Source: Arthrobacter sp. P2b (GTDB lineage: Bacteria > Actinomycetota > Actinomycetes > Actinomycetales > Micrococcaceae). From it: a stretch of 64,000 nucleotides of DNA. Both the position numbers and the translations under genes were made by a program. Positions 1 to 64,000 of this stretch are shown one piece after another. How positions within the stretch are numbered: the stretch's first letter is position 1; each line of letters opens with the position of its first letter. The notes under the pieces were generated by a model, which was not told the DNA's origin, ran no database searches, and worked only from the letters and a program-made list of their open reading frames with translations. The stretch spans positions 124,001 to 188,000 of the forward strand of contig NZ_FVZL01000002.1 in NCBI RefSeq assembly GCF_900168295.1. The letters run 5' to 3'.

Positions 1-889
1 AGCTGTCACCGCGGAGGCGGAGGATGTCACCCAGTTCGTAGAAGCCGGTGCCGGCCATCCAGCCGTGGGCGGCGGCCAGTTCTTCGCTCAGTGGCCCGAT
101 TTCCCGGATGACGTCCTCCCACGACCCCTCGGTGCTGAGCAGCTGGAGTTCGTGGACGCGCGTCACCCGGGCGTAGACGAAGGTGCGGGACAGGCCGGAC
201 GTCCAATGCTCCAGCGCCTGCGTCCATGCGCGCATTCGGGCGTAGTCGCCCAGCGCATGGCAGAGGTGGGTCACCGTGCAGTAGATGTCGCCGCTCCACT
301 CGGCCGGCACTTCGCCGGCAAGGACGGGAAGCATGGCTTCGTCGATGTCGCTGAAGCCCGCCGCCGTCTGTCCGCTGCGCACCAGGGCCAGGCCGGACAA
401 TATCCGGGCGAAGCAGAGCAGTGCCGGGTCCCGGTGGGTCCGCCACAGTTCCACCAGGGCGGCGGACGCGCCGGCCACGGGTGCCGCGTCGCCGTCGAAG
501 TCCAGGGACATGGACGCTTCCACGTACAGGAGGTAGCCGTAGGCGGGAATGTTCTCGAGGCCGTCGAGGTTCCGCCGGGCCCGGTTCAGCCACCCGGAGG
601 CGAGCGCCAGGTCCCCGCGGGTGCCCCAGCGCAGGGAGAGGTTGATGGCCGTCATGGCAGCACCGGGGCGGTCGCCGGCGTCGTTGAGCCGCCGGTAGAG
701 TTCCTCAGCCCCGGCCAGCGCCCCGGGCACGTTGCCCAGCCACCAGGCCGAGCTTGCCAGGGCTTCCAGGTCCCGGGTGGAAAGCGGCGCCTGGCGGGCT
801 GCTGCCGCAAGGTTGTTGGCGGCCGCGGGCCAGTCCCGCCGGGCGAATGCTTCGCGCCCGGACGTCAGCAGCTGGTCCAGTTCTGGCAT
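1..889 (-). CDS. TPR-type protein, probable N-terminal part of a LuxR-family regulator (partial)
   Basis: The reverse strand is open from an ATG at 889 to the window edge (296 codons), with a GGGAGG ribosome site just upstream. The product starts MPELDQLLTSGREAFARR and is almost all helical, with repeated A-x-W-L-G and A-L-G-D-Y-A-R-M patterns typical of degenerate tetratricopeptide repeats. The motif SSAWWLGNVPGALAGAEEL closely resembles the TPR block of actinobacterial LuxR-type transcriptional regulators. In those proteins a helix-turn-helix follows at the C terminus; here that part lies outside the window, so the DNA-binding role is inferred. It diverges from the gene at 995. Confidence 0.7.
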   Translation of the reverse strand, partial: MPELDQLLTSGREAFARRDWPAAANNLAAAARQAPLSTRDLEALASSAWWLGNVPGALAGAEELYRRLNDAGDRPGAAMTAINLSLRWGTRGDLALASGWLNRARRNLDGLENIPAYGYLLYVEASMSLDFDGDAAPVAGASAALVELWRTHRDPALLCFARILSGLALVRSGQTAAGFSDIDEAMLPVLAGEVPAEWSGDIYCTVTHLCHALGDYARMRAWTQALEHWTSGLSRTFVYARVTRVHELQLLSTEGSWEDVIREIGPLSEELAAAHGWMAGTGFYELGDILRLRGDS

Positions 890-994
890 GCCCGCCTCCC
901 GGATGACGCCTTTAGCGTACTGCCGCGCGCCCGGACGGAACAGCAGGATGCCGAACTCCTTGAGGCCGCAGCCGGCGACTACGAGGATGGACGG

Positions 995-1681
995 GTGGAG
1001 TCACTTCTTGAGTTCCTCTCCGACAAATGGTGGCTGGTCTTTCCGCTCAGCGCGTTTGCCGGCCACTATGCCAACAGCTGGCGCAAAGCCAGTGAGCGCC
1101 GCCACCAACGGAAGGTGGAACTGTACACACTGAAGAACCAGGCCCGTGAGGCCGAGAAGGCCTCGGCGGCTGAAGTGGAAGCCCTGATAGCCGCCCATGA
1201 CGCCACCAACCGCCGCTGGCTGGACTACGAACTCGACGTCGGAAAACTCATCGACTTTCCGCTCATGACGGACGTCAGGGAACCCCTCACGGTTGCCTTC
1301 CTCCGTGCAAAACGCGAGGCGGACGGCCAGCGGCCGGCCTCGGCCGCTGACATCACGTCTCCCGCACGGCTCGAGGCGTACCGCCAGGCCGTCAACAGCT
1401 TTGCCGTGGCGCTCGATGTTGCCGAACGGGAGGCCCGGCGGATCCGGGACAGCAAATTCTCCGGTCCCGAGCGTGAGCGGCTGGCCACCGCCCGGAAGCT
1501 GCTGATGATCGCGGAGAACCATGCTGCCACGCCGGCCGAACGCCAGGCAGCCTACAAGCGGGCCCGCCGGGAGCTGGACGGACTGATCGTCCTGCCGGAC
1601 GTGACCATCGCCGCCTTGGAGGAACGGGTGGCGCCGGGACTGGATGCTGGACGGCAGCCGTCGGAGTCCGGGCCCGCCTGA
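995..1681 (+). CDS. hypothetical protein with short N-terminal hydrophobic segment and helical body
   Basis: A 228-residue protein. I chose GTG 995 because GAGGA lies 7 nt upstream and everything before it is antisense to the regulator at 1-889. Residues about 10-24 (WWLVFPLSAFAGHY) form a short hydrophobic stretch. The rest is charged and helical (runs rich in A, E, R and K, likely coiled coil), with a less regular proline-containing C terminus. I recognise no catalytic motif. It could be a membrane-anchored or peripheral helical protein. The HAD-like gene follows 18 nt downstream, so the two are probably co-transcribed. Confidence 0.7.
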   Translation: MESLLEFLSDKWWLVFPLSAFAGHYANSWRKASERRHQRKVELYTLKNQAREAEKASAAEVEALIAAHDATNRRWLDYELDVGKLIDFPLMTDVREPLTVAFLRAKREADGQRPASAADITSPARLEAYRQAVNSFAVALDVAEREARRIRDSKFSGPERERLATARKLLMIAENHAATPAERQAAYKRARRELDGLIVLPDVTIAALEERVAPGLDAGRQPSESGPA

Positions 1682-1699
1682 GCGGCTGGAAGGGGCAGC

Positions 1700-2206
1700 G
1701 TGGCACGCACGCTCTACATCGACGTCGACGGCGTCATCTGTCCGTTTGGCCCGGAAGGAACTACACCGTGGGGTTCCGCCTGGCACCGTGCCGACGCCGG
1801 TCTCCTTCCCGTTGCCTATGCAACGGAACTCGTGGCGGGACTCAATGCCCTGGCGCGGACGGACGGCGTGCGGTGCGTCTGGCTCACCAGCTGGGAGGAC
1901 CTCGCCCCGCAGTACCTGTGCCCCGCCATCGGCGTGGAAGGCGGGGGCTGGCCATACCTGACGGCGGCGGGCGAAGGCAGCGGGAACAGCTGGTGGAAGC
2001 TTCGCGCCATTCAGGAGGATGTGGAAACCACGGGTCCGGAGGCTGCCGTGTGGATCGATGACCAGCTGGCCTTCGAAGCGGAGGCGCAGTCCTGGGCCCG
2101 GCTCCTGGGACGGAGGATGCTGGCGGTCTCCCCGAATCCGCGGCGGGGAATAGCACCTGATGAACTTGCAGCTGTCCGCTCTTTCCTCAGCCGGCCGTTG
2201 TTTTGA
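1700..2206 (+). CDS. HAD-like hydrolase
   Basis: A 168-residue protein starting at GTG 1700 behind GGAAGGGG. The N terminus has the HAD motif I signature (LYIDVDGVICPF: Asp8 and Asp10). A WLTSW block near residue 62 fits motif II, and AVWIDDQLAFEAEA near residue 117 carries the paired acids of motif IV. The family holds phosphatases and related phosphotransferases that use an aspartyl-phosphate intermediate. The compact size and WLTSWED block resemble HAD domains described near RNA-repair proteins, but the substrate cannot be deduced. It probably forms a short operon with the preceding helical protein. Confidence 0.75.
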   Translation: MARTLYIDVDGVICPFGPEGTTPWGSAWHRADAGLLPVAYATELVAGLNALARTDGVRCVWLTSWEDLAPQYLCPAIGVEGGGWPYLTAAGEGSGNSWWKLRAIQEDVETTGPEAAVWIDDQLAFEAEAQSWARLLGRRMLAVSPNPRRGIAPDELAAVRSFLSRPLF

Positions 2207-2361
2207 CCTGATGCCATGGACGCGTACGATCGATAGGGTTTCACGCCGGTTGTGTTAACGCCACAGGTCATTCCAAGCGAACAGCTGGTGAATTATGCTG
2301 TGCAGCACAGCAACCGGGGGACAGAAACTGCTGAACGTCGACTCTGCAGATTGGGCAACAG

Positions 2362-3657
2362 GTGGATATCACCTTTATGGTGGCGCTGGTCATCGCACTG
2401 GCACTATTTTTCGACTTCACGAACGGTTTCCACGACACCGCGAATGCCATGGCCACGCCCATCGCAACAGGTGCCATCAAACCGAAGACCGCGGTGACCC
2501 TCGCTGCCATCCTCAACCTGGTGGGCGCGTTCCTGTCCACCGAGGTGGCCAAGACGGTTTCCGGCGGCATCATCCGTGAAGGTTCGGACGGCGTCCAAAT
2601 TACGCCGGACATCATTTTCGCCGGCCTCATGGGCGCCATCCTGTGGAACATGATCACCTGGCTCAAGGGCCTGCCGTCGAGTTCCTCCCACGCCCTGTTC
2701 GGCGGCCTGATCGGTGCTGCCATCGCGGGTATCGGCTTCAACTCGATCAACCTCGAAGGCCTCATGCAGAAGGTCATCCTCCCGGCGATCTTCGCCCCGC
2801 TCATTGCGGGCATTGTCGCGTACGTCTGTACCCGCCTTGCCTACGCCCTGACCTCGCGGCATGATCCGGAAACCGGCAGCAAGCTCACCCAGAAGCGCGG
2901 TGGATTCCGCACCGGCCAGATCTTCACGTCAAGCCTTGTGGCGCTGGCCCACGGCACCAACGACGCACAAAAGACCATGGGCATCATCACGCTGGTCCTG
3001 ATTGCCGCAGGTACCCAGGATCCCGGTTCCGGTCCGCAGTTCTGGGTCATTGCTGCCTGCGCCTTCGCCATCGCCATCGGCACGTATGCCGGCGGCTGGC
3101 GCATCATCCGCACCATGGGCGCCGGGCTTACCGAGGTCAAGCCGGCCCAGGGCTTCGCCGCCGAAACCAGCACCGCCTCCGCGATCCTGGCTTCCTCCCA
3201 CCTGGGCTTCGCCCTGTCCACTACGCAGGTGGCCTCCGGTTCGGTGATCGGTTCGGGAATGGGCCGCAAGGGAACCAGCGTCCGCTGGAGCATGGTGGGC
3301 AAAATCGCCCTCGGCTGGCTCTTCACGCTTCCCGCGGCAGGCATCGTGGGCGCACTGACCGCCCTGCTGGTCAAGACGGGTGTGGTAGGTGTGCTGATCG
3401 CCGCGGTGGCCGGCACCGCAGCCGTACTCTTTATGTTCTTCTACTCACGTAAGTCCGCCGTGGGCCACCACAACGCCATCGAGGTCGAGGAAGCCGGGCA
3501 GGCTGTCCGGTTCGCCAAGAAGAAGGCCATGGCACGTGCCCGCGCGAATGCCAAGGCCAAGGCAAAGACAAAGACCGATACCCCGGTCATTGCCGAGGCT
3601 GACACTGATGCCAACGCCGAGGCCGGCGCCAACACCTCCAAGGAGACTCAGCGATGA
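2362..3657 (+). CDS. pit: low-affinity inorganic phosphate transporter, PiT family
   Basis: A 431-residue polytopic membrane protein of the PiT family, which moves inorganic phosphate (often as a metal-phosphate complex) with a cation gradient. Both halves of the internal duplication carry the diagnostic motif: GFHDTANAMATPIATG near residue 22 and LAHGTNDAQKTMG near residue 195. About ten hydrophobic spans are visible. The last 50 residues form a cytoplasmic tail rich in Ala, Lys and acidic residues, of low complexity and unlikely to be conserved. The GTG start at 2362 has no strong ribosome site; a TAGGGT hexamer at 2234-2239 could be the promoter, leaving a roughly 115-nt leader. The stop overlaps the next gene by 4 nt. 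Confidence 0.93.
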   Translation: MDITFMVALVIALALFFDFTNGFHDTANAMATPIATGAIKPKTAVTLAAILNLVGAFLSTEVAKTVSGGIIREGSDGVQITPDIIFAGLMGAILWNMITWLKGLPSSSSHALFGGLIGAAIAGIGFNSINLEGLMQKVILPAIFAPLIAGIVAYVCTRLAYALTSRHDPETGSKLTQKRGGFRTGQIFTSSLVALAHGTNDAQKTMGIITLVLIAAGTQDPGSGPQFWVIAACAFAIAIGTYAGGWRIIRTMGAGLTEVKPAQGFAAETSTASAILASSHLGFALSTTQVASGSVIGSGMGRKGTSVRWSMVGKIALGWLFTLPAAGIVGALTALLVKTGVVGVLIAAVAGTAAVLFMFFYSRKSAVGHHNAIEVEEAGQAVRFAKKKAMARARANAKAKAKTKTDTPVIAEADTDANAEAGANTSKETQR

Positions 3658-3875
3658 AGTGGTTGGAACTCCTGACCGTTGCCGGTGCCACCCTGATTGC
3701 GGCGGTCACCGTAGTGGTCCTGTACTCGCTGGGTGTCCGGCTGACGGCCATCGCCGCCGATGCCCAGCAGACGTCCCCCGGGATCAAGAAGTCCTTTGCC
3801 TACGTGTGCTTCGGGCTGTGCAGCCTCGCGGTCCTTTTCGGGCTCTACCTGATCATCCCGTACTTCTCGGGCTAG
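3654..3875 (+). CDS. small two-span membrane protein coupled to pit
   Basis: A 73-residue protein whose ATG overlaps the pit stop codon (ATGA), which implies translational coupling. Two hydrophobic helices are clear: about residues 4-28 (LLTVAGATLIAAVTVVVLYS) and about 49-70. A short polar loop with ADAQQTSPGIKKS lies between them. I know no function. The tight coupling suggests an accessory or stabilising role for the Pit transporter, but that is inference from position alone. Confidence 0.8.
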   Translation: MKWLELLTVAGATLIAAVTVVVLYSLGVRLTAIAADAQQTSPGIKKSFAYVCFGLCSLAVLFGLYLIIPYFSG

Positions 3876-3910
3876 CCCGGAGCCCTCTGGGCACTGCCGC
3901 GACGGTTGGC

Positions 3911-3916
3911 TAGGCT
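3911..3916 (+). promoter_or_regulatory. -10 hexamer for a leaderless transcript
   Basis: TAGGCT ends 6 nt before the ATG at 3923, and there is no ribosome-binding site. This spacing would put the transcription start at the A of the start codon. Confidence 0.55.
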
Positions 3917-3922
3917 GGCTCC

Positions 3923-4483
3923 ATGTCACGGATCCAATACTTCGTAGCTGCTTCCCTGGACGGCTTCATCGCCACACCCACGGACGACCTCGGCTGGCTC
4001 CTGCAGTTTGACGGCTTCGACGGCGGCAACGAAAGTTATGAGTCGTTCATGGCCGGCGTGGGCTGCATTGTGATGGGAGGTGGGACGTACGCCTGGCTGA
4101 TGGAACACGAGCCGGACAAGTGGGCCTACGCAGGCACGCCCAGCTACGTGTTCACCCGGCATGAGTACACAGCCCCTGCCGGCGCTGACATCACTTTTGT
4201 CCGGGGCGACGTCACTGAATTCGTTGAGGACTTCCGGCATGACGCGGGCGATAACAACATCTGGCTGGTGGGCGGCGGCAACCTCGCCGCCCAGTTCGCC
4301 GACGCGGGCCTGCTGGACGAGATCATCCTTTCGGTCATCCCCGTGATCCTGGGCGAGGGCAAGCGGCTGCTGCCATTGTCAGGCCCGACGCCGCCCCTTG
4401 AGCTGACTGCCTCACGCGCCCTGGGCAGGGGCATCGTGGAGTCGCGGTACCTGCTGAAGGGGACCGCGGACAACAGCGCCTGA
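3923..4483 (+). CDS. dihydrofolate reductase family protein (RibD C-terminal type)
   Basis: A 186-residue NAD(P)-binding reductase-like protein of the DHFR/RibD-C superfamily. The N-terminal strand RIQYFVAASLDGFIA is the family hallmark. VMGGGTYAWL near residue 51 and WLVGGGNLAAQFADAGLLDE near residues 115-134 fit the cofactor-binding segments, followed by SVIPVILGEGKRL. Members reduce pterin- or pyrimidine-like substrates; the true substrate here is unknown. The ATG is chosen because a -10 hexamer stands 6 nt upstream, which suggests leaderless expression as a single gene. Confidence 0.85.
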   Translation: MSRIQYFVAASLDGFIATPTDDLGWLLQFDGFDGGNESYESFMAGVGCIVMGGGTYAWLMEHEPDKWAYAGTPSYVFTRHEYTAPAGADITFVRGDVTEFVEDFRHDAGDNNIWLVGGGNLAAQFADAGLLDEIILSVIPVILGEGKRLLPLSGPTPPLELTASRALGRGIVESRYLLKGTADNSA

Positions 4484-4493
4484 CGTAACGTGC

Positions 4494-4515
4494 GGTGGTT
4501 GAGCCTGTCGAAACC
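4494..4515 (+). repeat. intergenic motif ggttgagcctgtcgaaacc
   Basis: The string GTGGTTGAGCCTGTCGAAAC lies in the short gap between two convergent genes. From memory, near-identical strings (GGTTTCGACAAGCTCAACCA and variants) are scattered between genes in Arthrobacter and Microbacteriaceae genomes. I see only one copy in this window, so its repeat status rests on recall, not on the sequence here. Confidence 0.4.
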
Positions 4516-4537
4516 CGAACCCGATGCGCCTGGCCGT

Positions 4538-6136
4538 TCACGTGCGGGCGTGGAGGAACCTCGCCAGACCGTCTTCACCCGGGGACAGCCCGCTGGGGAC
4601 GAAGTCCACATGGCCGCGGACAGCATCAGACAGTGTCGGGTAGAGGCGCCCGTTGCCTTGTGGTTCAGCTTCCACCTCCGGTCTCCGTTGTTCAGGCCAG
4701 TGTGGTGGTTCCCAGTCCTGCTCTTCGCTTTTGTATCTTCGGCCGGACGGTGAGATCCAGCCGGGTGGATCATTCTTCGTGGCCGGGGTTGGTTTCCAGG
4801 CGCTGGTGTGTCGGAGCTTGTGGTGTTTCGGGCAGGGCTGTCCCAGGTTGCTGATGCCGGTGGTGCCGCCGTGATGCCAGGCGAGGATGTGGTCGGCTTC
4901 GTTGTCGAGGGAGTGGTTGCTGCAGCCCGGGAAGGGGCACTTGCCGTCCCGCATCCGCAGCCAGTTCCGCATCGCGGTGCCCACCCGGTAGCTCGTGCGG
5001 CCGATCTCCAACGGCGCCCCGTCACGGGGATCCACCAGCACCCGATAAAACGACCCGGCCCCGTTGGCGACGAGGTCCCGGGCCATCGACGCCGGAATTG
5101 GGCCGTGCCCGTCCAGCATCGCCGGCTCGTCGGTCAGTCCTATCAGCGAGAACACGGGCACCGTGACCAGCACTTGCGGCCTGATCCACGACGACGGCCC
5201 GGAAACCCCTTCTTCCCCGCGGGCTGCGTCTGCCCCATCAGCACCGTCGCGGCCGTAGCGGACGGCGCTGTTCCCGTCGAGGAGTGCTGCGGTGAATTCG
5301 TCGGCGCGCCGCTGGGAAAGGGTGCGCCGCTCGTTCGGGCCCTCCAGCCGGCGCGCCGCGGCGGTGCAGTGGTTCCAGATCGCAGTGGCGGTTACCGCGG
5401 GCAGGTAGGCGGAGATCCAGGCCATCGCGTCGTTGTCCGGGCAGTGCTCGACGCGCCGGTCCGCGACGGACCTGGCGTGGCGCTTCTCCAGGCTTTCCGG
5501 GTGGTGCCGTTCCCGCCACATCCGGGCTTTGGCTCTGAACCGGTACGCGGGCATCTCCCCGACCGGACAGCCCCTGGCCGGGTTGGGTGCGCCCGGGTCA
5601 AGGAAGTGCGCCTCCAGCGCGCTGGCCGCCGCGGGGTCAAGGGTCACCGTTTGTTCCACCATTGTCCGGGCGTGGGCCCAGGAGACCATCCCTGACTGCA
5701 GGGCCGCCAGCGTACGGGGCAGGGAGGTGGTCAGGGCATGGGACTCAGCCAGCAGGGCACCAGCGGCCCGGTCCCCAATAGCCAGCGCACACCCGACCTC
5801 AGCGACCAAGCTCCTGTCCTGCGCCATAGCCGCGTATGCTGAGGCGGCCGGAGCGTCCAAGGCCTTCAGGGCCGCGGTCAACACCGCCACGGCCTGCACC
5901 TTCAACGCGGCCAGCTTCGCTTCGCACCGGGCTACCCCGGCAAGGACATCCAAGGCTCCGTCAGCAGCCCGCCGCAACGGGTCATCATCAACTCCAGCCG
6001 GAGCCTCAGCCCTGCCGGGGGCGAGGGAGACAGCACCGGAAACGGCGAAACCGCTGCCAGCCAGCACAGCAGTAAACGCAGCAACAGAGGCGTCAACCGC
6101 TTCCTCTGCCTGCACCACCACCGGGTTCGTTTGCAT
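4538..6136 (-). CDS. DUF222 / HNH endonuclease domain protein (13E12-type)
   Basis: A 532-residue protein. The first two thirds match the helical DUF222 region common in actinobacteria (LRRAADGALDVLAG, then LARTMVEQ-like helices). The C-terminal quarter is an HNH nuclease: GKCPFPGCSNHSLDNEADH gives a Cys pair and the catalytic Asp-His, then WHHGGTTGISNLGQPC and CPKHHKLRH complete the zinc and metal ligands. Such genes are often multicopy (the mycobacterial 13E12 repeat family) and their role is unproven; defence or mobile-element association is often proposed. The ATG at 6136 has only weak upstream signals. It is convergent with the reductase at 3923. Confidence 0.88.
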   Translation of the reverse strand: MQTNPVVVQAEEAVDASVAAFTAVLAGSGFAVSGAVSLAPGRAEAPAGVDDDPLRRAADGALDVLAGVARCEAKLAALKVQAVAVLTAALKALDAPAASAYAAMAQDRSLVAEVGCALAIGDRAAGALLAESHALTTSLPRTLAALQSGMVSWAHARTMVEQTVTLDPAAASALEAHFLDPGAPNPARGCPVGEMPAYRFRAKARMWRERHHPESLEKRHARSVADRRVEHCPDNDAMAWISAYLPAVTATAIWNHCTAAARRLEGPNERRTLSQRRADEFTAALLDGNSAVRYGRDGADGADAARGEEGVSGPSSWIRPQVLVTVPVFSLIGLTDEPAMLDGHGPIPASMARDLVANGAGSFYRVLVDPRDGAPLEIGRTSYRVGTAMRNWLRMRDGKCPFPGCSNHSLDNEADHILAWHHGGTTGISNLGQPCPKHHKLRHTSAWKPTPATKNDPPGWISPSGRRYKSEEQDWEPPHWPEQRRPEVEAEPQGNGRLYPTLSDAVRGHVDFVPSGLSPGEDGLARFLHART

Positions 6137-6257
6137 ACCGAAAGCATCCCAGGAGGGTACGACAATCAGTCCGTTCCGGGCCGGTCAACGCTACGAGCTA
6201 TGGGGCGCCGTGTCCCGTGCCGGGTCCGCTGCGAAAACGACGTGGGGGAGAGTCCCG

Positions 6258-6734
6258 CTATCCCTGGGGCGGCTCGGCGTTGTCCCGGATCATGTTGGTG
6301 ATCCTTGCCGTGGAAAGCCGCCTGCCGTGCTCATCCGTCATCACGATCTCGTGCGTGGCCAGTGTCCGGCCCAGGTGGATGGCCGTGCACGTCCCCGTGA
6401 CAAGCCCTTTGGAGATGGACCGGTGATGGGTGGCGCTGACCTCGATGCCTACCGCGTGGCGGCCCTGCCCGGCGTGCATGCCCGCCGAAAACGAGCCCAG
6501 CGTTTCGGCGAGCACAACATGCGCGCCGCCGTGCAGGATTCCTGCCACCTGCGTGTTTCCCTCTACAGGCATGGTGGCGACGGTCCGTTCCGGGCTCATC
6601 TCGAGGAAATGGATCCCCATTTTCACCACCAGGGCCCCGATCCCAAACCGGCCCAGCCAGCCGTGCAGGTGATCCGGGACGCCCGCGGCCGTCAGCTCGT
6701 CAGCGAATGGTCCGGGCGTGAAATTGTCCATCAT
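6258..6734 (-). CDS. PaaI-like hotdog-fold thioesterase
   Basis: A 158-residue protein of the PaaI/YbgC hotdog superfamily, which hydrolyses acyl- or aryl-CoA thioesters. The core reads GALVVKMGIHFLEMSPERTV, then VEGNTQVAGILHGGAHVVLAE, the hallmark segment with the His-Gly-Gly turn and following acid. SATHHRSISKGLVTG fits the central helix-strand region. There are two candidate ATGs (6734 and 6731); no strong ribosome site separates them. It diverges from polA with only about 20 bp between start codons. Confidence 0.85.
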   Translation of the reverse strand: MMDNFTPGPFADELTAAGVPDHLHGWLGRFGIGALVVKMGIHFLEMSPERTVATMPVEGNTQVAGILHGGAHVVLAETLGSFSAGMHAGQGRHAVGIEVSATHHRSISKGLVTGTCTAIHLGRTLATHEIVMTDEHGRRLSTARITNMIRDNAEPPQG

Positions 6735-6740
6735 GCCAAC

Positions 6741-6746
6741 TAGGCT
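6741..6746 (+). promoter_or_regulatory. -10 hexamer for leaderless polA transcript
   Basis: TAGGCT ends 7 nt before GTG 6754, without a ribosome site, in the narrow divergent gap to the thioesterase gene. Confidence 0.5.
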
Positions 6747-6753
6747 GGCACCT

Positions 6754-9597
6754 GTGAGTGAAACAACCAAACCGGCCCCTTTTCCGTCCCAAGTTCTTCC
6801 GCAGGACCCCGCCCTGGAAGGCGGAAGCGCCCAGGGCGGCACCGCCGTCAAGGAGAAAGTTCCTGCCACCGCCGGTGAATCCGTTTCAGCTACCGCAGCC
6901 CCCGTGGTGCCCATGACGGGCCAGCCGCGGCTTCTGGTGCTGGACGGCCACTCCATGGCTTTCCGTGCATTCTTTGCCCTGCCAGCGGACAAGTTCTCCA
7001 CGATGAACGGGCAGCACACGAACGCCATCCACGGCTTCACGTCCATGCTGATCAACCTGATCAAGGAACAGCAGCCCACCCACATCGCTGTGGCCTTCGA
7101 CGTTTCGGACGAAACCACGCACCGCAAGTCCCAGTACAGCGAGTACAAGGGCGGCCGGAATGAGACGCCCCGGGAGATGAGCGGCCAGATCGACCTCATC
7201 GCGCAGGTCATGGAGGCCTGGGGCATCAAGACCATCAAGCTGCCGGGCTACGAGGCGGATGACATCCTTGCCACCCTTGCCGCAATGGGTGAGAAGGCAG
7301 GATTTGAGGTGCTGCTGGTTTCGGGTGACCGGGACGCGTTCCAGCTCATCACGGACAACGTCTTCGTGCTCTATCCCAAGAAGGGCGTGAGCGACATCCC
7401 GCGGATGGACGCCGCTGCCATCGAAGCCAAGTACTTCGTCAGCCCGTCCCGGTACTCCGACCTTGCCGCGCTGGTGGGGGAGACCGCGGACAACCTTCCC
7501 GGTGTGCCCGGCGTCGGCCCGAAGACCGCGGCCAAGTGGATCAACCTTTACGGCGGGCTCGAAGGTGTCCTTGAGCACCTGGACTCCATCGGCGGGAAGG
7601 TGGGCGACGCCCTGCGGGAGAACGTCGAAAACGTGAAGCGGAACCGGATGCTCAATCAGCTCCACACGGACCTGGAGCTTCCCGTCACGCTTGATGACCT
7701 GTACCAGCCGCGCCCGGACCAGGCAGCGCTGGAGGATCTGTTCGACCAGCTCGAGTTCAAGACCATCCGCAGCCGGCTCTTCGCCCTCTACAGTGACCAG
7801 GAAACACCGGCCGCTGAGCGGGAGAGCATCGACGCCCCCGAATACACCACACCTGCCAGCGCCGCCGAACTGGAGGCATTCCTGGCCGCGGGGGCCGGGC
7901 AGCGCTCGGCCCTGGCGGTGGACCTCATTCCCGGACGGATCGGCGAGGACGCCGCAGCGCTGGCCATCGTCCGGGACGATGCCGCTGTTTACGTCGACCT
8001 GTCCGGCCAGGATGCAGAGACCGAGAACGTGCTGGCCGGCTGGCTGCGGGACCCGGAAGCGCCCAAGGTGATGCACGGCTTCAAGGCCGCCCTGAAGGCA
8101 CTGACGGCACGCGGGCTGGAGCTGGAGGGCGTGGTGGATGACACCTCGATTTCCGGGTACCTCATCCAGCCTGACCGCCGCTCCTACGAACTCGACGAGC
8201 TCGCCCAGCACCACCTGAATGTCGGAATTCCTGCCGCCACGGCCAAGGCCGGACAGCTGGAACTGTCGTTCGACGGGGACGATACCGCCGCCGCGGACGC
8301 ACTGGTCCAGGCAGCCGCCGTCGTGCAGTCCCTCAGCCGATACTTCGAGACCGAGCTCAATGAGCGCAAGGCGGAGGAGCTGCTGTCCACCCTCGAACTG
8401 CCGGTCAGCCGGGTGCTGGCCGACATGGAACTTGCCGGCATCGCCATCGACATGGACCGCATGGATGAGCAGCTCGCCGATCTTGCCAGGGTCATCGACC
8501 ACGCGCAGGAGCAGGCGTTCGCGGCCATCGGCCACGAAGTGAACCTGGGATCGCCCAAACAGCTGCAGACCGTCCTGTTCGACGAGCTCCAGCTGCCCAA
8601 GACCAAGAAGATCAAATCCGGCTACACCACAGACGCCGCCTCGCTGAAGAACCTCCTGGAGAAAACCGGGCACGAATTCCTGGTCCAGCTCATGGCGCAC
8701 CGTGAGGCATCCAAGCTGCGGCAGATGCTCGAGTCGCTGAAGAAGTCCGTGGCGGAAGACGGCCGCATCCACACCACCTACGCCCAGAACGTAGCGGCCA
8801 CCGGCCGGATCTCCTCGAACAACCCCAACCTGCAGAACATCCCCATCCGCAGTGAGGAAGGCCGCCGGGTCCGCGGAATCTTCGTGGTGAGCGAGGGCTA
8901 CGAATGCCTGCTGTCCGCCGACTACTCGCAGATCGAAATGCGGATCATGGCGCACCTGTCCGGCGACGAGGGCCTGATCCAGGCATACCGCGACGGCGAG
9001 GACCTGCACCGGTTCGTGGGCTCCAACATCTTCCACGTGCCCACCAGCGAAGTCACCAGCGCCATGCGCTCAAAGGTTAAGGCCATGTCCTACGGGCTCG
9101 CGTACGGGCTGACCTCCTTCGGCCTGTCCAAGCAGCTGGAGATCTCGGTCGACGAGGCCCGCACCCTCATGAAGGACTACTTCGACCGGTTCGGCGCGGT
9201 CCGCGACTACCTCCGCGGCGTTGTTGACCAAGCCCGCGTGGATGGCTACACCGCCACGATCGAAGGGCGCCGCCGGTACCTGCCGGACCTCACCAGCACC
9301 GACCGGCAACTGCGGGAAAACGCTGAACGCATCGCCCTCAACAGCCCCATCCAGGGCTCCGCCGCGGACATCATCAAGCGCGCCATGCTGGGAGTCCACG
9401 CCGGACTGCAGGCCCAGGGCCTGAAGTCCCGGATGCTGCTGCAGGTCCACGACGAACTGGTCCTCGAAGTGGCCACGGGGGAGCGCGCGGCCGTGGAGAA
9501 GCTCGTCACCGAGCAGATGGGCGCCGCAGCGGACCTCAGCGTGCCCCTGGAGGTCCAGATCGGCGTCGGACCCAGCTGGTACGACGCCGGCCACTAA
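6754..9597 (+). CDS. polA: DNA polymerase I
   Basis: A 947-residue DNA polymerase I for gap filling, Okazaki-fragment maturation and repair synthesis. The 5'-nuclease domain starts at about residue 54 (LLVLDGHSMAFRAFFAL) with acidic metal-site motifs such as LPGYEADDILATLA and VSGDRDAFQLI. The middle domain occupies the 3'-5' exonuclease position, but its first motif reads ALAVDLIPGRIG and lacks the DxE pair, so proofreading is probably absent, as in other actinobacteria. Polymerase motifs A (LLSADYSQIEMRI, about 719), B (RSKVKAMSYGLAYG, about 772) and C (QVHDELVLEV, about 897) are intact. GTG 6754 is supported by the -10 hexamer; ATG 6913 is a shorter alternative. Confidence 0.97.
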   Translation: MSETTKPAPFPSQVLPQDPALEGGSAQGGTAVKEKVPATAGESVSATAAPVVPMTGQPRLLVLDGHSMAFRAFFALPADKFSTMNGQHTNAIHGFTSMLINLIKEQQPTHIAVAFDVSDETTHRKSQYSEYKGGRNETPREMSGQIDLIAQVMEAWGIKTIKLPGYEADDILATLAAMGEKAGFEVLLVSGDRDAFQLITDNVFVLYPKKGVSDIPRMDAAAIEAKYFVSPSRYSDLAALVGETADNLPGVPGVGPKTAAKWINLYGGLEGVLEHLDSIGGKVGDALRENVENVKRNRMLNQLHTDLELPVTLDDLYQPRPDQAALEDLFDQLEFKTIRSRLFALYSDQETPAAERESIDAPEYTTPASAAELEAFLAAGAGQRSALAVDLIPGRIGEDAAALAIVRDDAAVYVDLSGQDAETENVLAGWLRDPEAPKVMHGFKAALKALTARGLELEGVVDDTSISGYLIQPDRRSYELDELAQHHLNVGIPAATAKAGQLELSFDGDDTAAADALVQAAAVVQSLSRYFETELNERKAEELLSTLELPVSRVLADMELAGIAIDMDRMDEQLADLARVIDHAQEQAFAAIGHEVNLGSPKQLQTVLFDELQLPKTKKIKSGYTTDAASLKNLLEKTGHEFLVQLMAHREASKLRQMLESLKKSVAEDGRIHTTYAQNVAATGRISSNNPNLQNIPIRSEEGRRVRGIFVVSEGYECLLSADYSQIEMRIMAHLSGDEGLIQAYRDGEDLHRFVGSNIFHVPTSEVTSAMRSKVKAMSYGLAYGLTSFGLSKQLEISVDEARTLMKDYFDRFGAVRDYLRGVVDQARVDGYTATIEGRRRYLPDLTSTDRQLRENAERIALNSPIQGSAADIIKRAMLGVHAGLQAQGLKSRMLLQVHDELVLEVATGERAAVEKLVTEQMGAAADLSVPLEVQIGVGPSWYDAGH

Positions 9598-9654
9598 CTC
9601 GTGCGCTCCGCGTGACCGGCGTGTTTATGCTGGCCAGGCGCCGGAATCATTGAC

Positions 9655-9660
9655 TAGGCT
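9655..9660 (+). promoter_or_regulatory. -10 hexamer for a leaderless transcript
   Basis: TAGGCT ends 7 nt before ATG 9668; no ribosome site is present. Confidence 0.55.
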
Positions 9661-9667
9661 CGGACAA

Positions 9668-10966
9668 ATGGCTGATCTGAGCGGAAACTATGAAATCCGG
9701 CGCTTCGGCGCGGTATCCAAGGGACAGACCGGCTACACCGAAGCGGACACCTGGAGCCGGGCCGTGTCCTTCGGGTTCCACGAGGCCACCCGGACGCCCG
9801 AGCATGTGGAAAAGGCGCTGGCCACCTACGAGGCTGACGGACGTGTCCTCACCGGGGCGTACCAGACCGGAACTGTAGCGCCGTCGTCGATGCCCGCGGA
9901 AGTGCCCGTGGCCACCTTCGCGACGTTCCGCAAGACCCTCAACATCGGGTTCGGCCGGACCCTGGACACCCAGCTGGTCACCTCGGTGACGGTGCGGACC
10001 TCGCACCGCCGCCGTGGCCTGCTCCGCCGCATGATGGGCGAGGACCTGCGGCTTGCCCGGGAGGACGGCATCGCCATGGCAGCGCTCACCGCCTCCGAAG
10101 GGACCATCTACGGGCGCTTCGGCTACGGAGTGGCCAGCTTCGAAAGGGCCGTTAAGGTGGACACCACCTCCCGGTTCAGCCTCCAGCACCAAGCCACGGG
10201 CAGCGTGGAGGTTGCAGACCCCAAAGCCCTGCTGGACCTGGCTCCCGCGGTCTTTGAGCGCGTGCACAGGCTGACTCCGGGATCCATCGGCCGGCAGGAG
10301 TGGTACCGCCAACTTGCCTCCGGGTCAATGGGCCACGAAGGCAAGGAGGATCCCGCCGTCAAGGTGGCCCTCCACTACGGCCCTGGCGGTGACGTTGACG
10401 GCTACGTCTCGTACAAGTTCCTGGGCTGGGACACCAAGCCGTACACCGTGGAGGTGGTGGACCTGCTGGCAGCCACCAATGACGCCTACCTCGAGCTGTG
10501 GCAATACTTGGCGGCCATCGACCTCGTGGAGTGCGTCTCCTGGGGTGTAGCCCCGCTGGACGACCCCCTGGCCTGGGCCCTCACCGATCCGCGCTGCGTC
10601 GAATCCTCGGACAGCAGGGACATGCTCTGGCTCCGGATCCTCGACGCTCCCAAAGCCCTGGCAGCCCGGCACTACCCGGCTGACGGGAAGCTCGTCCTGG
10701 ACCTCCGTGACCCGCTGGGCCTCACGGCGGGAACCTACGCGCTGGCAGTGGAGGGCGGCCAGGCCGCCGTCGAACGCCTGTCCGACGGCGCCGCCGGAGA
10801 CCTGGCGCTCGACGTTTCCGCGCTGTCCTCGATCTACCTGGGCGGCGTCTGCCCCGTCACGCTGGCGGCAGCAGGAAAGATCCGCGAAAACACCGCCGGA
10901 GCGGCGCTCAAAGCCCGGCAGATGTTCGCCGTGGAGCGGGCCACGCACTGCATGACGCACTTCTGA
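9668..10966 (+). CDS. Eis-like GNAT N-acetyltransferase
   Basis: A 432-residue protein with the three-part Eis architecture: an N-terminal GNAT domain, a central second GNAT-like domain and a C-terminal sterol-carrier-like fold. VTSVTVRTSHRRRGLLRRMM (about residues 106-125) is the acetyl-CoA pyrophosphate loop, followed by ALTASEGTIYGRFGYG. The chain ends in ...HCMTHF, fitting the free C-terminal carboxylate that acts in Eis catalysis. Mycobacterial Eis acetylates aminoglycosides and other amines at several positions; the substrate here is unknown. The ATG at 9668 is preferred because a -10 hexamer lies 7 nt upstream. Confidence 0.85.
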   Translation: MADLSGNYEIRRFGAVSKGQTGYTEADTWSRAVSFGFHEATRTPEHVEKALATYEADGRVLTGAYQTGTVAPSSMPAEVPVATFATFRKTLNIGFGRTLDTQLVTSVTVRTSHRRRGLLRRMMGEDLRLAREDGIAMAALTASEGTIYGRFGYGVASFERAVKVDTTSRFSLQHQATGSVEVADPKALLDLAPAVFERVHRLTPGSIGRQEWYRQLASGSMGHEGKEDPAVKVALHYGPGGDVDGYVSYKFLGWDTKPYTVEVVDLLAATNDAYLELWQYLAAIDLVECVSWGVAPLDDPLAWALTDPRCVESSDSRDMLWLRILDAPKALAARHYPADGKLVLDLRDPLGLTAGTYALAVEGGQAAVERLSDGAAGDLALDVSALSSIYLGGVCPVTLAAAGKIRENTAGAALKARQMFAVERATHCMTHF

Positions 10967-10990
10967 CAGGGATGTGTCAACGGGGCCGCT

Positions 10991-11020
10991 TTGACCCTTG
11001 TTGCAGCCTGCGACTAGAAT
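10991..11020 (+). promoter_or_regulatory. strong sigma-A-type promoter for rpsA
   Basis: TTGACC (10991-10996) and TAGAAT (11015-11020) are separated by 18 bp, a near-consensus vegetative promoter. Predicted transcription starts at about 11027-11029, which coincides with a GTG codon opening a 40-codon leader ORF. Confidence 0.75.
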
Positions 11021-11028
11021 AAACGGGC

Positions 11029-11151
11029 GTGTACCACGTGCACGTTTTCTACAATCCACAAAATCAGGATGACCCGGAGGATCCGTCGGATTCACCGCGA
11101 ATCGCGCCTGCGTTCCATACCGCGGGCGCGCCGGTTTGCCTGACCGACTAA
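11029..11151 (+). CDS. short leader ORF upstream of rpsA (candidate leaderless peptide)
   Basis: GTG 11029 begins 8 nt after the -10 box, so the transcript could start on or next to it. The frame runs 40 codons to TAA 11149-11151, 25 nt before the rpsA start. The peptide would begin MYHVHVFYNPQNQDDPEDPS and is rich in Asp and Pro; I recognise no family. It may be a leader peptide coupling translation to rpsA expression, or a chance open frame. Evidence is position and promoter spacing only. Confidence 0.35.
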   Translation: MYHVHVFYNPQNQDDPEDPSDSPRIAPAFHTAGAPVCLTD

Positions 11152-11176
11152 CTATCCACAACGGAGCCCCTACTAC

Positions 11177-12652
11177 ATGACCATCACCTCCACCGAGAAG
11201 CCCGGTACCCCCGTAGTCGCGATCAACGACATCGGTACCGCTGAGGACTTCCTCGCAGCTGTCGACGCCACCATCAAGTACTTCAACGACGGAGACCTCG
11301 TCGAAGGTACCGTCGTCAAGGTCGACCGCGATGAAGTCCTGCTCGACATCGGTTACAAGACCGAAGGTGTCATCCCCTCCCGCGAGCTGTCCATCAAGCA
11401 CGACGTTGATCCCGGAGACGTCGTCTCCGTTGGCGATCAGGTCGAAGCCCTGGTGCTCACCAAGGAAGACAAAGAAGGCCGTCTGATCCTCTCCAAGAAG
11501 CGTGCTCAGTACGAGCGTGCCTGGGGCGACATCGAGAAGGTCAAGGAAGAAGACGGTGTTGTCACCGGTACCGTCATCGAGGTTGTCAAGGGTGGTCTTA
11601 TCCTCGACATCGGCCTGCGCGGCTTCCTGCCCGCATCCCTCGTCGAGATGCGCCGTGTGCGCGACCTTGCTCCGTACATCGGTCAGCAGATCGAAGCCAA
11701 GATCATCGAGCTGGACAAGAACCGCAACAACGTTGTGCTGTCCCGCCGTGCATGGCTCGAGCAGACCCAGTCCGAGGTCCGCTCCACGTTCCTCAACAAG
11801 CTGGAAAAGGGCCAGGTCCGTCCCGGCGTCGTTTCCTCCATCGTCAACTTCGGTGCCTTCGTGGACCTGGGCGGCGTAGACGGCCTGGTTCACGTTTCCG
11901 AGCTGTCCTGGAAGCACATCGACCACCCGTCCGAGGTTGTCGAAGTTGGCCAGGAAGTCACCGTCGAGGTTCTCGAGGTGGACCTGGACCGCGAGCGCGT
12001 CTCCCTGTCGCTCAAGGCTACGCAGGAAGATCCGTGGCAGACCTTCGCCCGCACCCACGCCCTCGGCCAGGTTGTTCCGGGTAAGGTCACCAAGCTCGTT
12101 CCGTTCGGTGCGTTCGTCCGCGTCGAAGACGGCATCGAAGGCCTCGTGCACATCTCCGAGCTGGCTGTCCGCCACGTGGAGCTGGCCGAGCAGGTTGTCT
12201 CCGTCGGCGACGAACTGTTCGTCAAGGTCATCGACATCGACCTCGAGCGCCGCCGCATCTCGCTGTCCCTCAAGCAGGCCAACGAGGGCGTCGACGCCGA
12301 CAGCACCGAATTCGATCCCGCTCTGTACGGCATGGCCGCAGAGTACGACGAAGAGGGCAACTACAAGTACCCCGAGGGCTTCGATCCCGAGTCCAACGAG
12401 TGGCTTGAAGGCTACGAGAACCAGCGCGCCGCCTGGGAGCAGCAGTACGCTGACGCCCAGACCCGTTGGGAAGCCCACAAGAAGCAGGTTGCCCAGCACG
12501 CTGCCGACGACGCTGCTGCTGCAACGTCCGGTGACGGCGACTCCGGCGCCACCAGCTACTCCTCCGAGCCTGCTGCCGCCGACACCGGCGCCGGCACCCT
12601 GGCTTCGGACGAGGCTCTTGCCGCCCTGCGCGAGAAGCTGACCGGCAACTAA
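11177..12652 (+). CDS. rpsA: 30S ribosomal protein S1
   Basis: A 491-residue S1 protein, which binds mRNA on the 30S subunit. Four S1 (OB-fold) repeats start at about residues 43 (EGTVVKVDRDEVLLDIGYK), 129 (TGTVIEVVKGGLILDIGLRG), 215 (PGVVSSIVNFGAFVDLGGVD) and 300 (PGKVTKLVPFGAFVRVEDG). The last two are the typical RNA-binding copies. The tail is acidic and Ala/Ser-rich, ending in LREKLTGN. The four-repeat form is the actinobacterial type, shorter than the six-repeat E. coli protein. Codon use is strongly biased, as expected for a highly expressed gene. It has its own strong promoter and a hairpin terminator. Confidence 0.97.
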   Translation: MTITSTEKPGTPVVAINDIGTAEDFLAAVDATIKYFNDGDLVEGTVVKVDRDEVLLDIGYKTEGVIPSRELSIKHDVDPGDVVSVGDQVEALVLTKEDKEGRLILSKKRAQYERAWGDIEKVKEEDGVVTGTVIEVVKGGLILDIGLRGFLPASLVEMRRVRDLAPYIGQQIEAKIIELDKNRNNVVLSRRAWLEQTQSEVRSTFLNKLEKGQVRPGVVSSIVNFGAFVDLGGVDGLVHVSELSWKHIDHPSEVVEVGQEVTVEVLEVDLDRERVSLSLKATQEDPWQTFARTHALGQVVPGKVTKLVPFGAFVRVEDGIEGLVHISELAVRHVELAEQVVSVGDELFVKVIDIDLERRRISLSLKQANEGVDADSTEFDPALYGMAAEYDEEGNYKYPEGFDPESNEWLEGYENQRAAWEQQYADAQTRWEAHKKQVAQHAADDAAAATSGDGDSGATSYSSEPAAADTGAGTLASDEALAALREKLTGN

Positions 12653-12685
12653 TTGCCACCGGCGCCGGGGTCTCCCGGCGTCAAC

Positions 12686-12721
12686 GCAACAGGCCCCCTG
12701 CGGAAGCAGGGGGCCTGTTGC
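12686..12721 (+). terminator. rpsA terminator (bidirectional hairpin)
   Basis: A perfect 16-bp stem, GCAACAGGCCCCCTGC and its complement, closes a GGAA loop. It lies between convergent rpsA and the GNAT gene and can serve both. The T-tract is poor on the plus side. Confidence 0.85.
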
Positions 12722-12763
12722 GCTTAAGCCGGCCGGTCGGCGTGCTCCGGCGGCAGGCGCTTC

Positions 12764-13267
12764 TTAAAGTTCGACAACGGCGCCCACCGTCCCATCGTCG
12801 TCGTGCGTCAGGTCGCAGCCAAGCCCGGCCAGGAGGCGCTGCGCGCCCATGTTGCCGGACAGGGTGCGCGCAACCACCCGCGCCAGGCCGGCGCGGCGGG
12901 CCTCCTCCAGGACCAGCCGCAGCGCAGCACTTCCGATCCCCTGGGACCGGAAACTCCTGCCGAGCCAGATGCCCGTTTCGGCTGCAGTGCCGCAGCCGCC
13001 GTCGTCGAGCCGGCGGAGCCGTACAGACCCGGCGAGGGTGCCGCCGGACACAACGCCCCACGTTTTCTCACCCGCCTCCCCGTCCAGGCCGTCCGCGGCG
13101 GCGCGGTGGTAGCTGCGGAACCAGGCGGTGCGTTCCGGGTTCCATCCCGGCCCGCCCAGCGGCGGTGCAACCTCATCCGGGGACGCGTCGCGTTTCGCCA
13201 GGGCCAGGAGGGCTTCCATGACGGCGTCGTCCACATCCACCAGGGAAACGTCAGGGGAGCAGGACAT
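12764..13267 (-). CDS. GNAT family N-acetyltransferase
   Basis: A 167-residue acetyltransferase. TWGVVSGGTLAGSVRLRRLD forms the central strands, and IWLGRSFRSQGIGSAALRLV is the acetyl-CoA-binding motif A (R-x-x-G-I-G). LSGNMGAQRLLAGLG is the usual Asn-containing helix of motif B. Substrate unknown. ATG 13267 has GGAGTGG upstream and overlaps the end of the YigZ gene by 17 nt, so the pair is translated from one mRNA starting at the YigZ promoter. Confidence 0.85.
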   Translation of the reverse strand: MSCSPDVSLVDVDDAVMEALLALAKRDASPDEVAPPLGGPGWNPERTAWFRSYHRAAADGLDGEAGEKTWGVVSGGTLAGSVRLRRLDDGGCGTAAETGIWLGRSFRSQGIGSAALRLVLEEARRAGLARVVARTLSGNMGAQRLLAGLGCDLTHDDDGTVGAVVEL

Positions 13268-13940
13268 CAACCCACTCCGTCCCTTCGGGGGTGAGCATGG
13301 CAGTGCCGGCAGTCAGGGACCGCAGGCGTTCGGCGGCGGCCTCGATGGAGGCCGGCTCGTCCGGCAGCGCGACGCGCAGAACGGTGTCCCGGCCGCCGTA
13401 GCTCGTCTCGCCCATGACGAAGCCCGCCGCGCGCAGATCGTTTTCCAGCCGGCCCGCCGAACCGGGCGGCACTGCCGTGGAACAGATGCGCAGCCGGCTG
13501 CGGCGCACCATGGAAACCGCGGCAAGGGCCGATGAGACGGATTCGGAGTAGGCGCGGACCAGGCCGCCCGTCCCGAGCAGCACCCCGCCGAAGTAGCGGA
13601 CGACGACGGCACTGACGTCGCTGAGGTCGGCCACCCCGGGCATCGTCTCCCTTTTGGCGAGGGCTTCGAGCATGGGGATCCCCGCCGTGCCGGACGGCTC
13701 GCCGTCGTCACTGGAACGCTGCACATCCCGGTCCGGTCCGATGATGAAGGCGGAGCAGTGGTGCCGGGCGTCGTGGAATTCGCGGCGGAGGGACGCCACA
13801 AGGTCCCGCGCGTCGTCCTCCGTCCCGGCGCGCCGCAGGACGGTGATGAACCGGGAACGCTTGATCTCGAGTTCGTGGCGGACATCGGGCCCGGCAGCAA
13901 GGGTGGTGTAGGCGGTGGTCCTGCTGTCTTGCTCCTGCAT
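13251..13940 (-). CDS. YigZ / IMPACT family protein
   Basis: A 229-residue member of the UPF0029/IMPACT family. The N-terminal domain carries RHELEIKRSRFITVLRRAGT, then HHCSAFIIGPDRDVQRSSDD with GEPSGTAGIPMLEAL, the family signature. VVVRYFGGVLLGTGGLVRAY follows, and a smaller C-terminal domain completes it. Bacterial members have a ribosomal-protein-S5-like fold and an unclear role in translation or amino-acid metabolism. The ATG at 13940 has a -10 hexamer 7 nt upstream and no ribosome site, so it is probably leaderless. It diverges from coaE. Confidence 0.9.
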   Translation of the reverse strand: MQEQDSRTTAYTTLAAGPDVRHELEIKRSRFITVLRRAGTEDDARDLVASLRREFHDARHHCSAFIIGPDRDVQRSSDDGEPSGTAGIPMLEALAKRETMPGVADLSDVSAVVVRYFGGVLLGTGGLVRAYSESVSSALAAVSMVRRSRLRICSTAVPPGSAGRLENDLRAAGFVMGETSYGGRDTVLRVALPDEPASIEAAAERLRSLTAGTAMLTPEGTEWVDVLLP

Positions 13941-13947
13941 CCGCCCA

Positions 13948-13953
13948 AGTCTA
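13948..13953 (-). promoter_or_regulatory. -10 hexamer for leaderless YigZ transcript
   Basis: On the reverse strand TAGACT ends 7 nt before the ATG at 13940. Confidence 0.55.
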
Positions 13954-14003
13954 GCGAGGTGCGACGCCCACGCCACCTGGGATAGGGCGGTGGTGGCGAG
14001 GGA

Positions 14004-14009
14004 TAGGGT
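14004..14009 (+). promoter_or_regulatory. -10 hexamer upstream of coaE
   Basis: TAGGGT ends 6 nt before GTG 14016. The intervening GGGAGG looks like a ribosome site but is too close to the start, so leaderless initiation is the simpler reading. Confidence 0.45.
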
Positions 14010-14015
14010 GGGAGG

Positions 14016-15230
14016 GTGCTGAAGATCGGGTTGACGGGCGGAATCGCGTCCGGAAAGTCAGTGGTAGCCACGCGGCTCAAGGAGCGTGGCGCGGTGCTGG
14101 TGGACGCTGACGCCTTGGCCCGGGAGGTGGTGGAGCCCGGTACGGAGGGGCTGCGGCGCATCGTGGCGGAGTTCGGTGCGGAGATGCTCGACGAGGGCGG
14201 ACGGCTGGACCGTGCCCGCCTGGGCGAGGTGGTGTTCGGAAATGCCGAACGGCTCGCCGTCCTCAACGGGATCGTCCACCCGCTGGTCCGCTCGCGTGCC
14301 GCAGCCATCGTGGATGACGCCGCCAGCGATGCCGTGGTGGTCCAGGACATCCCGCTGCTCGTGGAAACGGGCCAGGGGAGCGCCTTCCACCTCGTGCTGG
14401 TGGTGGATGCACCCGACGATGTCCGCGTGCAGCGGATGCTGGAACACCGCGGCATGACGGCAGAAGCTGCCCGTTCGCGGATGGCAGCCCAGGCATCGCG
14501 GGAAGAGCGGCTGGCTGCGGCGGACGTGGTCCTCGACAACTCCGGCACGTTGGAACAGCTGACCAAGCAGGTGGACGGGCTGTGGGACGGGCGGCTGGCG
14601 CCGTTCGCCCACAACCTCGCCGCAGGGACCCGCGCGGCGAGGACCGTCGGGCCTGTCCTGGTCCCGTACCGGGAGGAATGGGCACAGCAGGCGGCGAGGA
14701 TCATGGCGCGGCTCATGACCGTGGCCCCCGGGCGCTTCCTGGAGGTGGATCACATTGGGTCCACCTCCGTCCCCGGGCTCGCCGCGAAGGACGTCATCGA
14801 CCTGCAGATTGCGGTATCCAGCCTGGACGACGCCGACAGTGCTGCGCCGCTGCTGGCGGAAGCCGGCTTCCCCCTGGTTCCCGGCGCCGGATCCGATACA
14901 CCTAAACCGGCGGAGCCGGACCCCCGGCTGTGGCAGAAACGCTTCCACGCCAACGCCGACCCCGGCCGTCCGGTCAACCTTCACGTCCGCGTTGCCGGCT
15001 CGCCCGGATGGCGTTTCGCCCTGATGTTCCGGGACTGGCTGCGGGACGACCCCGCTGCCCTCCGGCTCTACGCGGCGCACAAGGAAGATCTCGCCGGGCG
15101 CTTTGCCGGTTCGGGGAGCACCAGGGCGTATGCGGAGGCCAAGGAACCGTGGTTTACGGATGTTGCGTGGCCGGGAATGTGCGCCTGGGCCGAACGCACG
15201 CGGTGGGAGCCGCCGTCGTCCGCGTCCTGA
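14016..15230 (+). CDS. coaE: dephospho-CoA kinase fused to a GrpB-like domain
   Basis: A 404-residue fusion. Residues 1-200 are CoaE, the last step of coenzyme A synthesis (phosphorylation of dephospho-CoA): P-loop LTGGIASGKSVVATRL, then LVDADALAREVV and QDIPLLVETG. Residues about 215-400 are a GrpB/UPF0157 domain: VPYREEWAQQAARIMARL, DHIGSTSVPGLAAKDVIDLQ, then NLHVRVAG and FRDWLRDDP. GrpB domains belong to the nucleotidyltransferase superfamily. The fusion is known in actinobacteria and the function of its second half is not settled. GTG 14016 starts immediately before LKIGLTGG. Confidence 0.93.
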   Translation: MLKIGLTGGIASGKSVVATRLKERGAVLVDADALAREVVEPGTEGLRRIVAEFGAEMLDEGGRLDRARLGEVVFGNAERLAVLNGIVHPLVRSRAAAIVDDAASDAVVVQDIPLLVETGQGSAFHLVLVVDAPDDVRVQRMLEHRGMTAEAARSRMAAQASREERLAAADVVLDNSGTLEQLTKQVDGLWDGRLAPFAHNLAAGTRAARTVGPVLVPYREEWAQQAARIMARLMTVAPGRFLEVDHIGSTSVPGLAAKDVIDLQIAVSSLDDADSAAPLLAEAGFPLVPGAGSDTPKPAEPDPRLWQKRFHANADPGRPVNLHVRVAGSPGWRFALMFRDWLRDDPAALRLYAAHKEDLAGRFAGSGSTRAYAEAKEPWFTDVAWPGMCAWAERTRWEPPSSAS

Positions 15231-15298
15231 AACCGCCCAGCGGACCAGCGCCTGTTCGCCCGTAACGGACTCGCCCCGCCAGTGTCGGTGCCCGGTTG

Positions 15299-15304
15299 TA
15301 GATT
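15299..15304 (+). promoter_or_regulatory. -10 hexamer for leaderless uvrB transcript
   Basis: TAGATT ends 6 nt before ATG 15311, without a ribosome site. Confidence 0.55.
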
Positions 15305-15310
15305 AGATCC

Positions 15311-17410
15311 ATGAGCCTTGCGCAGGAGATCAACCGTGTTGTAGCGCCCTTCGAGGTCATCAGCGAATTCAAGCCCGCGGGAGACCAGCCGGCCGCCATC
15401 GCCGAGCTGACGGAGCGCATCAAGAACGGTGAGAAGGACGTGGTGCTCCTCGGTGCCACGGGTACCGGTAAGAGTGCCACCACCGCGTGGCTCATCGAGC
15501 AGGTCCAGCGCCCCACCTTGGTGATGGTGCAGAACAAGACCCTCGCGGCGCAGCTGGCCAACGAGTTCCGGGAGCTCCTGCCCAACAACGCGGTGGAGTA
15601 CTTCGTGTCCTACTACGACTACTACCAGCCCGAAGCCTACGTGCCGCAGACGGACACCTTCATCGAGAAGGACTCCTCCATCAACGAGGAAGTGGAACGG
15701 CTGCGCCACTCCGCCACCAACGCGTTGCTGACCCGCCGCGACGTTGTGGTGGTGGCTACGGTGTCCTGCATCTACGGCCTGGGTACCCCGGAAGAATACA
15801 TCGCCGGCATGGTCACCCTCCGCAAGGGCCAGGAGATGAACCGGGACGTGCTGCTGCGGAAATTCGTCTCCATGCAGTACGCCCGCAATGACATGGACTT
15901 CCACCGGGGCACCTTCCGTGTGCGCGGCGATACAGTCGAAATCATCCCCATGTACGAGGAACTGGCGCTCCGCATCGAGTTCTTCGGCGACGAGGTGGAA
16001 AACATCTACACCCTGCACCCCGTCACCGGCGAGGTCCTCCGCGAGGAGACGGAGATGTACGTCTTCCCCGCATCCCACTACGTTGCCGGGCCGGAGCGCA
16101 TGACCCGCGCCATCAAATCCATCGAGGATGAACTCGCCGCGCGGCTTGCCGCCCTGGAGGGGCAGAACAAGCTGGTGGAGGCGCAGCGGCTGCGGATGCG
16201 CACCACCTACGACCTCGAAATGATGCAGCAGATGGGCTTCTGCAACGGCATCGAAAACTACTCCCGCCACATCGACGGCCGGGCCGGCGGCACCGCCCCG
16301 CACTGCCTCATCGACTACTTCCCTGACGACTTCCTGCTGGTGGTGGACGAATCCCACGTGACCATTCCGCAGATCGGCGCCATGTACGAAGGCGACATGT
16401 CCCGGAAGCGGACCCTGGTGGACCACGGCTTCCGGCTCCCGTCCGCCATGGACAACCGGCCGCTCAAATGGGACGAGTTCCTGGAACGGATCGGCCAGAC
16501 CGTCTACCTTTCCGCAACGCCCGGCAAATACGAGCTCGGCAAGGCGGACGGCTTCGTCCAGCAGATCATCCGCCCCACCGGACTGGTGGACCCGGAAGTC
16601 ATCGTCAAACCCACCAAGGGCCAGATCGACGACCTCCTGGGCGAGATCCGGACCCGGGTGGAGAAGGACGAGCGTGTCCTGGTCACCACGCTGACCAAGC
16701 GCATGGCCGAGGACCTCACGGACTACCTGCTGGGCCACGGCATCAAGGTGGAGTACCTGCACTCGGACGTGGACACGCTGCGGCGCGTCGAACTGCTGCG
16801 GGAACTGCGGCTGGGCAGTTTCGACGTGCTGGTGGGCATCAACCTCCTCCGGGAAGGCCTCGACCTTCCCGAGGTGTCCCTGGTGAGCATCCTGGATGCG
16901 GACAAGGAAGGCTTCCTGCGTTCTTCCACGTCCCTGATCCAGACCATCGGCCGCGCCGCCCGCAACGTCTCCGGCCAGGTGCACATGTACGCGGACCGCA
17001 TCACGGATTCCATGGCCCACGCCATTGACGAGACCAACCGGCGCCGCGCCATCCAGGTGGCCTACAACAAAGAGCACGGCGTGGACCCGCAGCCGCTGCG
17101 GAAGAAAATCGCCGACATCACCGACCAGCTGGCACGGGAAGACGCCGACACCCAGGAGCTGCTCAACAACAACCGCCTGGCCAAGGGAGCCAAGCGGACC
17201 AAGTCCGGGGCCAAGGGCGCAGCCCAGGTCCGCGCCGACGGCCTCGCGGCCGCTCCCGCCGAGGACCTGGTGGGCCTCATCGAACAGCTCACCGAGCAGA
17301 TGCACGGCGCAGCCGCCGAGCTGCAGTTCGAAGTGGCCGCCCGGATCAGGGACGAGGTCAGCGAACTCAAAAAGGAACTGCGCCAGATGCAGGCGGCAGG
17401 CCACGCCTGA
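15311..17410 (+). CDS. uvrB: excinuclease ABC subunit B
   Basis: A 699-residue UvrB, the damage-verifying helicase of nucleotide excision repair. P-loop [19 protein letters not shown] (about 38-56) and the beta-hairpin region [20 protein letters not shown] (about 100-119) are intact. [15 protein letters not shown] is the DEAD-type motif, and QTIGRAARN is motif VI. The C terminus has a UVR motif ([19 protein letters not shown]...) that contacts UvrC. The ATG start is supported by the adjacent -10 hexamer. uvrA and uvrC lie about 12 and 17 kb downstream on the same strand. Confidence 0.98.
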
Positions 17411-17522
17411 GCACCTCCTGGGTACCACGGGCAACTCCCTGGCACGCCCCGGCAGACATCCGGCGGGGCCCGGGAGCGGCCGGGCAGTGGCAACACTGCA
17501 GGCTAAGGTACAGTTAACGTCA

Positions 17523-17657
17523 CGTAGGGGAGTATCCCAAGCGCTACGATCGTCAACACGCAGGGCATAGTTGCTCCGCCGGGCGTAGCGGGCCGCCGCA
17601 TCAGCACCGAGTGCGCAGGCAGGCCGGAGAGACTTACACCGCATCTCTGTACCCTGC
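17523..17657 (+). ncRNA. yybP-ykoY family (manganese) riboswitch upstream of terC
   Basis: The leader of terC holds the conserved landmarks of the yybP-ykoY aptamer: TAGGGGAGTA at 17525-17534, CGTCAACACG at 17551-17560, and a 3' GGAGAGACTTACACC segment at 17626-17640. A GC-rich stem region lies between them. This class senses Mn2+ and is known upstream of TerC-type genes (ykoY itself is a TerC homologue) and other Mn exporters. The terC ribosome site follows about 5-10 nt after the 3' end, so control of translation or of early termination are both possible. Boundaries are approximate. Confidence 0.8.
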
Positions 17658-17670
17658 GAAAGGCTACCCT

Positions 17671-18699
17671 GTGCTCGAATTGCCCGTGTGGTTCGAGGTC
17701 GGCTCTTTTGTCGTCCTCGGCCTGATCCTCCTGATCGACCTCCTGCTCGTGGTGCGCCGTCCCCACGAACCCTCCATGAAGGAAGCCGGACTGTGGGTGG
17801 CGTTCTACGTCTCGCTCGCGCTCGTGTTTGCCGGCGCCATGTTCGCCTTCACCGGGCCTGAATACGGCGGTCAGTTCGTCGCCGGCTGGGTCACGGAATA
17901 CAGCCTCAGCATCGACAACCTGTTTGTCTTCATTATCATCATGGCCAGGTTCTCCGTACCCCGGAAATACCAGCAGGAAGTGCTGATGGTGGGCATCATC
18001 ATCGCCCTGATCCTGCGCGGCATCTTCATCCTCCTCGGCGCCATCGTCATCGAGCAGTTCAGCTGGGTGTTCTACATCTTCGGAGCGTTCCTGCTGTGGA
18101 CCGCCTGGAAGCAGGCCCAGGACGAAGGCGAAGACGAAGAAGACCGGGAAAACCCGCTCATCGCGAAGATCCGCAAGGTCATTCCCATGTCGGAGAAGTT
18201 CGACGGCGGCAAGCTGCGCACCACCGTGAACGGCAAGAAGGTCTTCACCCCGATGCTGATCGTGTTCATCACCATCGGCCTCACCGACCTGCTGTTCGCC
18301 GTGGACTCCATCCCCGCCATCTTCGGACTCACCCAGAGCCCGTTCATCGTGTTCACCGCCAACCTGTTCGCCCTCATGGGCCTGCGCCAGCTGTACTTCC
18401 TGCTGGGCGGCCTCATGAACCGCCTGATCTACCTGAAGCACGCACTGTCCTTCATCCTCGCGTTCATCGGCGTCAAGCTGGTCCTGCACGCCATGCACGT
18501 GAACGAACTGCCGTTCATCAACGGCGGCCAGCACATCGAGTGGGCCCCGGAGATCCCCACGTTCGTCTCGCTGGCCGTGATTGTCGGCACCATCATCATC
18601 GCGGTGGTTGCCAGCCTGCTCAGCTCCAAGGCGAAGGAAACCCACCTGGATCCGCGCCTCGAAGAAGACGTACGCCGGAGCCACAGCGACGTCGACTAG
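17671..18699 (+). CDS. TerC family integral membrane protein (probable Mn2+ exporter)
   Basis: A 342-residue membrane protein of the TerC/Alx family with about nine spans. VGSFVVLGLILLIDLLLVV opens the protein. SLSIDNLFVFIIIMARFSVP and LTDLLFAVDSIPAIFGLT are the two hallmark segments, with Asp residues inside membrane helices that fit metal transport. A charged cytoplasmic loop (QAQDEGEDEEDREN) separates the halves. GTG 17671 is chosen for AAAGG 8 nt upstream and the match to TerC N termini. The Mn riboswitch in the leader argues for manganese efflux rather than tellurite resistance. A hairpin terminator follows. Confidence 0.92.
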   Translation: MLELPVWFEVGSFVVLGLILLIDLLLVVRRPHEPSMKEAGLWVAFYVSLALVFAGAMFAFTGPEYGGQFVAGWVTEYSLSIDNLFVFIIIMARFSVPRKYQQEVLMVGIIIALILRGIFILLGAIVIEQFSWVFYIFGAFLLWTAWKQAQDEGEDEEDRENPLIAKIRKVIPMSEKFDGGKLRTTVNGKKVFTPMLIVFITIGLTDLLFAVDSIPAIFGLTQSPFIVFTANLFALMGLRQLYFLLGGLMNRLIYLKHALSFILAFIGVKLVLHAMHVNELPFINGGQHIEWAPEIPTFVSLAVIVGTIIIAVVASLLSSKAKETHLDPRLEEDVRRSHSDVD

Positions 18700-18723
18700 C
18701 CGCTGACCGCCCCTGCTTGACCA

Positions 18724-18754
18724 CAATCCCGGCCGCTCCCAGCGGCCGGGATTG
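18724..18754 (+). terminator. terC rho-independent terminator
   Basis: CAATCCCGGCCGCT pairs perfectly with its complement across a CCC loop, followed by TTGCTTAAATTT. It lies 24 nt after the terC stop. Confidence 0.88.
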
Positions 18755-18794
18755 TTGCTTAAATTTGCCCCTGTGGGAGCCCGGCGCCGAGGAC

Positions 18795-18800
18795 TATGCT
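18795..18800 (+). promoter_or_regulatory. -10 hexamer for a leaderless MFS transcript
   Basis: TATGCT ends 6 nt before ATG 18807; no ribosome site is seen. Confidence 0.5.
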
Positions 18801-18806
18801 CTGTCC

Positions 18807-20171
18807 ATGGCCCCCACAGTGATGAGCGAACAGGACGTGCGCCGGGTACAGCGGCGTACCGTGGCGCTGCTGGCCGCGGCCCAGGTCTTCGGTGGAATTG
18901 GCACGGGCGCCACGGTTTCCATCGGCTCCATCCTCGCCGTTGAGCTCTCGGGCTCCAGCGCGTGGGCCGGTGCAGTGGCAACAGTCATGACCCTCGGCGC
19001 CGCCCTGGCGGCGCTGCCGCTGGCCTCACTGGCGGAGCGCAGGGGCCGCCGGGTGGGCCAGCTGGCGGGCTTGTCCGCGGCCTTGGCGGGCACCGTGCTG
19101 ATGGTCCTGGCCGTCGTGACCGGAATCTTCGGCCTGCTGGTGCTGGGTGCGGCCGGCATTGGAGTGGGGACCGCCGCAAGCCTGCAGGCGCGTTTTGCCG
19201 CCGTCGACCTTGCCGACGGCGAGCACCGCGGCAGGGCACTGTCAACCGTCGTCTGGGCCGTCACTGTCGGAGCCGTCGCCGGCCCCAACCTGATCCAGCC
19301 CGGCACGGTGGTGGGCGCGGCCCTGGGGCTGCCGCCGGTCGCCGGACCGTTCGTCATCTCCGGCGCCGGACTGTTGGTGGCAACCGTCCTCGTTTGGGTC
19401 GGACTCCGGCCGGACCCGCTCCTCCTCTCCCGTGAACTGGCCGCACGGGCTGAAGGCCCGGCTGCACCCGGAGTGCCCCAGGCAGGGAGCGTCGCCGCCG
19501 CGGCCAACCAGGGCAGCAGGCCGCCCGGTTCCCTGGCCCGTGGCATGCGCGCCATCCGCGCCTCACGGATGGCGCTCCTGGCCGTGGCAGCCGTCGTCGC
19601 TGCCCATGCCGTCATGGTGGGCGTCATGTCCATGACGCCCCTGCACCTGCAGCACCTGGTGGAAGGCCCCGGCGCATCGCACGCCGGGCACACCGCCTCC
19701 GGCGACGTGCTGGTGATCATCGGCTTTACCATCTCGCTGCACATTGCCGGCATGTTCGCCCTGTCACCGGTCATGGGCTGGTTGACGGACAAGGCGGGCA
19801 GGACGGAGACCATCATGATTGGCTTCGCCCTGCTGATTACAGCGGTCATCGTGGCGGGCTTCGGCCAGGGCTCCGCTACAGCGGTGGCCGTCGGCCTGGT
19901 GCTGCTGGGCATGGGCTGGTCGGCCGCCACCGTGTCCGGGTCCACCCTGCTGGCAGAGAGCGTCGGGCAGGAAGCCCGCGTTGTGGTGCAGGGCGTGTCC
20001 GACATGCTGATGGGGGCAGCCGGGGCCGTGGGCGGGGCCGTCTCCGGCCTGGTCCTCAGCTGGACCGGTTACCTGGGGCTCAACATGCTCGGTGGCGTGG
20101 TGGGCGCCTGCGTCCTGGCGGCAGCCTTCCTGACACTCGTCACGCGGCGGCGGGCGTCAGCGGCGGCCTGA
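18807..20171 (+). CDS. major facilitator superfamily transporter
   Basis: A 454-residue protein with about 12 hydrophobic spans in two halves. The loop LPLASLAERRGRRVGQLAG after span 2 is the MFS motif A (basic G-R-R pattern), repeated in weaker form as VMGWLTDKAGRTETIMIG in the second half. The central loop is Pro/Ala/Gly-rich and cytoplasmic. A His-containing extracellular stretch near GPGASHAGHTASG is unusual but shows no known binding motif. Substrate unknown; drug or small-molecule efflux is a guess. Start ATG 18807 is fixed by the preceding terC terminator and the -10 box. Confidence 0.88.
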   Translation: MAPTVMSEQDVRRVQRRTVALLAAAQVFGGIGTGATVSIGSILAVELSGSSAWAGAVATVMTLGAALAALPLASLAERRGRRVGQLAGLSAALAGTVLMVLAVVTGIFGLLVLGAAGIGVGTAASLQARFAAVDLADGEHRGRALSTVVWAVTVGAVAGPNLIQPGTVVGAALGLPPVAGPFVISGAGLLVATVLVWVGLRPDPLLLSRELAARAEGPAAPGVPQAGSVAAAANQGSRPPGSLARGMRAIRASRMALLAVAAVVAAHAVMVGVMSMTPLHLQHLVEGPGASHAGHTASGDVLVIIGFTISLHIAGMFALSPVMGWLTDKAGRTETIMIGFALLITAVIVAGFGQGSATAVAVGLVLLGMGWSAATVSGSTLLAESVGQEARVVVQGVSDMLMGAAGAVGGAVSGLVLSWTGYLGLNMLGGVVGACVLAAAFLTLVTRRRASAAA

Positions 20172-21539
20172 CCTGGCCATCCCCAGCAGCCGGGAAAAGA
20201 TCCCTTCACCGTCGTCGGCGATGCCATCGTGGTGGAAGTCGTCCGTTTCCCAGACCTGGAGCCCGCGGACGGCAGCAGCCGTTTCAAGGGACAGCTTCCG
20301 GTCCACGTAGATATCGTCCGAGTAGACGGCCGCCGCCACCGGAACCCGGTTCGCGGCGAGCTGCCGGACGTCATAGAGCGGCGTCCAGTCCTGCTTCGCG
20401 GCCAGCAGCCCGGCCACCTCCCGGAGGGGCCGCAGCGCAGGATCCTGGTCGAAGTACCAGGGGTAGACCATTTCGCCGGTCAGCAACAGCGGTTCTGCGT
20501 CCGGCCGGAACTCCGGGTACTCGTCCAGCACCCGCCAGGCGGACCAGTCCGTCGCCTGGCCCTGGCCGTAGATGGATTCGTGCATCAGGGCGTACAGCGG
20601 GTTGGAACGCCGCGAGACGATGCCCTGCATCTGTTCCAGGAAGGGGTCCGAGAGCCGCGGGCCCGCCGCGGTCTCCGTGAAGGCGTCCTCCAGCAGGTAG
20701 TGCAGGCTGTCCACCCGTGTGTTGCCGCCCAGGAACGCCCCCACCATTTGGAAGCGCTCCACGGTGAGCGGTCCGCCGTCGGGCAGGAACTCCGGCGTGC
20801 TCCGCAGGTGGCGGGCAATCCGTTCCACCATGGCACGGTCCTCCGGGTACCAGCTGAAGTACTCTGCATTCCGCGCCGCCACGCGCTGGAACGTGGCCCG
20901 GTAGACGTCATCGGCCGGCCCCGTCAGCGGCGCCAGGCCGCCGGTGATGAGCACTTCCCGCAGTCCCTCCGGGGCGAAGGACAGGTAGGTCAGCGCGCAG
21001 AAGCCGCCGTAACTCTGGCCGTAGATGCTCCAGGGCGGTGAGCCCAGCGTTTTCCGGATCAGCTCGGCGTCGGCCACGATCGAATCAGCCCGGAAGTGTT
21101 CCAGGTATGCGGCCTGCTCGTCGGCTGACCCGCGCAGCGGCAGGGTGTTCCGGTCCACCGGTGTGGACAGCCCGGTTCCCCGCTGGTCAAGCATCAGGAT
21201 ACGGAAGTCCTTCGTCGCGGCCTTGCTCCAGCCGCCCAGGGAACCGAACCTGTTGCCGCGGCCGCCCGGTCCGCCCTGCAGGAACAGCAGCCAGGGAAGG
21301 TTTTGCGCTTCCTCCTCGCTGTGCGCCGCCGATACATACTCGCGGGCGAAGACGGTGATGGTCTCGGGAGTGGCAGCGGACGCCGTGTGGTCCAAAGGCA
21401 CGGTGAAGTAATGCTCCACTGTGCGCATGCCGCGGAACGTATGCCGTGCCCTGACCTCGTGGCCCGCCGTCGCTCCCTGCCCGGCCCGGAACAGGCGCGT
21501 GAGGGCCTTGACGGCGGCCGGCGGCCGTACGTCAGCCAT
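20157..21539 (-). CDS. alpha/beta-hydrolase, S33 prolyl aminopeptidase type
   Basis: A 460-residue alpha/beta hydrolase resembling proline iminopeptidases. LLFLQGGPGGRGNRFGS holds the GGPG oxyanion motif. ILMLDQRGTGLSTP is the conserved DQRG segment, and WSIYGQSYGGFCALTYL is the nucleophile elbow with catalytic Ser. C-terminal SDDIYVDRKLS and DDFHHDGIADD supply likely Asp and His. Such enzymes remove N-terminal proline or cleave small esters and amides in the cytoplasm. The start is uncertain: ATG 21539 overlaps the end of the upstream GNAT gene by 8 nt (translational coupling), while ATG 21430 gives a family-typical MRTVEHYF start. It is convergent with the MFS gene and overlaps its 3' end by 15 nt. 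Confidence 0.85.
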   Translation of the reverse strand: MADVRPPAAVKALTRLFRAGQGATAGHEVRARHTFRGMRTVEHYFTVPLDHTASAATPETITVFAREYVSAAHSEEEAQNLPWLLFLQGGPGGRGNRFGSLGGWSKAATKDFRILMLDQRGTGLSTPVDRNTLPLRGSADEQAAYLEHFRADSIVADAELIRKTLGSPPWSIYGQSYGGFCALTYLSFAPEGLREVLITGGLAPLTGPADDVYRATFQRVAARNAEYFSWYPEDRAMVERIARHLRSTPEFLPDGGPLTVERFQMVGAFLGGNTRVDSLHYLLEDAFTETAAGPRLSDPFLEQMQGIVSRRSNPLYALMHESIYGQGQATDWSAWRVLDEYPEFRPDAEPLLLTGEMVYPWYFDQDPALRPLREVAGLLAAKQDWTPLYDVRQLAANRVPVAAAVYSDDIYVDRKLSLETAAAVRGLQVWETDDFHHDGIADDGEGIFSRLLGMARSGRR

Positions 21540-22032
21540 TGGCTGCGGCGGGGACAGCGCTGCCGAACCGTTCCAGGGCATCTCCGGTCAGGCGGAAGGT
21601 GGACCACCCGTCCATCGGCCTGGCGCCGAGGCTGCGGTAGAAGTTGATGGACGGCTCGTTCCAGTCAAGGACACTCCATTCCACCCGGGCATAGCCGTTC
21701 TCCACCGCAATCCCGGCGAGGTGCTGCAGGAGGGCCTTGCCGTGGCCTTCGCCGCGGGCCTCCGGGCTTACGTACAGGTCTTCCAGGTAGATGCCGTGCA
21801 CACCCTCCCACGTGGAGTAGTTGAGGAACCACAGCGCGAAGCCCTGAACGTCGCCGGCTTCGTTTTCAGCCATGGCGGCGAAGACGCGCGGGTTCTCCCC
21901 AAAGAGGACCTGCCGCAGCATTTCCGGGGTGTTGCGGACGGCGTCCGGTTCTTTCTCGTAGTGCGCCAGTTCGTGAATCATCCTCAGGATCGCGGGCACG
22001 TCTTGCTCTGTTGCGGGGCGGATTAAGCTCAT
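21532..22032 (-). CDS. GNAT family N-acetyltransferase (diamine/thialysine type)
   Basis: A 166-residue acetyltransferase. IRPATEQDVPAILRMIHELA is the usual N-terminal helix, and LEDLYVSPEARGEGHGKALL is motif A with the acetyl-CoA loop. WSVLDWNEPSINFYRSLGA is the motif B segment characteristic of the spermidine/diamine acetyltransferase-like branch. ATG 22032 has a -10 hexamer 6 nt upstream and no ribosome site (leaderless). It heads a two-gene operon with the S33 peptidase. The substrate is inferred only at subfamily level. Confidence 0.86.
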   Translation of the reverse strand: MSLIRPATEQDVPAILRMIHELAHYEKEPDAVRNTPEMLRQVLFGENPRVFAAMAENEAGDVQGFALWFLNYSTWEGVHGIYLEDLYVSPEARGEGHGKALLQHLAGIAVENGYARVEWSVLDWNEPSINFYRSLGARPMDGWSTFRLTGDALERFGSAVPAAANG

Positions 22033-22038
22033 TGTTCG

Positions 22039-22044
22039 AGCTTA
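22039..22044 (-). promoter_or_regulatory. -10 hexamer for leaderless GNAT transcript
   Basis: Reverse-strand TAAGCT ends 6 nt before ATG 22032. Confidence 0.5.
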
Positions 22045-22060
22045 CCGCCGTGGTTGTCGC

Positions 22061-22084
22061 CGCTGCCGCAGGGCCGCGGCAGCG
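22061..22084 (-). terminator. hairpin directly after the helicase gene
   Basis: CGCTGCCGC pairs with GCGGCAGCG across a 6-nt loop, abutting the helicase stop codon at 22085. No T-tract follows, so termination activity is likely but not certain. Confidence 0.5.
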
Positions 22085-24628
22085 TCAGAGCCGGTTGACG
22101 TCGGTCACCCGCACCACGGCAGTTCCGCTCTCATCCGACGCCGCAAGGTCCACCTCCGCGGAAATGCCCCAGTCGTGGTTTCCTGCGGGATCATCGAAGA
22201 TCTGCCGTACCTTCAACACCCCGGGTTCCTCAGTAATGATCAGCAGGTTTGGGCCGCGGGCGTCCGGCCCGGTTCCAATGTCGTCATGCTCATCGAAGTA
22301 GTCGTCGAGAACGTCTTCCCACCGGTCCCGGTCCCAGCCGGAGGCGCCGTCCAGCTCGCCGAGAGCCGCAGCGTCCTCGTCCGCGAACAGTTCCACGCGG
22401 CGGAACATCTCGTTGCGGACCATCACCCGGAAGGCCCGGATGTTCGAGGTAAGCGACGGCGGAGGAGGCGGCGGCGCGTCGTGCGGGGTGGGAGCGGCAC
22501 CGGAGGCCAGTTCCTCCCATTCGTCCAGGAGGCTGGAGTCAACCTGGCGCACCAGTTCGCCCAGCCAGGCGATCAGGTCTTCGAGGTCATCCCGGAGCAT
22601 GTCCTGGGGAACCGTCTGCCGGAGCGCCTTGAATGCGTCCGCGAGGTACCGCAGCACGATGCCCTCCGAACGGGCCAGACCATAAAACTGCACGAACTCG
22701 CCGAAGTTCATGGCACGCTCGAACATGTCCCGCACCACTGACTTGGGCGCCAGCTCAAAGTCGCCCACCCACGGGGCAGCCTTCCGGTATACCTCGAATG
22801 CCTCACCGAGGATTTCGGCGAGGGGCTGCGGGTACGTGACCTCGTCCAGCATCGCCATCCGCTGGTCGTACTCGATGCCGTCCGCCTTCATGGCGGCCAC
22901 CGCTTCGCCGCGGGCCTTCTTCTGCTGGGCGGAAAGGATTTGGCGCGGCTTCTCCAGCGTCGCCTCGATCACGGACACCACGTCCAGGGCGTACGACGGC
23001 GACTCCGGGTCAAGGAGCTCCAGTGCGGCAAGTGCGAAGGGGGAGAGCGGCTGGTTGAGCGCGAAGTTCGGCTGCAGGTGCACGGTGAGCCGGACCGTGC
23101 GCCCGTCCGCTCCCTGCTGCTCTTCGGGTATCCGCTCCACCACTTCGGCAGCGAGCAGCTCCCGGTAGATGCCCAGCGCCTTCTTCATCAGCCGCAGCTG
23201 GGAGGACCGCGGCTCGTGGTTTTCCGTCAGCAGCCGGCGGGCGGCGGCAAAAGGATCCCCGGGCCGCTCCATCAGGTTCATGAGCATGGCGTGCGTCACC
23301 GTGAAGCTTGAACTCAGCGGATCCGGCACCGACTCGACCAGCCGCTTGAACGTTGGCTCACCCCAGGACACAAAACCTTCCGGCGGCTTCTTCTTGACCA
23401 CCTGGCGCAGCTTTTTCTGGTCGTCGCCGAACTTGGCAACGGCCTTGGCCATCGCTTTGACGTTTTCGGTGACGTGCTCGGGGGCCTGGACCACCACCGT
23501 GCCGGCGGTGTCGTAACCCGCGCGCCCGGCACGGCCTGCAATTTGGTGGAACTCACGCGAGTTCAGCAGCCGGGTGCGGACGCCGTCGTACTTGCTGAGG
23601 GCGGTGAGCAGCACCGTGCGGATGGGGACGTTGATGCCCACGCCGAGGGTGTCCGTGCCGCAGATGACTTTGAGCAGCCCCGCCTGGGCCAGCTGCTCCA
23701 CCAGCCGCCGGTACTTGGGCAGCATGCCCGCATGGTGCACGCCGATGCCGTGGCGCACCAGCCGGTTGAGGGTCTTGCCAAAGCCGGCGGCGAACCGGAA
23801 GTTCGCGATCAGTTCGGCAATTTTGTCCTTCTCCTCGCGGGTGCAGACATTGATGCTCATCAGGTTCTGGGCCCGGTCGATTGCCTCGATCTGGCTGAAG
23901 TGCACCACATAAACAGGGACCTGCTTGGTGGCGAGCAGCTCCTCCAGCGTCTCGTGGACCGGGGTCTCGTGGTAGTAGTAATGCAGCGGAATGGGCCGTT
24001 CGGCCGAGCTCACGGTGGTGGTGGGGCGGCCGGTCAGATCGGTCAGTCCCTTTTCGAACCTCGCCACGTCGCCCAGCGTCGCGGACATCAGCAGGAACTG
24101 GGCCTGCGGGAGTTCCAGCAGCGGCACTTGCCAGGCCCAGCCGCGCTGCGGGTCCGAGTAGAAGTGGAACTCGTCCATGATGACTGCGCCCAGCTCGGCT
24201 GCCGCACCTTCGCGCAAAGCAGTGTTCGCCAGGATTTCAGCCGTGCAGCAAATGATCGGCGCGTCCTGGTTGACCCCGGAGTCCCCGGTGATCATTCCCA
24301 CGTTCTCCGCGCCGAAGATCTCGCACAGGGCAAAGAACTTCTCTGACACCAGCGCCTTGATGGGCGCCGTGTAGTAGCTGCGCCTGCCCTGCGCCATGGC
24401 CTGGAAATGCGCGGCGATGGCCACCAGGGATTTGCCGGAGCCGGTAGGGGTGGCCAGGATGACGTTGGCCCCGGTCGCCAGTTCCATGATGGCTTCGTCC
24501 TGGGCCGGATACAGCGCCAGGCCACGGCTTTCCGTCCACTCGACGAAGCGGGTGTACAGGTCATCGGGATCGACGGCGGCCTGGAGGTTCCCGGCGGGCA
24601 GATGGGTCAGCTGGTCAACGAGTTTCAT
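22085..24628 (-). CDS. DEAD/DEAH-box RNA helicase with DUF3516
   Basis: An 847-residue SF2 helicase. Motif I is ATPTGSGKSLVAIAAH, motif II is VIMDEFHFYSDP (DEFH box), motif III is LLMSATLG, and motif VI is FHQIAGRAGRAGYD, with GTDTLGVGINVPIRTVLL before it. The C-terminal 350 residues match DUF3516, found with this helicase type in actinobacteria and related to the Ski2-like group. An RNA-processing role is inferred from that relationship. ATG 24628 is chosen because MKLVDQLTHLPAG follows a -10-like TAAGCT 8 nt upstream. The gene diverges from tam. Confidence 0.92.
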   Translation of the reverse strand: MKLVDQLTHLPAGNLQAAVDPDDLYTRFVEWTESRGLALYPAQDEAIMELATGANVILATPTGSGKSLVAIAAHFQAMAQGRRSYYTAPIKALVSEKFFALCEIFGAENVGMITGDSGVNQDAPIICCTAEILANTALREGAAAELGAVIMDEFHFYSDPQRGWAWQVPLLELPQAQFLLMSATLGDVARFEKGLTDLTGRPTTTVSSAERPIPLHYYYHETPVHETLEELLATKQVPVYVVHFSQIEAIDRAQNLMSINVCTREEKDKIAELIANFRFAAGFGKTLNRLVRHGIGVHHAGMLPKYRRLVEQLAQAGLLKVICGTDTLGVGINVPIRTVLLTALSKYDGVRTRLLNSREFHQIAGRAGRAGYDTAGTVVVQAPEHVTENVKAMAKAVAKFGDDQKKLRQVVKKKPPEGFVSWGEPTFKRLVESVPDPLSSSFTVTHAMLMNLMERPGDPFAAARRLLTENHEPRSSQLRLMKKALGIYRELLAAEVVERIPEEQQGADGRTVRLTVHLQPNFALNQPLSPFALAALELLDPESPSYALDVVSVIEATLEKPRQILSAQQKKARGEAVAAMKADGIEYDQRMAMLDEVTYPQPLAEILGEAFEVYRKAAPWVGDFELAPKSVVRDMFERAMNFGEFVQFYGLARSEGIVLRYLADAFKALRQTVPQDMLRDDLEDLIAWLGELVRQVDSSLLDEWEELASGAAPTPHDAPPPPPPSLTSNIRAFRVMVRNEMFRRVELFADEDAAALGELDGASGWDRDRWEDVLDDYFDEHDDIGTGPDARGPNLLIITEEPGVLKVRQIFDDPAGNHDWGISAEVDLAASDESGTAVVRVTDVNRL

Positions 24629-24636
24629 TGATTTCC

Positions 24637-24642
24637 AGCTTA
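24637..24642 (-). promoter_or_regulatory. -10 hexamer upstream of the helicase gene
   Basis: Reverse-strand TAAGCT ends 8 nt before ATG 24628, implying a leader of zero to two bases. Confidence 0.4.
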
Positions 24643-24724
24643 GTGCCAGGGCGCGCCGGGAAATCCGTCCCGGCCGGGCTAGGCTTCGCGGTAGCAGTGA
24701 CAGCACCAGACAGTGGAGAAGCCT

Positions 24725-25504
24725 ATGGAATGGGATCCGGCCAAGTACGTTCAGTTCGGCGATCACCGGGACCGGCCGTTTTTCGACCTCACCGGAAGGG
24801 TCCACGCCGACAGGCCGGCCCGGGTGGTTGACCTGGGCTGCGGCCCGGGGAACCTCACCGCAACGCTCGCCGAACGCTGGCCGGACGCGGAAGTAGTGGG
24901 CCTGGACGCCTCGGCGGACATGCTGGCCAAGGCGGCGGACCACGCTGCACGGCATCCGTCGCTGCATTTTGAACAGGCGGATATCACCCATTGGACGCCC
25001 CCGGCAGGGACGGATGTGGTGGTCAGCAACGCGGCCCTTCAATGGGTGCCCGGGCACCAGGAGTTGATGCGGTCATGGCTGGCCGCACTGCGCCCCGGCG
25101 CCTGGTTCGCGCTGCAGGTACCGGGGAACTTTAACGCACCGTCCCATGCGCTGATGCGGGACCTCGCCGCCTCGGAGCGGTGGGCACCGAAACTCGGCGG
25201 GGTGCTGCGCGGCGGCGAATCGGTGGGGGAGCCGGCGGATTACCTGGACATCCTGCTCGACGCCGGGTACTCGGCAGACGCCTGGGAAACCACATACCAA
25301 CAGGTTCTGCCGGGCCAGGACCCGGTCCTGGAGTGGGTCCGGGGTACCGCGTTGCGTCCCGTGCTGAATGTGCTCTCACCGGAGGACGGGGCCCAGTTTG
25401 AAGCCGAGTATGCTGCGTCCCTGCGCGGGGCATATCCGCAGGGCAGGCGCGGCACAATCTATCCTTTCCGCAGGATCTTCGCGGTAGGCCGCAAGAACGA
25501 GTGA
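24725..25504 (+). CDS. tam: trans-aconitate 2-methyltransferase
   Basis: A 259-residue SAM-dependent methyltransferase that closely follows the Tam pattern. The start MEWDPAKYVQFGDHRDRPF is diagnostic for the family. VVDLGCGPGNLTATLAERWP is SAM motif I, VVGLDASADMLAKA is motif II, and VVSNAALQWVPGHQELMRSW fits motifs III-IV. Tam methylates trans-aconitate, a spontaneous inhibitor formed from cis-aconitate, and so protects the TCA cycle. GTGGAGA lies before the ATG; a TAGGCT at 24680-24685 is a plausible -10 with a leader of about 33 nt. Confidence 0.9.
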   Translation: MEWDPAKYVQFGDHRDRPFFDLTGRVHADRPARVVDLGCGPGNLTATLAERWPDAEVVGLDASADMLAKAADHAARHPSLHFEQADITHWTPPAGTDVVVSNAALQWVPGHQELMRSWLAALRPGAWFALQVPGNFNAPSHALMRDLAASERWAPKLGGVLRGGESVGEPADYLDILLDAGYSADAWETTYQQVLPGQDPVLEWVRGTALRPVLNVLSPEDGAQFEAEYAASLRGAYPQGRRGTIYPFRRIFAVGRKNE

Positions 25505-25576
25505 CCGGCGTCCAGTCGCTGGATGATCTCTACTGGACTGGTCATGTTGTTGACGGCGGCTGAATGTGATCTGGCC

Positions 25577-25582
25577 TACAAT
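25577..25582 (+). promoter_or_regulatory. -10 hexamer ahead of the ABC exporter operon
   Basis: TACAAT ends 7 nt before GTG 25590, the first codon of a 21-codon ORF that runs into the exporter start. Confidence 0.5.
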
Positions 25583-25589
25583 GACGAAC

Positions 25590-25655
25590 GTGGCCAATTG
25601 GGGGAGGCGACCATCGTTGTCGGCTTTCCTGACCTTACGGGAGGTGCGTTGCTGA
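25590..25655 (+). CDS. short leader ORF coupled to the ABC exporter start
   Basis: GTG 25590 stands 7 nt after a TACAAT -10 box. The frame encodes 21 residues (MANWGRRPSLSAFLTLREVR plus Cys) and stops with TGA 25653-25655, which overlaps the first codons of the exporter (TTG 25649). The exporter's GGGAGG ribosome site lies inside the last codons of this ORF, so its translation could open or block the exporter start. No homologue is recognised. It could be a leader peptide or a chance frame. Confidence 0.35.
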   Translation: MANWGRRPSLSAFLTLREVRC

Positions 25656-27418
25656 TCGGATTGATGGGGCGGCTCCTCAAGGGTCATGGATGGCACCTCG
25701 CTGCCATCGTGCTCCTGCAGCTGGTCCAGGCCGCCGCGAACCTCCTGCTGCCCACCGTGAACGCCGCGATCATCGACGACGGCATTGTGGCCGGCAACAC
25801 CGGGGTGATTTCCCGCCTCGGGGTCCTGATGGCGGGCATCGCTGCGGTCCAGGCCGGCGCGGCCATCGGGGCCGGCTACCTTGGGGCTGTAACGGCCATG
25901 GGGATGGGGCGCCGGCTCCGGGCGGAGATTTTTTCGAGCATCCAGTCGCTGTCCTCCCAGGAGGTGGCACGCTTCGGGGCGCAGAGCCTGGCCACGCGGG
26001 TAACCAACGACACCCAGCAGATCCAGGCATTCGCGGTGCTGGTGTTCACCATGCTGATCGCCGGGCCCGCGATGGGGCTGGGCGGCATTGTCCTTGCCCT
26101 GCAGCAGGACGTGGGGCTGTCCGCAGTGGTCATCGTCGTTGTGCCGTTGCTCCTGCTGATCATGTCCCTGATCGTCCGGCGCCTGATCCCGCTCTACCGT
26201 CAAGGGCAGGACCTGCTGGACAAGGCGGGCGGCATCCTGCGTGAGCAGATTATCGGTGCCGGGGTGATCCGTTCCTTTGTGCGCCAGGAGCATGAGATTG
26301 GGCGCTTCGCGCGTGCGAACAGCAGCCTTACTGCCAACAATCTGCAGTCAGCTCTGCTGGTGGCGGCCATGCTGCCGCTGATCATGCTGGTGGTGAACCT
26401 GTCGTCGGTGGCAGTTGTGTGGTTCGGCGGCCAGCGCATCCAGTCGGGCCAGATGAACATTGGTGCGCTCACGGCCTTCATCAGCTACATCATGCAGATC
26501 CTGCTGGCCATCATGATGGCCATGTACGTCCTGATGACGGCACCCCGCGCCGCCGCGTGCGCGGAGCGGATCACCGCCGTCCTGGACACCGAACCCTCGG
26601 TGCGTGAGTCCGCGGGCCCCCCTGCGCATACCCTTCACGCCGCTCCGGCCGGCTGGCCGGCCGCGTCCGCGCAGCCGGGAACCCTTGAGTTCAGGGGGGT
26701 CGGATTTTCCTACCCAGGGGCAGAAGCACCGGTCCTCTCCGGAATCAGCTTTACGGCCATGCCGGGCACCACCACTGCCATCGTGGGATCCACGGGCAGT
26801 GGAAAATCAACGCTCCTGAACCTGATCCCGCGTTTCCTTGATTCCACCGAGGGGGAGATCCGGCTGGATGGCGTGAACATCAAGGAGCTGCCGCTGGACA
26901 CGCTTCGCGGGGCCATGTCGATCGTCCCCCAGCACTCCCATCTGTTTTCGGGCACTATTGCCGACAACCTCCGCATGGCTGCCCCCGACGCATCGGACGA
27001 GGAACTCTGGGCAGTCCTGGAGAAGGCGCAGACCATGCGCTTCATGCGCGACCTGCCCTTGGGGCTGGCGACGCCTGTGGGCCAGGGCGGAACCACGCTG
27101 TCCGGAGGGCAGCGGCAGCGCCTGTGCATGGCGCGTGCCCTGCTGCGCACAGCGCCCCTTTATCTCTTTGATGACAGCTTTTCCGCGCTGGACTACGACA
27201 CGGACACCAGGCTGCGGCAGGCGTTGGACGCGGAACTTGCGTCAGCCACGGTGATTGTTGTGGCAGAGCGTGTTTCGGCTGTGGAGGGCGCACACCTGAT
27301 CCTGGTGCTCGACGGCGGGCGCATCGTGGCACAGGGGACCCACCACGGGCTGCTGGAAACATCCCCCACGTACCGCGAGATCGCCGAATCGCAGCTGGCA
27401 CTGGACGGACCGCTGTGA
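25649..27418 (+). CDS. ABC exporter, half with degenerate ATPase site
   Basis: A 589-residue fused permease-ATPase: six membrane spans in residues about 15-320, nucleotide-binding domain after about 350. Walker A is AIVGSTGSGKSTLLNLIP and the signature is TTLSGGQRQRLCMARA. Walker B ends LYLFDDSFSALD, with Asp where the catalytic Glu should be, and the switch region reads VVAERVSAVEG without the usual His. This is the pattern of the degenerate site in heterodimeric exporters such as TM287/288. TTG 25649 is the likely start (GGGAGG 4 nt upstream); ATG 25664 is an alternative. The stop overlaps the partner gene. Confidence 0.9.
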   Translation: MLIGLMGRLLKGHGWHLAAIVLLQLVQAAANLLLPTVNAAIIDDGIVAGNTGVISRLGVLMAGIAAVQAGAAIGAGYLGAVTAMGMGRRLRAEIFSSIQSLSSQEVARFGAQSLATRVTNDTQQIQAFAVLVFTMLIAGPAMGLGGIVLALQQDVGLSAVVIVVVPLLLLIMSLIVRRLIPLYRQGQDLLDKAGGILREQIIGAGVIRSFVRQEHEIGRFARANSSLTANNLQSALLVAAMLPLIMLVVNLSSVAVVWFGGQRIQSGQMNIGALTAFISYIMQILLAIMMAMYVLMTAPRAAACAERITAVLDTEPSVRESAGPPAHTLHAAPAGWPAASAQPGTLEFRGVGFSYPGAEAPVLSGISFTAMPGTTTAIVGSTGSGKSTLLNLIPRFLDSTEGEIRLDGVNIKELPLDTLRGAMSIVPQHSHLFSGTIADNLRMAAPDASDEELWAVLEKAQTMRFMRDLPLGLATPVGQGGTTLSGGQRQRLCMARALLRTAPLYLFDDSFSALDYDTDTRLRQALDAELASATVIVVAERVSAVEGAHLILVLDGGRIVAQGTHHGLLETSPTYREIAESQLALDGPL

Positions 27419-29223
27419 CGACGGCCGCCGTCGGGACATCCACGGACGGGTTCTGGCGCACATCGGGCAGGCTGCTTGGGCTGCTGCGCCCGTTCCGGCA
27501 CCTCATGCTTGGCGCAGTGGCAGCCACCTGCGCTTTTGCGGGCCTCAACGTGGCAGCTCCGAAGTATCTCGGCGACGCCACCGACGTCGTCGTGAACGGT
27601 ATCTTCCTGGGCACCACCGACCAGGAACGCCTGGTCATCCTGCTGTCCGCTGTGGCGGTGATGTACGTCTTCGCGTCCGTCTTCAACTGGATCCAGGGCG
27701 CCCTGACGGCCCGCTCCGTGCAAGGGCTGATGTACGGGCTGCGGGCTGCGGTGGAGGACAAGCTGCACCGCCTGCCGTCCACATATTTCAGTGAGCGGTC
27801 CAGGGGCGATGTCCTGAGCCGGGCAACCAACGACATCGACAACATCTCACAGGCCATGAACCAGCTCCTCACGCAACTGATCATGTCCGTGCTGATGCTG
27901 TGCGGATCGCTGGCCATGATGTTGTGGATCTCGCCCATGCTGGCGGCCATAGCCCTCGCCAGCGTGCCCCTCTCCACCTGCATCACCGTTCTCGTTGCGC
28001 GCCGGTCACAGGCGCACTTTGAACGGCAGTGGAAGGAAACCGGGGAGCTCAACGCGCACGTTGAGGAGTTCATCACCGGCCACGAAGTCATCAAGGCCTT
28101 CGGGCAGCAGTCCCGGGCCGCCGACATTTTCGCCCAAAGCAACCGGCGGCTGGCACGCGCGGCCACCAAAGCCCAGTACTCGGCCGGGGTGGTCCAGCCC
28201 CTGATGGTGCTGATGGCCAACCTGAATTACATCGCCGTTGCAGTTGTCGGCGCTTTGCAGGTCATTGCGGGAGCGATGACCATCGGCGGCATCCAGGCGT
28301 TTATCCAGTTCAGCAGGCTCTTCAGCCAGCCCGTCGGGCAGATTGGCGGCCTGCTCAACCTCATCCAGTCATGCGCCGCGTCCGCGGCCCGCGTGTTCGC
28401 CCTGCTGGATGCGGAGGAGGACCCCGCGCAAAGGGGCGGGGATACGCCCGTCCCCGCGGATGGAACCATCGTCTTCGAGGACGTGACCTTCGGCTACCCC
28501 GGCTCGCCGCCGGCCGTGCGCAACCTTTCGTTCACCGCGGAGCCGGGACAAACGGTGGCCATCGTCGGCCACACCGGAGCCGGAAAAACCACTGTGGTGA
28601 ATCTCCTGTTGCGCTTCTGCGAACCGGGTTCGGGCCGAATCACCCTGGGAGGCATTGATACTGCCACCATCTCGACAGACCGCCTGCGGGGGCAGTTCGG
28701 GGTGGTGCTCCAGGATGCGTGGCTCTTCGCGGGCACCATCAGGGAGAACATCGCCTACGGGCTGCCCGGTGCCACCGAGGCCGGGATCCTGGCCGCGGCG
28801 GAGGCCAGCTACGTGGACCGCTTCGTCCGTTCCCTCCCCGGCGGGTACGACACCGTGCTGGAGAACGGCGGCGAACCCCTCAGCCAGGGCCAGCGGCAAC
28901 TCATCACCATTGCCCGGGCCGAACTGGCAGGGCGGCCGGTCCTGATCCTGGACGAGGCGACAAGTTCGGTGGACTCCAGGACCGAACTGCTGATCCGGCA
29001 GGCAATGCGGCGGCTCCGCCATGGCAGGACGAGCTTCGTGATTGCCCACCGTTTGTCCACGGTGCGGAACGCTGATCTAATCTTGGTCATGGACCACGGA
29101 CGCATCGTTGAGCAGGGCACGCACCAGAGCCTCCTGGCGGCAAACAGCTACTACGCGCGGCTCTACAACGCCCAGTTCTCCGCCAGTCCCAGGCGTACCG
29201 GGGTCCTTGAGGCGGGACTGTGA
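27415..29223 (+). CDS. ABC exporter, half with canonical ATPase site
   Basis: A 602-residue partner of the preceding half-transporter. Six spans are followed by an ATPase with Walker A AIVGHTGAGKTTVVNLLL, canonical Walker B VLILDEATSSVDS and switch FVIAHRLSTVRN. Its signature is altered to EPLSQGQRQLITIARA (Gln for Gly), which would face the other subunit's degenerate site. The pair therefore has one active and one inactive ATP site. Substrate unknown; lipid or multidrug export is typical of the type. GTG 27415 overlaps the upstream stop by 4 nt. Confidence 0.92.
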   Translation: MTTAAVGTSTDGFWRTSGRLLGLLRPFRHLMLGAVAATCAFAGLNVAAPKYLGDATDVVVNGIFLGTTDQERLVILLSAVAVMYVFASVFNWIQGALTARSVQGLMYGLRAAVEDKLHRLPSTYFSERSRGDVLSRATNDIDNISQAMNQLLTQLIMSVLMLCGSLAMMLWISPMLAAIALASVPLSTCITVLVARRSQAHFERQWKETGELNAHVEEFITGHEVIKAFGQQSRAADIFAQSNRRLARAATKAQYSAGVVQPLMVLMANLNYIAVAVVGALQVIAGAMTIGGIQAFIQFSRLFSQPVGQIGGLLNLIQSCAASAARVFALLDAEEDPAQRGGDTPVPADGTIVFEDVTFGYPGSPPAVRNLSFTAEPGQTVAIVGHTGAGKTTVVNLLLRFCEPGSGRITLGGIDTATISTDRLRGQFGVVLQDAWLFAGTIRENIAYGLPGATEAGILAAAEASYVDRFVRSLPGGYDTVLENGGEPLSQGQRQLITIARAELAGRPVLILDEATSSVDSRTELLIRQAMRRLRHGRTSFVIAHRLSTVRNADLILVMDHGRIVEQGTHQSLLAANSYYARLYNAQFSASPRRTGVLEAGL

Positions 29224-29600
29224 AAACCACTCCCGACTTCCCGGGGGACTGGAAACCCAACGCCGGCAGCACCGTGGCTTTGTTTGAACAGCTGCGGCTC
29301 AGGATCATCCACCTTGCGGACAGCGGCGCGCTGCCCCCGGGCACCCGGCTTCCCGCCGTCAGGGGCCTTGCGGAGCGCCTGGACGTGGCGCCGCACACTG
29401 TCGCCCGGGCATATAAGGAACTGGAAGCGGCCGGTATTGTTGCCACACGGGGGAGGAACGGGACAGTGGTATGTGCACGTGACGAACGCCTCAGCGGGCT
29501 CTCCGCAGCTGCCGCGGCCTATGCCGACGCCGCAAAGTCGCAGGGCGCCACGTTCGCGGAAGCGGTGAAGCTGCTCGCGGCAGCCTACGACGCCGGCTGA
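29220..29600 (+). CDS. GntR-family regulator, YtrA subgroup
   Basis: A 126-residue regulator. A GntR winged helix covers residues about 18-90: VALFEQLRLRIIHLADSGAL, PPGTRLPAVRGLAERLDV (recognition region) and TVARAYKELEAAGIVATRGR. Only a short helical tail follows, without an effector domain, as in the YtrA subgroup, whose members commonly control neighbouring ABC transporter operons. GTG 29220 overlaps the exporter stop (GTGA), so it is the third cistron and probably represses its own operon. Confidence 0.9.
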   Translation: MKTTPDFPGDWKPNAGSTVALFEQLRLRIIHLADSGALPPGTRLPAVRGLAERLDVAPHTVARAYKELEAAGIVATRGRNGTVVCARDERLSGLSAAAAAYADAAKSQGATFAEAVKLLAAAYDAG

Positions 29601-29637
29601 GCGCGCCGCCGCGTGGATGTTCGAAGAAGTTTTCGAT

Positions 29638-29643
29638 TAGCAT
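29638..29643 (+). promoter_or_regulatory. -10 hexamer for leaderless uvrA transcript
   Basis: TAGCAT ends 6 nt before GTG 29650; no ribosome site is seen. No SOS box was recognised nearby. Confidence 0.5.
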
Positions 29644-29649
29644 TATGGG

Positions 29650-32574
29650 GTGCCTAAAGCCGTAGCTGAAGAATCCGCCATCCAATCCGCTTCCGTCGCC
29701 GTGCCCTCCGCTGCCACACTTCAGCGGCCGGACCTCTCCCGCCTTGTGGTGAAGGGTGCCCGGGAGCACAACCTGCGCAACGTGGACCTCGACCTGCCGC
29801 GCGACGCGATGATCGTCTTCACCGGACTCTCCGGCTCCGGCAAGTCCTCCCTCGCGTTCGACACGATCTTCGCCGAAGGCCAGCGCCGCTACGTGGAGTC
29901 CCTGTCCGCCTACGCCCGGCAATTCCTCGGCCAGGTGGACAAGCCCGACGTCGACTTCATCGAAGGACTCTCGCCGGCAGTCTCCATCGACCAGAAGTCC
30001 ACCAGCAAGAACCCGCGCTCAACGGTGGGCACCATCACCGAGATCTACGACTACATGCGGCTCCTCTGGGCACGCGTGGGACGGCCGCACTGCCCGGTCT
30101 GCGGTGAGCCGGTGGCCAAGCAAACTCCGCAGCAGATCGTCGACCAGCTCCTGGAACTCGACGAAGGCACCCGTTTCCAGGTCCTCGCTCCCGTGGTGCG
30201 TGGACGCAAGGGTGAATTCGTCGATCTCTTCAAGGAGCTCACTGCAAAGGGATATTCCCGGGCCAGGGTGGACGGCGACCTTGTCCAGCTGAGCGATCCG
30301 CCAAAGCTGGGCAAGCAGTTCAAGCACACCATCGAAGTGGTGGTGGACCGCCTCGTGGTCAAGGAAGGCATCAGCCAGCGCCTCACCGACTCCATCGAAA
30401 CCGCCCTTGGCCTGGCCGAGGGCCGCGTCCTGGCAGAGTTCGTGGACCTTGAGGCGGATGACCCCGCGCGGATCCGCGCCTTCTCCGAAAACCTGGCCTG
30501 CCCCAACGAGCATCCCCTTGCCATCGACGAGATCGAGCCACGGTCCTTCTCCTTCAACAACCCTTTCGGCGCCTGCGCCGCCTGCAGCGGCATCGGCACC
30601 CGGCTCGAGGTGGACGAGGAACTCATCGTCCCCAACCCCGAGCTGTCCTTGTCCGAGGGCGCCATCGCCCCCTGGTCGCTGGGAACAGCCACCACCGAGT
30701 ACTGGAACCGGCTCCTGGAGGGCCTCGCCAAGGAACTCGGGTTCTCGATGGACACCCCCTGGGAAAAGCTGGGCAAGGACGTCCGCCAGACCGTCCTGCA
30801 CGGCAAGGACCACAAAGTGGTGGTGCAGTACCGCAACCGCTTCGGCCGGGAACGCAAGTACAGCACCGGCTTTGAAGGGGCCATCCAGTACGTCCACCGC
30901 AAGCACGGCGAGACCGATTCCGACTGGGCCCGCGACCGCTACGAAGAGTACATGCGGCAGATTCCCTGCCCCGCCTGCAACGGCGCGCGCCTCAATCCTG
31001 CGTCCCTGTCGGTGCTTATCAACGGCAAGTCCATCGCCGACGTCGCGGCCCTTCCCATGCGCGACTGCGCGGAGTTCCTGAACAACCTGGTCCTGACCGG
31101 CCGCGAAGCACAGATCGCACACCAGGTGCTCAAGGAGATCCAGGCACGCCTGACGTTCCTCCTGGACGTGGGGCTGGAATACCTGAACCTGGAACGCCCA
31201 TCCGCCACCCTCTCCGGCGGCGAGGCGCAGCGCATCCGGCTCGCCACCCAGATCGGCTCGGGCCTGGTGGGCGTGCTTTACGTGCTGGACGAGCCCTCCA
31301 TCGGGCTGCACCAGCGCGACAACCGGCGCCTTATTGACACCCTTACCCGGCTCCGGGACATGGGCAACACCCTCATCGTCGTGGAACACGACGAGGACAC
31401 CATCCATGTTGCCGACTGGATCGTGGACATCGGACCGGGCGCCGGTGAACACGGCGGCCAGGTGGTCCACTCCGGCTCCTACAAGGAACTCCTCGAGAAC
31501 ACCGCATCGCTGACCGGCGACTACCTGTCGGGCCGCAAGAGCATCGAAGTGCCCAAGAAGCGCCGCAAGTACGACAAGAAGCGCGAACTCAAGGTGGTGG
31601 GTGCGCGGGAAAACAACCTGGTCAACGTGGACGCCGCGTTCCCGCTTGGCCTCTTCACCGCGGTGACGGGCGTGAGCGGCTCGGGCAAGTCCACCCTTGT
31701 CAACGAGATCCTGTACAAGGTGCTCGCCAACAAGCTCAACGGTGCCAAGCAGGTAGCCGGGCGGCACAAGACCATCCACGGGCTGGAGCACCTGGACAAG
31801 GTGGTCCACGTGGACCAGAGCCCCATCGGGCGGACGCCCCGCTCCAACCCCGCCACCTACACCGGCGTGTTCGACAACATCCGCAAGCTCTTCGCGGAAA
31901 CCACCGAAGCCAAGGTCCGGGGCTACCTTCCCGGCCGCTTCTCCTTCAACGTCAAGGGCGGCCGGTGCGAAGCCTGCTCCGGTGACGGCACACTGAAGAT
32001 CGAGATGAACTTCCTGCCGGACGTCTACGTCCCGTGCGAGGTATGCCACGGCGCGCGCTACAACAGGGAAACCCTGGAAGTGCACTACAAGGGCAAAACC
32101 ATCGCGGATGTCCTCAACATGCCCATCGAGGAGGGCGCCGAGTTCTTCGCGGCGTTCTCGCCCATTGCACGGCACCTGAACACGCTCGTGGACGTGGGCC
32201 TGGGGTACGTCCGGCTCGGCCAGCCCGCCACCACGCTTTCCGGCGGTGAGGCGCAGCGCGTCAAGCTGGCGGCAGAACTGCAGAAGCGGTCCAACGGCCG
32301 CAGCGTGTACGTCCTGGACGAGCCCACCACCGGCCTGCACTTCGAGGACATCCGCAAGCTGCTGATGGTCCTGCAGGGGCTGGTGGACAAAGGCAACACG
32401 GTCATCACCATCGAGCACAACCTGGATGTCATCAAGAGCGCGGACTGGATCGTGGATCTTGGGCCCGACGGCGGCTCCGGCGGCGGCCAGGTCGTTGCCA
32501 CCGGCACGCCGGAGCAGGTAGCAACCTCCACCACCAGCCACACCGCCACCTTCCTGGCCGAAATCCTGGGCTAG
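29650..32574 (+). CDS. uvrA: excinuclease ABC subunit A
   Basis: A 974-residue UvrA, the dimeric damage sensor of nucleotide excision repair, with two ABC ATPase modules. Walker A motifs are [18 protein letters not shown] (about 58-75) and [17 protein letters not shown] (about 672). Signature and Walker B pairs follow ([17 protein letters not shown] / [11 protein letters not shown] and [16 protein letters not shown] / [11 protein letters not shown]). The second zinc finger ([16 protein letters not shown]...CEVC) is intact. The first reads CPNEH...CAAC, a His-containing variant as in other actinobacteria. The N terminus is about 25 residues longer than E. coli UvrA. GTG 29650 is fixed by the -10 box. 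Confidence 0.98.
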
Positions 32575-32643
32575 AGCAGGAGAAGTATTCCGCTGCAGGC
32601 ATGCGAGTTTCAGGCACTGCTTCTGTCGTGAGAAACTAACCCG

Positions 32644-33360
32644 GTGACTTCAACAACAGTGCCCGTGATCTTTGACCTGGACGGCACTCTTGTCGATCCG
32701 GCCGGTGGGATAACAGACGGAATCGCCTCAGCCCTCCGCGGGCTGGGGCTTCCCGTCCCCGGCCAGGACCTGCTCGAGGCGATGATCGGCCCGAAGCTGA
32801 GCGATTCGCTCCTCAACGTCGCCAAGGTGCCGGCCGGCCTCCTGGACGAGGTCATTCGGCGCTACCGGGAGTACTACGTGGCCACCGGCATCGCCCAGAG
32901 CCGGCTTTACCCGGGCATCCTGGAACTGCTGGAGGCCTACGCCGCCGCTGGCCGGCCGGTGGCTGTCGCAACCCAAAAGCCGCAGAACCTGGCCCGGACG
33001 GTCCTGGCCCACCACGGCATCGACGGACTGTTCCTCAGCATCCGCGGCTCGGCGGATGACGAAACGGCCGTGGACGGCGTTCCCCTGGGGAAGACCGAGA
33101 TCATTGCCGCAGCACTGCGGGACCTCGAGACCCAGCACGCCATAATGGTGGGGGACCGGGCGCAGGACGTCTCCGGGGCCATCGCCAACGGGCTCGACTG
33201 CATCGGCGTGGCGTGGGGGTTTGCGCCCGACGGCGAACTGGAGGCCGCCGGTTCAGTTGCGGTCGTCAGCACTGCGGAAGAACTGGCACAGGCCATCGAC
33301 CGGCTGCAGGGCATCCACAGCGCGGCCATGAGCGAGGTGACCAACGATGGAAATGTTTGA
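32644..33360 (+). CDS. HAD hydrolase, phosphoglycolate phosphatase-like
   Basis: A 238-residue HAD phosphatase. VIFDLDGTLVDPAGGI is motif I (catalytic Asp and acid), VAVATQKPQNLARTVL is motif II (Thr), GKTEIIAAAL supplies the Lys, and MVGDRAQDVSGAIANGL is motif IV. A helical cap lies between residues about 20 and 85. The pattern is close to Gph/PpaX-type small-molecule phosphatases; the exact substrate is unknown. GTG 32644 lacks a clear ribosome site. The 3' end overlaps the acyltransferase gene by 14 nt. Confidence 0.88.
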   Translation: MTSTTVPVIFDLDGTLVDPAGGITDGIASALRGLGLPVPGQDLLEAMIGPKLSDSLLNVAKVPAGLLDEVIRRYREYYVATGIAQSRLYPGILELLEAYAAAGRPVAVATQKPQNLARTVLAHHGIDGLFLSIRGSADDETAVDGVPLGKTEIIAAALRDLETQHAIMVGDRAQDVSGAIANGLDCIGVAWGFAPDGELEAAGSVAVVSTAEELAQAIDRLQGIHSAAMSEVTNDGNV

Positions 33361-34015
33361 AGCCGTCCGCTGGACCACCCGCACCCTGATCGCCGGCACC
33401 TGCCGGCCATCCGTCGTCGGCATTGAAAACGTCCCCACCGACGGGCCGTTCATCGTCGCTCCCAACCACCTGTCCTTTTTTGACAGTGTCATCGTGCAGG
33501 CACTGATGCCCCGCCCGGTGGCTTTCTTCGCGAAGGCCGAATATTTCACCACCGGCGGCGTCAAGGGCAAGGCCATGAAGGCCTTCTTCGAATCGGTGGG
33601 GTCCATTCCCGTGGAACGCGGCGAGCAGGCCGCCAGTGTCCAGGCGCTCAAAACCCTGATGGACATCCTGGAATCCGGCCGGGGAATCGGCATCTACCCG
33701 GAAGGCACCCGCTCCCGCGACGGCATCCTGTACCGCGGACGCACGGGGGTGGGCTGGCTGGCGCTGACCACCGGGGCGCCTGTGATCCCGGTAGGCCTGA
33801 TTGGGACGGAAAACCTGCAGCGGGCAGGCGAGAAGGGCGTGCGGCCGCAGCACTTCACCATGAAGGTGGGCGAGCCGCTCTACTTCGATAAGACCGGGCC
33901 GGACCACTCGCTGCCTGCGCGGCGCGAAGTGACGGACCGGATCATGGATGCCATCGCCGAACTCAGCGGGCAGGAACGGTCCACCAGCTACAACCAGAGC
34001 AAGGTCATCGAGTAG
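33347..34015 (+). CDS. 1-acylglycerol-3-phosphate O-acyltransferase (PlsC family)
   Basis: A 222-residue membrane-associated acyltransferase. APNHLSFFDSVIV carries the HX4D catalytic motif, EGTRSRDG the glycerophosphate-binding block, and PVIPVGLIGTENL the conserved C-terminal segment. It would transfer an acyl chain to lysophosphatidic acid in phospholipid synthesis, although related enzymes use other acceptors. The ATG lies inside the end of the HAD gene, so the two are coupled; a phosphatase next to PlsC could act on lipid precursors, which is inference. Confidence 0.9.
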   Translation: MEMFEAVRWTTRTLIAGTCRPSVVGIENVPTDGPFIVAPNHLSFFDSVIVQALMPRPVAFFAKAEYFTTGGVKGKAMKAFFESVGSIPVERGEQAASVQALKTLMDILESGRGIGIYPEGTRSRDGILYRGRTGVGWLALTTGAPVIPVGLIGTENLQRAGEKGVRPQHFTMKVGEPLYFDKTGPDHSLPARREVTDRIMDAIAELSGQERSTSYNQSKVIE

Positions 34016-34071
34016 GCCCTGCCAACGGGGTGCCGGTCAGCGGCACGGCAAAGCCACCGGCCGCGGATCAG

Positions 34072-34077
34072 TAGACT
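34072..34077 (+). promoter_or_regulatory. -10 hexamer for leaderless uvrC transcript
   Basis: TAGACT ends 6 nt before GTG 34084; no ribosome site is present. Confidence 0.55.
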
Positions 34078-34083
34078 ATATAG

Positions 34084-36144
34084 GTGGCAAATCCAGCAAG
34101 TTACAGGCCCAGGACGGGTGAGATTCCCACCAACCCCGGGGTTTACCGGTTCCGTGATCCCCACGGCCGGGTCATTTACGTGGGCAAGGCGAAGAGCCTC
34201 AGATCGCGGCTGAACTCCTACTTCGCCAACCCTGCCGGGCTGCTTCCGAAAACCTACGCCATGGTCCATGCCGCAAGCAGCGTGGAATGGACCGTGGTGG
34301 GCAGCGAGCTGGAGTCGCTGCAGCTGGAATACACCTGGATCAAGGAATTCAAACCGCGGTTCAACGTGGTGTTCAGGGACGACAAAACCTACCCCTACCT
34401 CGCAATGACCATGGGGGAGAAGTACCCGCGCGTCCAGGTGATGCGCGGTGACAAGAAAAAGGGCACCCGCTACTTCGGCCCCTACACCGCGGGCGCCATC
34501 CGGGAAACCATGGACACCCTGTTGCGCGTCTTCCCGGTGCGCAGCTGCAGCGCCGGAGTCTTCAAACGGGCCCAGGCCAGCGGGCGCCCGTGCCTGCTGG
34601 GCTACATCGACAAATGCGCCGCACCCTGCGTGGGCCGCATCTCGCCGGAGGACCACCGGGCCCTGGCGGAGGACTTCTGCGCCTTCATGGGCGGGGAGGC
34701 CAAGCGCTTCATCGCCAAGCTGGAAAAGCGGATGGCAGAAGCGGTGGCTGAACTCGACTACGAGCATGCAGCCAGGATCCGCGATGACATCACCGCCCTG
34801 CGCAAGGTCTTCGAACGCAACGCCGTGGTGCTCGCGGAGGACACCGACGCCGACATCTTCGCCCTGCACGAGGACGAATTGGAAGCCGCCGTGCAGGTGT
34901 TCCACGTCCGCGGCGGCAGGATCCGCGGCCAGCGCGGCTGGGTCGTGGAAAAAGTGGAGGATTCCACCACCCCGGACCTCGTGGAGCACCTCCTGCAGCA
35001 GGTCTATGGCGGCGACGGCGACAGTCACGGCCGGCTGCCCCGCGAAGTGCTCGTTCCGGTGGAGCCCAGCAACACCGGGGAGCTGGCGGAGTGGCTTGCC
35101 GGCATCCGGGGCGCCAAAGTGGACATCAGGGTTCCGCAGCGCGGCGACAAGGCAGCGCTGATGTCCACGGTGCGTGAAAACGCAGAGCATGCGCTGAAAC
35201 TCCACAAGACCCGCCGGGCAGGAGACCTGACCGTCAGGTCGCAGGCGCTCCAGGAACTTCAGGAGGCGCTGGACCTGCCTGTGCCGCTGCTGCGCATCGA
35301 ATGCTTCGACGTTTCGCACGTCCAGGGAACCAACGTGGTGGCCTCCATGGTGGTGGTGGAGGACGGTCTGCCCAAGAAGTCCGACTACCGCAAGTTCTCC
35401 GTCACCGGACCCGCGGCCGCGGACGATACCGCCGCCATGCACGACGTCCTGACGCGGCGGTTCCGCCACTACCTGCAGGACAAGTCCGCGCAGGTGGACG
35501 AGTCCGCGCTCAACCCGGAGCCCCTGAGCCCTGAACCGCTGAGCCCGGAACCGCTGGGCACCGAACCAACCACGGCACCCGCACCGGCACCGGCACCCGA
35601 AGCCACCGTACTGGACAGCACCACCCCGGCGCCGCGTGCAAAGTTCGCCTACCCGCCCAACCTGGTGGTGGTGGACGGCGGCAAGCCGCAGGTCAACGCG
35701 GCAGCGCGCGCCCTCGCGGACCTTGGCATCGATGACGTCTACGTTGTGGGCCTGGCCAAGCGCCTCGAAGAGGTCTGGCTTCCGGACAGCGACTTCCCGG
35801 TCATCCTTCCCCGCACCTCGCAGGGCCTCTACCTGCTGCAGCGCATCCGCGACGAAGCCCACCGCTTCGCGATCACGTTCCACCGGCAGAAGCGTGGAAA
35901 GGCCATGACGGTCTCCGCGCTGGACGGTGTGCCGGGGCTGGGCGCGTCCAAGCGGAAGGCCCTGCTGGCGCATTTCGGGTCCGTCAAGGGCGTCAAGGCC
36001 GCCACCGCGGAGGAACTTTCCCAGGCGAAGGGCATCGGACCGGCACTGGCCGGCGCCATCGTGACCCATTTTTCTGCCGAGGGTCCGGCCGCAGCCACGG
36101 TACCGGCCATCAACATGACCACCGGCGAAATCATCGAAACTTAG
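34084..36144 (+). CDS. uvrC: excinuclease ABC subunit C
   Basis: A 686-residue UvrC, the double-incision nuclease of excision repair. The GIY-YIG domain ([20 protein letters not shown], about 17-36) cuts 3' of damage. A UVR motif ([20 protein letters not shown], about 215-234) binds UvrB. The RNase H-like domain ([19 protein letters not shown] and later [13 protein letters not shown]) cuts 5'. Tandem helix-hairpin-helix repeats ([33 protein letters not shown]) bind DNA. An unusual Pro/Glu/Ala-rich insert at about residues 475-518 with repeated PEPLS units splits the RNase H-like domain. GTG 34084 follows the -10 box. Confidence 0.97.
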
Positions 36145-36215
36145 CTAGGGTAAAGAGCGGGGTTTCCGCCAGTGCGGCCGCCCCGCGTGACAACAACAGA
36201 AACGGGGCGTACTTA

Positions 36216-37139
36216 ATGGCAGACACGACGGCGGAATCCGGAGCCGGGCTTGACGGGATGCAGCCCGTAAAGCCGCTCGAAGCGGAGCTGCTGGTGGTCA
36301 CCGGGATGTCCGGCGCCGGACGGAGTACAGCCGCTGACGCCCTCGAGGACCACGGCTGGTACGTCGTGGAGAACCTGCCGCCGCAGATGCTGGGGACGCT
36401 GGCCGAACTCGTCTCGCACGCCCCGCAGTCCATCCCGCGCCTGGCCGTGGTGATCGACGTCCGCAGCAAGGGCCTCTTCGCGGACATCCGCGCCGCCCTG
36501 GGAGCCCTCGCCGCCAGCGGGGTCACCTTCCGCGTGCTGTTCCTCGACGCCAGCGACAACGTCCTGGTCCGCCGCTTCGAGCAGGGGCGCCGGCCCCACC
36601 CGCTGCAGGGCGGCGGGCGCATCCTCGACGGCATCGCGGCGGAACGCGAGCTGCTCCAGGAACTGCGCGACAGCTCCGACGTCGTGCTCGACACCTCCGG
36701 CTACAACGTCCATGGCCTGGCCACGGCAATCACGGAACTGTTCAGCGAAACCGGCCCGGTCGCCCTCCGCCTGAACATCATGAGCTTCGGCTTCAAGTAC
36801 GGCCTGCCCGTCGATTCCAACTACGTGGCGGACGTCCGGTTCATCCCCAACCCGCACTGGGTGCCGCAGCTGCGCCCGCACACCGGGCTGGACAAGGACG
36901 TCAGTGACTACGTCCTCGAGGCCGAGGGCGTCAAGAACTTCGTGGACCGCTACGTCATGGCCCTCGAGCCCGTCCTGGACGGCTACCGCCGGGAAAACAA
37001 GCACTACGCCACCATTGCCGTGGGCTGCACGGGCGGGAAGCACCGTTCCGTGGCCGTCGCCGTCGAACTTTCCAAGAAGCTGGCGCAATACCCGCGGGTC
37101 ACGGTGACCACCACGCACCGGGATCTGGGCCGCGAATAA
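36216..37139 (+). CDS. rapZ: RNase adapter / nucleotide-binding protein RapZ
   Basis: A 307-residue RapZ/YvcJ protein. [19 protein letters not shown] is the P-loop (Arg in place of the usual Lys, common in actinobacteria). [30 protein letters not shown], and C-terminal [19 protein letters not shown] with [18 protein letters not shown] are family blocks. In E. coli RapZ controls GlmS through a small RNA; in Gram-positives its role is less clear. The stop overlaps the yvcK start (TAATG). rapZ-yvcK-whiA is a conserved Gram-positive block tied to cell-wall metabolism and sporulation or division. Confidence 0.95.
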
Positions 37140-38158
37140 TGGCGTTGTTCACCGGCGCACTGCCGTTGGTCCCGCCTGCCTCCGGGACAGCGGCGGCGCA
37201 GCAGGACAAAGGCCCCAACGTGGTTGCCCTCGGCGGCGGGCACGGCCTGGCCGCCTCCCTTTCGGCGCTGCGCCTGCTCACCTCCCAGCTCACCGCCATC
37301 GTGACGGTAGCGGACGACGGCGGCTCTTCCGGGCGCCTGCGCGAGGAGTACGGCGTCCTCCCGCCCGGCGACCTGCGCATGGCACTGTCAGCCCTTTGCG
37401 ACGATACCGACTGGGGACGCACCTGGCGCGACGTCATGCAGCACCGCTTCCGTCCCGGCAATGGCCCCGGCGGCTCCCTGGACGAGCACGCCATGGGGAA
37501 CCTGCTCATCGTCACCCTCTGGGAACTGCTCGGCGACGCCGTCGCCGGCCTCAAGTGGGCCGGTGCGCTGCTCGGCGCGCGCGGCCAGGTGCTGCCCATG
37601 TCCACCGTGCCCCTGACCATCGAAGGGGATGTCCGGGTCACCGCACCCGACGGCGAATCCGTGCTGCAGACAATCCACGGGCAGGCACGGTGCGCCGTTG
37701 CAGGTTCCCTGGAGCAGGTGAGGCTCCTGCCGGAAGCCGCCCCGGCCTGCACCGAAGCACTCACGGCCATCGAACTCGCGGACTGGGTCATCCTGGGCCC
37801 GGGCTCCTGGTACACCTCCGTGCTCCCGCACCTGCTCCTGCCCGAAATGCGGCAGGCGCTGTGCCACACCCCAGCCAAACGCTGCCTCACCATGAACCTC
37901 GCCACGGACACCAAGGAAACGTCGGGCATGACGGCCGCCGACCACCTCCACGTGCTGCGCCGTTACGCTCCGGAATTCAGCGTGGACGTCGTCCTGGCGG
38001 ATCCCGCCTCCGTTCCGGACCGGCAGGAGTTCGAGAAGGCAGCCGCGATGATCGGCGCCGAGGTGGTCTTGGGTAAAGTAGGGGCGTCGGTTCGCCGGCC
38101 CGTCCATGACCCCCTGCGTCTGGCGACGGCGTACCAGGACATTTTTGGGAACAGTTAG
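37139..38158 (+). CDS. yvcK: gluconeogenesis factor YvcK/CuvA family protein
   Basis: A 339-residue YvcK (UPF0052, CofD-like) protein. VVALGGGHGLAASLSALRLL is the nucleotide-binding N terminus, TVADDGGSSGRLREEYGVLP and PGDLRMALSALCDD are the hallmark motifs, and GPGSWYTSVLPHLLLPEM follows. In Bacillus and Mycobacterium it binds UDP-sugars and adjusts carbon flow to peptidoglycan. ATG 37139 overlaps the rapZ stop, and whiA starts 9 nt after its end, so all three are one operon. Confidence 0.95.
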   Translation: MALFTGALPLVPPASGTAAAQQDKGPNVVALGGGHGLAASLSALRLLTSQLTAIVTVADDGGSSGRLREEYGVLPPGDLRMALSALCDDTDWGRTWRDVMQHRFRPGNGPGGSLDEHAMGNLLIVTLWELLGDAVAGLKWAGALLGARGQVLPMSTVPLTIEGDVRVTAPDGESVLQTIHGQARCAVAGSLEQVRLLPEAAPACTEALTAIELADWVILGPGSWYTSVLPHLLLPEMRQALCHTPAKRCLTMNLATDTKETSGMTAADHLHVLRRYAPEFSVDVVLADPASVPDRQEFEKAAAMIGAEVVLGKVGASVRRPVHDPLRLATAYQDIFGNS

Positions 38159-38167
38159 GAAGGTGCC

Positions 38168-39148
38168 ATGGCACTGACAGCATCGGTCAAGGAAGAACTG
38201 TCCCGTCTGGACATCAAGAAGTCATCAGTGCGCAAGGCGGAAGTTTCCGCGATGCTCCGCTTCGCAGGCGGACTCCACATCATTTCCGGCCGGATCGTCA
38301 TCGAGGCCGAAGTGGACCTCGCGTCCACCGCGCGACGGCTGCGGTCGGCCATTGCCGAGGTCTACGGACACCAGAGCGAGATCATCGTAGTCTCGGCGGG
38401 CGGGCTGCGGCGCGCCAGCAGGTATGTGGTCCGGGTAGTGCGCGACGGCGAGGCGCTGGCCCGGCAGACCGGCCTCCTCGACGGCCGCGGCCGCCCCGTG
38501 CGCGGGTTGCCGTCCGCCGTCGTCAACGGTTCGGCAGCGGATGCGGAGGCCGTCTGGCGCGGCGCCTTCCTGGCGCACGGCTCACTCACCGAACCCGGCC
38601 GCTCCTCCTCCCTGGAGGTCACCTGCCCCGGCCCCGAATCAGCTTTGGCACTTGTGGGCGCCGCCCGCCGGCTGGACATCCAGGCCAAGGCGCGCGAAGT
38701 CAGGGGAGTGGACCGCGTTGTCATCCGCGACGGCGACACCATCGCCGCCCTCCTCACCCGCATGGGTGCCCACGACGCACTGATGGTCTGGGAGGAACGG
38801 CGGATGCGCAAGGAAGTCCGGGCCACCGCCAACCGCCTCGCCAACTTCGATGACGCCAACCTGCGCCGCTCGGCACAGGCGGCCGTCGCGGCGGGCGCGC
38901 GCGTGGACCGGGCCCTTGAGATCCTCGGCGACGACGTTCCCGAGCACCTGAAATACGCGGGCGAACTGCGCGTTGCCCACAAACAGGCCAGCCTGGACGA
39001 ACTGGGGCGGCTGGCCGATCCCGTCATGACCAAGGACGCCATCGCAGGACGGATCCGCCGTCTCCTGGCGATGGCGGACAAGCGGGCCCTTGACCTTGGC
39101 ATACCCGGAACCGATGCCAATGTGACGCCCGAAATGCTCGACGAGTGA
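38168..39148 (+). CDS. whiA: WhiA DNA-binding regulator
   Basis: A 326-residue WhiA. The N-terminal two thirds is a LAGLIDADG homing-endonuclease-like fold lacking catalytic acids ([40 protein letters not shown]). The C-terminal helix-turn-helix includes [20 protein letters not shown] and [18 protein letters not shown]. In Streptomyces WhiA with WhiB activates sporulation septation genes; in non-sporulating actinobacteria it acts in division and growth. ATG 38168 has GGAAGG upstream. Confidence 0.96.
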
Positions 39149-39156
39149 GCGCCCCA

Positions 39157-39162
39157 TAGAAT
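39157..39162 (+). promoter_or_regulatory. -10 hexamer for sodA
   Basis: TAGAAT lies about 90 nt upstream of the sodA start, giving a leader of about 80 nt. The -35 region is not distinct. Confidence 0.5.
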
Positions 39163-39248
39163 CAAAAATAATTCCGGGCGCCCGCCGTCCGGATGCACAA
39201 TCCGAGAGTTACCACCCGGACCGAGTGTCCACGATATTGGAGGATTTT

Positions 39249-39875
39249 GTGACCGAGTACGTTTTGCCGGAACTCAGCTACGACTACGCCGCCCTCGAAC
39301 CGCACATTTCCGCGCGGATCATGGAGCTGCACCACAGCAAGCACCACGCAGCCTACGTGGCAGGCGCCAACAACGCCCTGGCACAGCTGGCTGAAGCCCG
39401 CGAAAAGGGCGACTTCGCCAACATCAACCGGCTCTCCAAGGACCTCGCGTTCCACACCGGCGGCCACGTCAACCACTCCGTGTTCTGGAACAACCTCTCC
39501 CCGGACGGCGGCGACAAGCCCGAAGGTGAGCTGGCTGCAGCCATCGATGACGCCTTCGGCTCCTTCGACGCGTTCCGTGCACAGTTCTCCGCAGCTGCCC
39601 TCGGCCTGCAGGGTTCGGGCTGGGGCTTCCTGGCCTACGAGCCCATCGGTGGCAACCTGGTCATCGAGCAGCTGTACGACCAGCAGGGCAACGTGGCGCT
39701 GGGCACCACCCCTCTGCTGATGCTCGACATGTGGGAGCACGCCTTCTACCTGGACTACGTCAACGTCAAGGCTGACTACGTCAAGGCGTTCTGGAACATC
39801 GTCAACTGGGCCGACGTCACCAAGCGGTTCGAGGCAGCACGCAGCAACGCCACGGGACTCATCACCGTACGGTAG
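39249..39875 (+). CDS. sodA: superoxide dismutase (Mn/Fe family)
   Basis: A 208-residue superoxide dismutase. [20 protein letters not shown] opens the helical domain. [17 protein letters not shown] and [17 protein letters not shown] give two metal-binding His residues, and [20 protein letters not shown] gives the Asp and His ligands (DxWEHAFY). The presence of Gly-Gln type residues ([14 protein letters not shown]) favours Mn or cambialistic use over strictly Fe. GTG 39249 is chosen for GGAGG 5 nt upstream. A strong GC hairpin follows about 65 nt after the stop. Confidence 0.95.
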
Positions 39876-39941
39876 TGAGCACCGCCACACGCGTGTGTAA
39901 CAAACTTCACATTCGGACTTAAAGAGGCCGCGATGTGGACC

Positions 39942-39969
39942 GTCCGCCCCCGCACTTGCGGGGGCGGAC
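39942..39969 (+). terminator. sodA terminator hairpin
   Basis: GTCCGCCCCCGCA pairs perfectly with its complement across a 2-nt core. No clean T-tract follows, so it may also act as an RNA-stabilising stem. Confidence 0.7.
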
Positions 39970-39980
39970 CCAGTTAAACG

Positions 39981-41147
<1,167 letters not shown>

Positions 41148-41157
41148 GGTTAGACAC

Positions 41158-42384
41158 ATGACATCTCACACCCTCAACGAACTCATCGCTGAAGGTGTCC
41201 GCGGGCGGTACATTCTGGTTCGAAGTGACCTGAATGTGCCGCTCGACGGCTCTACAGTCACTGACGACGGCCGCATCAAGGCCTCACTTCCAGTGCTGTC
41301 AAAGCTCACGGACGCCGGTGCCCGCGTGCTGGTAACAGCCCACCTCGGACGCCCCAAGGGCGCACCCGAAGACAAGTACTCCCTTCGCCCCGCAGCCACC
41401 CGGCTGGCGGAACTGGCGGACTTCAAGGTCACCCTCGCAGACGACACCGTGGGAGCCTCCGCCAAAGAGGCAGCAGCCGCGCTGCAGGACGGCGAGGTAC
41501 TCGTCCTTGAGAACGTCCGCTTCGACGCCCGCGAGACCAGCAAGGACGACGCACAGCGCGGCGCCTTCGCTGACGAGCTGGTTGCGCTGACCGGCGGCAA
41601 CGGTGCCTACGTGGATGACGCCTTCGGTGCCGTGCACCGCAAGCACGCCAGCGTGTACGACGTCGCCACCCGGCTTCCGTCGTACCAGGGCGACCTGGTG
41701 CACACCGAGGTGGAGGTCCTGCGCAAGCTCACCGCCGATACGCAGCGTCCCTACGTCGTGGTGCTCGGCGGTTCCAAGGTCTCTGACAAGCTCGCGGTCA
41801 TCGACAACCTGCTCGGCAAGGCGGACACCATCCTGGTGGGCGGCGGCATGCTGTTCACCTTCCTCGCCGCTGCCGGCCACAAGGTGGCTGGAAGCCTGCT
41901 CGAGGAAGACCAGATCCCCGTGGTCCAGGACTACCTTAAGCGCGCGGCCGATGCCGGCACCGAATTCGTGGTGCCCACCGACGTCGTGGTGGCGGAGAAG
42001 TTCGCGGCCGACGCTGCGCACGAAACTGTTGCTGCGGATGCCATTGAGGACAGCAGCTTTGGCGCGCAGGGCATCGGGCTCGACATCGGCCCGGACTCTG
42101 CCGCTGCCTTCGCCGACCGTATCAAGGGTGCCCGGACAGTCTTCTGGAACGGTCCCATGGGGGTCTTCGAGTTCGAAGCCTTCTCGGCCGGAACCCGCGC
42201 GATTGCCCAGGCCCTGACCGAAACCGAAGCGTTCACTGTGGTTGGCGGCGGGGACTCCGCGGCAGCCGTGCGAACGCTGGGTTTCGCCGATGAGCAGTTC
42301 GGGCACATCTCCACCGGCGGCGGAGCGAGCCTGGAATACCTCGAGGGCAAGGAACTCCCGGGACTCAGCGTCCTGGACCGGTAG
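41158..42384 (+). CDS. pgk: phosphoglycerate kinase
   Basis: A 408-residue two-domain kinase that makes ATP from 1,3-bisphosphoglycerate. [15 protein letters not shown] is the N-terminal signature. [20 protein letters not shown] binds phosphoglycerate, and [19 protein letters not shown] and [14 protein letters not shown] with [11 protein letters not shown] bind nucleotide. ATG 41158 ([17 protein letters not shown]) matches family length. It lies 11 nt after gap and 113 nt before tpiA. Confidence 0.98.
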
Positions 42385-42497
42385 AGCCTTCCGGTAAGGC
42401 CTTCCGGTAGTACTACCGGTCTGTCAATCCTCCGGCCGGCAGGTTGCCCGCGGCAGCCTGCCGGCCGAACACTTATCACAAACTTTTTGGAGAATAC

Positions 42498-43313
42498 GTG
42501 ACTACGTCAACGAACGGTGCTTTCGACCGCAAGCCCTTCATCGCGGGCAACTGGAAGATGAACATGGACCACGTGCAGGGCATCACCCTCCTGCAGAAAC
42601 TGGCCTGGACCCTTTCAGACGCAAAGCATGACTACAGCCGCGTCGAAGTTGCTGTCTTCCCCCCGTTCACCGATCTCCGCGGCGTCCAGACGCTCGTCCA
42701 GGGCGACGACCTTGATATCGCCTACGGCGGCCAGGACCTCTCGCAGTTCGACTCGGGCGCCTACACCGGTGACATCTCCGGCCAGTTCCTGAACAAGCTG
42801 GGGTGCACGTACGTGCTGGTGGGACACAGCGAACGCCGCACCATCCATAACGAGTCCGACGACGTCCTCAACGCGAAGGTCAAGGCCGCGTTCAAGCACG
42901 GTGTCACTCCTGTCCTCTGCGTTGGCGAAGGGCTGGAAATCCGGCAGGCCGCCACGCACGTGAACCACACCCTGGAACAGCTGCGCGCCGGAGTTGCGGG
43001 CCTGACCAACGAGCAGGCAGCCGAGCTCGTGGTCGCCTACGAGCCGGTCTGGGCCATCGGAACCGGAGAAGTTGCGGGCCCGGGGGATGCACAGGAAATG
43101 TGCGCCGCCATCCGCGCCGAGCTGGAAACGCTTTTTGGCGCCGACGTAGCGGCCAAGACGCGCCTGCTCTACGGCGGCTCGGTCAAGGCCAACAACGCCG
43201 CCGCCATCCTGCAGGAGCGGGACGTGGACGGCCTGCTGGTGGGTGGCGCGAGCCTCGATCCTGCCGAGTTTGCTAATATTGTCAGGTTCGAGAGTCACCT
43301 GGTGACGGACTGA
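42498..43313 (+). CDS. tpiA: triosephosphate isomerase
   Basis: A 271-residue TIM-barrel enzyme. [20 protein letters not shown] gives the Asn-Lys active-site pair, [17 protein letters not shown] holds the catalytic His, and [20 protein letters not shown] carries the catalytic Glu and flexible loop. [16 protein letters not shown] closes the phosphate site. GTG 42498 has GGAG 5 nt upstream; about ten residues precede the conserved start. It is the third gene of the glycolytic block. Confidence 0.98.
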
Positions 43314-43363
43314 TCCGTCCCGCTGCGCATACTCCCGCAATTCCAACTTTCTGAAAGGCCGTC

Positions 43364-43618
43364 GTGGACGTTCTTCATGTCATTCTGCAGATCCTCCTGG
43401 GCATCACCAGCCTCCTGCTGACGCTGCTTATCCTCCTCCACAAGGGACGGGGCGGAGGACTGTCGGACATGTTCGGCGGCGGCATGAGTTCGGGCCTGAG
43501 CTCCTCCGGCGTGGCCGAGCGCAACCTGAACAGGTTCACCGTGATCCTCGGTGTCACCTGGGGTGTGGTGATCATCGCACTGGGCCTGATCATGCGGTTC
43601 AGCGGCGGGGACTCCTGA
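43364..43618 (+). CDS. secG: preprotein translocase subunit SecG
   Basis: An 84-residue SecG, the small membrane subunit of the SecYEG channel. Two spans are visible (VILQILLGITSLLLTLLILL and VILGVTWGVVIIALGLIM). The loop HKGRGGGLSDMFGGGMSS is the family hallmark. secG follows the gap-pgk-tpiA block in many actinobacteria. Its GTG lies 50 nt after tpiA, and a hairpin terminator follows. Confidence 0.95.
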   Translation: MDVLHVILQILLGITSLLLTLLILLHKGRGGGLSDMFGGGMSSGLSSSGVAERNLNRFTVILGVTWGVVIIALGLIMRFSGGDS

Positions 43619-43679
43619 TCCCCAACGTTTGAGGCAGCGATTCCCGCGGGTACTCCCACGGTACGGATCCGCCAACTAA

Positions 43680-43720
43680 ACTGTGGCTGTCGGCTATTTC
43701 GACAGCCACAGTTTTGCTTT
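43680..43720 (+). terminator. terminator of the gap-pgk-tpiA-secG operon
   Basis: ACTGTGGCTGTCG pairs perfectly with its complement over a 7-nt loop and is followed by TTTGCTTT. It is a clean rho-independent terminator 62 nt after secG. Confidence 0.92.
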
Positions 43721-43747
43721 AACAATGGCGTCAAGGCAGGAGTTGCG

Positions 43748-44146
43748 GTGGTCCATCCAGCGTCAGGCTTCCGAGGTACCCGCGCGGGGGTAACGGCAGG
43801 AACAGGTTCAAGCCTTCAATCCACCGAGGACCACGGGAGCGCCCTGCCGCGGATCCGCGTGTCCTACTGGTGCGCGAAGGGGCACGAAACCCAGCCCGTC
43901 TTCCTCAAACTTCCCGAGGACCAGATCCCGGTCATGTGGGACTGCCGGCGGTGCGGCGGGCCGGCCTCCAGGGACGGCCAGTCGGCGGCAGCAGCGGCCG
44001 ACGACATGGACGACGGTTTCAAGAGCCACCTTGAGTACGTTAAAGAACGGCGCTCCGGCCAGGACGCGGAAGACGTCCTGGCCGGAGCGCTCGAGAGGCT
44101 ACGCGCCCGCGGCGTCCTTCCGGACGAGTTGCTGCGGGACACGTGA
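43748..44146 (+). CDS. rbpA: RNA polymerase-binding protein RbpA
   Basis: A 132-residue RbpA, the actinobacterial factor that binds RNA polymerase and the primary sigma factor and stabilises open complexes. The N-terminal arm (VHPASGFRGTRAGVTAG) precedes a zinc-ribbon-like core, RVSYWCAKGHETQPVFL and VMWDCRRCGGPAS, with Cys and His ligands. The sigma-binding C-terminal helix region includes HLEYVKERRSGQDAEDVLAG. GTG 43748 has GGAG upstream. Its last 48 nt overlap the end of convergent pgl. Confidence 0.94.
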   Translation: MVHPASGFRGTRAGVTAGTGSSLQSTEDHGSALPRIRVSYWCAKGHETQPVFLKLPEDQIPVMWDCRRCGGPASRDGQSAAAAADDMDDGFKSHLEYVKERRSGQDAEDVLAGALERLRARGVLPDELLRDT

Positions 44147-44917
44147 GGCTGCGTTTTCGTCGATGAGCCACAGGGTCCGGGAGGTTCCCCGCGGACCTGC
44201 AGCCGGTACCTGGACGGGGTTGGCACCCGCGAGGGCAAGGCCCACGGCGCCGGCTTTGTCCTCGCCCGCAACCACCATCCAGACCTCGGAGGCCGTATTG
44301 ATGGCCGGGAGGGTGAGCGAGACCCGCAGCGGAGGCGGTTTGGGGGAGTTGCGGACCCCCACCACCGTCCGTTCCTTCTCCCTGATTCCCCCCTGCTCCG
44401 GAAAGAGCGACGCCACATGCGCGTCGGGACCCACACCGAGCAGGACAACGTCCAGCCGCGGCAACGCGGAAGGTTCCTCGGGCCGGTCATCGGACATGTC
44501 CGCAGCATGCTCAGCGGCGGCAGCCTCCCGGAGGCGCCGGGCGTAATCGTCCGCAGCTTCTTCCGGGCTGCCGAACTCGTCCGAGGAGCCCGGCTGGAAG
44601 ACCCGCTCCGGATCTACCGGGATGCGGGACAGCAGTGCGTCAAACGCCTGCTTTGTGTTCCGGTCAGGGTCCTGCGAACCCACAAAGCGTTCGTCACCCC
44701 ACCAGAAGTTGACCTTGGACCAGTCGACGGCGGGAGCGGCCGGAGAGTCTGCAACAGCCTTCAGCGTCCCAATGCCCACCGAGCCTCCGGTCAGCACCAC
44801 AGTGGCCTCGCCGTACTTGTCCTGCACATCCACCAGTTTGGTGATGAGCCTGGCCGCGATGGCTGCCATGAGAACAGACGAATCAGGATGGATGCTTACT
44901 CTTGGCTCAACGCTCAC
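44099..44917 (-). CDS. pgl: 6-phosphogluconolactonase
   Basis: A 272-residue Pgl that hydrolyses 6-phosphogluconolactone, step two of the oxidative pentose-phosphate pathway. VVLTGGSVGIGTLKAV is the N-terminal phosphate loop, and VNFWWGDERFVGSQDPDRN is the hallmark with the acid-Arg motif. VVLLGVGPDAHVASLFP carries the catalytic His. The start overlaps opcA by 11 nt, and the 3' end overlaps rbpA. It is the last cistron of the tkt operon. Confidence 0.95.
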   Translation of the reverse strand: MSVEPRVSIHPDSSVLMAAIAARLITKLVDVQDKYGEATVVLTGGSVGIGTLKAVADSPAAPAVDWSKVNFWWGDERFVGSQDPDRNTKQAFDALLSRIPVDPERVFQPGSSDEFGSPEEAADDYARRLREAAAAEHAADMSDDRPEEPSALPRLDVVLLGVGPDAHVASLFPEQGGIREKERTVVGVRNSPKPPPLRVSLTLPAINTASEVWMVVAGEDKAGAVGLALAGANPVQVPAAGPRGTSRTLWLIDENAASRVPQQLVRKDAAGA

Positions 44918-45848
44918 TGGGACGGACGCTCCTTAGATTGGTACGTGGCAGTCCAATAGTAATCACTTCGCCGAAAACTTCGTCGGGGTCCAAACGGCGG
45001 AGTTCTTCGGCGAGGCAGTCCCGGAGGCTGCGGCGGGGAAGGGAGATCCGTTGGGCGGGCTGACCCGGCTGGGTCAGTTCAGCGACGGACAGTCCCGGCC
45101 GGAAGAGCTGGACGTCCCCGCCGGGGCGGGTGAGCCGGACGCGGCGGATGCCGGTGCCGGCGGGATCCGCGACGATGGTCACGGGTGCGTCCAGGGTCAG
45201 GGTGAGCCAGGCCGCCAGCAGGATGGTGGACGGGGAGTCCGAGGCTCCTTCGACGGCGACGGCGGTCACTGGGGAGGAGTCCACCTGGTCCAGGACGGCT
45301 GCGAGTTGGATGCGCCAGTTGGTCAGGCGGGTCCAGGCGAGGTCGGTGTCGCCGGCTTTGTAGGTGGACCGGATGTTCTCCAGGGCAGCCTGCGGGTCCG
45401 GTTCGTTCGCGGAGTCGGTGATCCGTCGGTGCGCAATCCGGCCGATGGAGGTGTCGCAGGCGCTTTCCGGGGCGCCGTGCGGCCACCAGGCCACGATCGG
45501 TGCGTCCGGGAGCAGCAGCGCGGCGACCAGGGACTCGGATTCGTGGGCGAGCTGGCCGTAGCCGCGCAGCACGATCACTTCCGAGGCGCCGGCGTCCCCG
45601 CCCACCCGGATCTGCGCGTCGAGCCGGTCCGGTGCGTTTTTGCCGGCGTCGGCCAGGACGATGATCCGGCAGGGGTGTTCCCGGCTGGCTTCGTTCGCCG
45701 CTTCGATCGCTTCTTCCTCAAGCCCGGACTTCGTGACCACCACCAGGGTCAGGACCCGGCCGAGGGCGATCACGCCGCCCTGCTCGCGCAGGGCCATGAT
45801 CTTTTTGGACACGTTCGAGGTGGTGGTATTGGGCAGGTCAACAATCAT
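44907..45848 (-). CDS. opcA: glucose-6-phosphate dehydrogenase assembly protein OpcA
   Basis: A 313-residue OpcA, needed for glucose-6-phosphate dehydrogenase activity in actinobacteria and cyanobacteria. It starts IVDLPNTTTSNVSKKIMALR, then VVVTKSGLEEEAIEAANEAS and VIVLRGYGQLAHESESLVAA. VAWWPHGAPESACDTSIGRI is strongly conserved. The ATG overlaps the zwf stop (ATGA), so OpcA is made together with its partner enzyme. It has no enzymatic motifs of its own. Confidence 0.95.
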   Translation of the reverse strand: MIVDLPNTTTSNVSKKIMALREQGGVIALGRVLTLVVVTKSGLEEEAIEAANEASREHPCRIIVLADAGKNAPDRLDAQIRVGGDAGASEVIVLRGYGQLAHESESLVAALLLPDAPIVAWWPHGAPESACDTSIGRIAHRRITDSANEPDPQAALENIRSTYKAGDTDLAWTRLTNWRIQLAAVLDQVDSSPVTAVAVEGASDSPSTILLAAWLTLTLDAPVTIVADPAGTGIRRVRLTRPGGDVQLFRPGLSVAELTQPGQPAQRISLPRRSLRDCLAEELRRLDPDEVFGEVITIGLPRTNLRSVRPSER

Positions 45849-47404
45849 GGCCTTCTCCAGGTTCGTCCGTCACGGGCCAGCAGCTCATCAGCGCTGGCCG
45901 GGCCCCAGGAGCCCGGGGCGTAGGGTTCGGGCTGTTCATCCAGGGTGGCCCAGTAGTCCTCGAACGGGTCAAGGATCTTCCAGGACAACTCCACTTCCTC
46001 ATGCCGCGGGAACAGCGGCGGCTCACCGAGCAGCACATCCAGGATCAACCGCTCATACGCCTCCGGGGAGGACTCGGTGAACGAGTGCCCGTAGCCGAAG
46101 TCCATCGTCACGTCACGGACTTCCATCTGCGTGCCCGGGACCTTGGACCCGAACCGGATCGTCACACCCTCGTCGGGCTGGACCCGGATCACCACGGCGT
46201 TCTGCCCGAAGTCATCCTCCCCATGGTCACGGAACAACAGGTTCGGTGCCCGCTTGAACACCACAGCGATCTCCGTCACCCGCCTCCCCAGCCGCTTGCC
46301 GGCGCGCAGGTAGAACGGCACCCCCGCCCAGCGGCGGGTGTGGATGTCCACCCGGATCGCCGCGAACGTCTCCGTGGTGGAATCGGCCGGGATGCCCTCT
46401 TCCTCCAGGTAGCCCTGGACCTGTTCCCCGCCCTGCCAGCCGCCGGTGAACTGCCCCCGCGCCGAGTGCGTGGACAGGTCCTCCGGGAGCTTGACCGCGG
46501 CGAGGACCTTTTCCTTCTCCGCCCGCAAATCATCGGCATTGAAGGAAATCGGCTCCTCCATCGCGGTCAGGGCCAAAAGCTGGAGCAGGTGGTTCTGGAT
46601 CACGTCGCGGGCCGCGCCCACGCCGTCGTAATACCCGGCCCGGCCGCCGGTGCCGATGTCCTCGGCCATCGTGATCTGGACATGGTCCACATAATTCGCG
46701 TTCCACAACGGCTCGAACAACTGGTTCGCGAACCGCAACGCCAGGATGTTCTGCACCGTTTCCTTACCCAGGTAATGATCGATCCGGAACACCGCGTCCG
46801 GGGGGAACACCGACTCGACAATGTCGTTCAGCTGCCGGGCCGATTCCAGGTCATGCCCGAACGGCTTCTCGATCACCACCCGCCGCCACTTCTCACCCTC
46901 GGCCTGCGCCAGCCCATGCTTGGACAACTGCCGGCAGACCTGCTCAAACGCCTTCGGCGGGATCGACAAATAAAACGCGTGGTTCCCGCGGGTCCCGCGG
47001 ACATCGTCAAGCTCCTTGATCGTCTCACCGAGCCGCTCAAACGCGCCGTCGTCGTCGAACTCGCCCTGGACAAAACGGATGCCCTCAGCCAGCTGGTTCC
47101 ACACCGCCTCATCAAACGGCGTCCGCGCGTAGGACTGGACCGAGGCCTTCACCTGACCGGCGAAATCAGCGTCACTCCACTCCCGGCGCCCAAAACCCAC
47201 CAACGCGAAACTCGGCGGCAACAACCCCCGGTTCGCCAGGTCATACACAGCCGGCATCAACTTCTTGCGCGCCAAATCACCGGTAACCCCAAAGAGCACC
47301 AACGACGACGGACCCGCAATCCGGTTCAAACGACGGTCACGCGGATCCCGGAGCGGATTACGCCCCCGGGTCCCGGACCTTTTGCCGTATTCAGTTTCTG
47401 GCAT
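45845..47404 (-). CDS. zwf: glucose-6-phosphate dehydrogenase
   Basis: A 519-residue enzyme catalysing the committed NADPH-forming step of the pentose-phosphate pathway. LVLFGVTGDLARKKLMPAVY is the NADP-binding GxxGDLA motif. VVIEKPFGHDLESARQLND and FRIDHYLGKETVQNILALRF hold the substrate-site Lys-Pro and RIDHYLGK signature. It starts at ATG 47404. Strong coupling to opcA downstream; pgi ends 14 nt upstream. Confidence 0.98.
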   Translation of the reverse strand: MPETEYGKRSGTRGRNPLRDPRDRRLNRIAGPSSLVLFGVTGDLARKKLMPAVYDLANRGLLPPSFALVGFGRREWSDADFAGQVKASVQSYARTPFDEAVWNQLAEGIRFVQGEFDDDGAFERLGETIKELDDVRGTRGNHAFYLSIPPKAFEQVCRQLSKHGLAQAEGEKWRRVVIEKPFGHDLESARQLNDIVESVFPPDAVFRIDHYLGKETVQNILALRFANQLFEPLWNANYVDHVQITMAEDIGTGGRAGYYDGVGAARDVIQNHLLQLLALTAMEEPISFNADDLRAEKEKVLAAVKLPEDLSTHSARGQFTGGWQGGEQVQGYLEEEGIPADSTTETFAAIRVDIHTRRWAGVPFYLRAGKRLGRRVTEIAVVFKRAPNLLFRDHGEDDFGQNAVVIRVQPDEGVTIRFGSKVPGTQMEVRDVTMDFGYGHSFTESSPEAYERLILDVLLGEPPLFPRHEEVELSWKILDPFEDYWATLDEQPEPYAPGSWGPASADELLARDGRTWRRP

Positions 47405-47418
47405 GTTGCTTTTGTGCC

Positions 47419-49050
47419 TTAGCTTTCGGTAGCGGATGCGCGGGCGGAAAGTGCAGCGACGATGTCCTGCAGCTGCTTCACGCCGGCAGCACGGTTGGTC
47501 AGGTGCAGGCGCAGGACGGGCCGGCCGTGCCCTTCCAGGACCTGGGCGTCGCCGGCAGCCTGCGCGGAAATCAGTTCCCCGAACGTGAAGGGACGCTCCG
47601 GGATTTCAAGGTCTTCTGCAGGCGCAGCCGTGACCTGGAGGAACACGCCGATGGCGGGTCCGCCCTTGTGGAACTGGCCCGTGGAGTGCAGGAACCGGGG
47701 GCCCCAGCCGAATGTGACGGGACGGCCGCTGGCAGCAGCCAGTTCGTCGCGGATCCCTTCCAGTTCAGCGAAGGCGAGGCGGTCGAAGTACGCCTGGACG
47801 CTCAGGTAGCTGTCTGCCTCGAGGGTGCCCAGCAGTGCCTTGACGGCGGACTCCGCGGTGCCGGCATCACCGAGCCAGTCACCGCCGCGGACCTCGATGG
47901 CGCCATCAACGAATGCTGCGGCAGTGGGCTCCGGCTGCGCGTCCAGCAGGCCGCGCGCTGCCACCTTGGCGGCTTCGACGTCGGGCTGGTCGAAGGGGTT
48001 GATGCCCAGTAAACGTCCCGCCACGGCCGTGGCGAACTCCCACACCATCATCTGTGTGGCCAGGCCACCGGCGATGGCCACTTCGTCGTCGCCGAGTTCG
48101 ACGTCGGCATCAGCGGCCACCAGCCGTACCACCAGGACATCCGGCGCGCCGGACGTTACCTCGGGTGCGGCGGGGCCGGCCACGACCGGCAGGACGCCCG
48201 TGCCCAGCTTGCCGGTGGATTCGGCGATGAGCTGCTCGGCCCAGTCGGCGAAGCCCACAATGCCAGAGCCGTCCTCGGCAATGACGATTTTGTTCCGCAG
48301 CGGCGTGGTTCCGCCCAGGGCGGTGCCGAGTGCGAGCCCGATGTTCTCGGGGGCATCGTCATTGAGGATTTCCGCTGCTTCCTCGGCCTCGTCCAGGAAG
48401 GCCTGGATGTCCACGCCGGCCAGGCCGGAGGGGACCAGGCCGAAGGCCGTGAGGGCGGAGAAGCGGCCGCCGACGTTGGGGTCGGCGTTGAAGACGGCGC
48501 GGTAGCCGGCCTCGCGGGAAGCCTTGTCCAGCGGGGAGCCGGGGTCCGTGACAATGATGATGCGGCTGGCGGCGTCGATGCCGGCGTCGGTGAACGCCTT
48601 CTCGAAAATCCGCCGCTGGGAATCGGTCTCCACCGTGGAGCCGGACTTGGACGAGACCACGATCGCGGTCTCGGCCAGCCGGTCAGCCAGGGCAGCACGG
48701 ACCTGGTCCGGGTCCGTGCTGTCCAGCACAGTCAGCTCGACGCCGGCGGTGCCGGCGATGACCTCTGGGGCGAGGGAAGAACCACCCATGCCGCACAGCA
48801 CAATGCGGGTGACGCCTTCAGCCCGGAGGGCGTCACGGAGTTCCAGGATGTCCTTCACCAGCGGCTGGGAGACGGTGGCCGCCTCCACCCAGCCAAGCCG
48901 GATGGCCGACTCGGATTCTGCATCCGGACCCCACAGGGTGTGGTCCTTGGCAAAGATCCGGGTGGCGATCCGGTCCTCGACCAGAGCAGGAAGGTGCTGT
49001 TCAAGTGCCTTCTGGGCAGCGCCGGTGGCGTCGTAGCTGAGAGTGCTCAT
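47419..49050 (-). CDS. pgi: glucose-6-phosphate isomerase
   Basis: A 543-residue sugar isomerase linking glycolysis and the pentose-phosphate branch. Family blocks are weaker than in E. coli Pgi. VLCGMGGSSLAPEVIAGTAG, VVSSKSGSTVETDSQRRIFE and VGGRFSALTAFGLVPSGLAG are the phosphate-binding SIS motifs, and HSTGQFHKGGPAIGVFLQVT is a C-terminal block. This divergent form is usual in the actinobacterial tal-pgi cluster. ATG 49050 lies 6 nt after the tal stop. Confidence 0.93.
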   Translation of the reverse strand: MSTLSYDATGAAQKALEQHLPALVEDRIATRIFAKDHTLWGPDAESESAIRLGWVEAATVSQPLVKDILELRDALRAEGVTRIVLCGMGGSSLAPEVIAGTAGVELTVLDSTDPDQVRAALADRLAETAIVVSSKSGSTVETDSQRRIFEKAFTDAGIDAASRIIIVTDPGSPLDKASREAGYRAVFNADPNVGGRFSALTAFGLVPSGLAGVDIQAFLDEAEEAAEILNDDAPENIGLALGTALGGTTPLRNKIVIAEDGSGIVGFADWAEQLIAESTGKLGTGVLPVVAGPAAPEVTSGAPDVLVVRLVAADADVELGDDEVAIAGGLATQMMVWEFATAVAGRLLGINPFDQPDVEAAKVAARGLLDAQPEPTAAAFVDGAIEVRGGDWLGDAGTAESAVKALLGTLEADSYLSVQAYFDRLAFAELEGIRDELAAASGRPVTFGWGPRFLHSTGQFHKGGPAIGVFLQVTAAPAEDLEIPERPFTFGELISAQAAGDAQVLEGHGRPVLRLHLTNRAAGVKQLQDIVAALSARASATES

Positions 49051-49056
49051 AGGGGA

Positions 49057-50172
49057 CTAGGAAGCCTTCCGTGCAGAGGCGAGGGCGCCTTCGACGTCGG
49101 CCAGGAGTTCCTTCCAGCTGGCCACGAACTTGTCCAGGCCTTCGGATTCGAGGATGGCGACGACGTCGTTGTAGGAGACGCCGAGCTTTTCCAGTGCGTC
49201 AAGGGTGTTGTTGGCCTCGGCGTAGGTGCCCGTGATGGTGTCGCCCTTGACCTCGCCGTGGTCGAAGGTGGCGTCCAGGGTCTTTTCGGGCATGGTGTTG
49301 ACGACGCCGGGGGCGACGAGCTCGGTGACGTAAAGGGTGTCGGGGTAGGCCGGGTCCTTCACGCCGGTGGAGGCCCAGAGCGGGCGCTGGGGGCGGGCGC
49401 CGGCTTCGGCGAGCAGGGCCCAGCGTTCGGTGGCGAAGAGCTCTTCGTAGACCTGGTAGGCGAGGCGGGCGTTCGCGACGCCTGCCTTGCCCTTGAGGGC
49501 CTTGGCTTCGTCGGTGCCGATGGCGTCAAGGCGCTTGTCGATCTCGGTGTCCACGCGGGAGACGAAGAATGATGCCACGGAGTGGATCTTGGAGAGGTCG
49601 TGGCCGTTTTCCTTGGCCTGTTCCAGGCCGGTCTGGAAGGCGTTGATGACGGCGCGGTAGCGCTCCAGGGAGAAGATCAGGGTCACGTTGACGCTGATGC
49701 CCTCGGCCAGGGTGGCGGTGATCGCCTCGAGGCCTTCGAGCGTGGCCGGGATTTTGATCAGGACGTTGTCCTTGTTGACCTTCTTGTACAGGTGCTTGGC
49801 TTCGGCGATTGTGCCGGCGGTGTCCCAGGCGAGGCGCGGGTCAACTTCGATGGAGACGCGGCCGTCGACACCGTTGGTGGCTGCTGCCACCGGTGCGAAG
49901 AGGTCGCAGGCGTCGGCGACGTCGGTGGTGGTGATTTCGAAGATGGTGTCTTCGATGGACGCGCCTGCTGCTGCCTGCGCGGCGATGGTGGCGTCGTAGT
50001 CGGCACCGGTGGTGATGGCGGCGTGGAAGATGGAGGGGTTGGTGGTCACACCAACCACGTTCTTCTCTTCGATGAGCTTGCGCAGGGTGCCGGTTTCCAG
50101 GCGTCCGCGGGAAAGGTCATCAAGCCAGATGGAAACTCCGGCGTCGGAGAGCTGCTGGGTGGGAGTAGTCAT
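49057..50172 (-). CDS. tal: transaldolase
   Basis: A 371-residue transaldolase of the long actinobacterial type. [20 protein letters not shown] is the N-terminal block, and [20 protein letters not shown] carries the TTNPS signature. [15 protein letters not shown] holds the Schiff-base Lys, and [20 protein letters not shown] follows. It moves a three-carbon unit between sugar phosphates. AGGAGA precedes ATG 50172; tkt lies 24 nt upstream. Confidence 0.97.
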
Positions 50173-50196
50173 TGTCTTTTTCTCCTAAATCGTTTG

Positions 50197-52323
50197 TTAG
50201 GCCTGCAGGCGGGCGAGGGAGTCCTTGGCAGCGGCAGCTACTGCTTCTGCCGTGATGCCGAACTCCTGGAAGAGGCGCTTGTAGTCAGCGGAAGCGCCGT
50301 AGTGCTCGAGGCTGATGGAGCGGCCGGCGTCGCCGACGAATTCCTTCCAGCCCAGGGCAAGTCCTGCTTCGACGGAGACGCGGGCCTTGACCGCGGACGG
50401 GAGGACCGATTCGCGGTAGGCAGCATCCTGCTTGTTGAACCACTCGACGCACGGCATGGACACAACCCGGGTGGCGATGCCTTCGGCCTGCAGTGCTTCA
50501 CGGGCCTTGACGGCCAGCTGGACCTCGGAGCCGGTGCCGATCAGGATCACGTCGGCCGGAACGGTCGCGCCGTCCTTGGAGGCCTCTGCGAGGACGTACC
50601 CGCCCTTGGCGACGCCCGCGACGGAACCGAACGTGTCGCCGTCGGCCGCTCCCTCGCCGCGTTCCCAGGTGGGGATGTTCTGGCGGGTCAGGACGATGCC
50701 GGCCGGGTTTGCGTGGTTTTCGAGCATGGTCTTCCAGGCAACGGCAACTTCGTTGGCGTCACCGGGGCGGACAACGTCCAGGCCCACGATGGCGCGCAGC
50801 GAGGCGAGCTGCTCCACGGGCTGGTGGGTGGGTCCGTCTTCGCCCAGGCCGATGGAGTCGTGCGTCCAGACGTACAGGGACGGGACACCCATCAGTGCAC
50901 CGAGGCGGATGGCGGGACGCTGGTAGTCGCTGAAGATCAGGAACGTTCCGGAGAACGCGCGGGTCCGGCCGTGCAGGCTGATGCCGTTCACGATCGACGC
51001 TGCGGCGTGTTCGCGGATGCCGAAGTGCAGGACGCGGCCGTAGGGGTTGCCCTTCCACGCGTCGGTCTGCTTGGACGCGGGAACGAACGACGGCGAGCCC
51101 TCGATGGTGGTGTTGTTCGACTCTGCAAGGTCGGCAGAACCGCCCCACAGTTCGGGCAGGACCGGGCCCAGGGCGTTCAGGACCTTGCCCGATGCGGCGC
51201 GGGTGGAGACGTCCTTACCGGCCGGGAAGACCGGAAGGGCCGCGTCAACATCGGTGGGCAGTTCCTTGGCCTCGATGCGCTGCAGCAGTGCCGCGCCCTC
51301 GGGGTTGGCAGCCTGCCAGGCGTTGAAGGACTCTTCCCATTCCTTGCGGGCAGCAGCTCCCCGGTCCACCACGGAGCGGGCGTGGGCCAGGACTTCCTGG
51401 TCAACCTCGAAGGACTTGGCCGGATCGAAGCCCAGGACTTCCTTCAACGCTGCAACTTCCTCGGCACCAAGTGCGGAACCGTGGATCTTGCCGGTGTTCT
51501 GCTTCTTCGGGGCAGGGTAGCCGATGATGGTGCGCAGCGACACGATGGACGGCTTGGACGTCTCGGCCTTGGCAGCAAGCAGTGCCGAGTAAAGCTCCTG
51601 CACGTCTTCCTTGTATTCGCCGGTCTTGGTCCAGTCCACGCGCTGGACGTGCCAGCCGTAGGCCTCGTAGCGCTTCAGGACATCCTCGGTGAACGCGATG
51701 TCGGTGTCGTCCTCGATGGAGATGTGGTTCTCGTCGTACACAACAACCAGGTTGCCCAGTTCCTGGTGGCCGGCCAGCGAGGAAGCCTCGGCCGTGACGC
51801 CTTCCTGCAGGTCGCCGTCGGACGCGATGACCCAGATGGTGTGGTCAAACGGGCTCTCGCCGGCGGCAGCATCGGCGTCGAACAGGCCGCGCATCCGGCG
51901 CTGGGAATACGCGAAACCTACCGAGGAGGCAAGGCCCTGGCCCAGCGGGCCGGTGGTGATCTCCACACCCGCGGTGTGCTTGTACTCGGGGTGGCCCGGG
52001 GTCAGCGAACCCCAGGTCCGCAGCGCCTGCAGGTCCTTCAGCTCCAGGCCGTAACCGGAAAGGAACAGCTGGATGTACAGCGTCAGTGACGTGTGGCCGG
52101 GGGACAGGATGAACCGGTCACGGCCCAGCCACTCCGGGTTGCGGGGATCATGGCGCATCAGCTTCTGGAAAAGAAGGTACGCAGCCGGAGCCAGGCTCAT
52201 GGCCGTTCCGGGGTGGCCGTTGCCCACCTTCTCCACGGCGTCCGCAGCCAGCACGCGGATAGTATCCACGGCGCGCTGGTCCAAGCTGGTCCATGACAGT
52301 TCTTGCTCTTCCAAATGTGGCAC
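50197..52323 (-). CDS. tkt: transketolase
   Basis: A 708-residue thiamine-diphosphate enzyme moving two-carbon units between sugar phosphates. VEKVGNGHPGTAMSLAPAAY and PGHPEYKHTAGVEITTGPLG are substrate-binding blocks. VIASDGDLQEGVTAEASSLA is the ThDP-binding GDG motif, and HDSIGLGEDGPTHQPVEQLA contains the catalytic Glu region. I chose GTG 52323 (VPHLEEQELSWTSLDQRAVD), which matches the family start; the frame is open further upstream. It is the first gene of the six-gene operon. Confidence 0.97.
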   Translation of the reverse strand: MPHLEEQELSWTSLDQRAVDTIRVLAADAVEKVGNGHPGTAMSLAPAAYLLFQKLMRHDPRNPEWLGRDRFILSPGHTSLTLYIQLFLSGYGLELKDLQALRTWGSLTPGHPEYKHTAGVEITTGPLGQGLASSVGFAYSQRRMRGLFDADAAAGESPFDHTIWVIASDGDLQEGVTAEASSLAGHQELGNLVVVYDENHISIEDDTDIAFTEDVLKRYEAYGWHVQRVDWTKTGEYKEDVQELYSALLAAKAETSKPSIVSLRTIIGYPAPKKQNTGKIHGSALGAEEVAALKEVLGFDPAKSFEVDQEVLAHARSVVDRGAAARKEWEESFNAWQAANPEGAALLQRIEAKELPTDVDAALPVFPAGKDVSTRAASGKVLNALGPVLPELWGGSADLAESNNTTIEGSPSFVPASKQTDAWKGNPYGRVLHFGIREHAAASIVNGISLHGRTRAFSGTFLIFSDYQRPAIRLGALMGVPSLYVWTHDSIGLGEDGPTHQPVEQLASLRAIVGLDVVRPGDANEVAVAWKTMLENHANPAGIVLTRQNIPTWERGEGAADGDTFGSVAGVAKGGYVLAEASKDGATVPADVILIGTGSEVQLAVKAREALQAEGIATRVVSMPCVEWFNKQDAAYRESVLPSAVKARVSVEAGLALGWKEFVGDAGRSISLEHYGASADYKRLFQEFGITAEAVAAAAKDSLARLQA

Positions 52324-52758
52324 GAAAACCGGGCCCCTCTCTGTGCTGATGGCAGGCGGCACACCGGATCCGTTTAAAGGCACGCTGTGTGGCGCCCGCT
52401 GCGGTGTGTACCAGCCGTTCACCATCGAAACGTTGATCTTTCACTCAGCCACTGGCAGTCCGGGAATGCGTTTTCCACCGCTTCCTGGCTGCGTGCTGAT
52501 CTGGTGACAGCTTAGCTCCATTCCATTCTCCGGGCGGCGCAAATCTCACGTTTTGGACGCAATTTCCCCTTTTATGAATCAGCCTGAAGTGAGGTTGAGT
52601 TAATCTGCTCGAATCGGCGTTCGAGCGATCATGTGCGCATATCGGGCGGCCGGAAGGGGGGTGGCGGCGCGGTATGATATTCGGAGGCCAATGCCGGGCA
52701 GCGGACCTTTCCAGCCGTCCGTAGCTGCACCGCCAGACACAACTGCCACACAGAACGG
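52324..52758. promoter_or_regulatory. divergent promoter region between tkt and ctaB
   Basis: No gene is seen in these 435 bp. TATGAT at 52673-52678 is a good -10 candidate for ctaB. On the reverse strand TAAGCT at 52509-52514 could start tkt transcription, with a leader of about 180 nt. -35 elements are not clear. The stretch around 52540-52600 is less GC-rich than its surroundings. Confidence 0.4.
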
Positions 52759-53718
52759 GTGACTGCCACCGTGAGCACAACAGATACGCCGCTGAACGCA
52801 TCCCGGGCATCAGGTGCCGGGTTTGCCCGTAAGGCCAAGGCGTATCTCGCCCTCACCAAACCGCGCGTTATCGAGCTGCTGCTGGTCAGCACGCTGCCCA
52901 CCATGATTTATGCGGAGCGTGGCTTTCCTTCGATCGGGCTGATCCTCGCCACCCTGGTTGGCGGCGCGTTTGCGGCCGGCAGTGCCGGGGCGTTCAACTG
53001 CTACATTGACCGCGACATCGACAAACTGATGCACCGGACGGAGAACCGTCCCCTGGTCACGGGGGAGGTCACCCCCCGTGAGGCGCTGGTCTTTTCCTGG
53101 CTCCTGGGTGCTGCCGCCATCGCCATCCTGTGGTTCGGCGCTAACCCTTTGTCCGCCTGGCTGGGGCTGGGCGCCATCTTCTTCTACGTGGTGATCTACA
53201 CGATCATCCTTAAGCGCCGCACGGCACAGAACATTGTGTGGGGCGGCGCGGCCGGCTGCTTCCCGGTGCTGATCGCCTGGGCAGCCGTCACCAACACCGT
53301 GGAATGGCCCGCGGTCATCCTCTTTATGGTGATCTTCCTGTGGACCCCGCCGCACTACTGGCCGCTGTCCATGCGCTACGGCGAGGACTACCGCAACGCC
53401 AACGTGCCCATGCTCGGTGCCATCGCCGGCGCCAAGGTGGTGTCGGTACAGGTGGTCCTGTACGCCTGGGCCATGGTGGTGTGCTCGCTGCTGATGGTCC
53501 CGGCCGGCGGGGCGGGCTGGGTGTACACCGCCACGGCTGTGGTGGCCGGCGCCTGGTTCCTCTACGAGTCGCATTCCCTGTACAACCGGGCACAGCGCGA
53601 GGACATCTCCGACAAGCGGGCCATGAAGGTGTTCCACGGCTCCATCAGCTACCTCACCTTGCTGTTCATCGCCCTGGCTGTTGACCCGTTCATCGGCCCG
53701 GCCGTCATGGCTGGCTAG
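52759..53718 (+). CDS. ctaB: protoheme IX farnesyltransferase (heme O synthase)
   Basis: A 319-residue UbiA-family prenyltransferase with about nine spans. It attaches a farnesyl chain to heme B, giving heme O for cytochrome oxidase. [20 protein letters not shown] is the hallmark start. [20 protein letters not shown] is the Asp-rich prenyl-diphosphate motif (DxxxD with RTxxRP), and [19 protein letters not shown] the second conserved loop. GTG 52759 or GTG 52771 could be the start. tkt on the other strand is its usual neighbour in actinobacteria. Confidence 0.96.
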
Positions 53719-53743
53719 CTTCCGTTCCGCCACTCCACCCGCA

Positions 53744-53788
53744 ACGCTCTTTCACCTTCCGCAGGTTTTCCGCGGACGCTCTCTCACC
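53744..53788 (+). repeat. pair of 13-bp direct repeats after ctaB
   Basis: ACGCTCTTTCACC (53744-53756) and ACGCTCTCTCACC (53776-53788) are 32 bp apart. The spacer holds CCGCAGGTTTTCCGCGG, a weak dyad. It lies where ordinary chromosome gives way to the recombinase region. The function is unknown. Confidence 0.5.
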
Positions 53789-53951
53789 ACAGCCCTGATT
53801 CCGGGGCGGTGAACGGGACATGCCTGGTTGCCCAGCTGCCCGGGGGTAGGTCATTTGAGCTTTCGGCCTATCTTTCCGGGTAAACCTCAATCTGCCTTCG
53901 TCGACGCGGAGTAGAGCAAGAGGTCTATGGAGTCGCCGCGGTAGCAGCCCG

Positions 53952-54230
53952 TCAGTAACTTTGAGTGTGAATCCCAGCGGTATTGGCGGCCTTTTGCAGT
54001 GCTGAGGAGAGCATGTTCTGTGTGAATCGCCTAAGCCCGTCCAGCGTTGCGATGACGAGGGTGCCACCCCCAATTAGTGCGTCCAAGGCCTGATCGAATT
54101 GGGGCCGTGAAGCCCGCGCTCCGGACACGGCGTGGTCAATGTAAGGTCATCGCGGAGGACGCCTGCGGTCAGAAGGTCTGCCTGTTGCCGGTCGCGTCAA
54201 AACACGTGCGCAGCCAATCAGCTTTTTCAT
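53952..54230 (-). pseudogene. decayed serine recombinase (resolvase) gene, N-terminal part
   Basis: Reading the reverse strand from ATG 54230 gives MKKLIGCARV, the resolvase N terminus (normally GYARVST). The catalytic Ser segment is then missing. After a frame change RDRQQADLLTAGVLRDDL appears (54200-54146), and after another shift IDHAVSGARASRPQFDQALD with LIGGGTLVIATLDGLRR, which matches the DHGxSG and LDRLxR blocks of small serine recombinases. The frame ends at TGA 53952-53954 after about 90 codons, with no C-terminal half. So it is deleted, frameshifted and truncated. The recombination element at 54291 lies 61 bp upstream of its start, where res sites normally sit. Confidence 0.8.
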
Positions 54231-54290
54231 GGGCTGCTCCGATGTGTCACATAACTAATGGATGATTGGCGTTCGTGTCCTCGTCCAAAC

Positions 54291-54332
54291 TCCTCGTGCC
54301 TCCTGCGTTTCGAGGCACTGACGCTATGAGAC
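54291..54332 (+). repeat. FRR recombination element a
   Basis: Three 10-bp arms with exact 6-bp spacers: F TCCTCGTGCC (degenerate), spacer TCCTGC, R GTTTCGAGGC, spacer ACTGAC, R GCTATGAGAC. It shares 23 of 26 bases with element d over the last two arms and their spacer. It stands just upstream of a decayed resolvase gene and starts module 1. Confidence 0.7.
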
Positions 54333-54388
54333 ACCCAAGGTGGGGTCAGAGAAGGAGTCGGCGCCCGCGGGCGGTATCGCGTATCGCA

Positions 54389-55216
54389 TCAGCTGGTCAT
54401 TTGTGGGAGCTTGAACACGATCGAGTCGAAGACGGTGCGTGCCTCTCTTGTCAGCTCCGGATTGATCGATTCGTGGAATTGGACCACCCAGAACATCGCG
54501 CGTTCGCCGTTCAGGTGGACTACCCGATAGGTTTCGCGCTCAGCGGTGCTCGAGTACCAGCGTCCGCATTCGTTTGAGATTGATGAGTGGATGCAAAACT
54601 TGTCGCGGTCGCAGGCTTTGAAGTCCACGTCACCCTCCACGGAGTGGTCGAACTCGACGCCGGAGTAATCGCCCACCATAACCTCGACGGGAGGGGTACT
54701 GGCCGTTGACGTCTGCGCCGTCATCGCGTCGACGAACGCATTAGCCGACGGATCGAGCTTGACGAGCGCGCCCTCCCACGCGCATGCGTCCCTCGGCACA
54801 TAGAGCGCGGGCCACCAACCCACGAAGACCCCATAATCATCCGGGTGATCCGGGTCGTCCTTAAACAGGCCATCGTCACTCCTCCAGCCGTCTGGGACGG
54901 TGATCTCGAAATTCTCTTGGAAGCTGGTGACGAGGTATGTACCGGGGTCGATGTCGCCTTCCGGCAGCGGTGGGACCGGCGGGACCGTGGGCGCCGGTGG
55001 GGCCGTGCGGGCTTCCGTAGTTGCTGCGGAGGATGGCGCTTCGGCGGGGGTGCACGCCGAGAGGCTTACGCACGCCAGCATTGCGATGGCGATGCCGATC
55101 GGGTGTGCGCTCCCGGCATGAGTGGGGCGGGAGCGCCGGTTAGAAGTCCACAGCCCGAGAAGCCAGACGGACAAGACTAATGTCATGGCGATGAAATGGC
55201 GTAGCAGCACACGCAT
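54389..55216 (-). CDS. lipoprotein, paralogue of the one at 61324
   Basis: A 275-residue protein. ATG 55216 has GGAGG 5 nt upstream. The N terminus has two hydrophobic stretches (about residues 8-23 and 39-53), the second ending in the lipobox LSAC with Cys55. A Pro/Ala/Thr-rich linker follows, then a mature domain that starts at EGDIDPGTYLVTSF and includes FEITVPDGW and GDYSGVEFDHSVEGDVDF. The same blocks occur in the protein at 61324. The long signal is unusual; a shorter start is not available in frame. Surface-anchored, function unknown. It lies inside module 1, between elements a and b. Confidence 0.8.
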   Translation of the reverse strand: MRVLLRHFIAMTLVLSVWLLGLWTSNRRSRPTHAGSAHPIGIAIAMLACVSLSACTPAEAPSSAATTEARTAPPAPTVPPVPPLPEGDIDPGTYLVTSFQENFEITVPDGWRSDDGLFKDDPDHPDDYGVFVGWWPALYVPRDACAWEGALVKLDPSANAFVDAMTAQTSTASTPPVEVMVGDYSGVEFDHSVEGDVDFKACDRDKFCIHSSISNECGRWYSSTAERETYRVVHLNGERAMFWVVQFHESINPELTREARTVFDSIVFKLPQMTS

Positions 55217-55531
55217 GGAGGCCTCCAAAGGCAACCCTTATGCTGCGGACGTTACGCCCAGCCAACACTGACCGCAAGGGCACGCCAGAAGCAAATGCCC
55301 CCCATTTTGGACAACGGGAACGGATGGTGAGTCCCGCCGCCGGGCGACTGTGGCCATCACCGCTGGTTCGCCAAAGCCTCAGCCCCCGTGTGCCTGAAAA
55401 GGCGCTCTCCGGGCTGTTTGTGAGCTGTCCTGCAAAGGTGCACATCCCGAGTGAATTGGGCGTTCCGTACTTCATCGGATCGAGTATCCTCGCTGCCGGT
55501 GCGGTGCCTGGTAAGGGCCCCATCCAAACGG
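55217..55531. other. gene-free part of module 1
   Basis: Between the lipoprotein start and element b both strands have open frames (for example plus-strand 55240-55569), but neither shows a ribosome site, a family match or convincing codon use. I see no gene and only the lipoprotein promoter region. Confidence 0.5.
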
Positions 55532-55573
55532 GTCTCAAAACCCTCTCGTCTCAGAACACAAGGGTTTAGAGAC
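55532..55573 (-). repeat. FRR recombination element b (reverse orientation)
   Basis: On the plus strand: GTCTCAAAAC, spacer CCTCTC, GTCTCAGAAC, spacer ACAAGG, GTTTAGAGAC, that is F-F-R; on the reverse strand it reads F-R-R like the others. Spacers are exactly 6 bp. The central dinucleotide of the 26-bp dyad is TT. It divides modules 1 and 2. Confidence 0.75.
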
Positions 55574-55898
55574 AGTCTGGAGCGTAGCGGTTAGGGCACC
55601 TTCACCGTGCATCATCGTGCGGGGTAAACGTGCGTACAGAGGCTAGTAACAACGCCGAGGGAAGAATTTATGCCTAGCTGCGCGCTTCACGACCGGCTAA
55701 CGCGACGATGTGGGGGCAATCCCTGACAGGACAATCAACGCTCATAAATCGGGAACCTCCGCACTCCGAGCAACCGTTCACTCGGTCCGACGAGTAGACA
55801 AGCATCAGTTTGGCTTTTCCATCTGACGCAGGAGCCAGACTGGTGACCAGATCGAAACACGGAATTCGGCCAAACCCCTATTTTGGTGATTCGCATTT
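55574..55898. other. gene-free, less GC-rich part of module 2
   Basis: This 325-bp stretch is visibly poorer in GC than the housekeeping genes. It holds a possible 18-codon ORF (ATG 55670, GGGAAG upstream) and no recognisable gene, and presumably contains the promoter of the lipoprotein that follows. Confidence 0.45.
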
Positions 55899-56351
55899 GT
55901 GGACAATCAAGAAATGGGACTTTTGGGAAAAACCCGTGGGTTTGCTGCTGTATGCGTCCTTATTTTCTCCGCTAGCTCTTGTGGAAGCGCCGGGCCCAGC
56001 AGTCAGCGAGAAGAAAGTGAGGAGCCACCGCTCCCATCAGTAGAGCCTTCAGTCGAGGCTACAAGAGGTGCAGAAATAGTCGATATAAGCGAGTGCCCCG
56101 AAACAATTTTGCTTCCGACCGATTCAACGGCACCAATCGCACCTTCCAGTTGCGGCACAAGATCCGTCCCGCTAACTGAAGAACAGATGCGCCAAGCCAC
56201 TCCTGCGCCCATGCCCCTTCAACCGAGTGCGCTGCCGGAAGGGAACTCGGCCGATTCTCAGATCAAGTTGATTGAAGAGGGGGAGCAGCGCCCGTGGACC
56301 CCGGAACGAATGAGAAGTGCCTCTCCAGAACCAATAACGAGAGTCCCATAA
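55899..56351 (+). CDS. putative lipoprotein, possibly truncated by a stop codon
   Basis: A 150-residue protein from GTG 55899 (or 145 from ATG 55914, which gives a typical signal KTRGFAAVCVLIFSASS before Cys, a lipobox). The mature part is acidic, Pro/Ser-rich and probably disordered. Two similar blocks, LTEEQMRQATPAPMPL and WTPERMRSASPEPI, recall the W-T-P-E-x-M-R-x-A-x-P pattern seen before trypsin-like domains in some actinobacterial secreted proteins (recalled, not searched). The same frame stays open for 61 codons after the TAA at 56349, so a longer ancestral protein is possible. It fills module 2. Confidence 0.55.
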   Translation: MDNQEMGLLGKTRGFAAVCVLIFSASSCGSAGPSSQREESEEPPLPSVEPSVEATRGAEIVDISECPETILLPTDSTAPIAPSSCGTRSVPLTEEQMRQATPAPMPLQPSALPEGNSADSQIKLIEEGEQRPWTPERMRSASPEPITRVP

Positions 56352-56544
56352 CGTATCAACTCACGGGCCGAAGAAAAATCTCCCGCGAAGCCTTGCTTAC
56401 TCGGGACGACGAAACCACCCGCATTTGCCGAGATGGGAGCAGTTTCAAATGCCATCCCGGCCGGGGCCAAAGACATTTGGCACGATCAGTCCGGTGAAGG
56501 ATCCCCTTACGGGTCAGCTGAATTCCTGTGTTTCTAACCTCAGC

Positions 56545-56586
56545 GCCTCGAATCCCTAGGGATTCGAGACGCAGGGGTTATGAGAC
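56545..56586 (+). repeat. FRR recombination element c
   Basis: F GCCTCGAATC, spacer CCTAGG, R GATTCGAGAC, spacer GCAGGG, R GTTATGAGAC. The first two arms with their spacer form a 26-bp almost perfect dyad with central TA. Its core is shared with element d in the same orientation. Confidence 0.8.
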
Positions 56587-56621
56587 AGAGCCTCAGACCA
56601 TTCCCTACTAGAAGACGGGGG

Positions 56622-57341
56622 CTAGACGATGGCTCCGTTATTGAGCTGCCGGCGCCGGGAACGGCGGGGGAGCCTCCAGGCCCAATATGTGATCATGAGT
56701 CCAGCCGTCGCGGCCCCACCCGCATACACCCAAGGCGATGACCATGACCCTTCGGGGGTGGGAATAGCAAAGGCAACTATGACGGCGGCCACGGCCGGAA
56801 CGACCTCCACGGTCGCCTGTAGAGGCGTGGCCCAGTACTCAGGGTAGGCCAGCCGGACCAGAGGGATGATTGGGAGCAGGAACAGGCCGAGGCTGAAAAT
56901 CACCCAGATGATGCTGAACGTGAAGACCGCCAGGCCCAGCACCAGCAGCCCAAGGAATTTCAACACGTCCACGGCCCGGAGCGGGTTTGCCGTCGTCGAT
57001 CGGCTCAGCAGCAGCCCCCAGGCCGGGAGTCCGAGCAACCAGCCGCCACACCAAAAACCCAGGTCCAGCAGCGCCAGGACCACGAGCAGGGCACCGGGAA
57101 GCAGGAACGCCACGGCCTGCCCCGGTGACGGGAGTTTGCCGGGCGGGCCGAAGATGCACACCCCGATCAGCAGGTAGGCGGCCACGTACCCGGGCAACAG
57201 ATCGATCACTGACGCCTGTGTCAGGCCGAACACCAGAAGCGTCAGCGAGGGCACCATCATGCAGACCGCGGCGAACGGCCATGGGTTGCGGACTCGCCGT
57301 TGCTGAATCACGGCAGTGACGCCAGGATGCCATGTGGCCAC
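56622..57341 (-). CDS. multi-span membrane protein
   Basis: A 239-residue protein with about seven or eight hydrophobic segments, for example FAAVCMMVPSLTLLVFGL, AVAFLLPGALLVVLALLDL and FTFSIIWVIFSLGLFLLPII. The C terminus is strongly basic (RLPRRSRRRQL), which suggests a cytoplasmic end. I recognise no family. GTG 57341 lies inside the end of the DUF2199 gene (34-nt overlap), so the two are translated together. It is the distal cistron of module 3, reading towards element c. Confidence 0.75.
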   Translation of the reverse strand: MATWHPGVTAVIQQRRVRNPWPFAAVCMMVPSLTLLVFGLTQASVIDLLPGYVAAYLLIGVCIFGPPGKLPSPGQAVAFLLPGALLVVLALLDLGFWCGGWLLGLPAWGLLLSRSTTANPLRAVDVLKFLGLLVLGLAVFTFSIIWVIFSLGLFLLPIIPLVRLAYPEYWATPLQATVEVVPAVAAVIVAFAIPTPEGSWSSPWVYAGGAATAGLMITYWAWRLPRRSRRRQLNNGAIV

Positions 57342-57802
57342 TCCCGGGTTAGCACCTCGTTCAGGTCCTCATTCGAGCTGGACACGCAGTAAGGCGTCTG
57401 GTCCACGTTCAGAACAGCCAAATCTACTGGCACGGCGAAGAGACCCCAGGGCTGAATCCTGTTAGCCAGGTACCCAGTTAGTTTCAGGTCGACGTACTGG
57501 GGCGCGTTCCAGACCCTGCAGGCGTGCTGGAGGTCATCGGGGTGAATGGCGATCCAGACCCCAAACCGGAACTCGTGCCCGCCCTGCAGCTTTATCGGAA
57601 GCAAAGCACGGACGAAAGGACTGATATTCGGAATCTGCATGAGTGTCGCCTTGTTGGGGTCCGGGTCGCTCAGCCAACTGTCCTCGACCCGGTGCTGTTC
57701 AGGGCTCTCCAGCACTGGATCCGGGAGACGGAACCGAACATCTCTACTATGGGCCGCCAAAGCTTGCCCGCACATCCCGCACGCGTGCTTCTTACCGAAC
57801 AT
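57308..57802 (-). CDS. DUF2199 domain protein
   Basis: A 164-residue protein. The N terminus holds a CGMCG Cys pair. Further blocks VRFRLPDPVL, SWLSDP, FVRALLPIKLQGGHEFRFGV followed by WIAIHPDD, and YVDLKLTGYLANRIQPWGLF with SSSNEDLNEVLTREWPHG follow the DUF2199 plan. No function is known for this family; the Cys pair could bind zinc. ATG 57802 is chosen because GGGGGA precedes it; TTG 57814 is possible. It forms a pair with the membrane protein. Confidence 0.8.
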   Translation of the reverse strand: MFGKKHACGMCGQALAAHSRDVRFRLPDPVLESPEQHRVEDSWLSDPDPNKATLMQIPNISPFVRALLPIKLQGGHEFRFGVWIAIHPDDLQHACRVWNAPQYVDLKLTGYLANRIQPWGLFAVPVDLAVLNVDQTPYCVSSSNEDLNEVLTREWPHGILASLP

Positions 57803-57904
57803 CACGTCCCCCAATTTGTAGTTGCCCAGGCGAGTCTACGTCGCGGGGCCAGGCGAGGTAGCGCAAGGTAGCCCGGTCTATCCGAATCTACTTTCGGGAA
57901 CCTT

Positions 57905-58096
57905 CTACGAAACAGTCTTCCTAGTTTGCTGCTCGACTATCCATGTTTGGACAAAATAGCTCTCGACAACTTCCGTGGCCACCAAATCCCTCATGCGGCT
58001 CCGACCATTCGCCTGGATCCGAAACCTGTAGACCGAGAGTTCCTCGATGGTGCCAATGTTGAGCACATCGCCCATTGTTGGACCATAAAGATTCAC
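57905..58096 (-). CDS. small hypothetical protein, second of a coupled pair
   Basis: A 63-residue protein (MNLYGPTMGDVLNIGTIEEL at the start, then RFRIQANGRSRMRDLV). Its ATG overlaps the stop of the preceding small gene (ATGA), which supports both as real. Basic and aromatic residues dominate the C-terminal half. No family is recognised. Small coupled pairs in exchangeable modules are sometimes toxin-antitoxin or immunity genes, but nothing here proves that. Confidence 0.6.
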   Translation of the reverse strand: MNLYGPTMGDVLNIGTIEELSVYRFRIQANGRSRMRDLVATEVVESYFVQTWIVEQQTRKTVS

Positions 58097-58365
58097 TGTG
58101 CCCGGGGCAACTCAAAATCAAAGTCTTCCCATGCATCTTCCCAACTATCCGTTGTGTCCTCTGCAGGCTCAGCCGGCAAGACCTCAACCTGTAATTCGAC
58201 GGGCCCCCTGTTGATGCCCGTCTCAAAGAGAATCTCGTTAAATTCCCGTGCCTCATCACGGCCACGGGCTGCCATGGCCTCGGCCAACGTTCTGGGCGGC
58301 GGAACAACATCAAGAACCACAGAGCCTTCTGCGGCGTATACAACTCCAGTTGTAGACACGATCAT
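58093..58365 (-). CDS. small acidic hypothetical protein, first of a coupled pair
   Basis: A 90-residue protein beginning MIVSTTGVVYAAEGSVVLDV, followed by a basic-acidic helix (EAMAARGRDEAREFNEILFE) and a very acidic tail (DTTDSWEDAWEDFDFEL). Reverse-strand TAGGAT ends 6 nt before its ATG, so a leaderless promoter is likely. Just upstream of that lies a lone ATTTCGAGAC, one arm of the recombination elements. The function is unknown. Confidence 0.6.
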   Translation of the reverse strand: MIVSTTGVVYAAEGSVVLDVVPPPRTLAEAMAARGRDEAREFNEILFETGINRGPVELQVEVLPAEPAEDTTDSWEDAWEDFDFELPRAQ

Positions 58366-58371
58366 GACCCG

Positions 58372-58377
58372 ATCCTA
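58372..58377 (-). promoter_or_regulatory. -10 hexamer for a leaderless small-gene transcript
   Basis: Reverse-strand TAGGAT ends 6 nt before ATG 58365. A single recombination-type arm (ATTTCGAGAC on this strand, 58379-58388) abuts it. Confidence 0.45.
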
Positions 58378-58391
58378 AGTCTCGAAATGAG

Positions 58392-58419
58392 GGAGGGTTG
58401 CCCTAGGGACAAACCCTCC
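58392..58419. terminator. inverted repeat between module genes and element d
   Basis: GGAGGGTT pairs with AACCCTCC over a 12-nt centre that itself contains CCCTAGGG. It could be a terminator or an operator; no T-tract follows on either strand. Confidence 0.4.
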
Positions 58420-58464
58420 ACGGCACAGATCCTGCAAAGTGCCGACGACAGGCCGGAGGCCTCC

Positions 58465-58506
58465 GCCGCATAACCCTAGGGATTCGAGGCACCGACGTTA
58501 TGAGAC
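58465..58506 (+). repeat. FRR recombination element d
   Basis: F GCCGCATAAC, spacer CCTAGG, R GATTCGAGGC, spacer ACCGAC, R GTTATGAGAC. It is the same orientation as c, with an identical CCTAGG core and central TA. It closes module 3 and opens module 4. Confidence 0.8.
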
Positions 58507-58669
58507 CCGGAGGTTCAGCTGTTTCGAAAAAATTCTTCGCAACGGCTTGCCTGCATTTCGATCGGTCAAGGTCTCTTGCCGGAACGCGCCTGTACAGCGC
58601 CCCGGCGGCGTCGCCGTGTCCTTCCCCGGCTAAGCTGGAGCCACGTAGCCATTCAGGTGGGGGACCTCA

Positions 58670-59374
58670 ATGACAGATCTTCAGCACGCCGAGACATCTG
58701 AAACCACAACGACGTGGTCGCGGCGCTGTCGGCGCATGACGCTGATCTACTGCGTCGCAGTTTTCGTCTTCCAGCTGCCTTTGATGGTGGGTCTCGTCCT
58801 ACTCAGCTTCTGGCTCTTGAACGTTGCCGGGCCACTTTTGCGAGGGGACGTCGCATTCGGCAATCCTGCCTACGAATATCTGCAGAGCTCGAAAGACCTG
58901 CTTGTCGCAGCCTTTGGAGTGCTGACCGCGACACTGGCCCTCTCCTCGGTCCTGCTGCACCGCTGGTGGAAACGCTCCACGGCAGCCCTGGGTCCAATGC
59001 CGGCGGAGCTGCGTCCGAAGACCTTTAAGGCCTGGAACCGGCAGAGGCGAATCATTAAAGTCACCTACCTCGCGGGCGGGGCAGCACTCCTGTGGATATT
59101 GGTCCTGACGGTGACCAAGGTTGCTTCCGGGGTGCAGGCCTACGAAGCATGGGCCGCCCTTGGCGAAGTCGGGTTCGACGATCCAGGCTACGACGAAGCG
59201 CACTCCCTGCTCGATATGTCTATTGCCCTGGGCGGTGTCGGTGCTATCGCTTTCAGCATCCTCAGCGTTTCCTGCTGGCGTAGCTACGGTCGGGCGCAAC
59301 AGGTGTTGGGTCCAGAACCTGCCCGAGTCACAATCCGCGAACTGGACGAATTAAACGTCAACCAAAGGGATTAG
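58670..59374 (+). CDS. membrane protein with four predicted spans
   Basis: A 234-residue protein with GGGGGA 7 nt before its ATG and TAAGCT (58631-58636) as a likely -10. Hydrophobic segments lie at about residues 24-50 (LIYCVAVFVFQLPLMVGLVL...), 75-95, 125-145 and 180-200, separated by charged loops such as HRWWKRSTAALG and AWNRQRRIIK. Both termini seem cytoplasmic. No family is recognised. It is the first gene of module 4. Confidence 0.75.
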   Translation: MTDLQHAETSETTTTWSRRCRRMTLIYCVAVFVFQLPLMVGLVLLSFWLLNVAGPLLRGDVAFGNPAYEYLQSSKDLLVAAFGVLTATLALSSVLLHRWWKRSTAALGPMPAELRPKTFKAWNRQRRIIKVTYLAGGAALLWILVLTVTKVASGVQAYEAWAALGEVGFDDPGYDEAHSLLDMSIALGGVGAIAFSILSVSCWRSYGRAQQVLGPEPARVTIRELDELNVNQRD

Positions 59375-59443
59375 TTAGCCGAGTGCACAGCGCCCGCTAA
59401 AGATCCCACTCCGGGCGGCCTACCGCTCCTCGACTTTCTACTA

Positions 59444-60076
59444 TCAGACGAGCAACGGTTCAGCTGCCAGTGCAGTCACAGCTTCTACCGCCTGGAACTG
59501 CGGATACTGTTTTTTGGGGAGCTGGTGGCGGTGATATGCCAGCCAGTAGCTCTCGGCTCTCTGGCGGGTAATGCTCATGAACTCCGGATTGTCATGGACG
59601 AACTGTGCATAATCCCTCCGCAGGTTGGGCCGCGTGGGCAGGGAATTCGTTACGAAAGTCAGGACATCGGAACCGATCTCGATGACGTACTCTCCGCAGA
59701 GCTGGATAACGAACGGGATTGTCCAAGGCACATCTAGATCCGACCGCAAAATATGGCGCAGTCCCTTTTGCCGCAGTTTCCCATTGTGGTGCCGAGACAT
59801 CCAGCAGGCGATGATGAGCAGCTGCATTGTGGTGAAGGGGCTTTTCCGCTCCCTACTAGGCCAGTCATAGTTGACCCGGTAAGGAACTCGTATTACTTCC
59901 CCCTGAACGTGGATGCTTGGGTAAAAACCAACGTGTTTGTTAGTGTCCTGGATCAATACAGCGCGCGTCGAAAACCGTGGCGGGCCGAGTGCGCCCATCG
60001 CAACTTTCGCATCTGCCCGCCCCGATTCAGGTATCGTGTCCAGCAACAGCGGATCTACGAATGACGAAGCGACCAT
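59444..60076 (-). CDS. hypothetical protein with His- and aromatic-rich core
   Basis: A 210-residue soluble protein. Recognisable blocks are FYPSIHVQGEVIRVPYRVNY, ACWMSRHHNGKLRQKGL, VPWTIPFVIQLCGEYVIEI and NPEFMSITRQRAESYWLAYH. I believe similar unnamed proteins occur in other Micrococcaceae and Microbacteria, but I can assign no function. ATG 60076 has no ribosome site, and the promoter is unclear. It is transcribed against its neighbours within module 4. Confidence 0.7.
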   Translation of the reverse strand: MVASSFVDPLLLDTIPESGRADAKVAMGALGPPRFSTRAVLIQDTNKHVGFYPSIHVQGEVIRVPYRVNYDWPSRERKSPFTTMQLLIIACWMSRHHNGKLRQKGLRHILRSDLDVPWTIPFVIQLCGEYVIEIGSDVLTFVTNSLPTRPNLRRDYAQFVHDNPEFMSITRQRAESYWLAYHRHQLPKKQYPQFQAVEAVTALAAEPLLV

Positions 60077-60243
60077 TCAGTTATTCAATCACCAGGCGAT
60101 CAAACCCTCGAAGCGGTACCCGTAAGCCGGTCGGTCACCGTGCTGCGGAGCCCCGCCGCCATATTCCGCCCCGTTCCTGGTCGAAGCCATGTACGTAAGA
60201 CCCGCACGATCAAATGCGTGGTGACGGGGGCATTACTGCAACC

Positions 60244-60828
60244 ATGTTCCTGATGAGTGGAATGAAGATCGGCTATGCCCGCGTCTCGACGAGCGATCAG
60301 GACCTGACCGCCCAACGAAACGCTCTCCTAGCCCTGGGTGTTGCAGAGAAGCAGATCTTCGTCGACCATGGGCTCACGGGAGCGAACCGGGTGCGCCCTG
60401 GTCTCCGTGAAGCGATGGCAGCGTGCCGAGCCGGCGATACGCTCGTGGTCACCAAACTCGACCGTTTGGCACGTTCCCTTTCCGATGCCAGGGGTATAGC
60501 CGACGAACTGACTGCCAAAGGGGTAGTGCTCAGTCTCGGCGGAAGCACCCACGATCCAACTGACCCGGTCGGCCGGCTGCTGTTCAACGTCTTGGGCATG
60601 GTGGCCGAGTTTGAGGCGAACCTGATCCGGATGCGCACCCGTGAGGGAATGGCGGTCGCCAAGGCGAAGGGACGGCTGAAAGGCAAGCAACCAAAATTAT
60701 CCAAGACGCAGCGAAAGCACCTTCTGACGCTGCACGACGCCGGGGAACACACCCAGGCTGAATTAGCGGAGCTGTTCGGGGTGTCCCGGACCACGGTGTA
60801 TCGCGAGCTCCAGCGGCGCTCCGTCTGA
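60244..60828 (+). CDS. small serine recombinase, resolvase/invertase (Pin) family
   Basis: A recombinase of about 190 residues. KIGYARVSTSDQDLTAQRN carries the catalytic Ser. FVDHGLTGANRVRPGLREAM and LVVTKLDRLARSLSDARGIA hold the conserved Arg pair, and LFNVLGMVAEFEANLIRMRT is the long dimer helix. The C-terminal HTQAELAELFGVSRTTVYRE is the helix-turn-helix that reads the half-sites. The start is uncertain among in-frame ATGs 60244, 60253 and 60262; the last gives the usual MKIGYARV. No domain is missing, so it should be active. It is the only intact recombinase among the five FRR elements and the best candidate to act on them. Confidence 0.92.
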   Translation: MFLMSGMKIGYARVSTSDQDLTAQRNALLALGVAEKQIFVDHGLTGANRVRPGLREAMAACRAGDTLVVTKLDRLARSLSDARGIADELTAKGVVLSLGGSTHDPTDPVGRLLFNVLGMVAEFEANLIRMRTREGMAVAKAKGRLKGKQPKLSKTQRKHLLTLHDAGEHTQAELAELFGVSRTTVYRELQRRSV

Positions 60829-60830
60829 GG

Positions 60831-60920
60831 AGCGATGGGCACCTCGCCGAGATCCATAAGTTGGTCGGCCCGTCAGGCGCCACCCTGTACCGTTACCTGA
60901 AAGTAGGAGATGACCAGTGA
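60831..60920 (+). pseudogene. orphan C-terminal tail of a second resolvase
   Basis: Right after the intact recombinase, another frame reads HLAEIHKLVGPSGATLYRYL then KVGDDQ and stop. This is a resolvase-type C-terminal helix-turn-helix (compare GVSRxTLYRYL) without its body. Its stop overlaps the next small ORF (GTGA), so that ORF was originally coupled to this lost recombinase. Confidence 0.6.
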
Positions 60921-61027
60921 ATATCGATACCGCTACCGCTGATGAGCTTTACCGCCTGCTGTTGGATGTACAGGACAGGCTGGGGTATCTGATCGAGGAT
61001 GATCTCCTCACGCTGGCGGGACGCTGA
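60917..61027 (+). CDS. 36-residue protein coupled to a resolvase remnant
   Basis: GTG 60917 has TAGGAGA 6 nt upstream and overlaps the stop of the resolvase tail. The product, MNIDTATADELYRLLLDVQD followed by RLGYLIEDDLLTLAGR, is an acidic amphipathic helix. Good ribosome site, coupling and regular hydrophobic pattern support a real gene. It might be a small partner of the recombinase; that is inference. Confidence 0.55.
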   Translation: MNIDTATADELYRLLLDVQDRLGYLIEDDLLTLAGR

Positions 61028-61323
61028 ACAGGTGCACGGCACGGCACGGAACGCCGTAGGCGTGGCCGTAAATCACCAGATCTCATTGGCTAGTTAGACC
61101 CGGGCGGTGAAAGCTGCCGCAAATTTGGCGTTTCCTCGCCGCTGCTTCAGGGCGCTCCTGTCATTGCGGGAAATTGTATGAGTCGAAACTGATCTCCATC
61201 CAACTCTTCATTGTCACGGATTTTCTGCCGGAGGAGACTTGAGGCGACGGCATCAAATTTCGGGCCCCGCGGGGCCACCCGGCTGCGGGGCCTCACAGCA
61301 CCTTGTAGCGGCCTGGTGGATCA
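61028..61323. other. gene-free stretch before the second lipoprotein
   Basis: No gene is seen. GGCCCCGCGGGGCC at 61263-61276 is a perfect 14-bp dyad about 50 bp before the lipoprotein ATG and could be an operator or attenuator stem. Confidence 0.4.
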
Positions 61324-62112
61324 ATGAGTTCGGTGACACCCCTCGAAAAGGCCGCTCAGCGGTCGCGCCATCTCTTGACTCTGGTGACTGTCGCCCTGAT
61401 TGGATGTCTCGGCGGGTGCGAGTATGAATTTAACGACGCCTCCCTCCCGTCTGCCAGTTCTCCGGTTACGGAGGCTCGCACGGTCTCACCGCTGCCGGAG
61501 AGTCGCGACACTCGCACGGTCCCACCGCTGCCGGAGAGTGGCGACATCGACGCCGGCACATACCTAGTCCCCGTCGCCGGCTACAAGGAGCCTTTCGAGA
61601 TCACCGTCCCAGACGGCTGGTTTACTCTCGACGGCCAAAGCCTGGGCAAGGACGACCGGGATCACCCGGCTGAATGGGCCGTCTACCTGACTCTTTCGCC
61701 CGCGGACTATGTGTCGATGGACGCATGCACCTGGCCGGGCGCCCTTGCCGATGTCGGTCCGTCGGCCGAGGCCTTTGTCAAAGCGATGGCGGCGCAGTCA
61801 TGGACGGTAAGCACCCCTCCCGTCGAGGTCATGGTGGGCGATTACTCCGGCGTCGAGTTCGACCATTCCGTGGAGGGCGACGTGGACTTCATAACCTGCG
61901 GCGCCCGCAGGTTATGTATCCACTCAGAATCTAACGTCACCTGCTCACGCTGGTACTTAACTCAGAATGAACACGAAACCTACCGGGTGGTCGACTTGGA
62001 GGGCCAGCGAGCTGTGGTCTCGGTGGGCTATATCGACGAATTGATCAATCCGGTGCTGATGAGAGAGGCACGCGCCGTCTTCGACTCGATCGCGTTCAGG
62101 TCCTACAAGTGA
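61324..62112 (+). CDS. lipoprotein, paralogue of the one at 54389
   Basis: A 262-residue lipoprotein. ATG 61324 has GGTGGA upstream. The signal RHLLTLVTVALIGC ends in the lipobox LGGC (Cys32). A Ser/Pro/Thr linker with two near-identical copies of the unit RTVSPLPES/RTVPPLPES follows. The mature domain opens SGDIDAGTYLVPV and contains FEITVPDGW and GDYSGVEFDHSVEGDVDF, matching the protein at 54389 throughout. One 78-nt internal segment differs by only three bases from its paralogue although the rest is far more diverged. Exposed on the outer face of the membrane; function unknown. Confidence 0.82.
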   Translation: MSSVTPLEKAAQRSRHLLTLVTVALIGCLGGCEYEFNDASLPSASSPVTEARTVSPLPESRDTRTVPPLPESGDIDAGTYLVPVAGYKEPFEITVPDGWFTLDGQSLGKDDRDHPAEWAVYLTLSPADYVSMDACTWPGALADVGPSAEAFVKAMAAQSWTVSTPPVEVMVGDYSGVEFDHSVEGDVDFITCGARRLCIHSESNVTCSRWYLTQNEHETYRVVDLEGQRAVVSVGYIDELINPVLMREARAVFDSIAFRSYK

Positions 62113-62179
62113 CCAGCTAATCCAATAGGCGATCCCGCCCCCCGGGCTCCGCCTCCTCCTCCTCTGAACTCACGGGGGC

Positions 62180-62221
62180 GTCTTATAGCCTCAGTGTCTC
62201 GAAACGCTGGAGTTACGAGAC
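62180..62221 (-). repeat. FRR recombination element e (reverse orientation)
   Basis: On the plus strand: GTCTTATAGC, spacer CTCAGT, GTCTCGAAAC, spacer GCTGGA, GTTACGAGAC (F-F-R), so F-R-R on the reverse strand. Central dinucleotide CA in that orientation. Its last two arms and spacer match element a in 23 of 26 bases. It ends module 4. Confidence 0.78.
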
Positions 62222-62597
62222 GCCTAGGTGCCAGTTGAAAGACCCTCACCGGGAGGCTAATCGGACAGGTCATACGAGCTTTCGGTGGCCAGGGCCGCAC
62301 GTAGGCGAGAACCCGAGGCACTGCACCCCTTCCATCGACCAGCTATCGGGCGACGTGCGGGCAGTCCTCTTCAGAGCCGGCCACCGGGAGCAGGGGCGTC
62401 TCTCGCGTGGCGTTGCGGCCGTCGCCCTGTATCCTGCGCCTGGAATCTGCTGCAAATCCGAGGACGAATTTAGGTTTAGACTTTGCCGGACAGCCGATCA
62501 GATTCTGGGGGAAATTTGCTTCGTCGTACCATCCGCGCCTCTTTGCTCATACTCACAGCCACGTTGGCATTCCTCGCCCAAGGGATGTAGCCAAAGA
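62222..62597. other. gene-free stretch after element e
   Basis: 376 bp with open frames but no ribosome site or family match. TTTAGACT near 62475 is a possible -10 region for the following membrane protein. Nothing else is recognised. Confidence 0.4.
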
Positions 62598-63173
62598 ATG
62601 TCGACAGCGCAGATCATAAACATCTCCATCACCGTATTCACGACTTTGTCCATTGCCGCCATTGCCTGGTGGGCACGCAAGCACCCCAACCGGTCCAAGG
62701 AGTATCCGGAGCAGGTCCGTATGCCAAAGGTGCTGTTGATCTTTGGCTGGCTCTGCGTGTCCGTGGGATTCCTCATGGGCCTGTTCGCCTTTACTACAGC
62801 CCGGGCACCTCTAGGTGCCCGTATTGCTTCGGTGGCGATTCTCTTGGGCGGGATGGCATTCATCACGATGTACCGCAACTTTTACGTCGCTCCGCGCGCC
62901 TATGAAGTTGCCTTTCGCAGCGTGCTCGGCAAGGAACACTTGATTGCCTATGACGACATCGTGCACTACAGCGTAGGGACGTTGAGAGGTCAGCAGTTCC
63001 TGACAGTGAAATCCGTTCATGGTGTCAAGCTCAGCCTGAACATGAGTGCTTACGACATGACTCCATTGCCGGGGGCGATTGATTTCCGCAAGGTGAAAGG
63101 CCGCTGGCCCGTCAGACCCGAGGTCGATGTGACGAGCAGCCCACCGTCTTCGCTGGGAAGCCGAGAAACTTAG
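62598..63173 (+). CDS. membrane protein with a PH-like C-terminal domain
   Basis: A 191-residue protein. ATG 62598 is the first good start; the ribosome site is weak (AAAGA). Three hydrophobic spans (about residues 7-26, 44-66 and 72-90) include VLLIFGWLCVSVGFLMGLFA. The C-terminal half (FRSVLGKEHLIAYDDIVHYS, then RGQQFLTVKSVHGVKLSLNM) alternates strands in the manner of bacterial PH-like domains. Function unknown. Confidence 0.7.
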   Translation: MSTAQIINISITVFTTLSIAAIAWWARKHPNRSKEYPEQVRMPKVLLIFGWLCVSVGFLMGLFAFTTARAPLGARIASVAILLGGMAFITMYRNFYVAPRAYEVAFRSVLGKEHLIAYDDIVHYSVGTLRGQQFLTVKSVHGVKLSLNMSAYDMTPLPGAIDFRKVKGRWPVRPEVDVTSSPPSSLGSRET

Positions 63174-63314
63174 GATGGTCCTCTAAGGGATGGCGGGCCT
63201 TGTTTCCTCGGGAGAAACTGCCCGCCATTTCTCATGTCACTGCGCTGCTCTCCTTCCAACCCATCGAGCTTCCCTCCGGCGCAGGGTTCCACCATTGGGC
63301 CTCGTTGCAGGACG

Positions 63315-64000
63315 CTACCGACATGTCGCGGGCTGGAAGTAGTGATCGCTGAGCCACGACGCAACCTCGTTGCCGAGCTCGGCGCCCTGTACAGCGGCGG
63401 TGCGGAAGTGGATGCCGCCCCAGACGCGAGAATCAATGACCTCCTGTATCGCCGCGGAGAACCCGTCGAAGTGCCGTGGCTCGCCCGGGAAGCGACCGGA
63501 GTTCACGTCGAAGGCGACCTCGTCCGTGCCGAAGAACTCCTGCGCCGCGGAGAGAGTCGCGCCGCTGACGCAGCCGTGACCAGACGGGTGCTCCGGGAAC
63601 GGCGGTGTGCCGAGCTGCGGGACGGTCACTGTCGATGCATCGAAGAGCGGTTTCCATGTCGGATCGGCTGCCGTCTCCGGATTGCCGTCGGTGTCGGCTT
63701 CGCGAATCGCCGCCATCGGACGCCAGAAGTTCCAGTAGTACCTGTCGTTCCAGCAAGCCACCGCGCCATCAGCGGCGGCGAGGTTGGTCATTGCGAAGAG
63801 TCGAGCCGCGTCGGGCAGGTCAAGTCCGTGCTTTACGGCGAGACTGCGGAACACGCCGTTCCAGAGTGCTACCGGCGCGGCTTGCCAGAAGATGGCCGCA
63901 GTGGTCTGGTCGTCGGTTCGAGTGCTACTCGCGAGCGCACCGATCTCCTTGACCTCGTTGAAGTCCGCTGTGTACTCGGCACTCCTCAGCGGGTTGGGAC
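63315..64000 (-). CDS. vanadium-dependent haloperoxidase / PAP2-family enzyme (partial)
   Basis: The reverse strand is open from the window edge to the stop at 63315 (228 codons seen; start outside). The beginning reads NPLRSAEYTADFNEVKEIGA, then IFWQAAPVALWN. NDRYYWNFWRPMAAIREADT carries the Lys/Arg-type active-site block (here Arg). PPFPEHPSGHGCVSGATLSA is the hallmark SGH segment, and a third block is RVWGGIHFRTAAVQG with Arg-His. Related proteins oxidise halides with peroxide or hydrolyse phosphate esters. The intact active-site residues suggest an active enzyme; export cannot be judged without the N terminus. Confidence 0.88.
   Translation of the reverse strand, partial: PNPLRSAEYTADFNEVKEIGALASSTRTDDQTTAAIFWQAAPVALWNGVFRSLAVKHGLDLPDAARLFAMTNLAAADGAVACWNDRYYWNFWRPMAAIREADTDGNPETAADPTWKPLFDASTVTVPQLGTPPFPEHPSGHGCVSGATLSAAQEFFGTDEVAFDVNSGRFPGEPRHFDGFSAAIQEVIDSRVWGGIHFRTAAVQGAELGNEVASWLSDHYFQPATCR

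What the first reader, a model, noticed from the sequence alone, without database searches (positions are those of the whole stretch)
54291..62221. Five 42-bp elements with a fixed F-N6-R-N6-R architecture
At 54291, 55532, 56545, 58465 and 62180 the sequence shows three 10-bp arms separated by exactly 6 bp. With F as GYCTCNWAAC and R as its complement, elements a, c and d read F-R-R on the plus strand, while b and e read F-F-R, which is F-R-R on the other strand. Arms vary but the spacing never does. Spread over 8 kb of otherwise unrelated sequence, this points to a site read by a protein, with the third arm under selection too. I know of no named repeat with this layout, but I cannot search.
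Basis: partly seen in the sequence, partly recalled or inferred. Interest (0 to 1): 0.93.

Follow-up and report, generated by a model that had tools for sequence, protein, structure and literature searches.

The report
Integron built on a serine recombinase
The five repeats are likely the crossover sites of movable gene cassettes that a small serine recombinase is predicted to insert one after another beside its own gene in Arthrobacter and related bacteria, much as integrons do with an unrelated enzyme; in this genome only a broken copy of that recombinase gene was found.

Summary
The five 42-bp elements are real and not chance. This genome has nine sites on three contigs; 38 of 72 genus-mates have strong matches. 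They are one of two related site classes. Class I (three arms, as in the window) bounds exchangeable gene cassettes. Class II (same 26-bp core, then GTCTCA) lies 142-180 bp upstream of one small serine recombinase family in 53 of 73 loci found by protein alone, with res-like accessory arms. Third arms point toward the recombinase at 27 of 42 further upstream sites, away at 4. Shared cassettes end at the core; one 1.44-kb cassette is 99.5% identical in two arrays with different neighbours. An empty platform matches a filled one up to the middle of the core. Three platforms are transposons with inverted ends and 8-9 bp target duplications. The window is an orphan array beside a decayed recombinase. 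I infer an integron-like capture system run by a serine recombinase. No integron integrase reached its cut-off in 14 genomes; ten paper searches found no description. Catalysis is untested.

The parts
53952..54230 (-). Decayed serine recombinase gene (start codon 54230-54228; 98 residues matched, two stops)
   Evidence: 55% identity over residues 1-98 with 2 TGA; 51% over 93 residues, stop and frame change; no other place in the genome matches as closely except resolvases at 49% or less
54246..54255 (-). Accessory arm GTTATGTGAC, 25 bp before the decayed start codon
   Evidence: Sequence printed; same place as the R arm at about -25 in 52 of 53 class II loci
54291..54332 (+). Element a: class I site, first arm poor, core spacer 54301-54306, third arm points away from the decayed recombinase
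54389..55234 (-). Cassette gene: lipoprotein-like, paralogous to 61324-62112 and to L020:5227-5967
55532..55573 (-). Element b: class I site, core spacer 55558-55563, third arm toward the decayed recombinase
56545..56586 (+). Element c: class I site, core spacer 56555-56560 (CCTAGG), with a weak fourth arm on its left
56622..57341 (-). Cassette gene, no Pfam match; shared with L054 and L056
   Evidence: 92% to L054 over 1346 bp starting at the site
57308..57814 (-). Cassette gene, DUF2199
   Evidence: shared with L054
58465..58506 (+). Element d: class I site, core spacer 58475-58480 (CCTAGG), first arm partly degenerate
60214..60828 (+). Second, intact small serine recombinase of another family, carried between d and e
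   Evidence: Pfam Resolvase + HTH_7; 39% to the array recombinase, no class II site upstream
61324..62112 (+). Cassette gene: lipoprotein-like, 3' end faces the third arm of e
62180..62221 (-). Element e: class I site, core spacer 62206-62211, third arm points left

Best explanation
The 42-bp elements are likely the cassette-borne crossover sites (attC-like) of an integron-like system in which a small serine recombinase is predicted to insert circular gene cassettes at a site (attI-like) in front of its own gene. Shown from sequence: (1) two site classes share a 26-bp core, 12-bp arms around a 2-bp centre (GTCTCGWAACCC-TA-GGGTTTCGAGAC); class I adds a third arm 6 bp further inside the cassette, class II adds GTCTCA and accessory arms in front of the recombinase gene. 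(2) Cassettes with different genes lie between these sites, and shared cassettes end at the core. (3) An empty and a filled platform match up to the middle of the core and part there. (4) Some platforms lie in transposons with inverted ends and target duplications. Inferred: the recombinase pairs class I of an excised cassette with class II, cuts at the 2-bp centre and joins, so each insert leaves F-N6-R2-R3 at its far end and renews class II beside the gene; near-palindromic centres would also allow the reverse orientation, giving four-arm sites and inverted cassettes. In the window the recombinase has decayed and the array is a rearranged orphan.
For: Class II 142-180 bp before the start codon in 53 of 73 loci chosen by protein alone, 0 sites in reversed sequence. 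Accessory arms: F pair 13 bp apart in 45 of 53, R arm near -25 in 52 of 53; 193 arm matches against 28 in reversed intervals. Upstream sites other than class II: 42 in 455 kb, third arm toward the gene 27, away 4, both 1, none 10; downstream 3 in 533 kb. Homology ends near sites: 224 of 268 within -24 to +6 bp of the centre. Segments shared with both ends at sites: 4 locus pairs, best L055/L071 96.5%. L057/L160 cassette 99.5% identical, different neighbours. L213 empty against L080 filled: 68 of 69 bp, parting after CCT of the core. IR 66-138 bp from a site in 20 cases, third arm inward in 16. Three units with 8-9 bp direct repeats. Core reads 12-2-12; nearest solved structures are a DNA-invertase and gamma-delta/Tn3 resolvases. 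Decayed recombinase with its accessory arm beside element a.
Against: No assay, no excised circle seen. 20 of 73 loci lack a class II site at my threshold, some with full-length genes. Class I centres are mostly TA (59 of 98), class II often TT (21 of 53), which a strict 2-bp match would hinder. Gene orientation in cassettes is only weakly biased: nearest gene toward the third arm 39 of 59 (p 0.018), all genes 71 of 127, not significant (gene calls by GC3). 20 of 98 segments between neighbouring sites have no inward third arm and 6 have two. In the window third arms of a, c and d point away from the decayed gene. The segment shared by the window (c) and L054 starts at a site but its far end does not lie at one. 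The empty platform L213 has a left IR only; no right IR was found by my pattern.
Confidence: 0.83

Rival explanations
1. Class II is simply the res site of a transposon or plasmid resolvase, and cargo changes by occasional crossing between res sites of different transposons, as reported for Tn3-family elements; there are no individually mobile cassettes.
For: Class II with accessory arms upstream of the gene looks like res; three units are TIR-bounded transposons; the recombinase is on 28 plasmid records; Tn3-family toxin-antitoxin modules joined at res site I (PMC7157771, passages).
Against: Rows of up to seven sites with a single platform or none; one 1.44-kb cassette moved alone between arrays and is partly repeated in tandem in L160; class I has its own third arm and lacks GTCTCA, so it is not a copy of res.
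Confidence: 0.11
2. R2-R3 are terminal repeats of small DDE transposons and CCTAGG is their target duplication, so the arrays are nested transposons.
For: Some segments have R2-R3 inward at both ends, e.g. a-b and d-e in the window; CCTAGG is the commonest spacer.
Against: Only 6 of 98 segments between neighbouring sites have inward third arms at both ends, 72 at one end; the core sits before a serine recombinase gene in 53 of 73 loci; the transposon ends actually found are a different repeat.
Confidence: 0.02
3. Xer-type or other tyrosine recombinase modules like pdif modules, with 10- or 11-bp arms and a 6-bp centre.
For: The 10-6-10 layout resembles dif-type cores, and modules with alternating site orientation resemble pdif modules (recalled).
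Against: CC and GG at the edges of the spacer are conserved, so the core reads as 12-bp arms with a 2-bp centre, and it sits before a serine recombinase with repeated arms. Host dif was not compared.
Confidence: 0.02
4. Operator sites of a transcription factor that happen to flank accessory genes.
For: Repeated arms at fixed spacing are typical of dimeric regulators.
Against: Homology between loci breaks at the core, which regulation does not explain.
Confidence: 0.02

Closest known systems
Integrons (IntI, attI, attC) and orphan attC clusters (CALIN; recalled)
   Same: Recombinase gene beside an entry site, rows of gene cassettes each with its own site, rows without recombinase, platforms in transposons and on plasmids.
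   Different: Enzyme is a small serine recombinase, not a tyrosine integrase; sites are short dyads with a third arm, without the attC core motif; gene orientation only weakly biased.
Tn3-family res sites and toxin-antitoxin modules acquired there (PMC7157771, passages seen)
   Same: res-like site with accessory arms upstream of a small serine recombinase; new DNA joined at site I.
   Different: Here cargo carries its own three-armed site and stands in rows; the TIRs and 8-9 bp duplications found are not those I recall for Tn3.
Hin/Gin DNA invertases (closest solved structures: DNA-invertase 4m6f and 3uj3; the name Gin is recalled)
   Same: Same enzyme size and fold family by sequence; 26-bp sites with 12-bp arms and 2-bp centre (site layout of hix/gix recalled).
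   Different: No fixed invertible segment; site classes differ and bound exchangeable genes.
pdif (Xer) modules in Acinetobacter plasmids (recalled)
   Same: Short gene modules bounded by recombination sites in alternating orientation, no recombinase in the module.
   Different: Those use host XerC/XerD; here a dedicated serine recombinase lies beside class II.
SCC cassette chromosomes with CcrAB/CcrC (recalled)
   Same: Serine recombinases that insert gene cassettes, sometimes in tandem.
   Different: Ccr enzymes are large and travel inside the element; here a small recombinase stays outside the cassettes. Ccr models in NCBIfam match far below cut-off.

Membership tests
Integron | Tyrosine recombinase IntI | tested here: not met
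   TIGR02249: 0 of 14 site-bearing genomes over the cut-off (none of the 14 control genomes is over it either, so the control has no positive); the array recombinase matches serine recombinases
Integron | Entry site beside the recombinase gene | tested here: met
   Class II before the gene in 53 of 73 loci, as an analogue, not attI by sequence
Integron | attC core motifs RYYYAAC / GTTRRRY (recalled) | tested here: not met
   Class I consensus has GTTTCGAGRC and GTTWYGAGAC, which do not fit GTTRRRY
Integron | attC recombines as a folded single strand | not testable with these tools
   Needs an assay
Integron | Rows of exchangeable cassettes that share the site | tested here: met
Integron | Mostly one gene per cassette, same orientation | tested here: inconclusive
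   Nearest gene toward the third arm in 39 of 59 cassettes; all genes 71 of 127; most cassettes have 1-2 gene calls
Small serine recombinase system (resolvase/invertase) | Enzyme with resolvase domain and C-terminal HTH | tested here: met
   PF00239 and PF02796 precomputed for close homologues; PDB matches over nearly the whole length
Small serine recombinase system (resolvase/invertase) | 26-28 bp dyad core with about 12-bp arms and 2-bp centre | tested here: met
Small serine recombinase system (resolvase/invertase) | Accessory binding arms near the core | tested here: met
   binding itself not tested
Small serine recombinase system (resolvase/invertase) | Strand exchange at the core by this enzyme | not testable with these tools
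   Only comparative joints
Tn3-family transposon module | TnpA transposase and 38-40 bp Tn3-type ends in the unit | not tested
   The units' cargo was not scanned for transposases; ends begin TGTGACTG with 8-9 bp duplications
pdif / Xer modules | dif-like 11-6-11 sites read by XerC/XerD | tested here: inconclusive
   Layout reads better as 12-2-12; host dif was not compared

The most novel reading that the evidence does not exclude
This is a second, independently evolved kind of integron: a transposon- and plasmid-borne platform in Micrococcales where an invertase-like serine recombinase captures gene cassettes, including phage-defence genes, at a res-like attI through three-armed double-strand attC-like sites, leaving orphan arrays such as the one in this window.
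Probability: 0.75. Interest if true: 0.97.

Novelty: categorically new. Interest (0 to 1): 0.93.

Why it matters
To my knowledge gene-cassette rows with a dedicated recombinase beside an entry site are known only from tyrosine-recombinase integrons with their unusual single-strand attC sites. A serine-recombinase system with the same logic would mean that cassette capture evolved twice, by a double-strand route with very simple sites, and would offer a compact insertion tool. In Micrococcales it would explain clusters of unrelated accessory genes: strong sites in 38 of 72 genus-mates and a recombinase family of at least 2688 proteins at E 1e-40 (not all need have such sites). Cargo includes a GajA-GajB (Gabija) pair between a class II and a class I site.

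Tried and rejected
Considered and dropped. (1) Regulator operators: the elements bound cassettes and the core sits before a recombinase gene. (2) TIRs of small transposons: only 6 of 98 segments have inward third arms at both ends. (3) Xer/pdif: the spacer is CC-NN-GG. (4) The window's own intact recombinase (60214-60828) as the enzyme: 39% to the array recombinase and no site near its start, though relatives of it also lie near some arrays (L021, L091, L111). (5) Known RNA families: none at gathering score in window 53500-63500. (6) Phylum-wide spread: 0 of 396 genomes of a phylum sample at E 1e-55; 12 of 297 genomes of the order at 1e-60. (7) A general tRNA-Leu platform: ARAGORN finds tRNA-Leu in L058 only, 1 of 7 loci tested; the others share only a stretch like its 3' end.

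Literature: ten full-text searches gave no description of cassette arrays with a serine recombinase; I saw listings with the starts of abstracts, and passages of PMC7157771. The library holds no bioRxiv preprints and lacks most subscription papers.

Counting caveats: some loci are the same genome or element reached twice (12 groups). Searches are not corrected for this; drop identical sequences; one search merges repeated cassettes by protein; one search uses one locus per group. Arm matrices were trained on loci that hold sites; the 80 loci were chosen by protein alone. Two notebook numbers were wrong and are mended here: one search gives 224 of 268, not 226; one search gives the third arm inward in 16 of 20 rows, not 17.
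Full report
What was checked. They are far above chance: best window score 49.9 against a maximum of 20.4 in 100 Markov shuffles, and 122 sites against 0 in reversed sequence over the window and 74 other loci. A scan that leaves the spacing free finds F-N6-R 123 times and N2-N5 and N7 once each, and same-direction arms at N6 (95), N5 (5) and N3 (44).

Other copies. The genome has nine sites on three contigs: five in the window, two on C25, two on C23, one of the last with the two-arm core only. A sequence-only model of eight copies found matches at E 1e-3 or better in 38 of 72 genus-mates and 1 of 47 other genomes of the order, counted from the listing. Some lie in rows, for example seven in 9 kb in L054.

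Element and gene travel together. Three lipoprotein genes (beside a, beside e, and in L020) are homologous through R3-N6-R2, and the homology stops at the first arm. The two genes right of c are in a segment 92% identical to L054 that starts at the site in both; its far end is not at a site. Over all loci, 224 of 268 alignment ends near a site fall between -24 and +6 bp of the N6 centre (pairs counted both ways, many from the lipoprotein family). Four locus pairs share a segment with both ends at sites: L055/L071 (96.5%), L071/L096 (91%), L055/L056 (83%), L055/L086 (85%) (gaps allowed inside). One 1.44-kb cassette (an ECF sigma factor gene, and a neighbour without Pfam match) is 99.5% identical in L057 and L160, bounded by sites in both, with different neighbours, and L160 holds the start of a second copy in tandem.

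The second site class and the enzyme. Two-arm sites followed by GTCTCA lie before a small serine recombinase gene. In 80 named loci found by that protein alone, 73 have more than 260 bp upstream, and 53 of these have such a site 142-180 bp before the start codon; 20 do not, some of them with full-length genes. Upstream of the gene lie 42 further distinct sites in 455 kb (third arm toward the gene 27, away 4, both 1, none 10); downstream 3 in 533 kb. Between class II and the start codon stand two F arms 13 bp apart (45 of 53) and an R arm near -25 (52 of 53); 193 arm matches against 28 in reversed intervals. This resembles a res site. Class I consensus: GTCTCGNAWC CCTAGG GTTTCGAGRC RCNGAG GTTWYGAGACAC; class II: GTCTCGWAWC CCTWGG GATACGAGAC GTCTCA. 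CC and GG next to the centre are conserved, so the core reads as 12-bp arms around 2 bp, the layout of small serine recombinase crossover sites (family knowledge). Centres: class I TA 59, AT 18, TT 6 of 98; class II TA 26, TT 21, AT 5 of 53. The nearest solved structures are a DNA-invertase (4m6f, 3uj3) and gamma-delta/Tn3 resolvases. No NCBIfam model reached its cut-off.

Platforms. In 19 of the 80 named loci an inverted repeat (TGTGACTGTTGGCG..., up to 6 mismatches) lies 631-723 bp after the recombinase start; none occurs in the reversed sequences. Three units have the matching inverted end on the other side and direct repeats of 8-9 bp: L064, L071, L173. In 20 cases an IR lies 66-138 bp from a site (17 after removing same-genome pairs), with the third arm inward in 16 of 20 (14 of 17). 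L213 reads as an empty platform: IR, 66 bp, class II, gene; no right IR was found. Its left part equals that of the filled L080 in 68 of 69 bp and they part after CCT of the core. In L058 the array starts about 600 bp inside from a tRNA-Leu gene; six other loci share parts of that stretch but have no whole tRNA. The recombinase occurs on 28 plasmid records; class II precedes it in 4 of the 5 plasmid regions looked at.

The window. A recombinase remnant with two stops lies at 53952-54230, its accessory arm still 25 bp before the start codon. It is the closest match in the genome by identity; the next resolvases are 49% or less. Third arms of b and e point toward it and those of a, c and d away, so the array is rearranged. 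I read it as an orphan array. The segment d-e carries an intact serine recombinase of another family.

How it works (inferred). A cassette circle carries one class I site. The recombinase brings it to class II, held by the accessory arms, cuts both at the 2-bp centre and joins. The far end of the insert becomes F-N6-R2-R3, the near end again class II. Near-palindromic centres allow the reverse orientation, which gives the four-arm sites seen in L054, L055, L058, L062 and L107. Unproven: binding, cutting, circles, and how TA and TT centres are matched.

Comparison. It works like an integron but is not one by its defining enzyme (0 of 14 genomes over the TIGR02249 cut-off; the control genomes held no positive) or by the attC core motif (recalled). 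The nearest precedent for new DNA at such sites is acquisition of toxin-antitoxin modules at res site I in Tn3-family transposons (PMC7157771, passages). In ten searches I found no description of cassette arrays run by a serine recombinase.

Cargo. Ten cassette proteins that I picked by hand as likely defence genes were scanned: 6 matched a PADLOC model, among them GajA and GajB (Gabija) in one cassette and a strong PDC-S19 candidate in another; NsnA, IetA and PDC-S39 matches were weaker and partial; 4 had none. This is not a census. Gene calls in cassettes came from a GC3 rule, not a gene finder.

Noticed in passing
L105:6325-10236: A cassette between a class II and a class I site encodes GajA (E 1e-182) and GajB (E 3e-114), a complete Gabija pair by PADLOC models; the recombinase beside it is only a remnant.
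   Followed up: partly
L058:12949-15854: Another resolvase gene, a rve/Mu_transpos_C transposase and an AAA_22 ATPase are followed by an end like the platforms' TIR with 6 mismatches; possibly the transposon that moves the platforms.
   Followed up: partly
L058:8381-9057: A tRNA-Leu gene lies about 600 bp before the array; parts of this stretch recur in six other loci before a class I site, a second kind of platform.
   Followed up: partly
window 60214-60828: Intact small serine recombinase of another family; relatives near arrays in L091 (70%), L111 (about 90%, in two frames) and L021 (53%).
   Followed up: partly
L020:6001-9507: A 1168-residue BTAD-nSTAND1 protein with weak beta-propeller matches lies between two class I sites of this genome.
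   Followed up: no
L160:1-1697: The ECF sigma factor cassette stands in tandem, the second copy cut by the locus end (97.5% against 99.5% to the copy in L057).
   Followed up: no
L206:7852-13166: A second recombinase copy of the same family in opposite direction lies 5 kb downstream of the first, beside another site.
   Followed up: no
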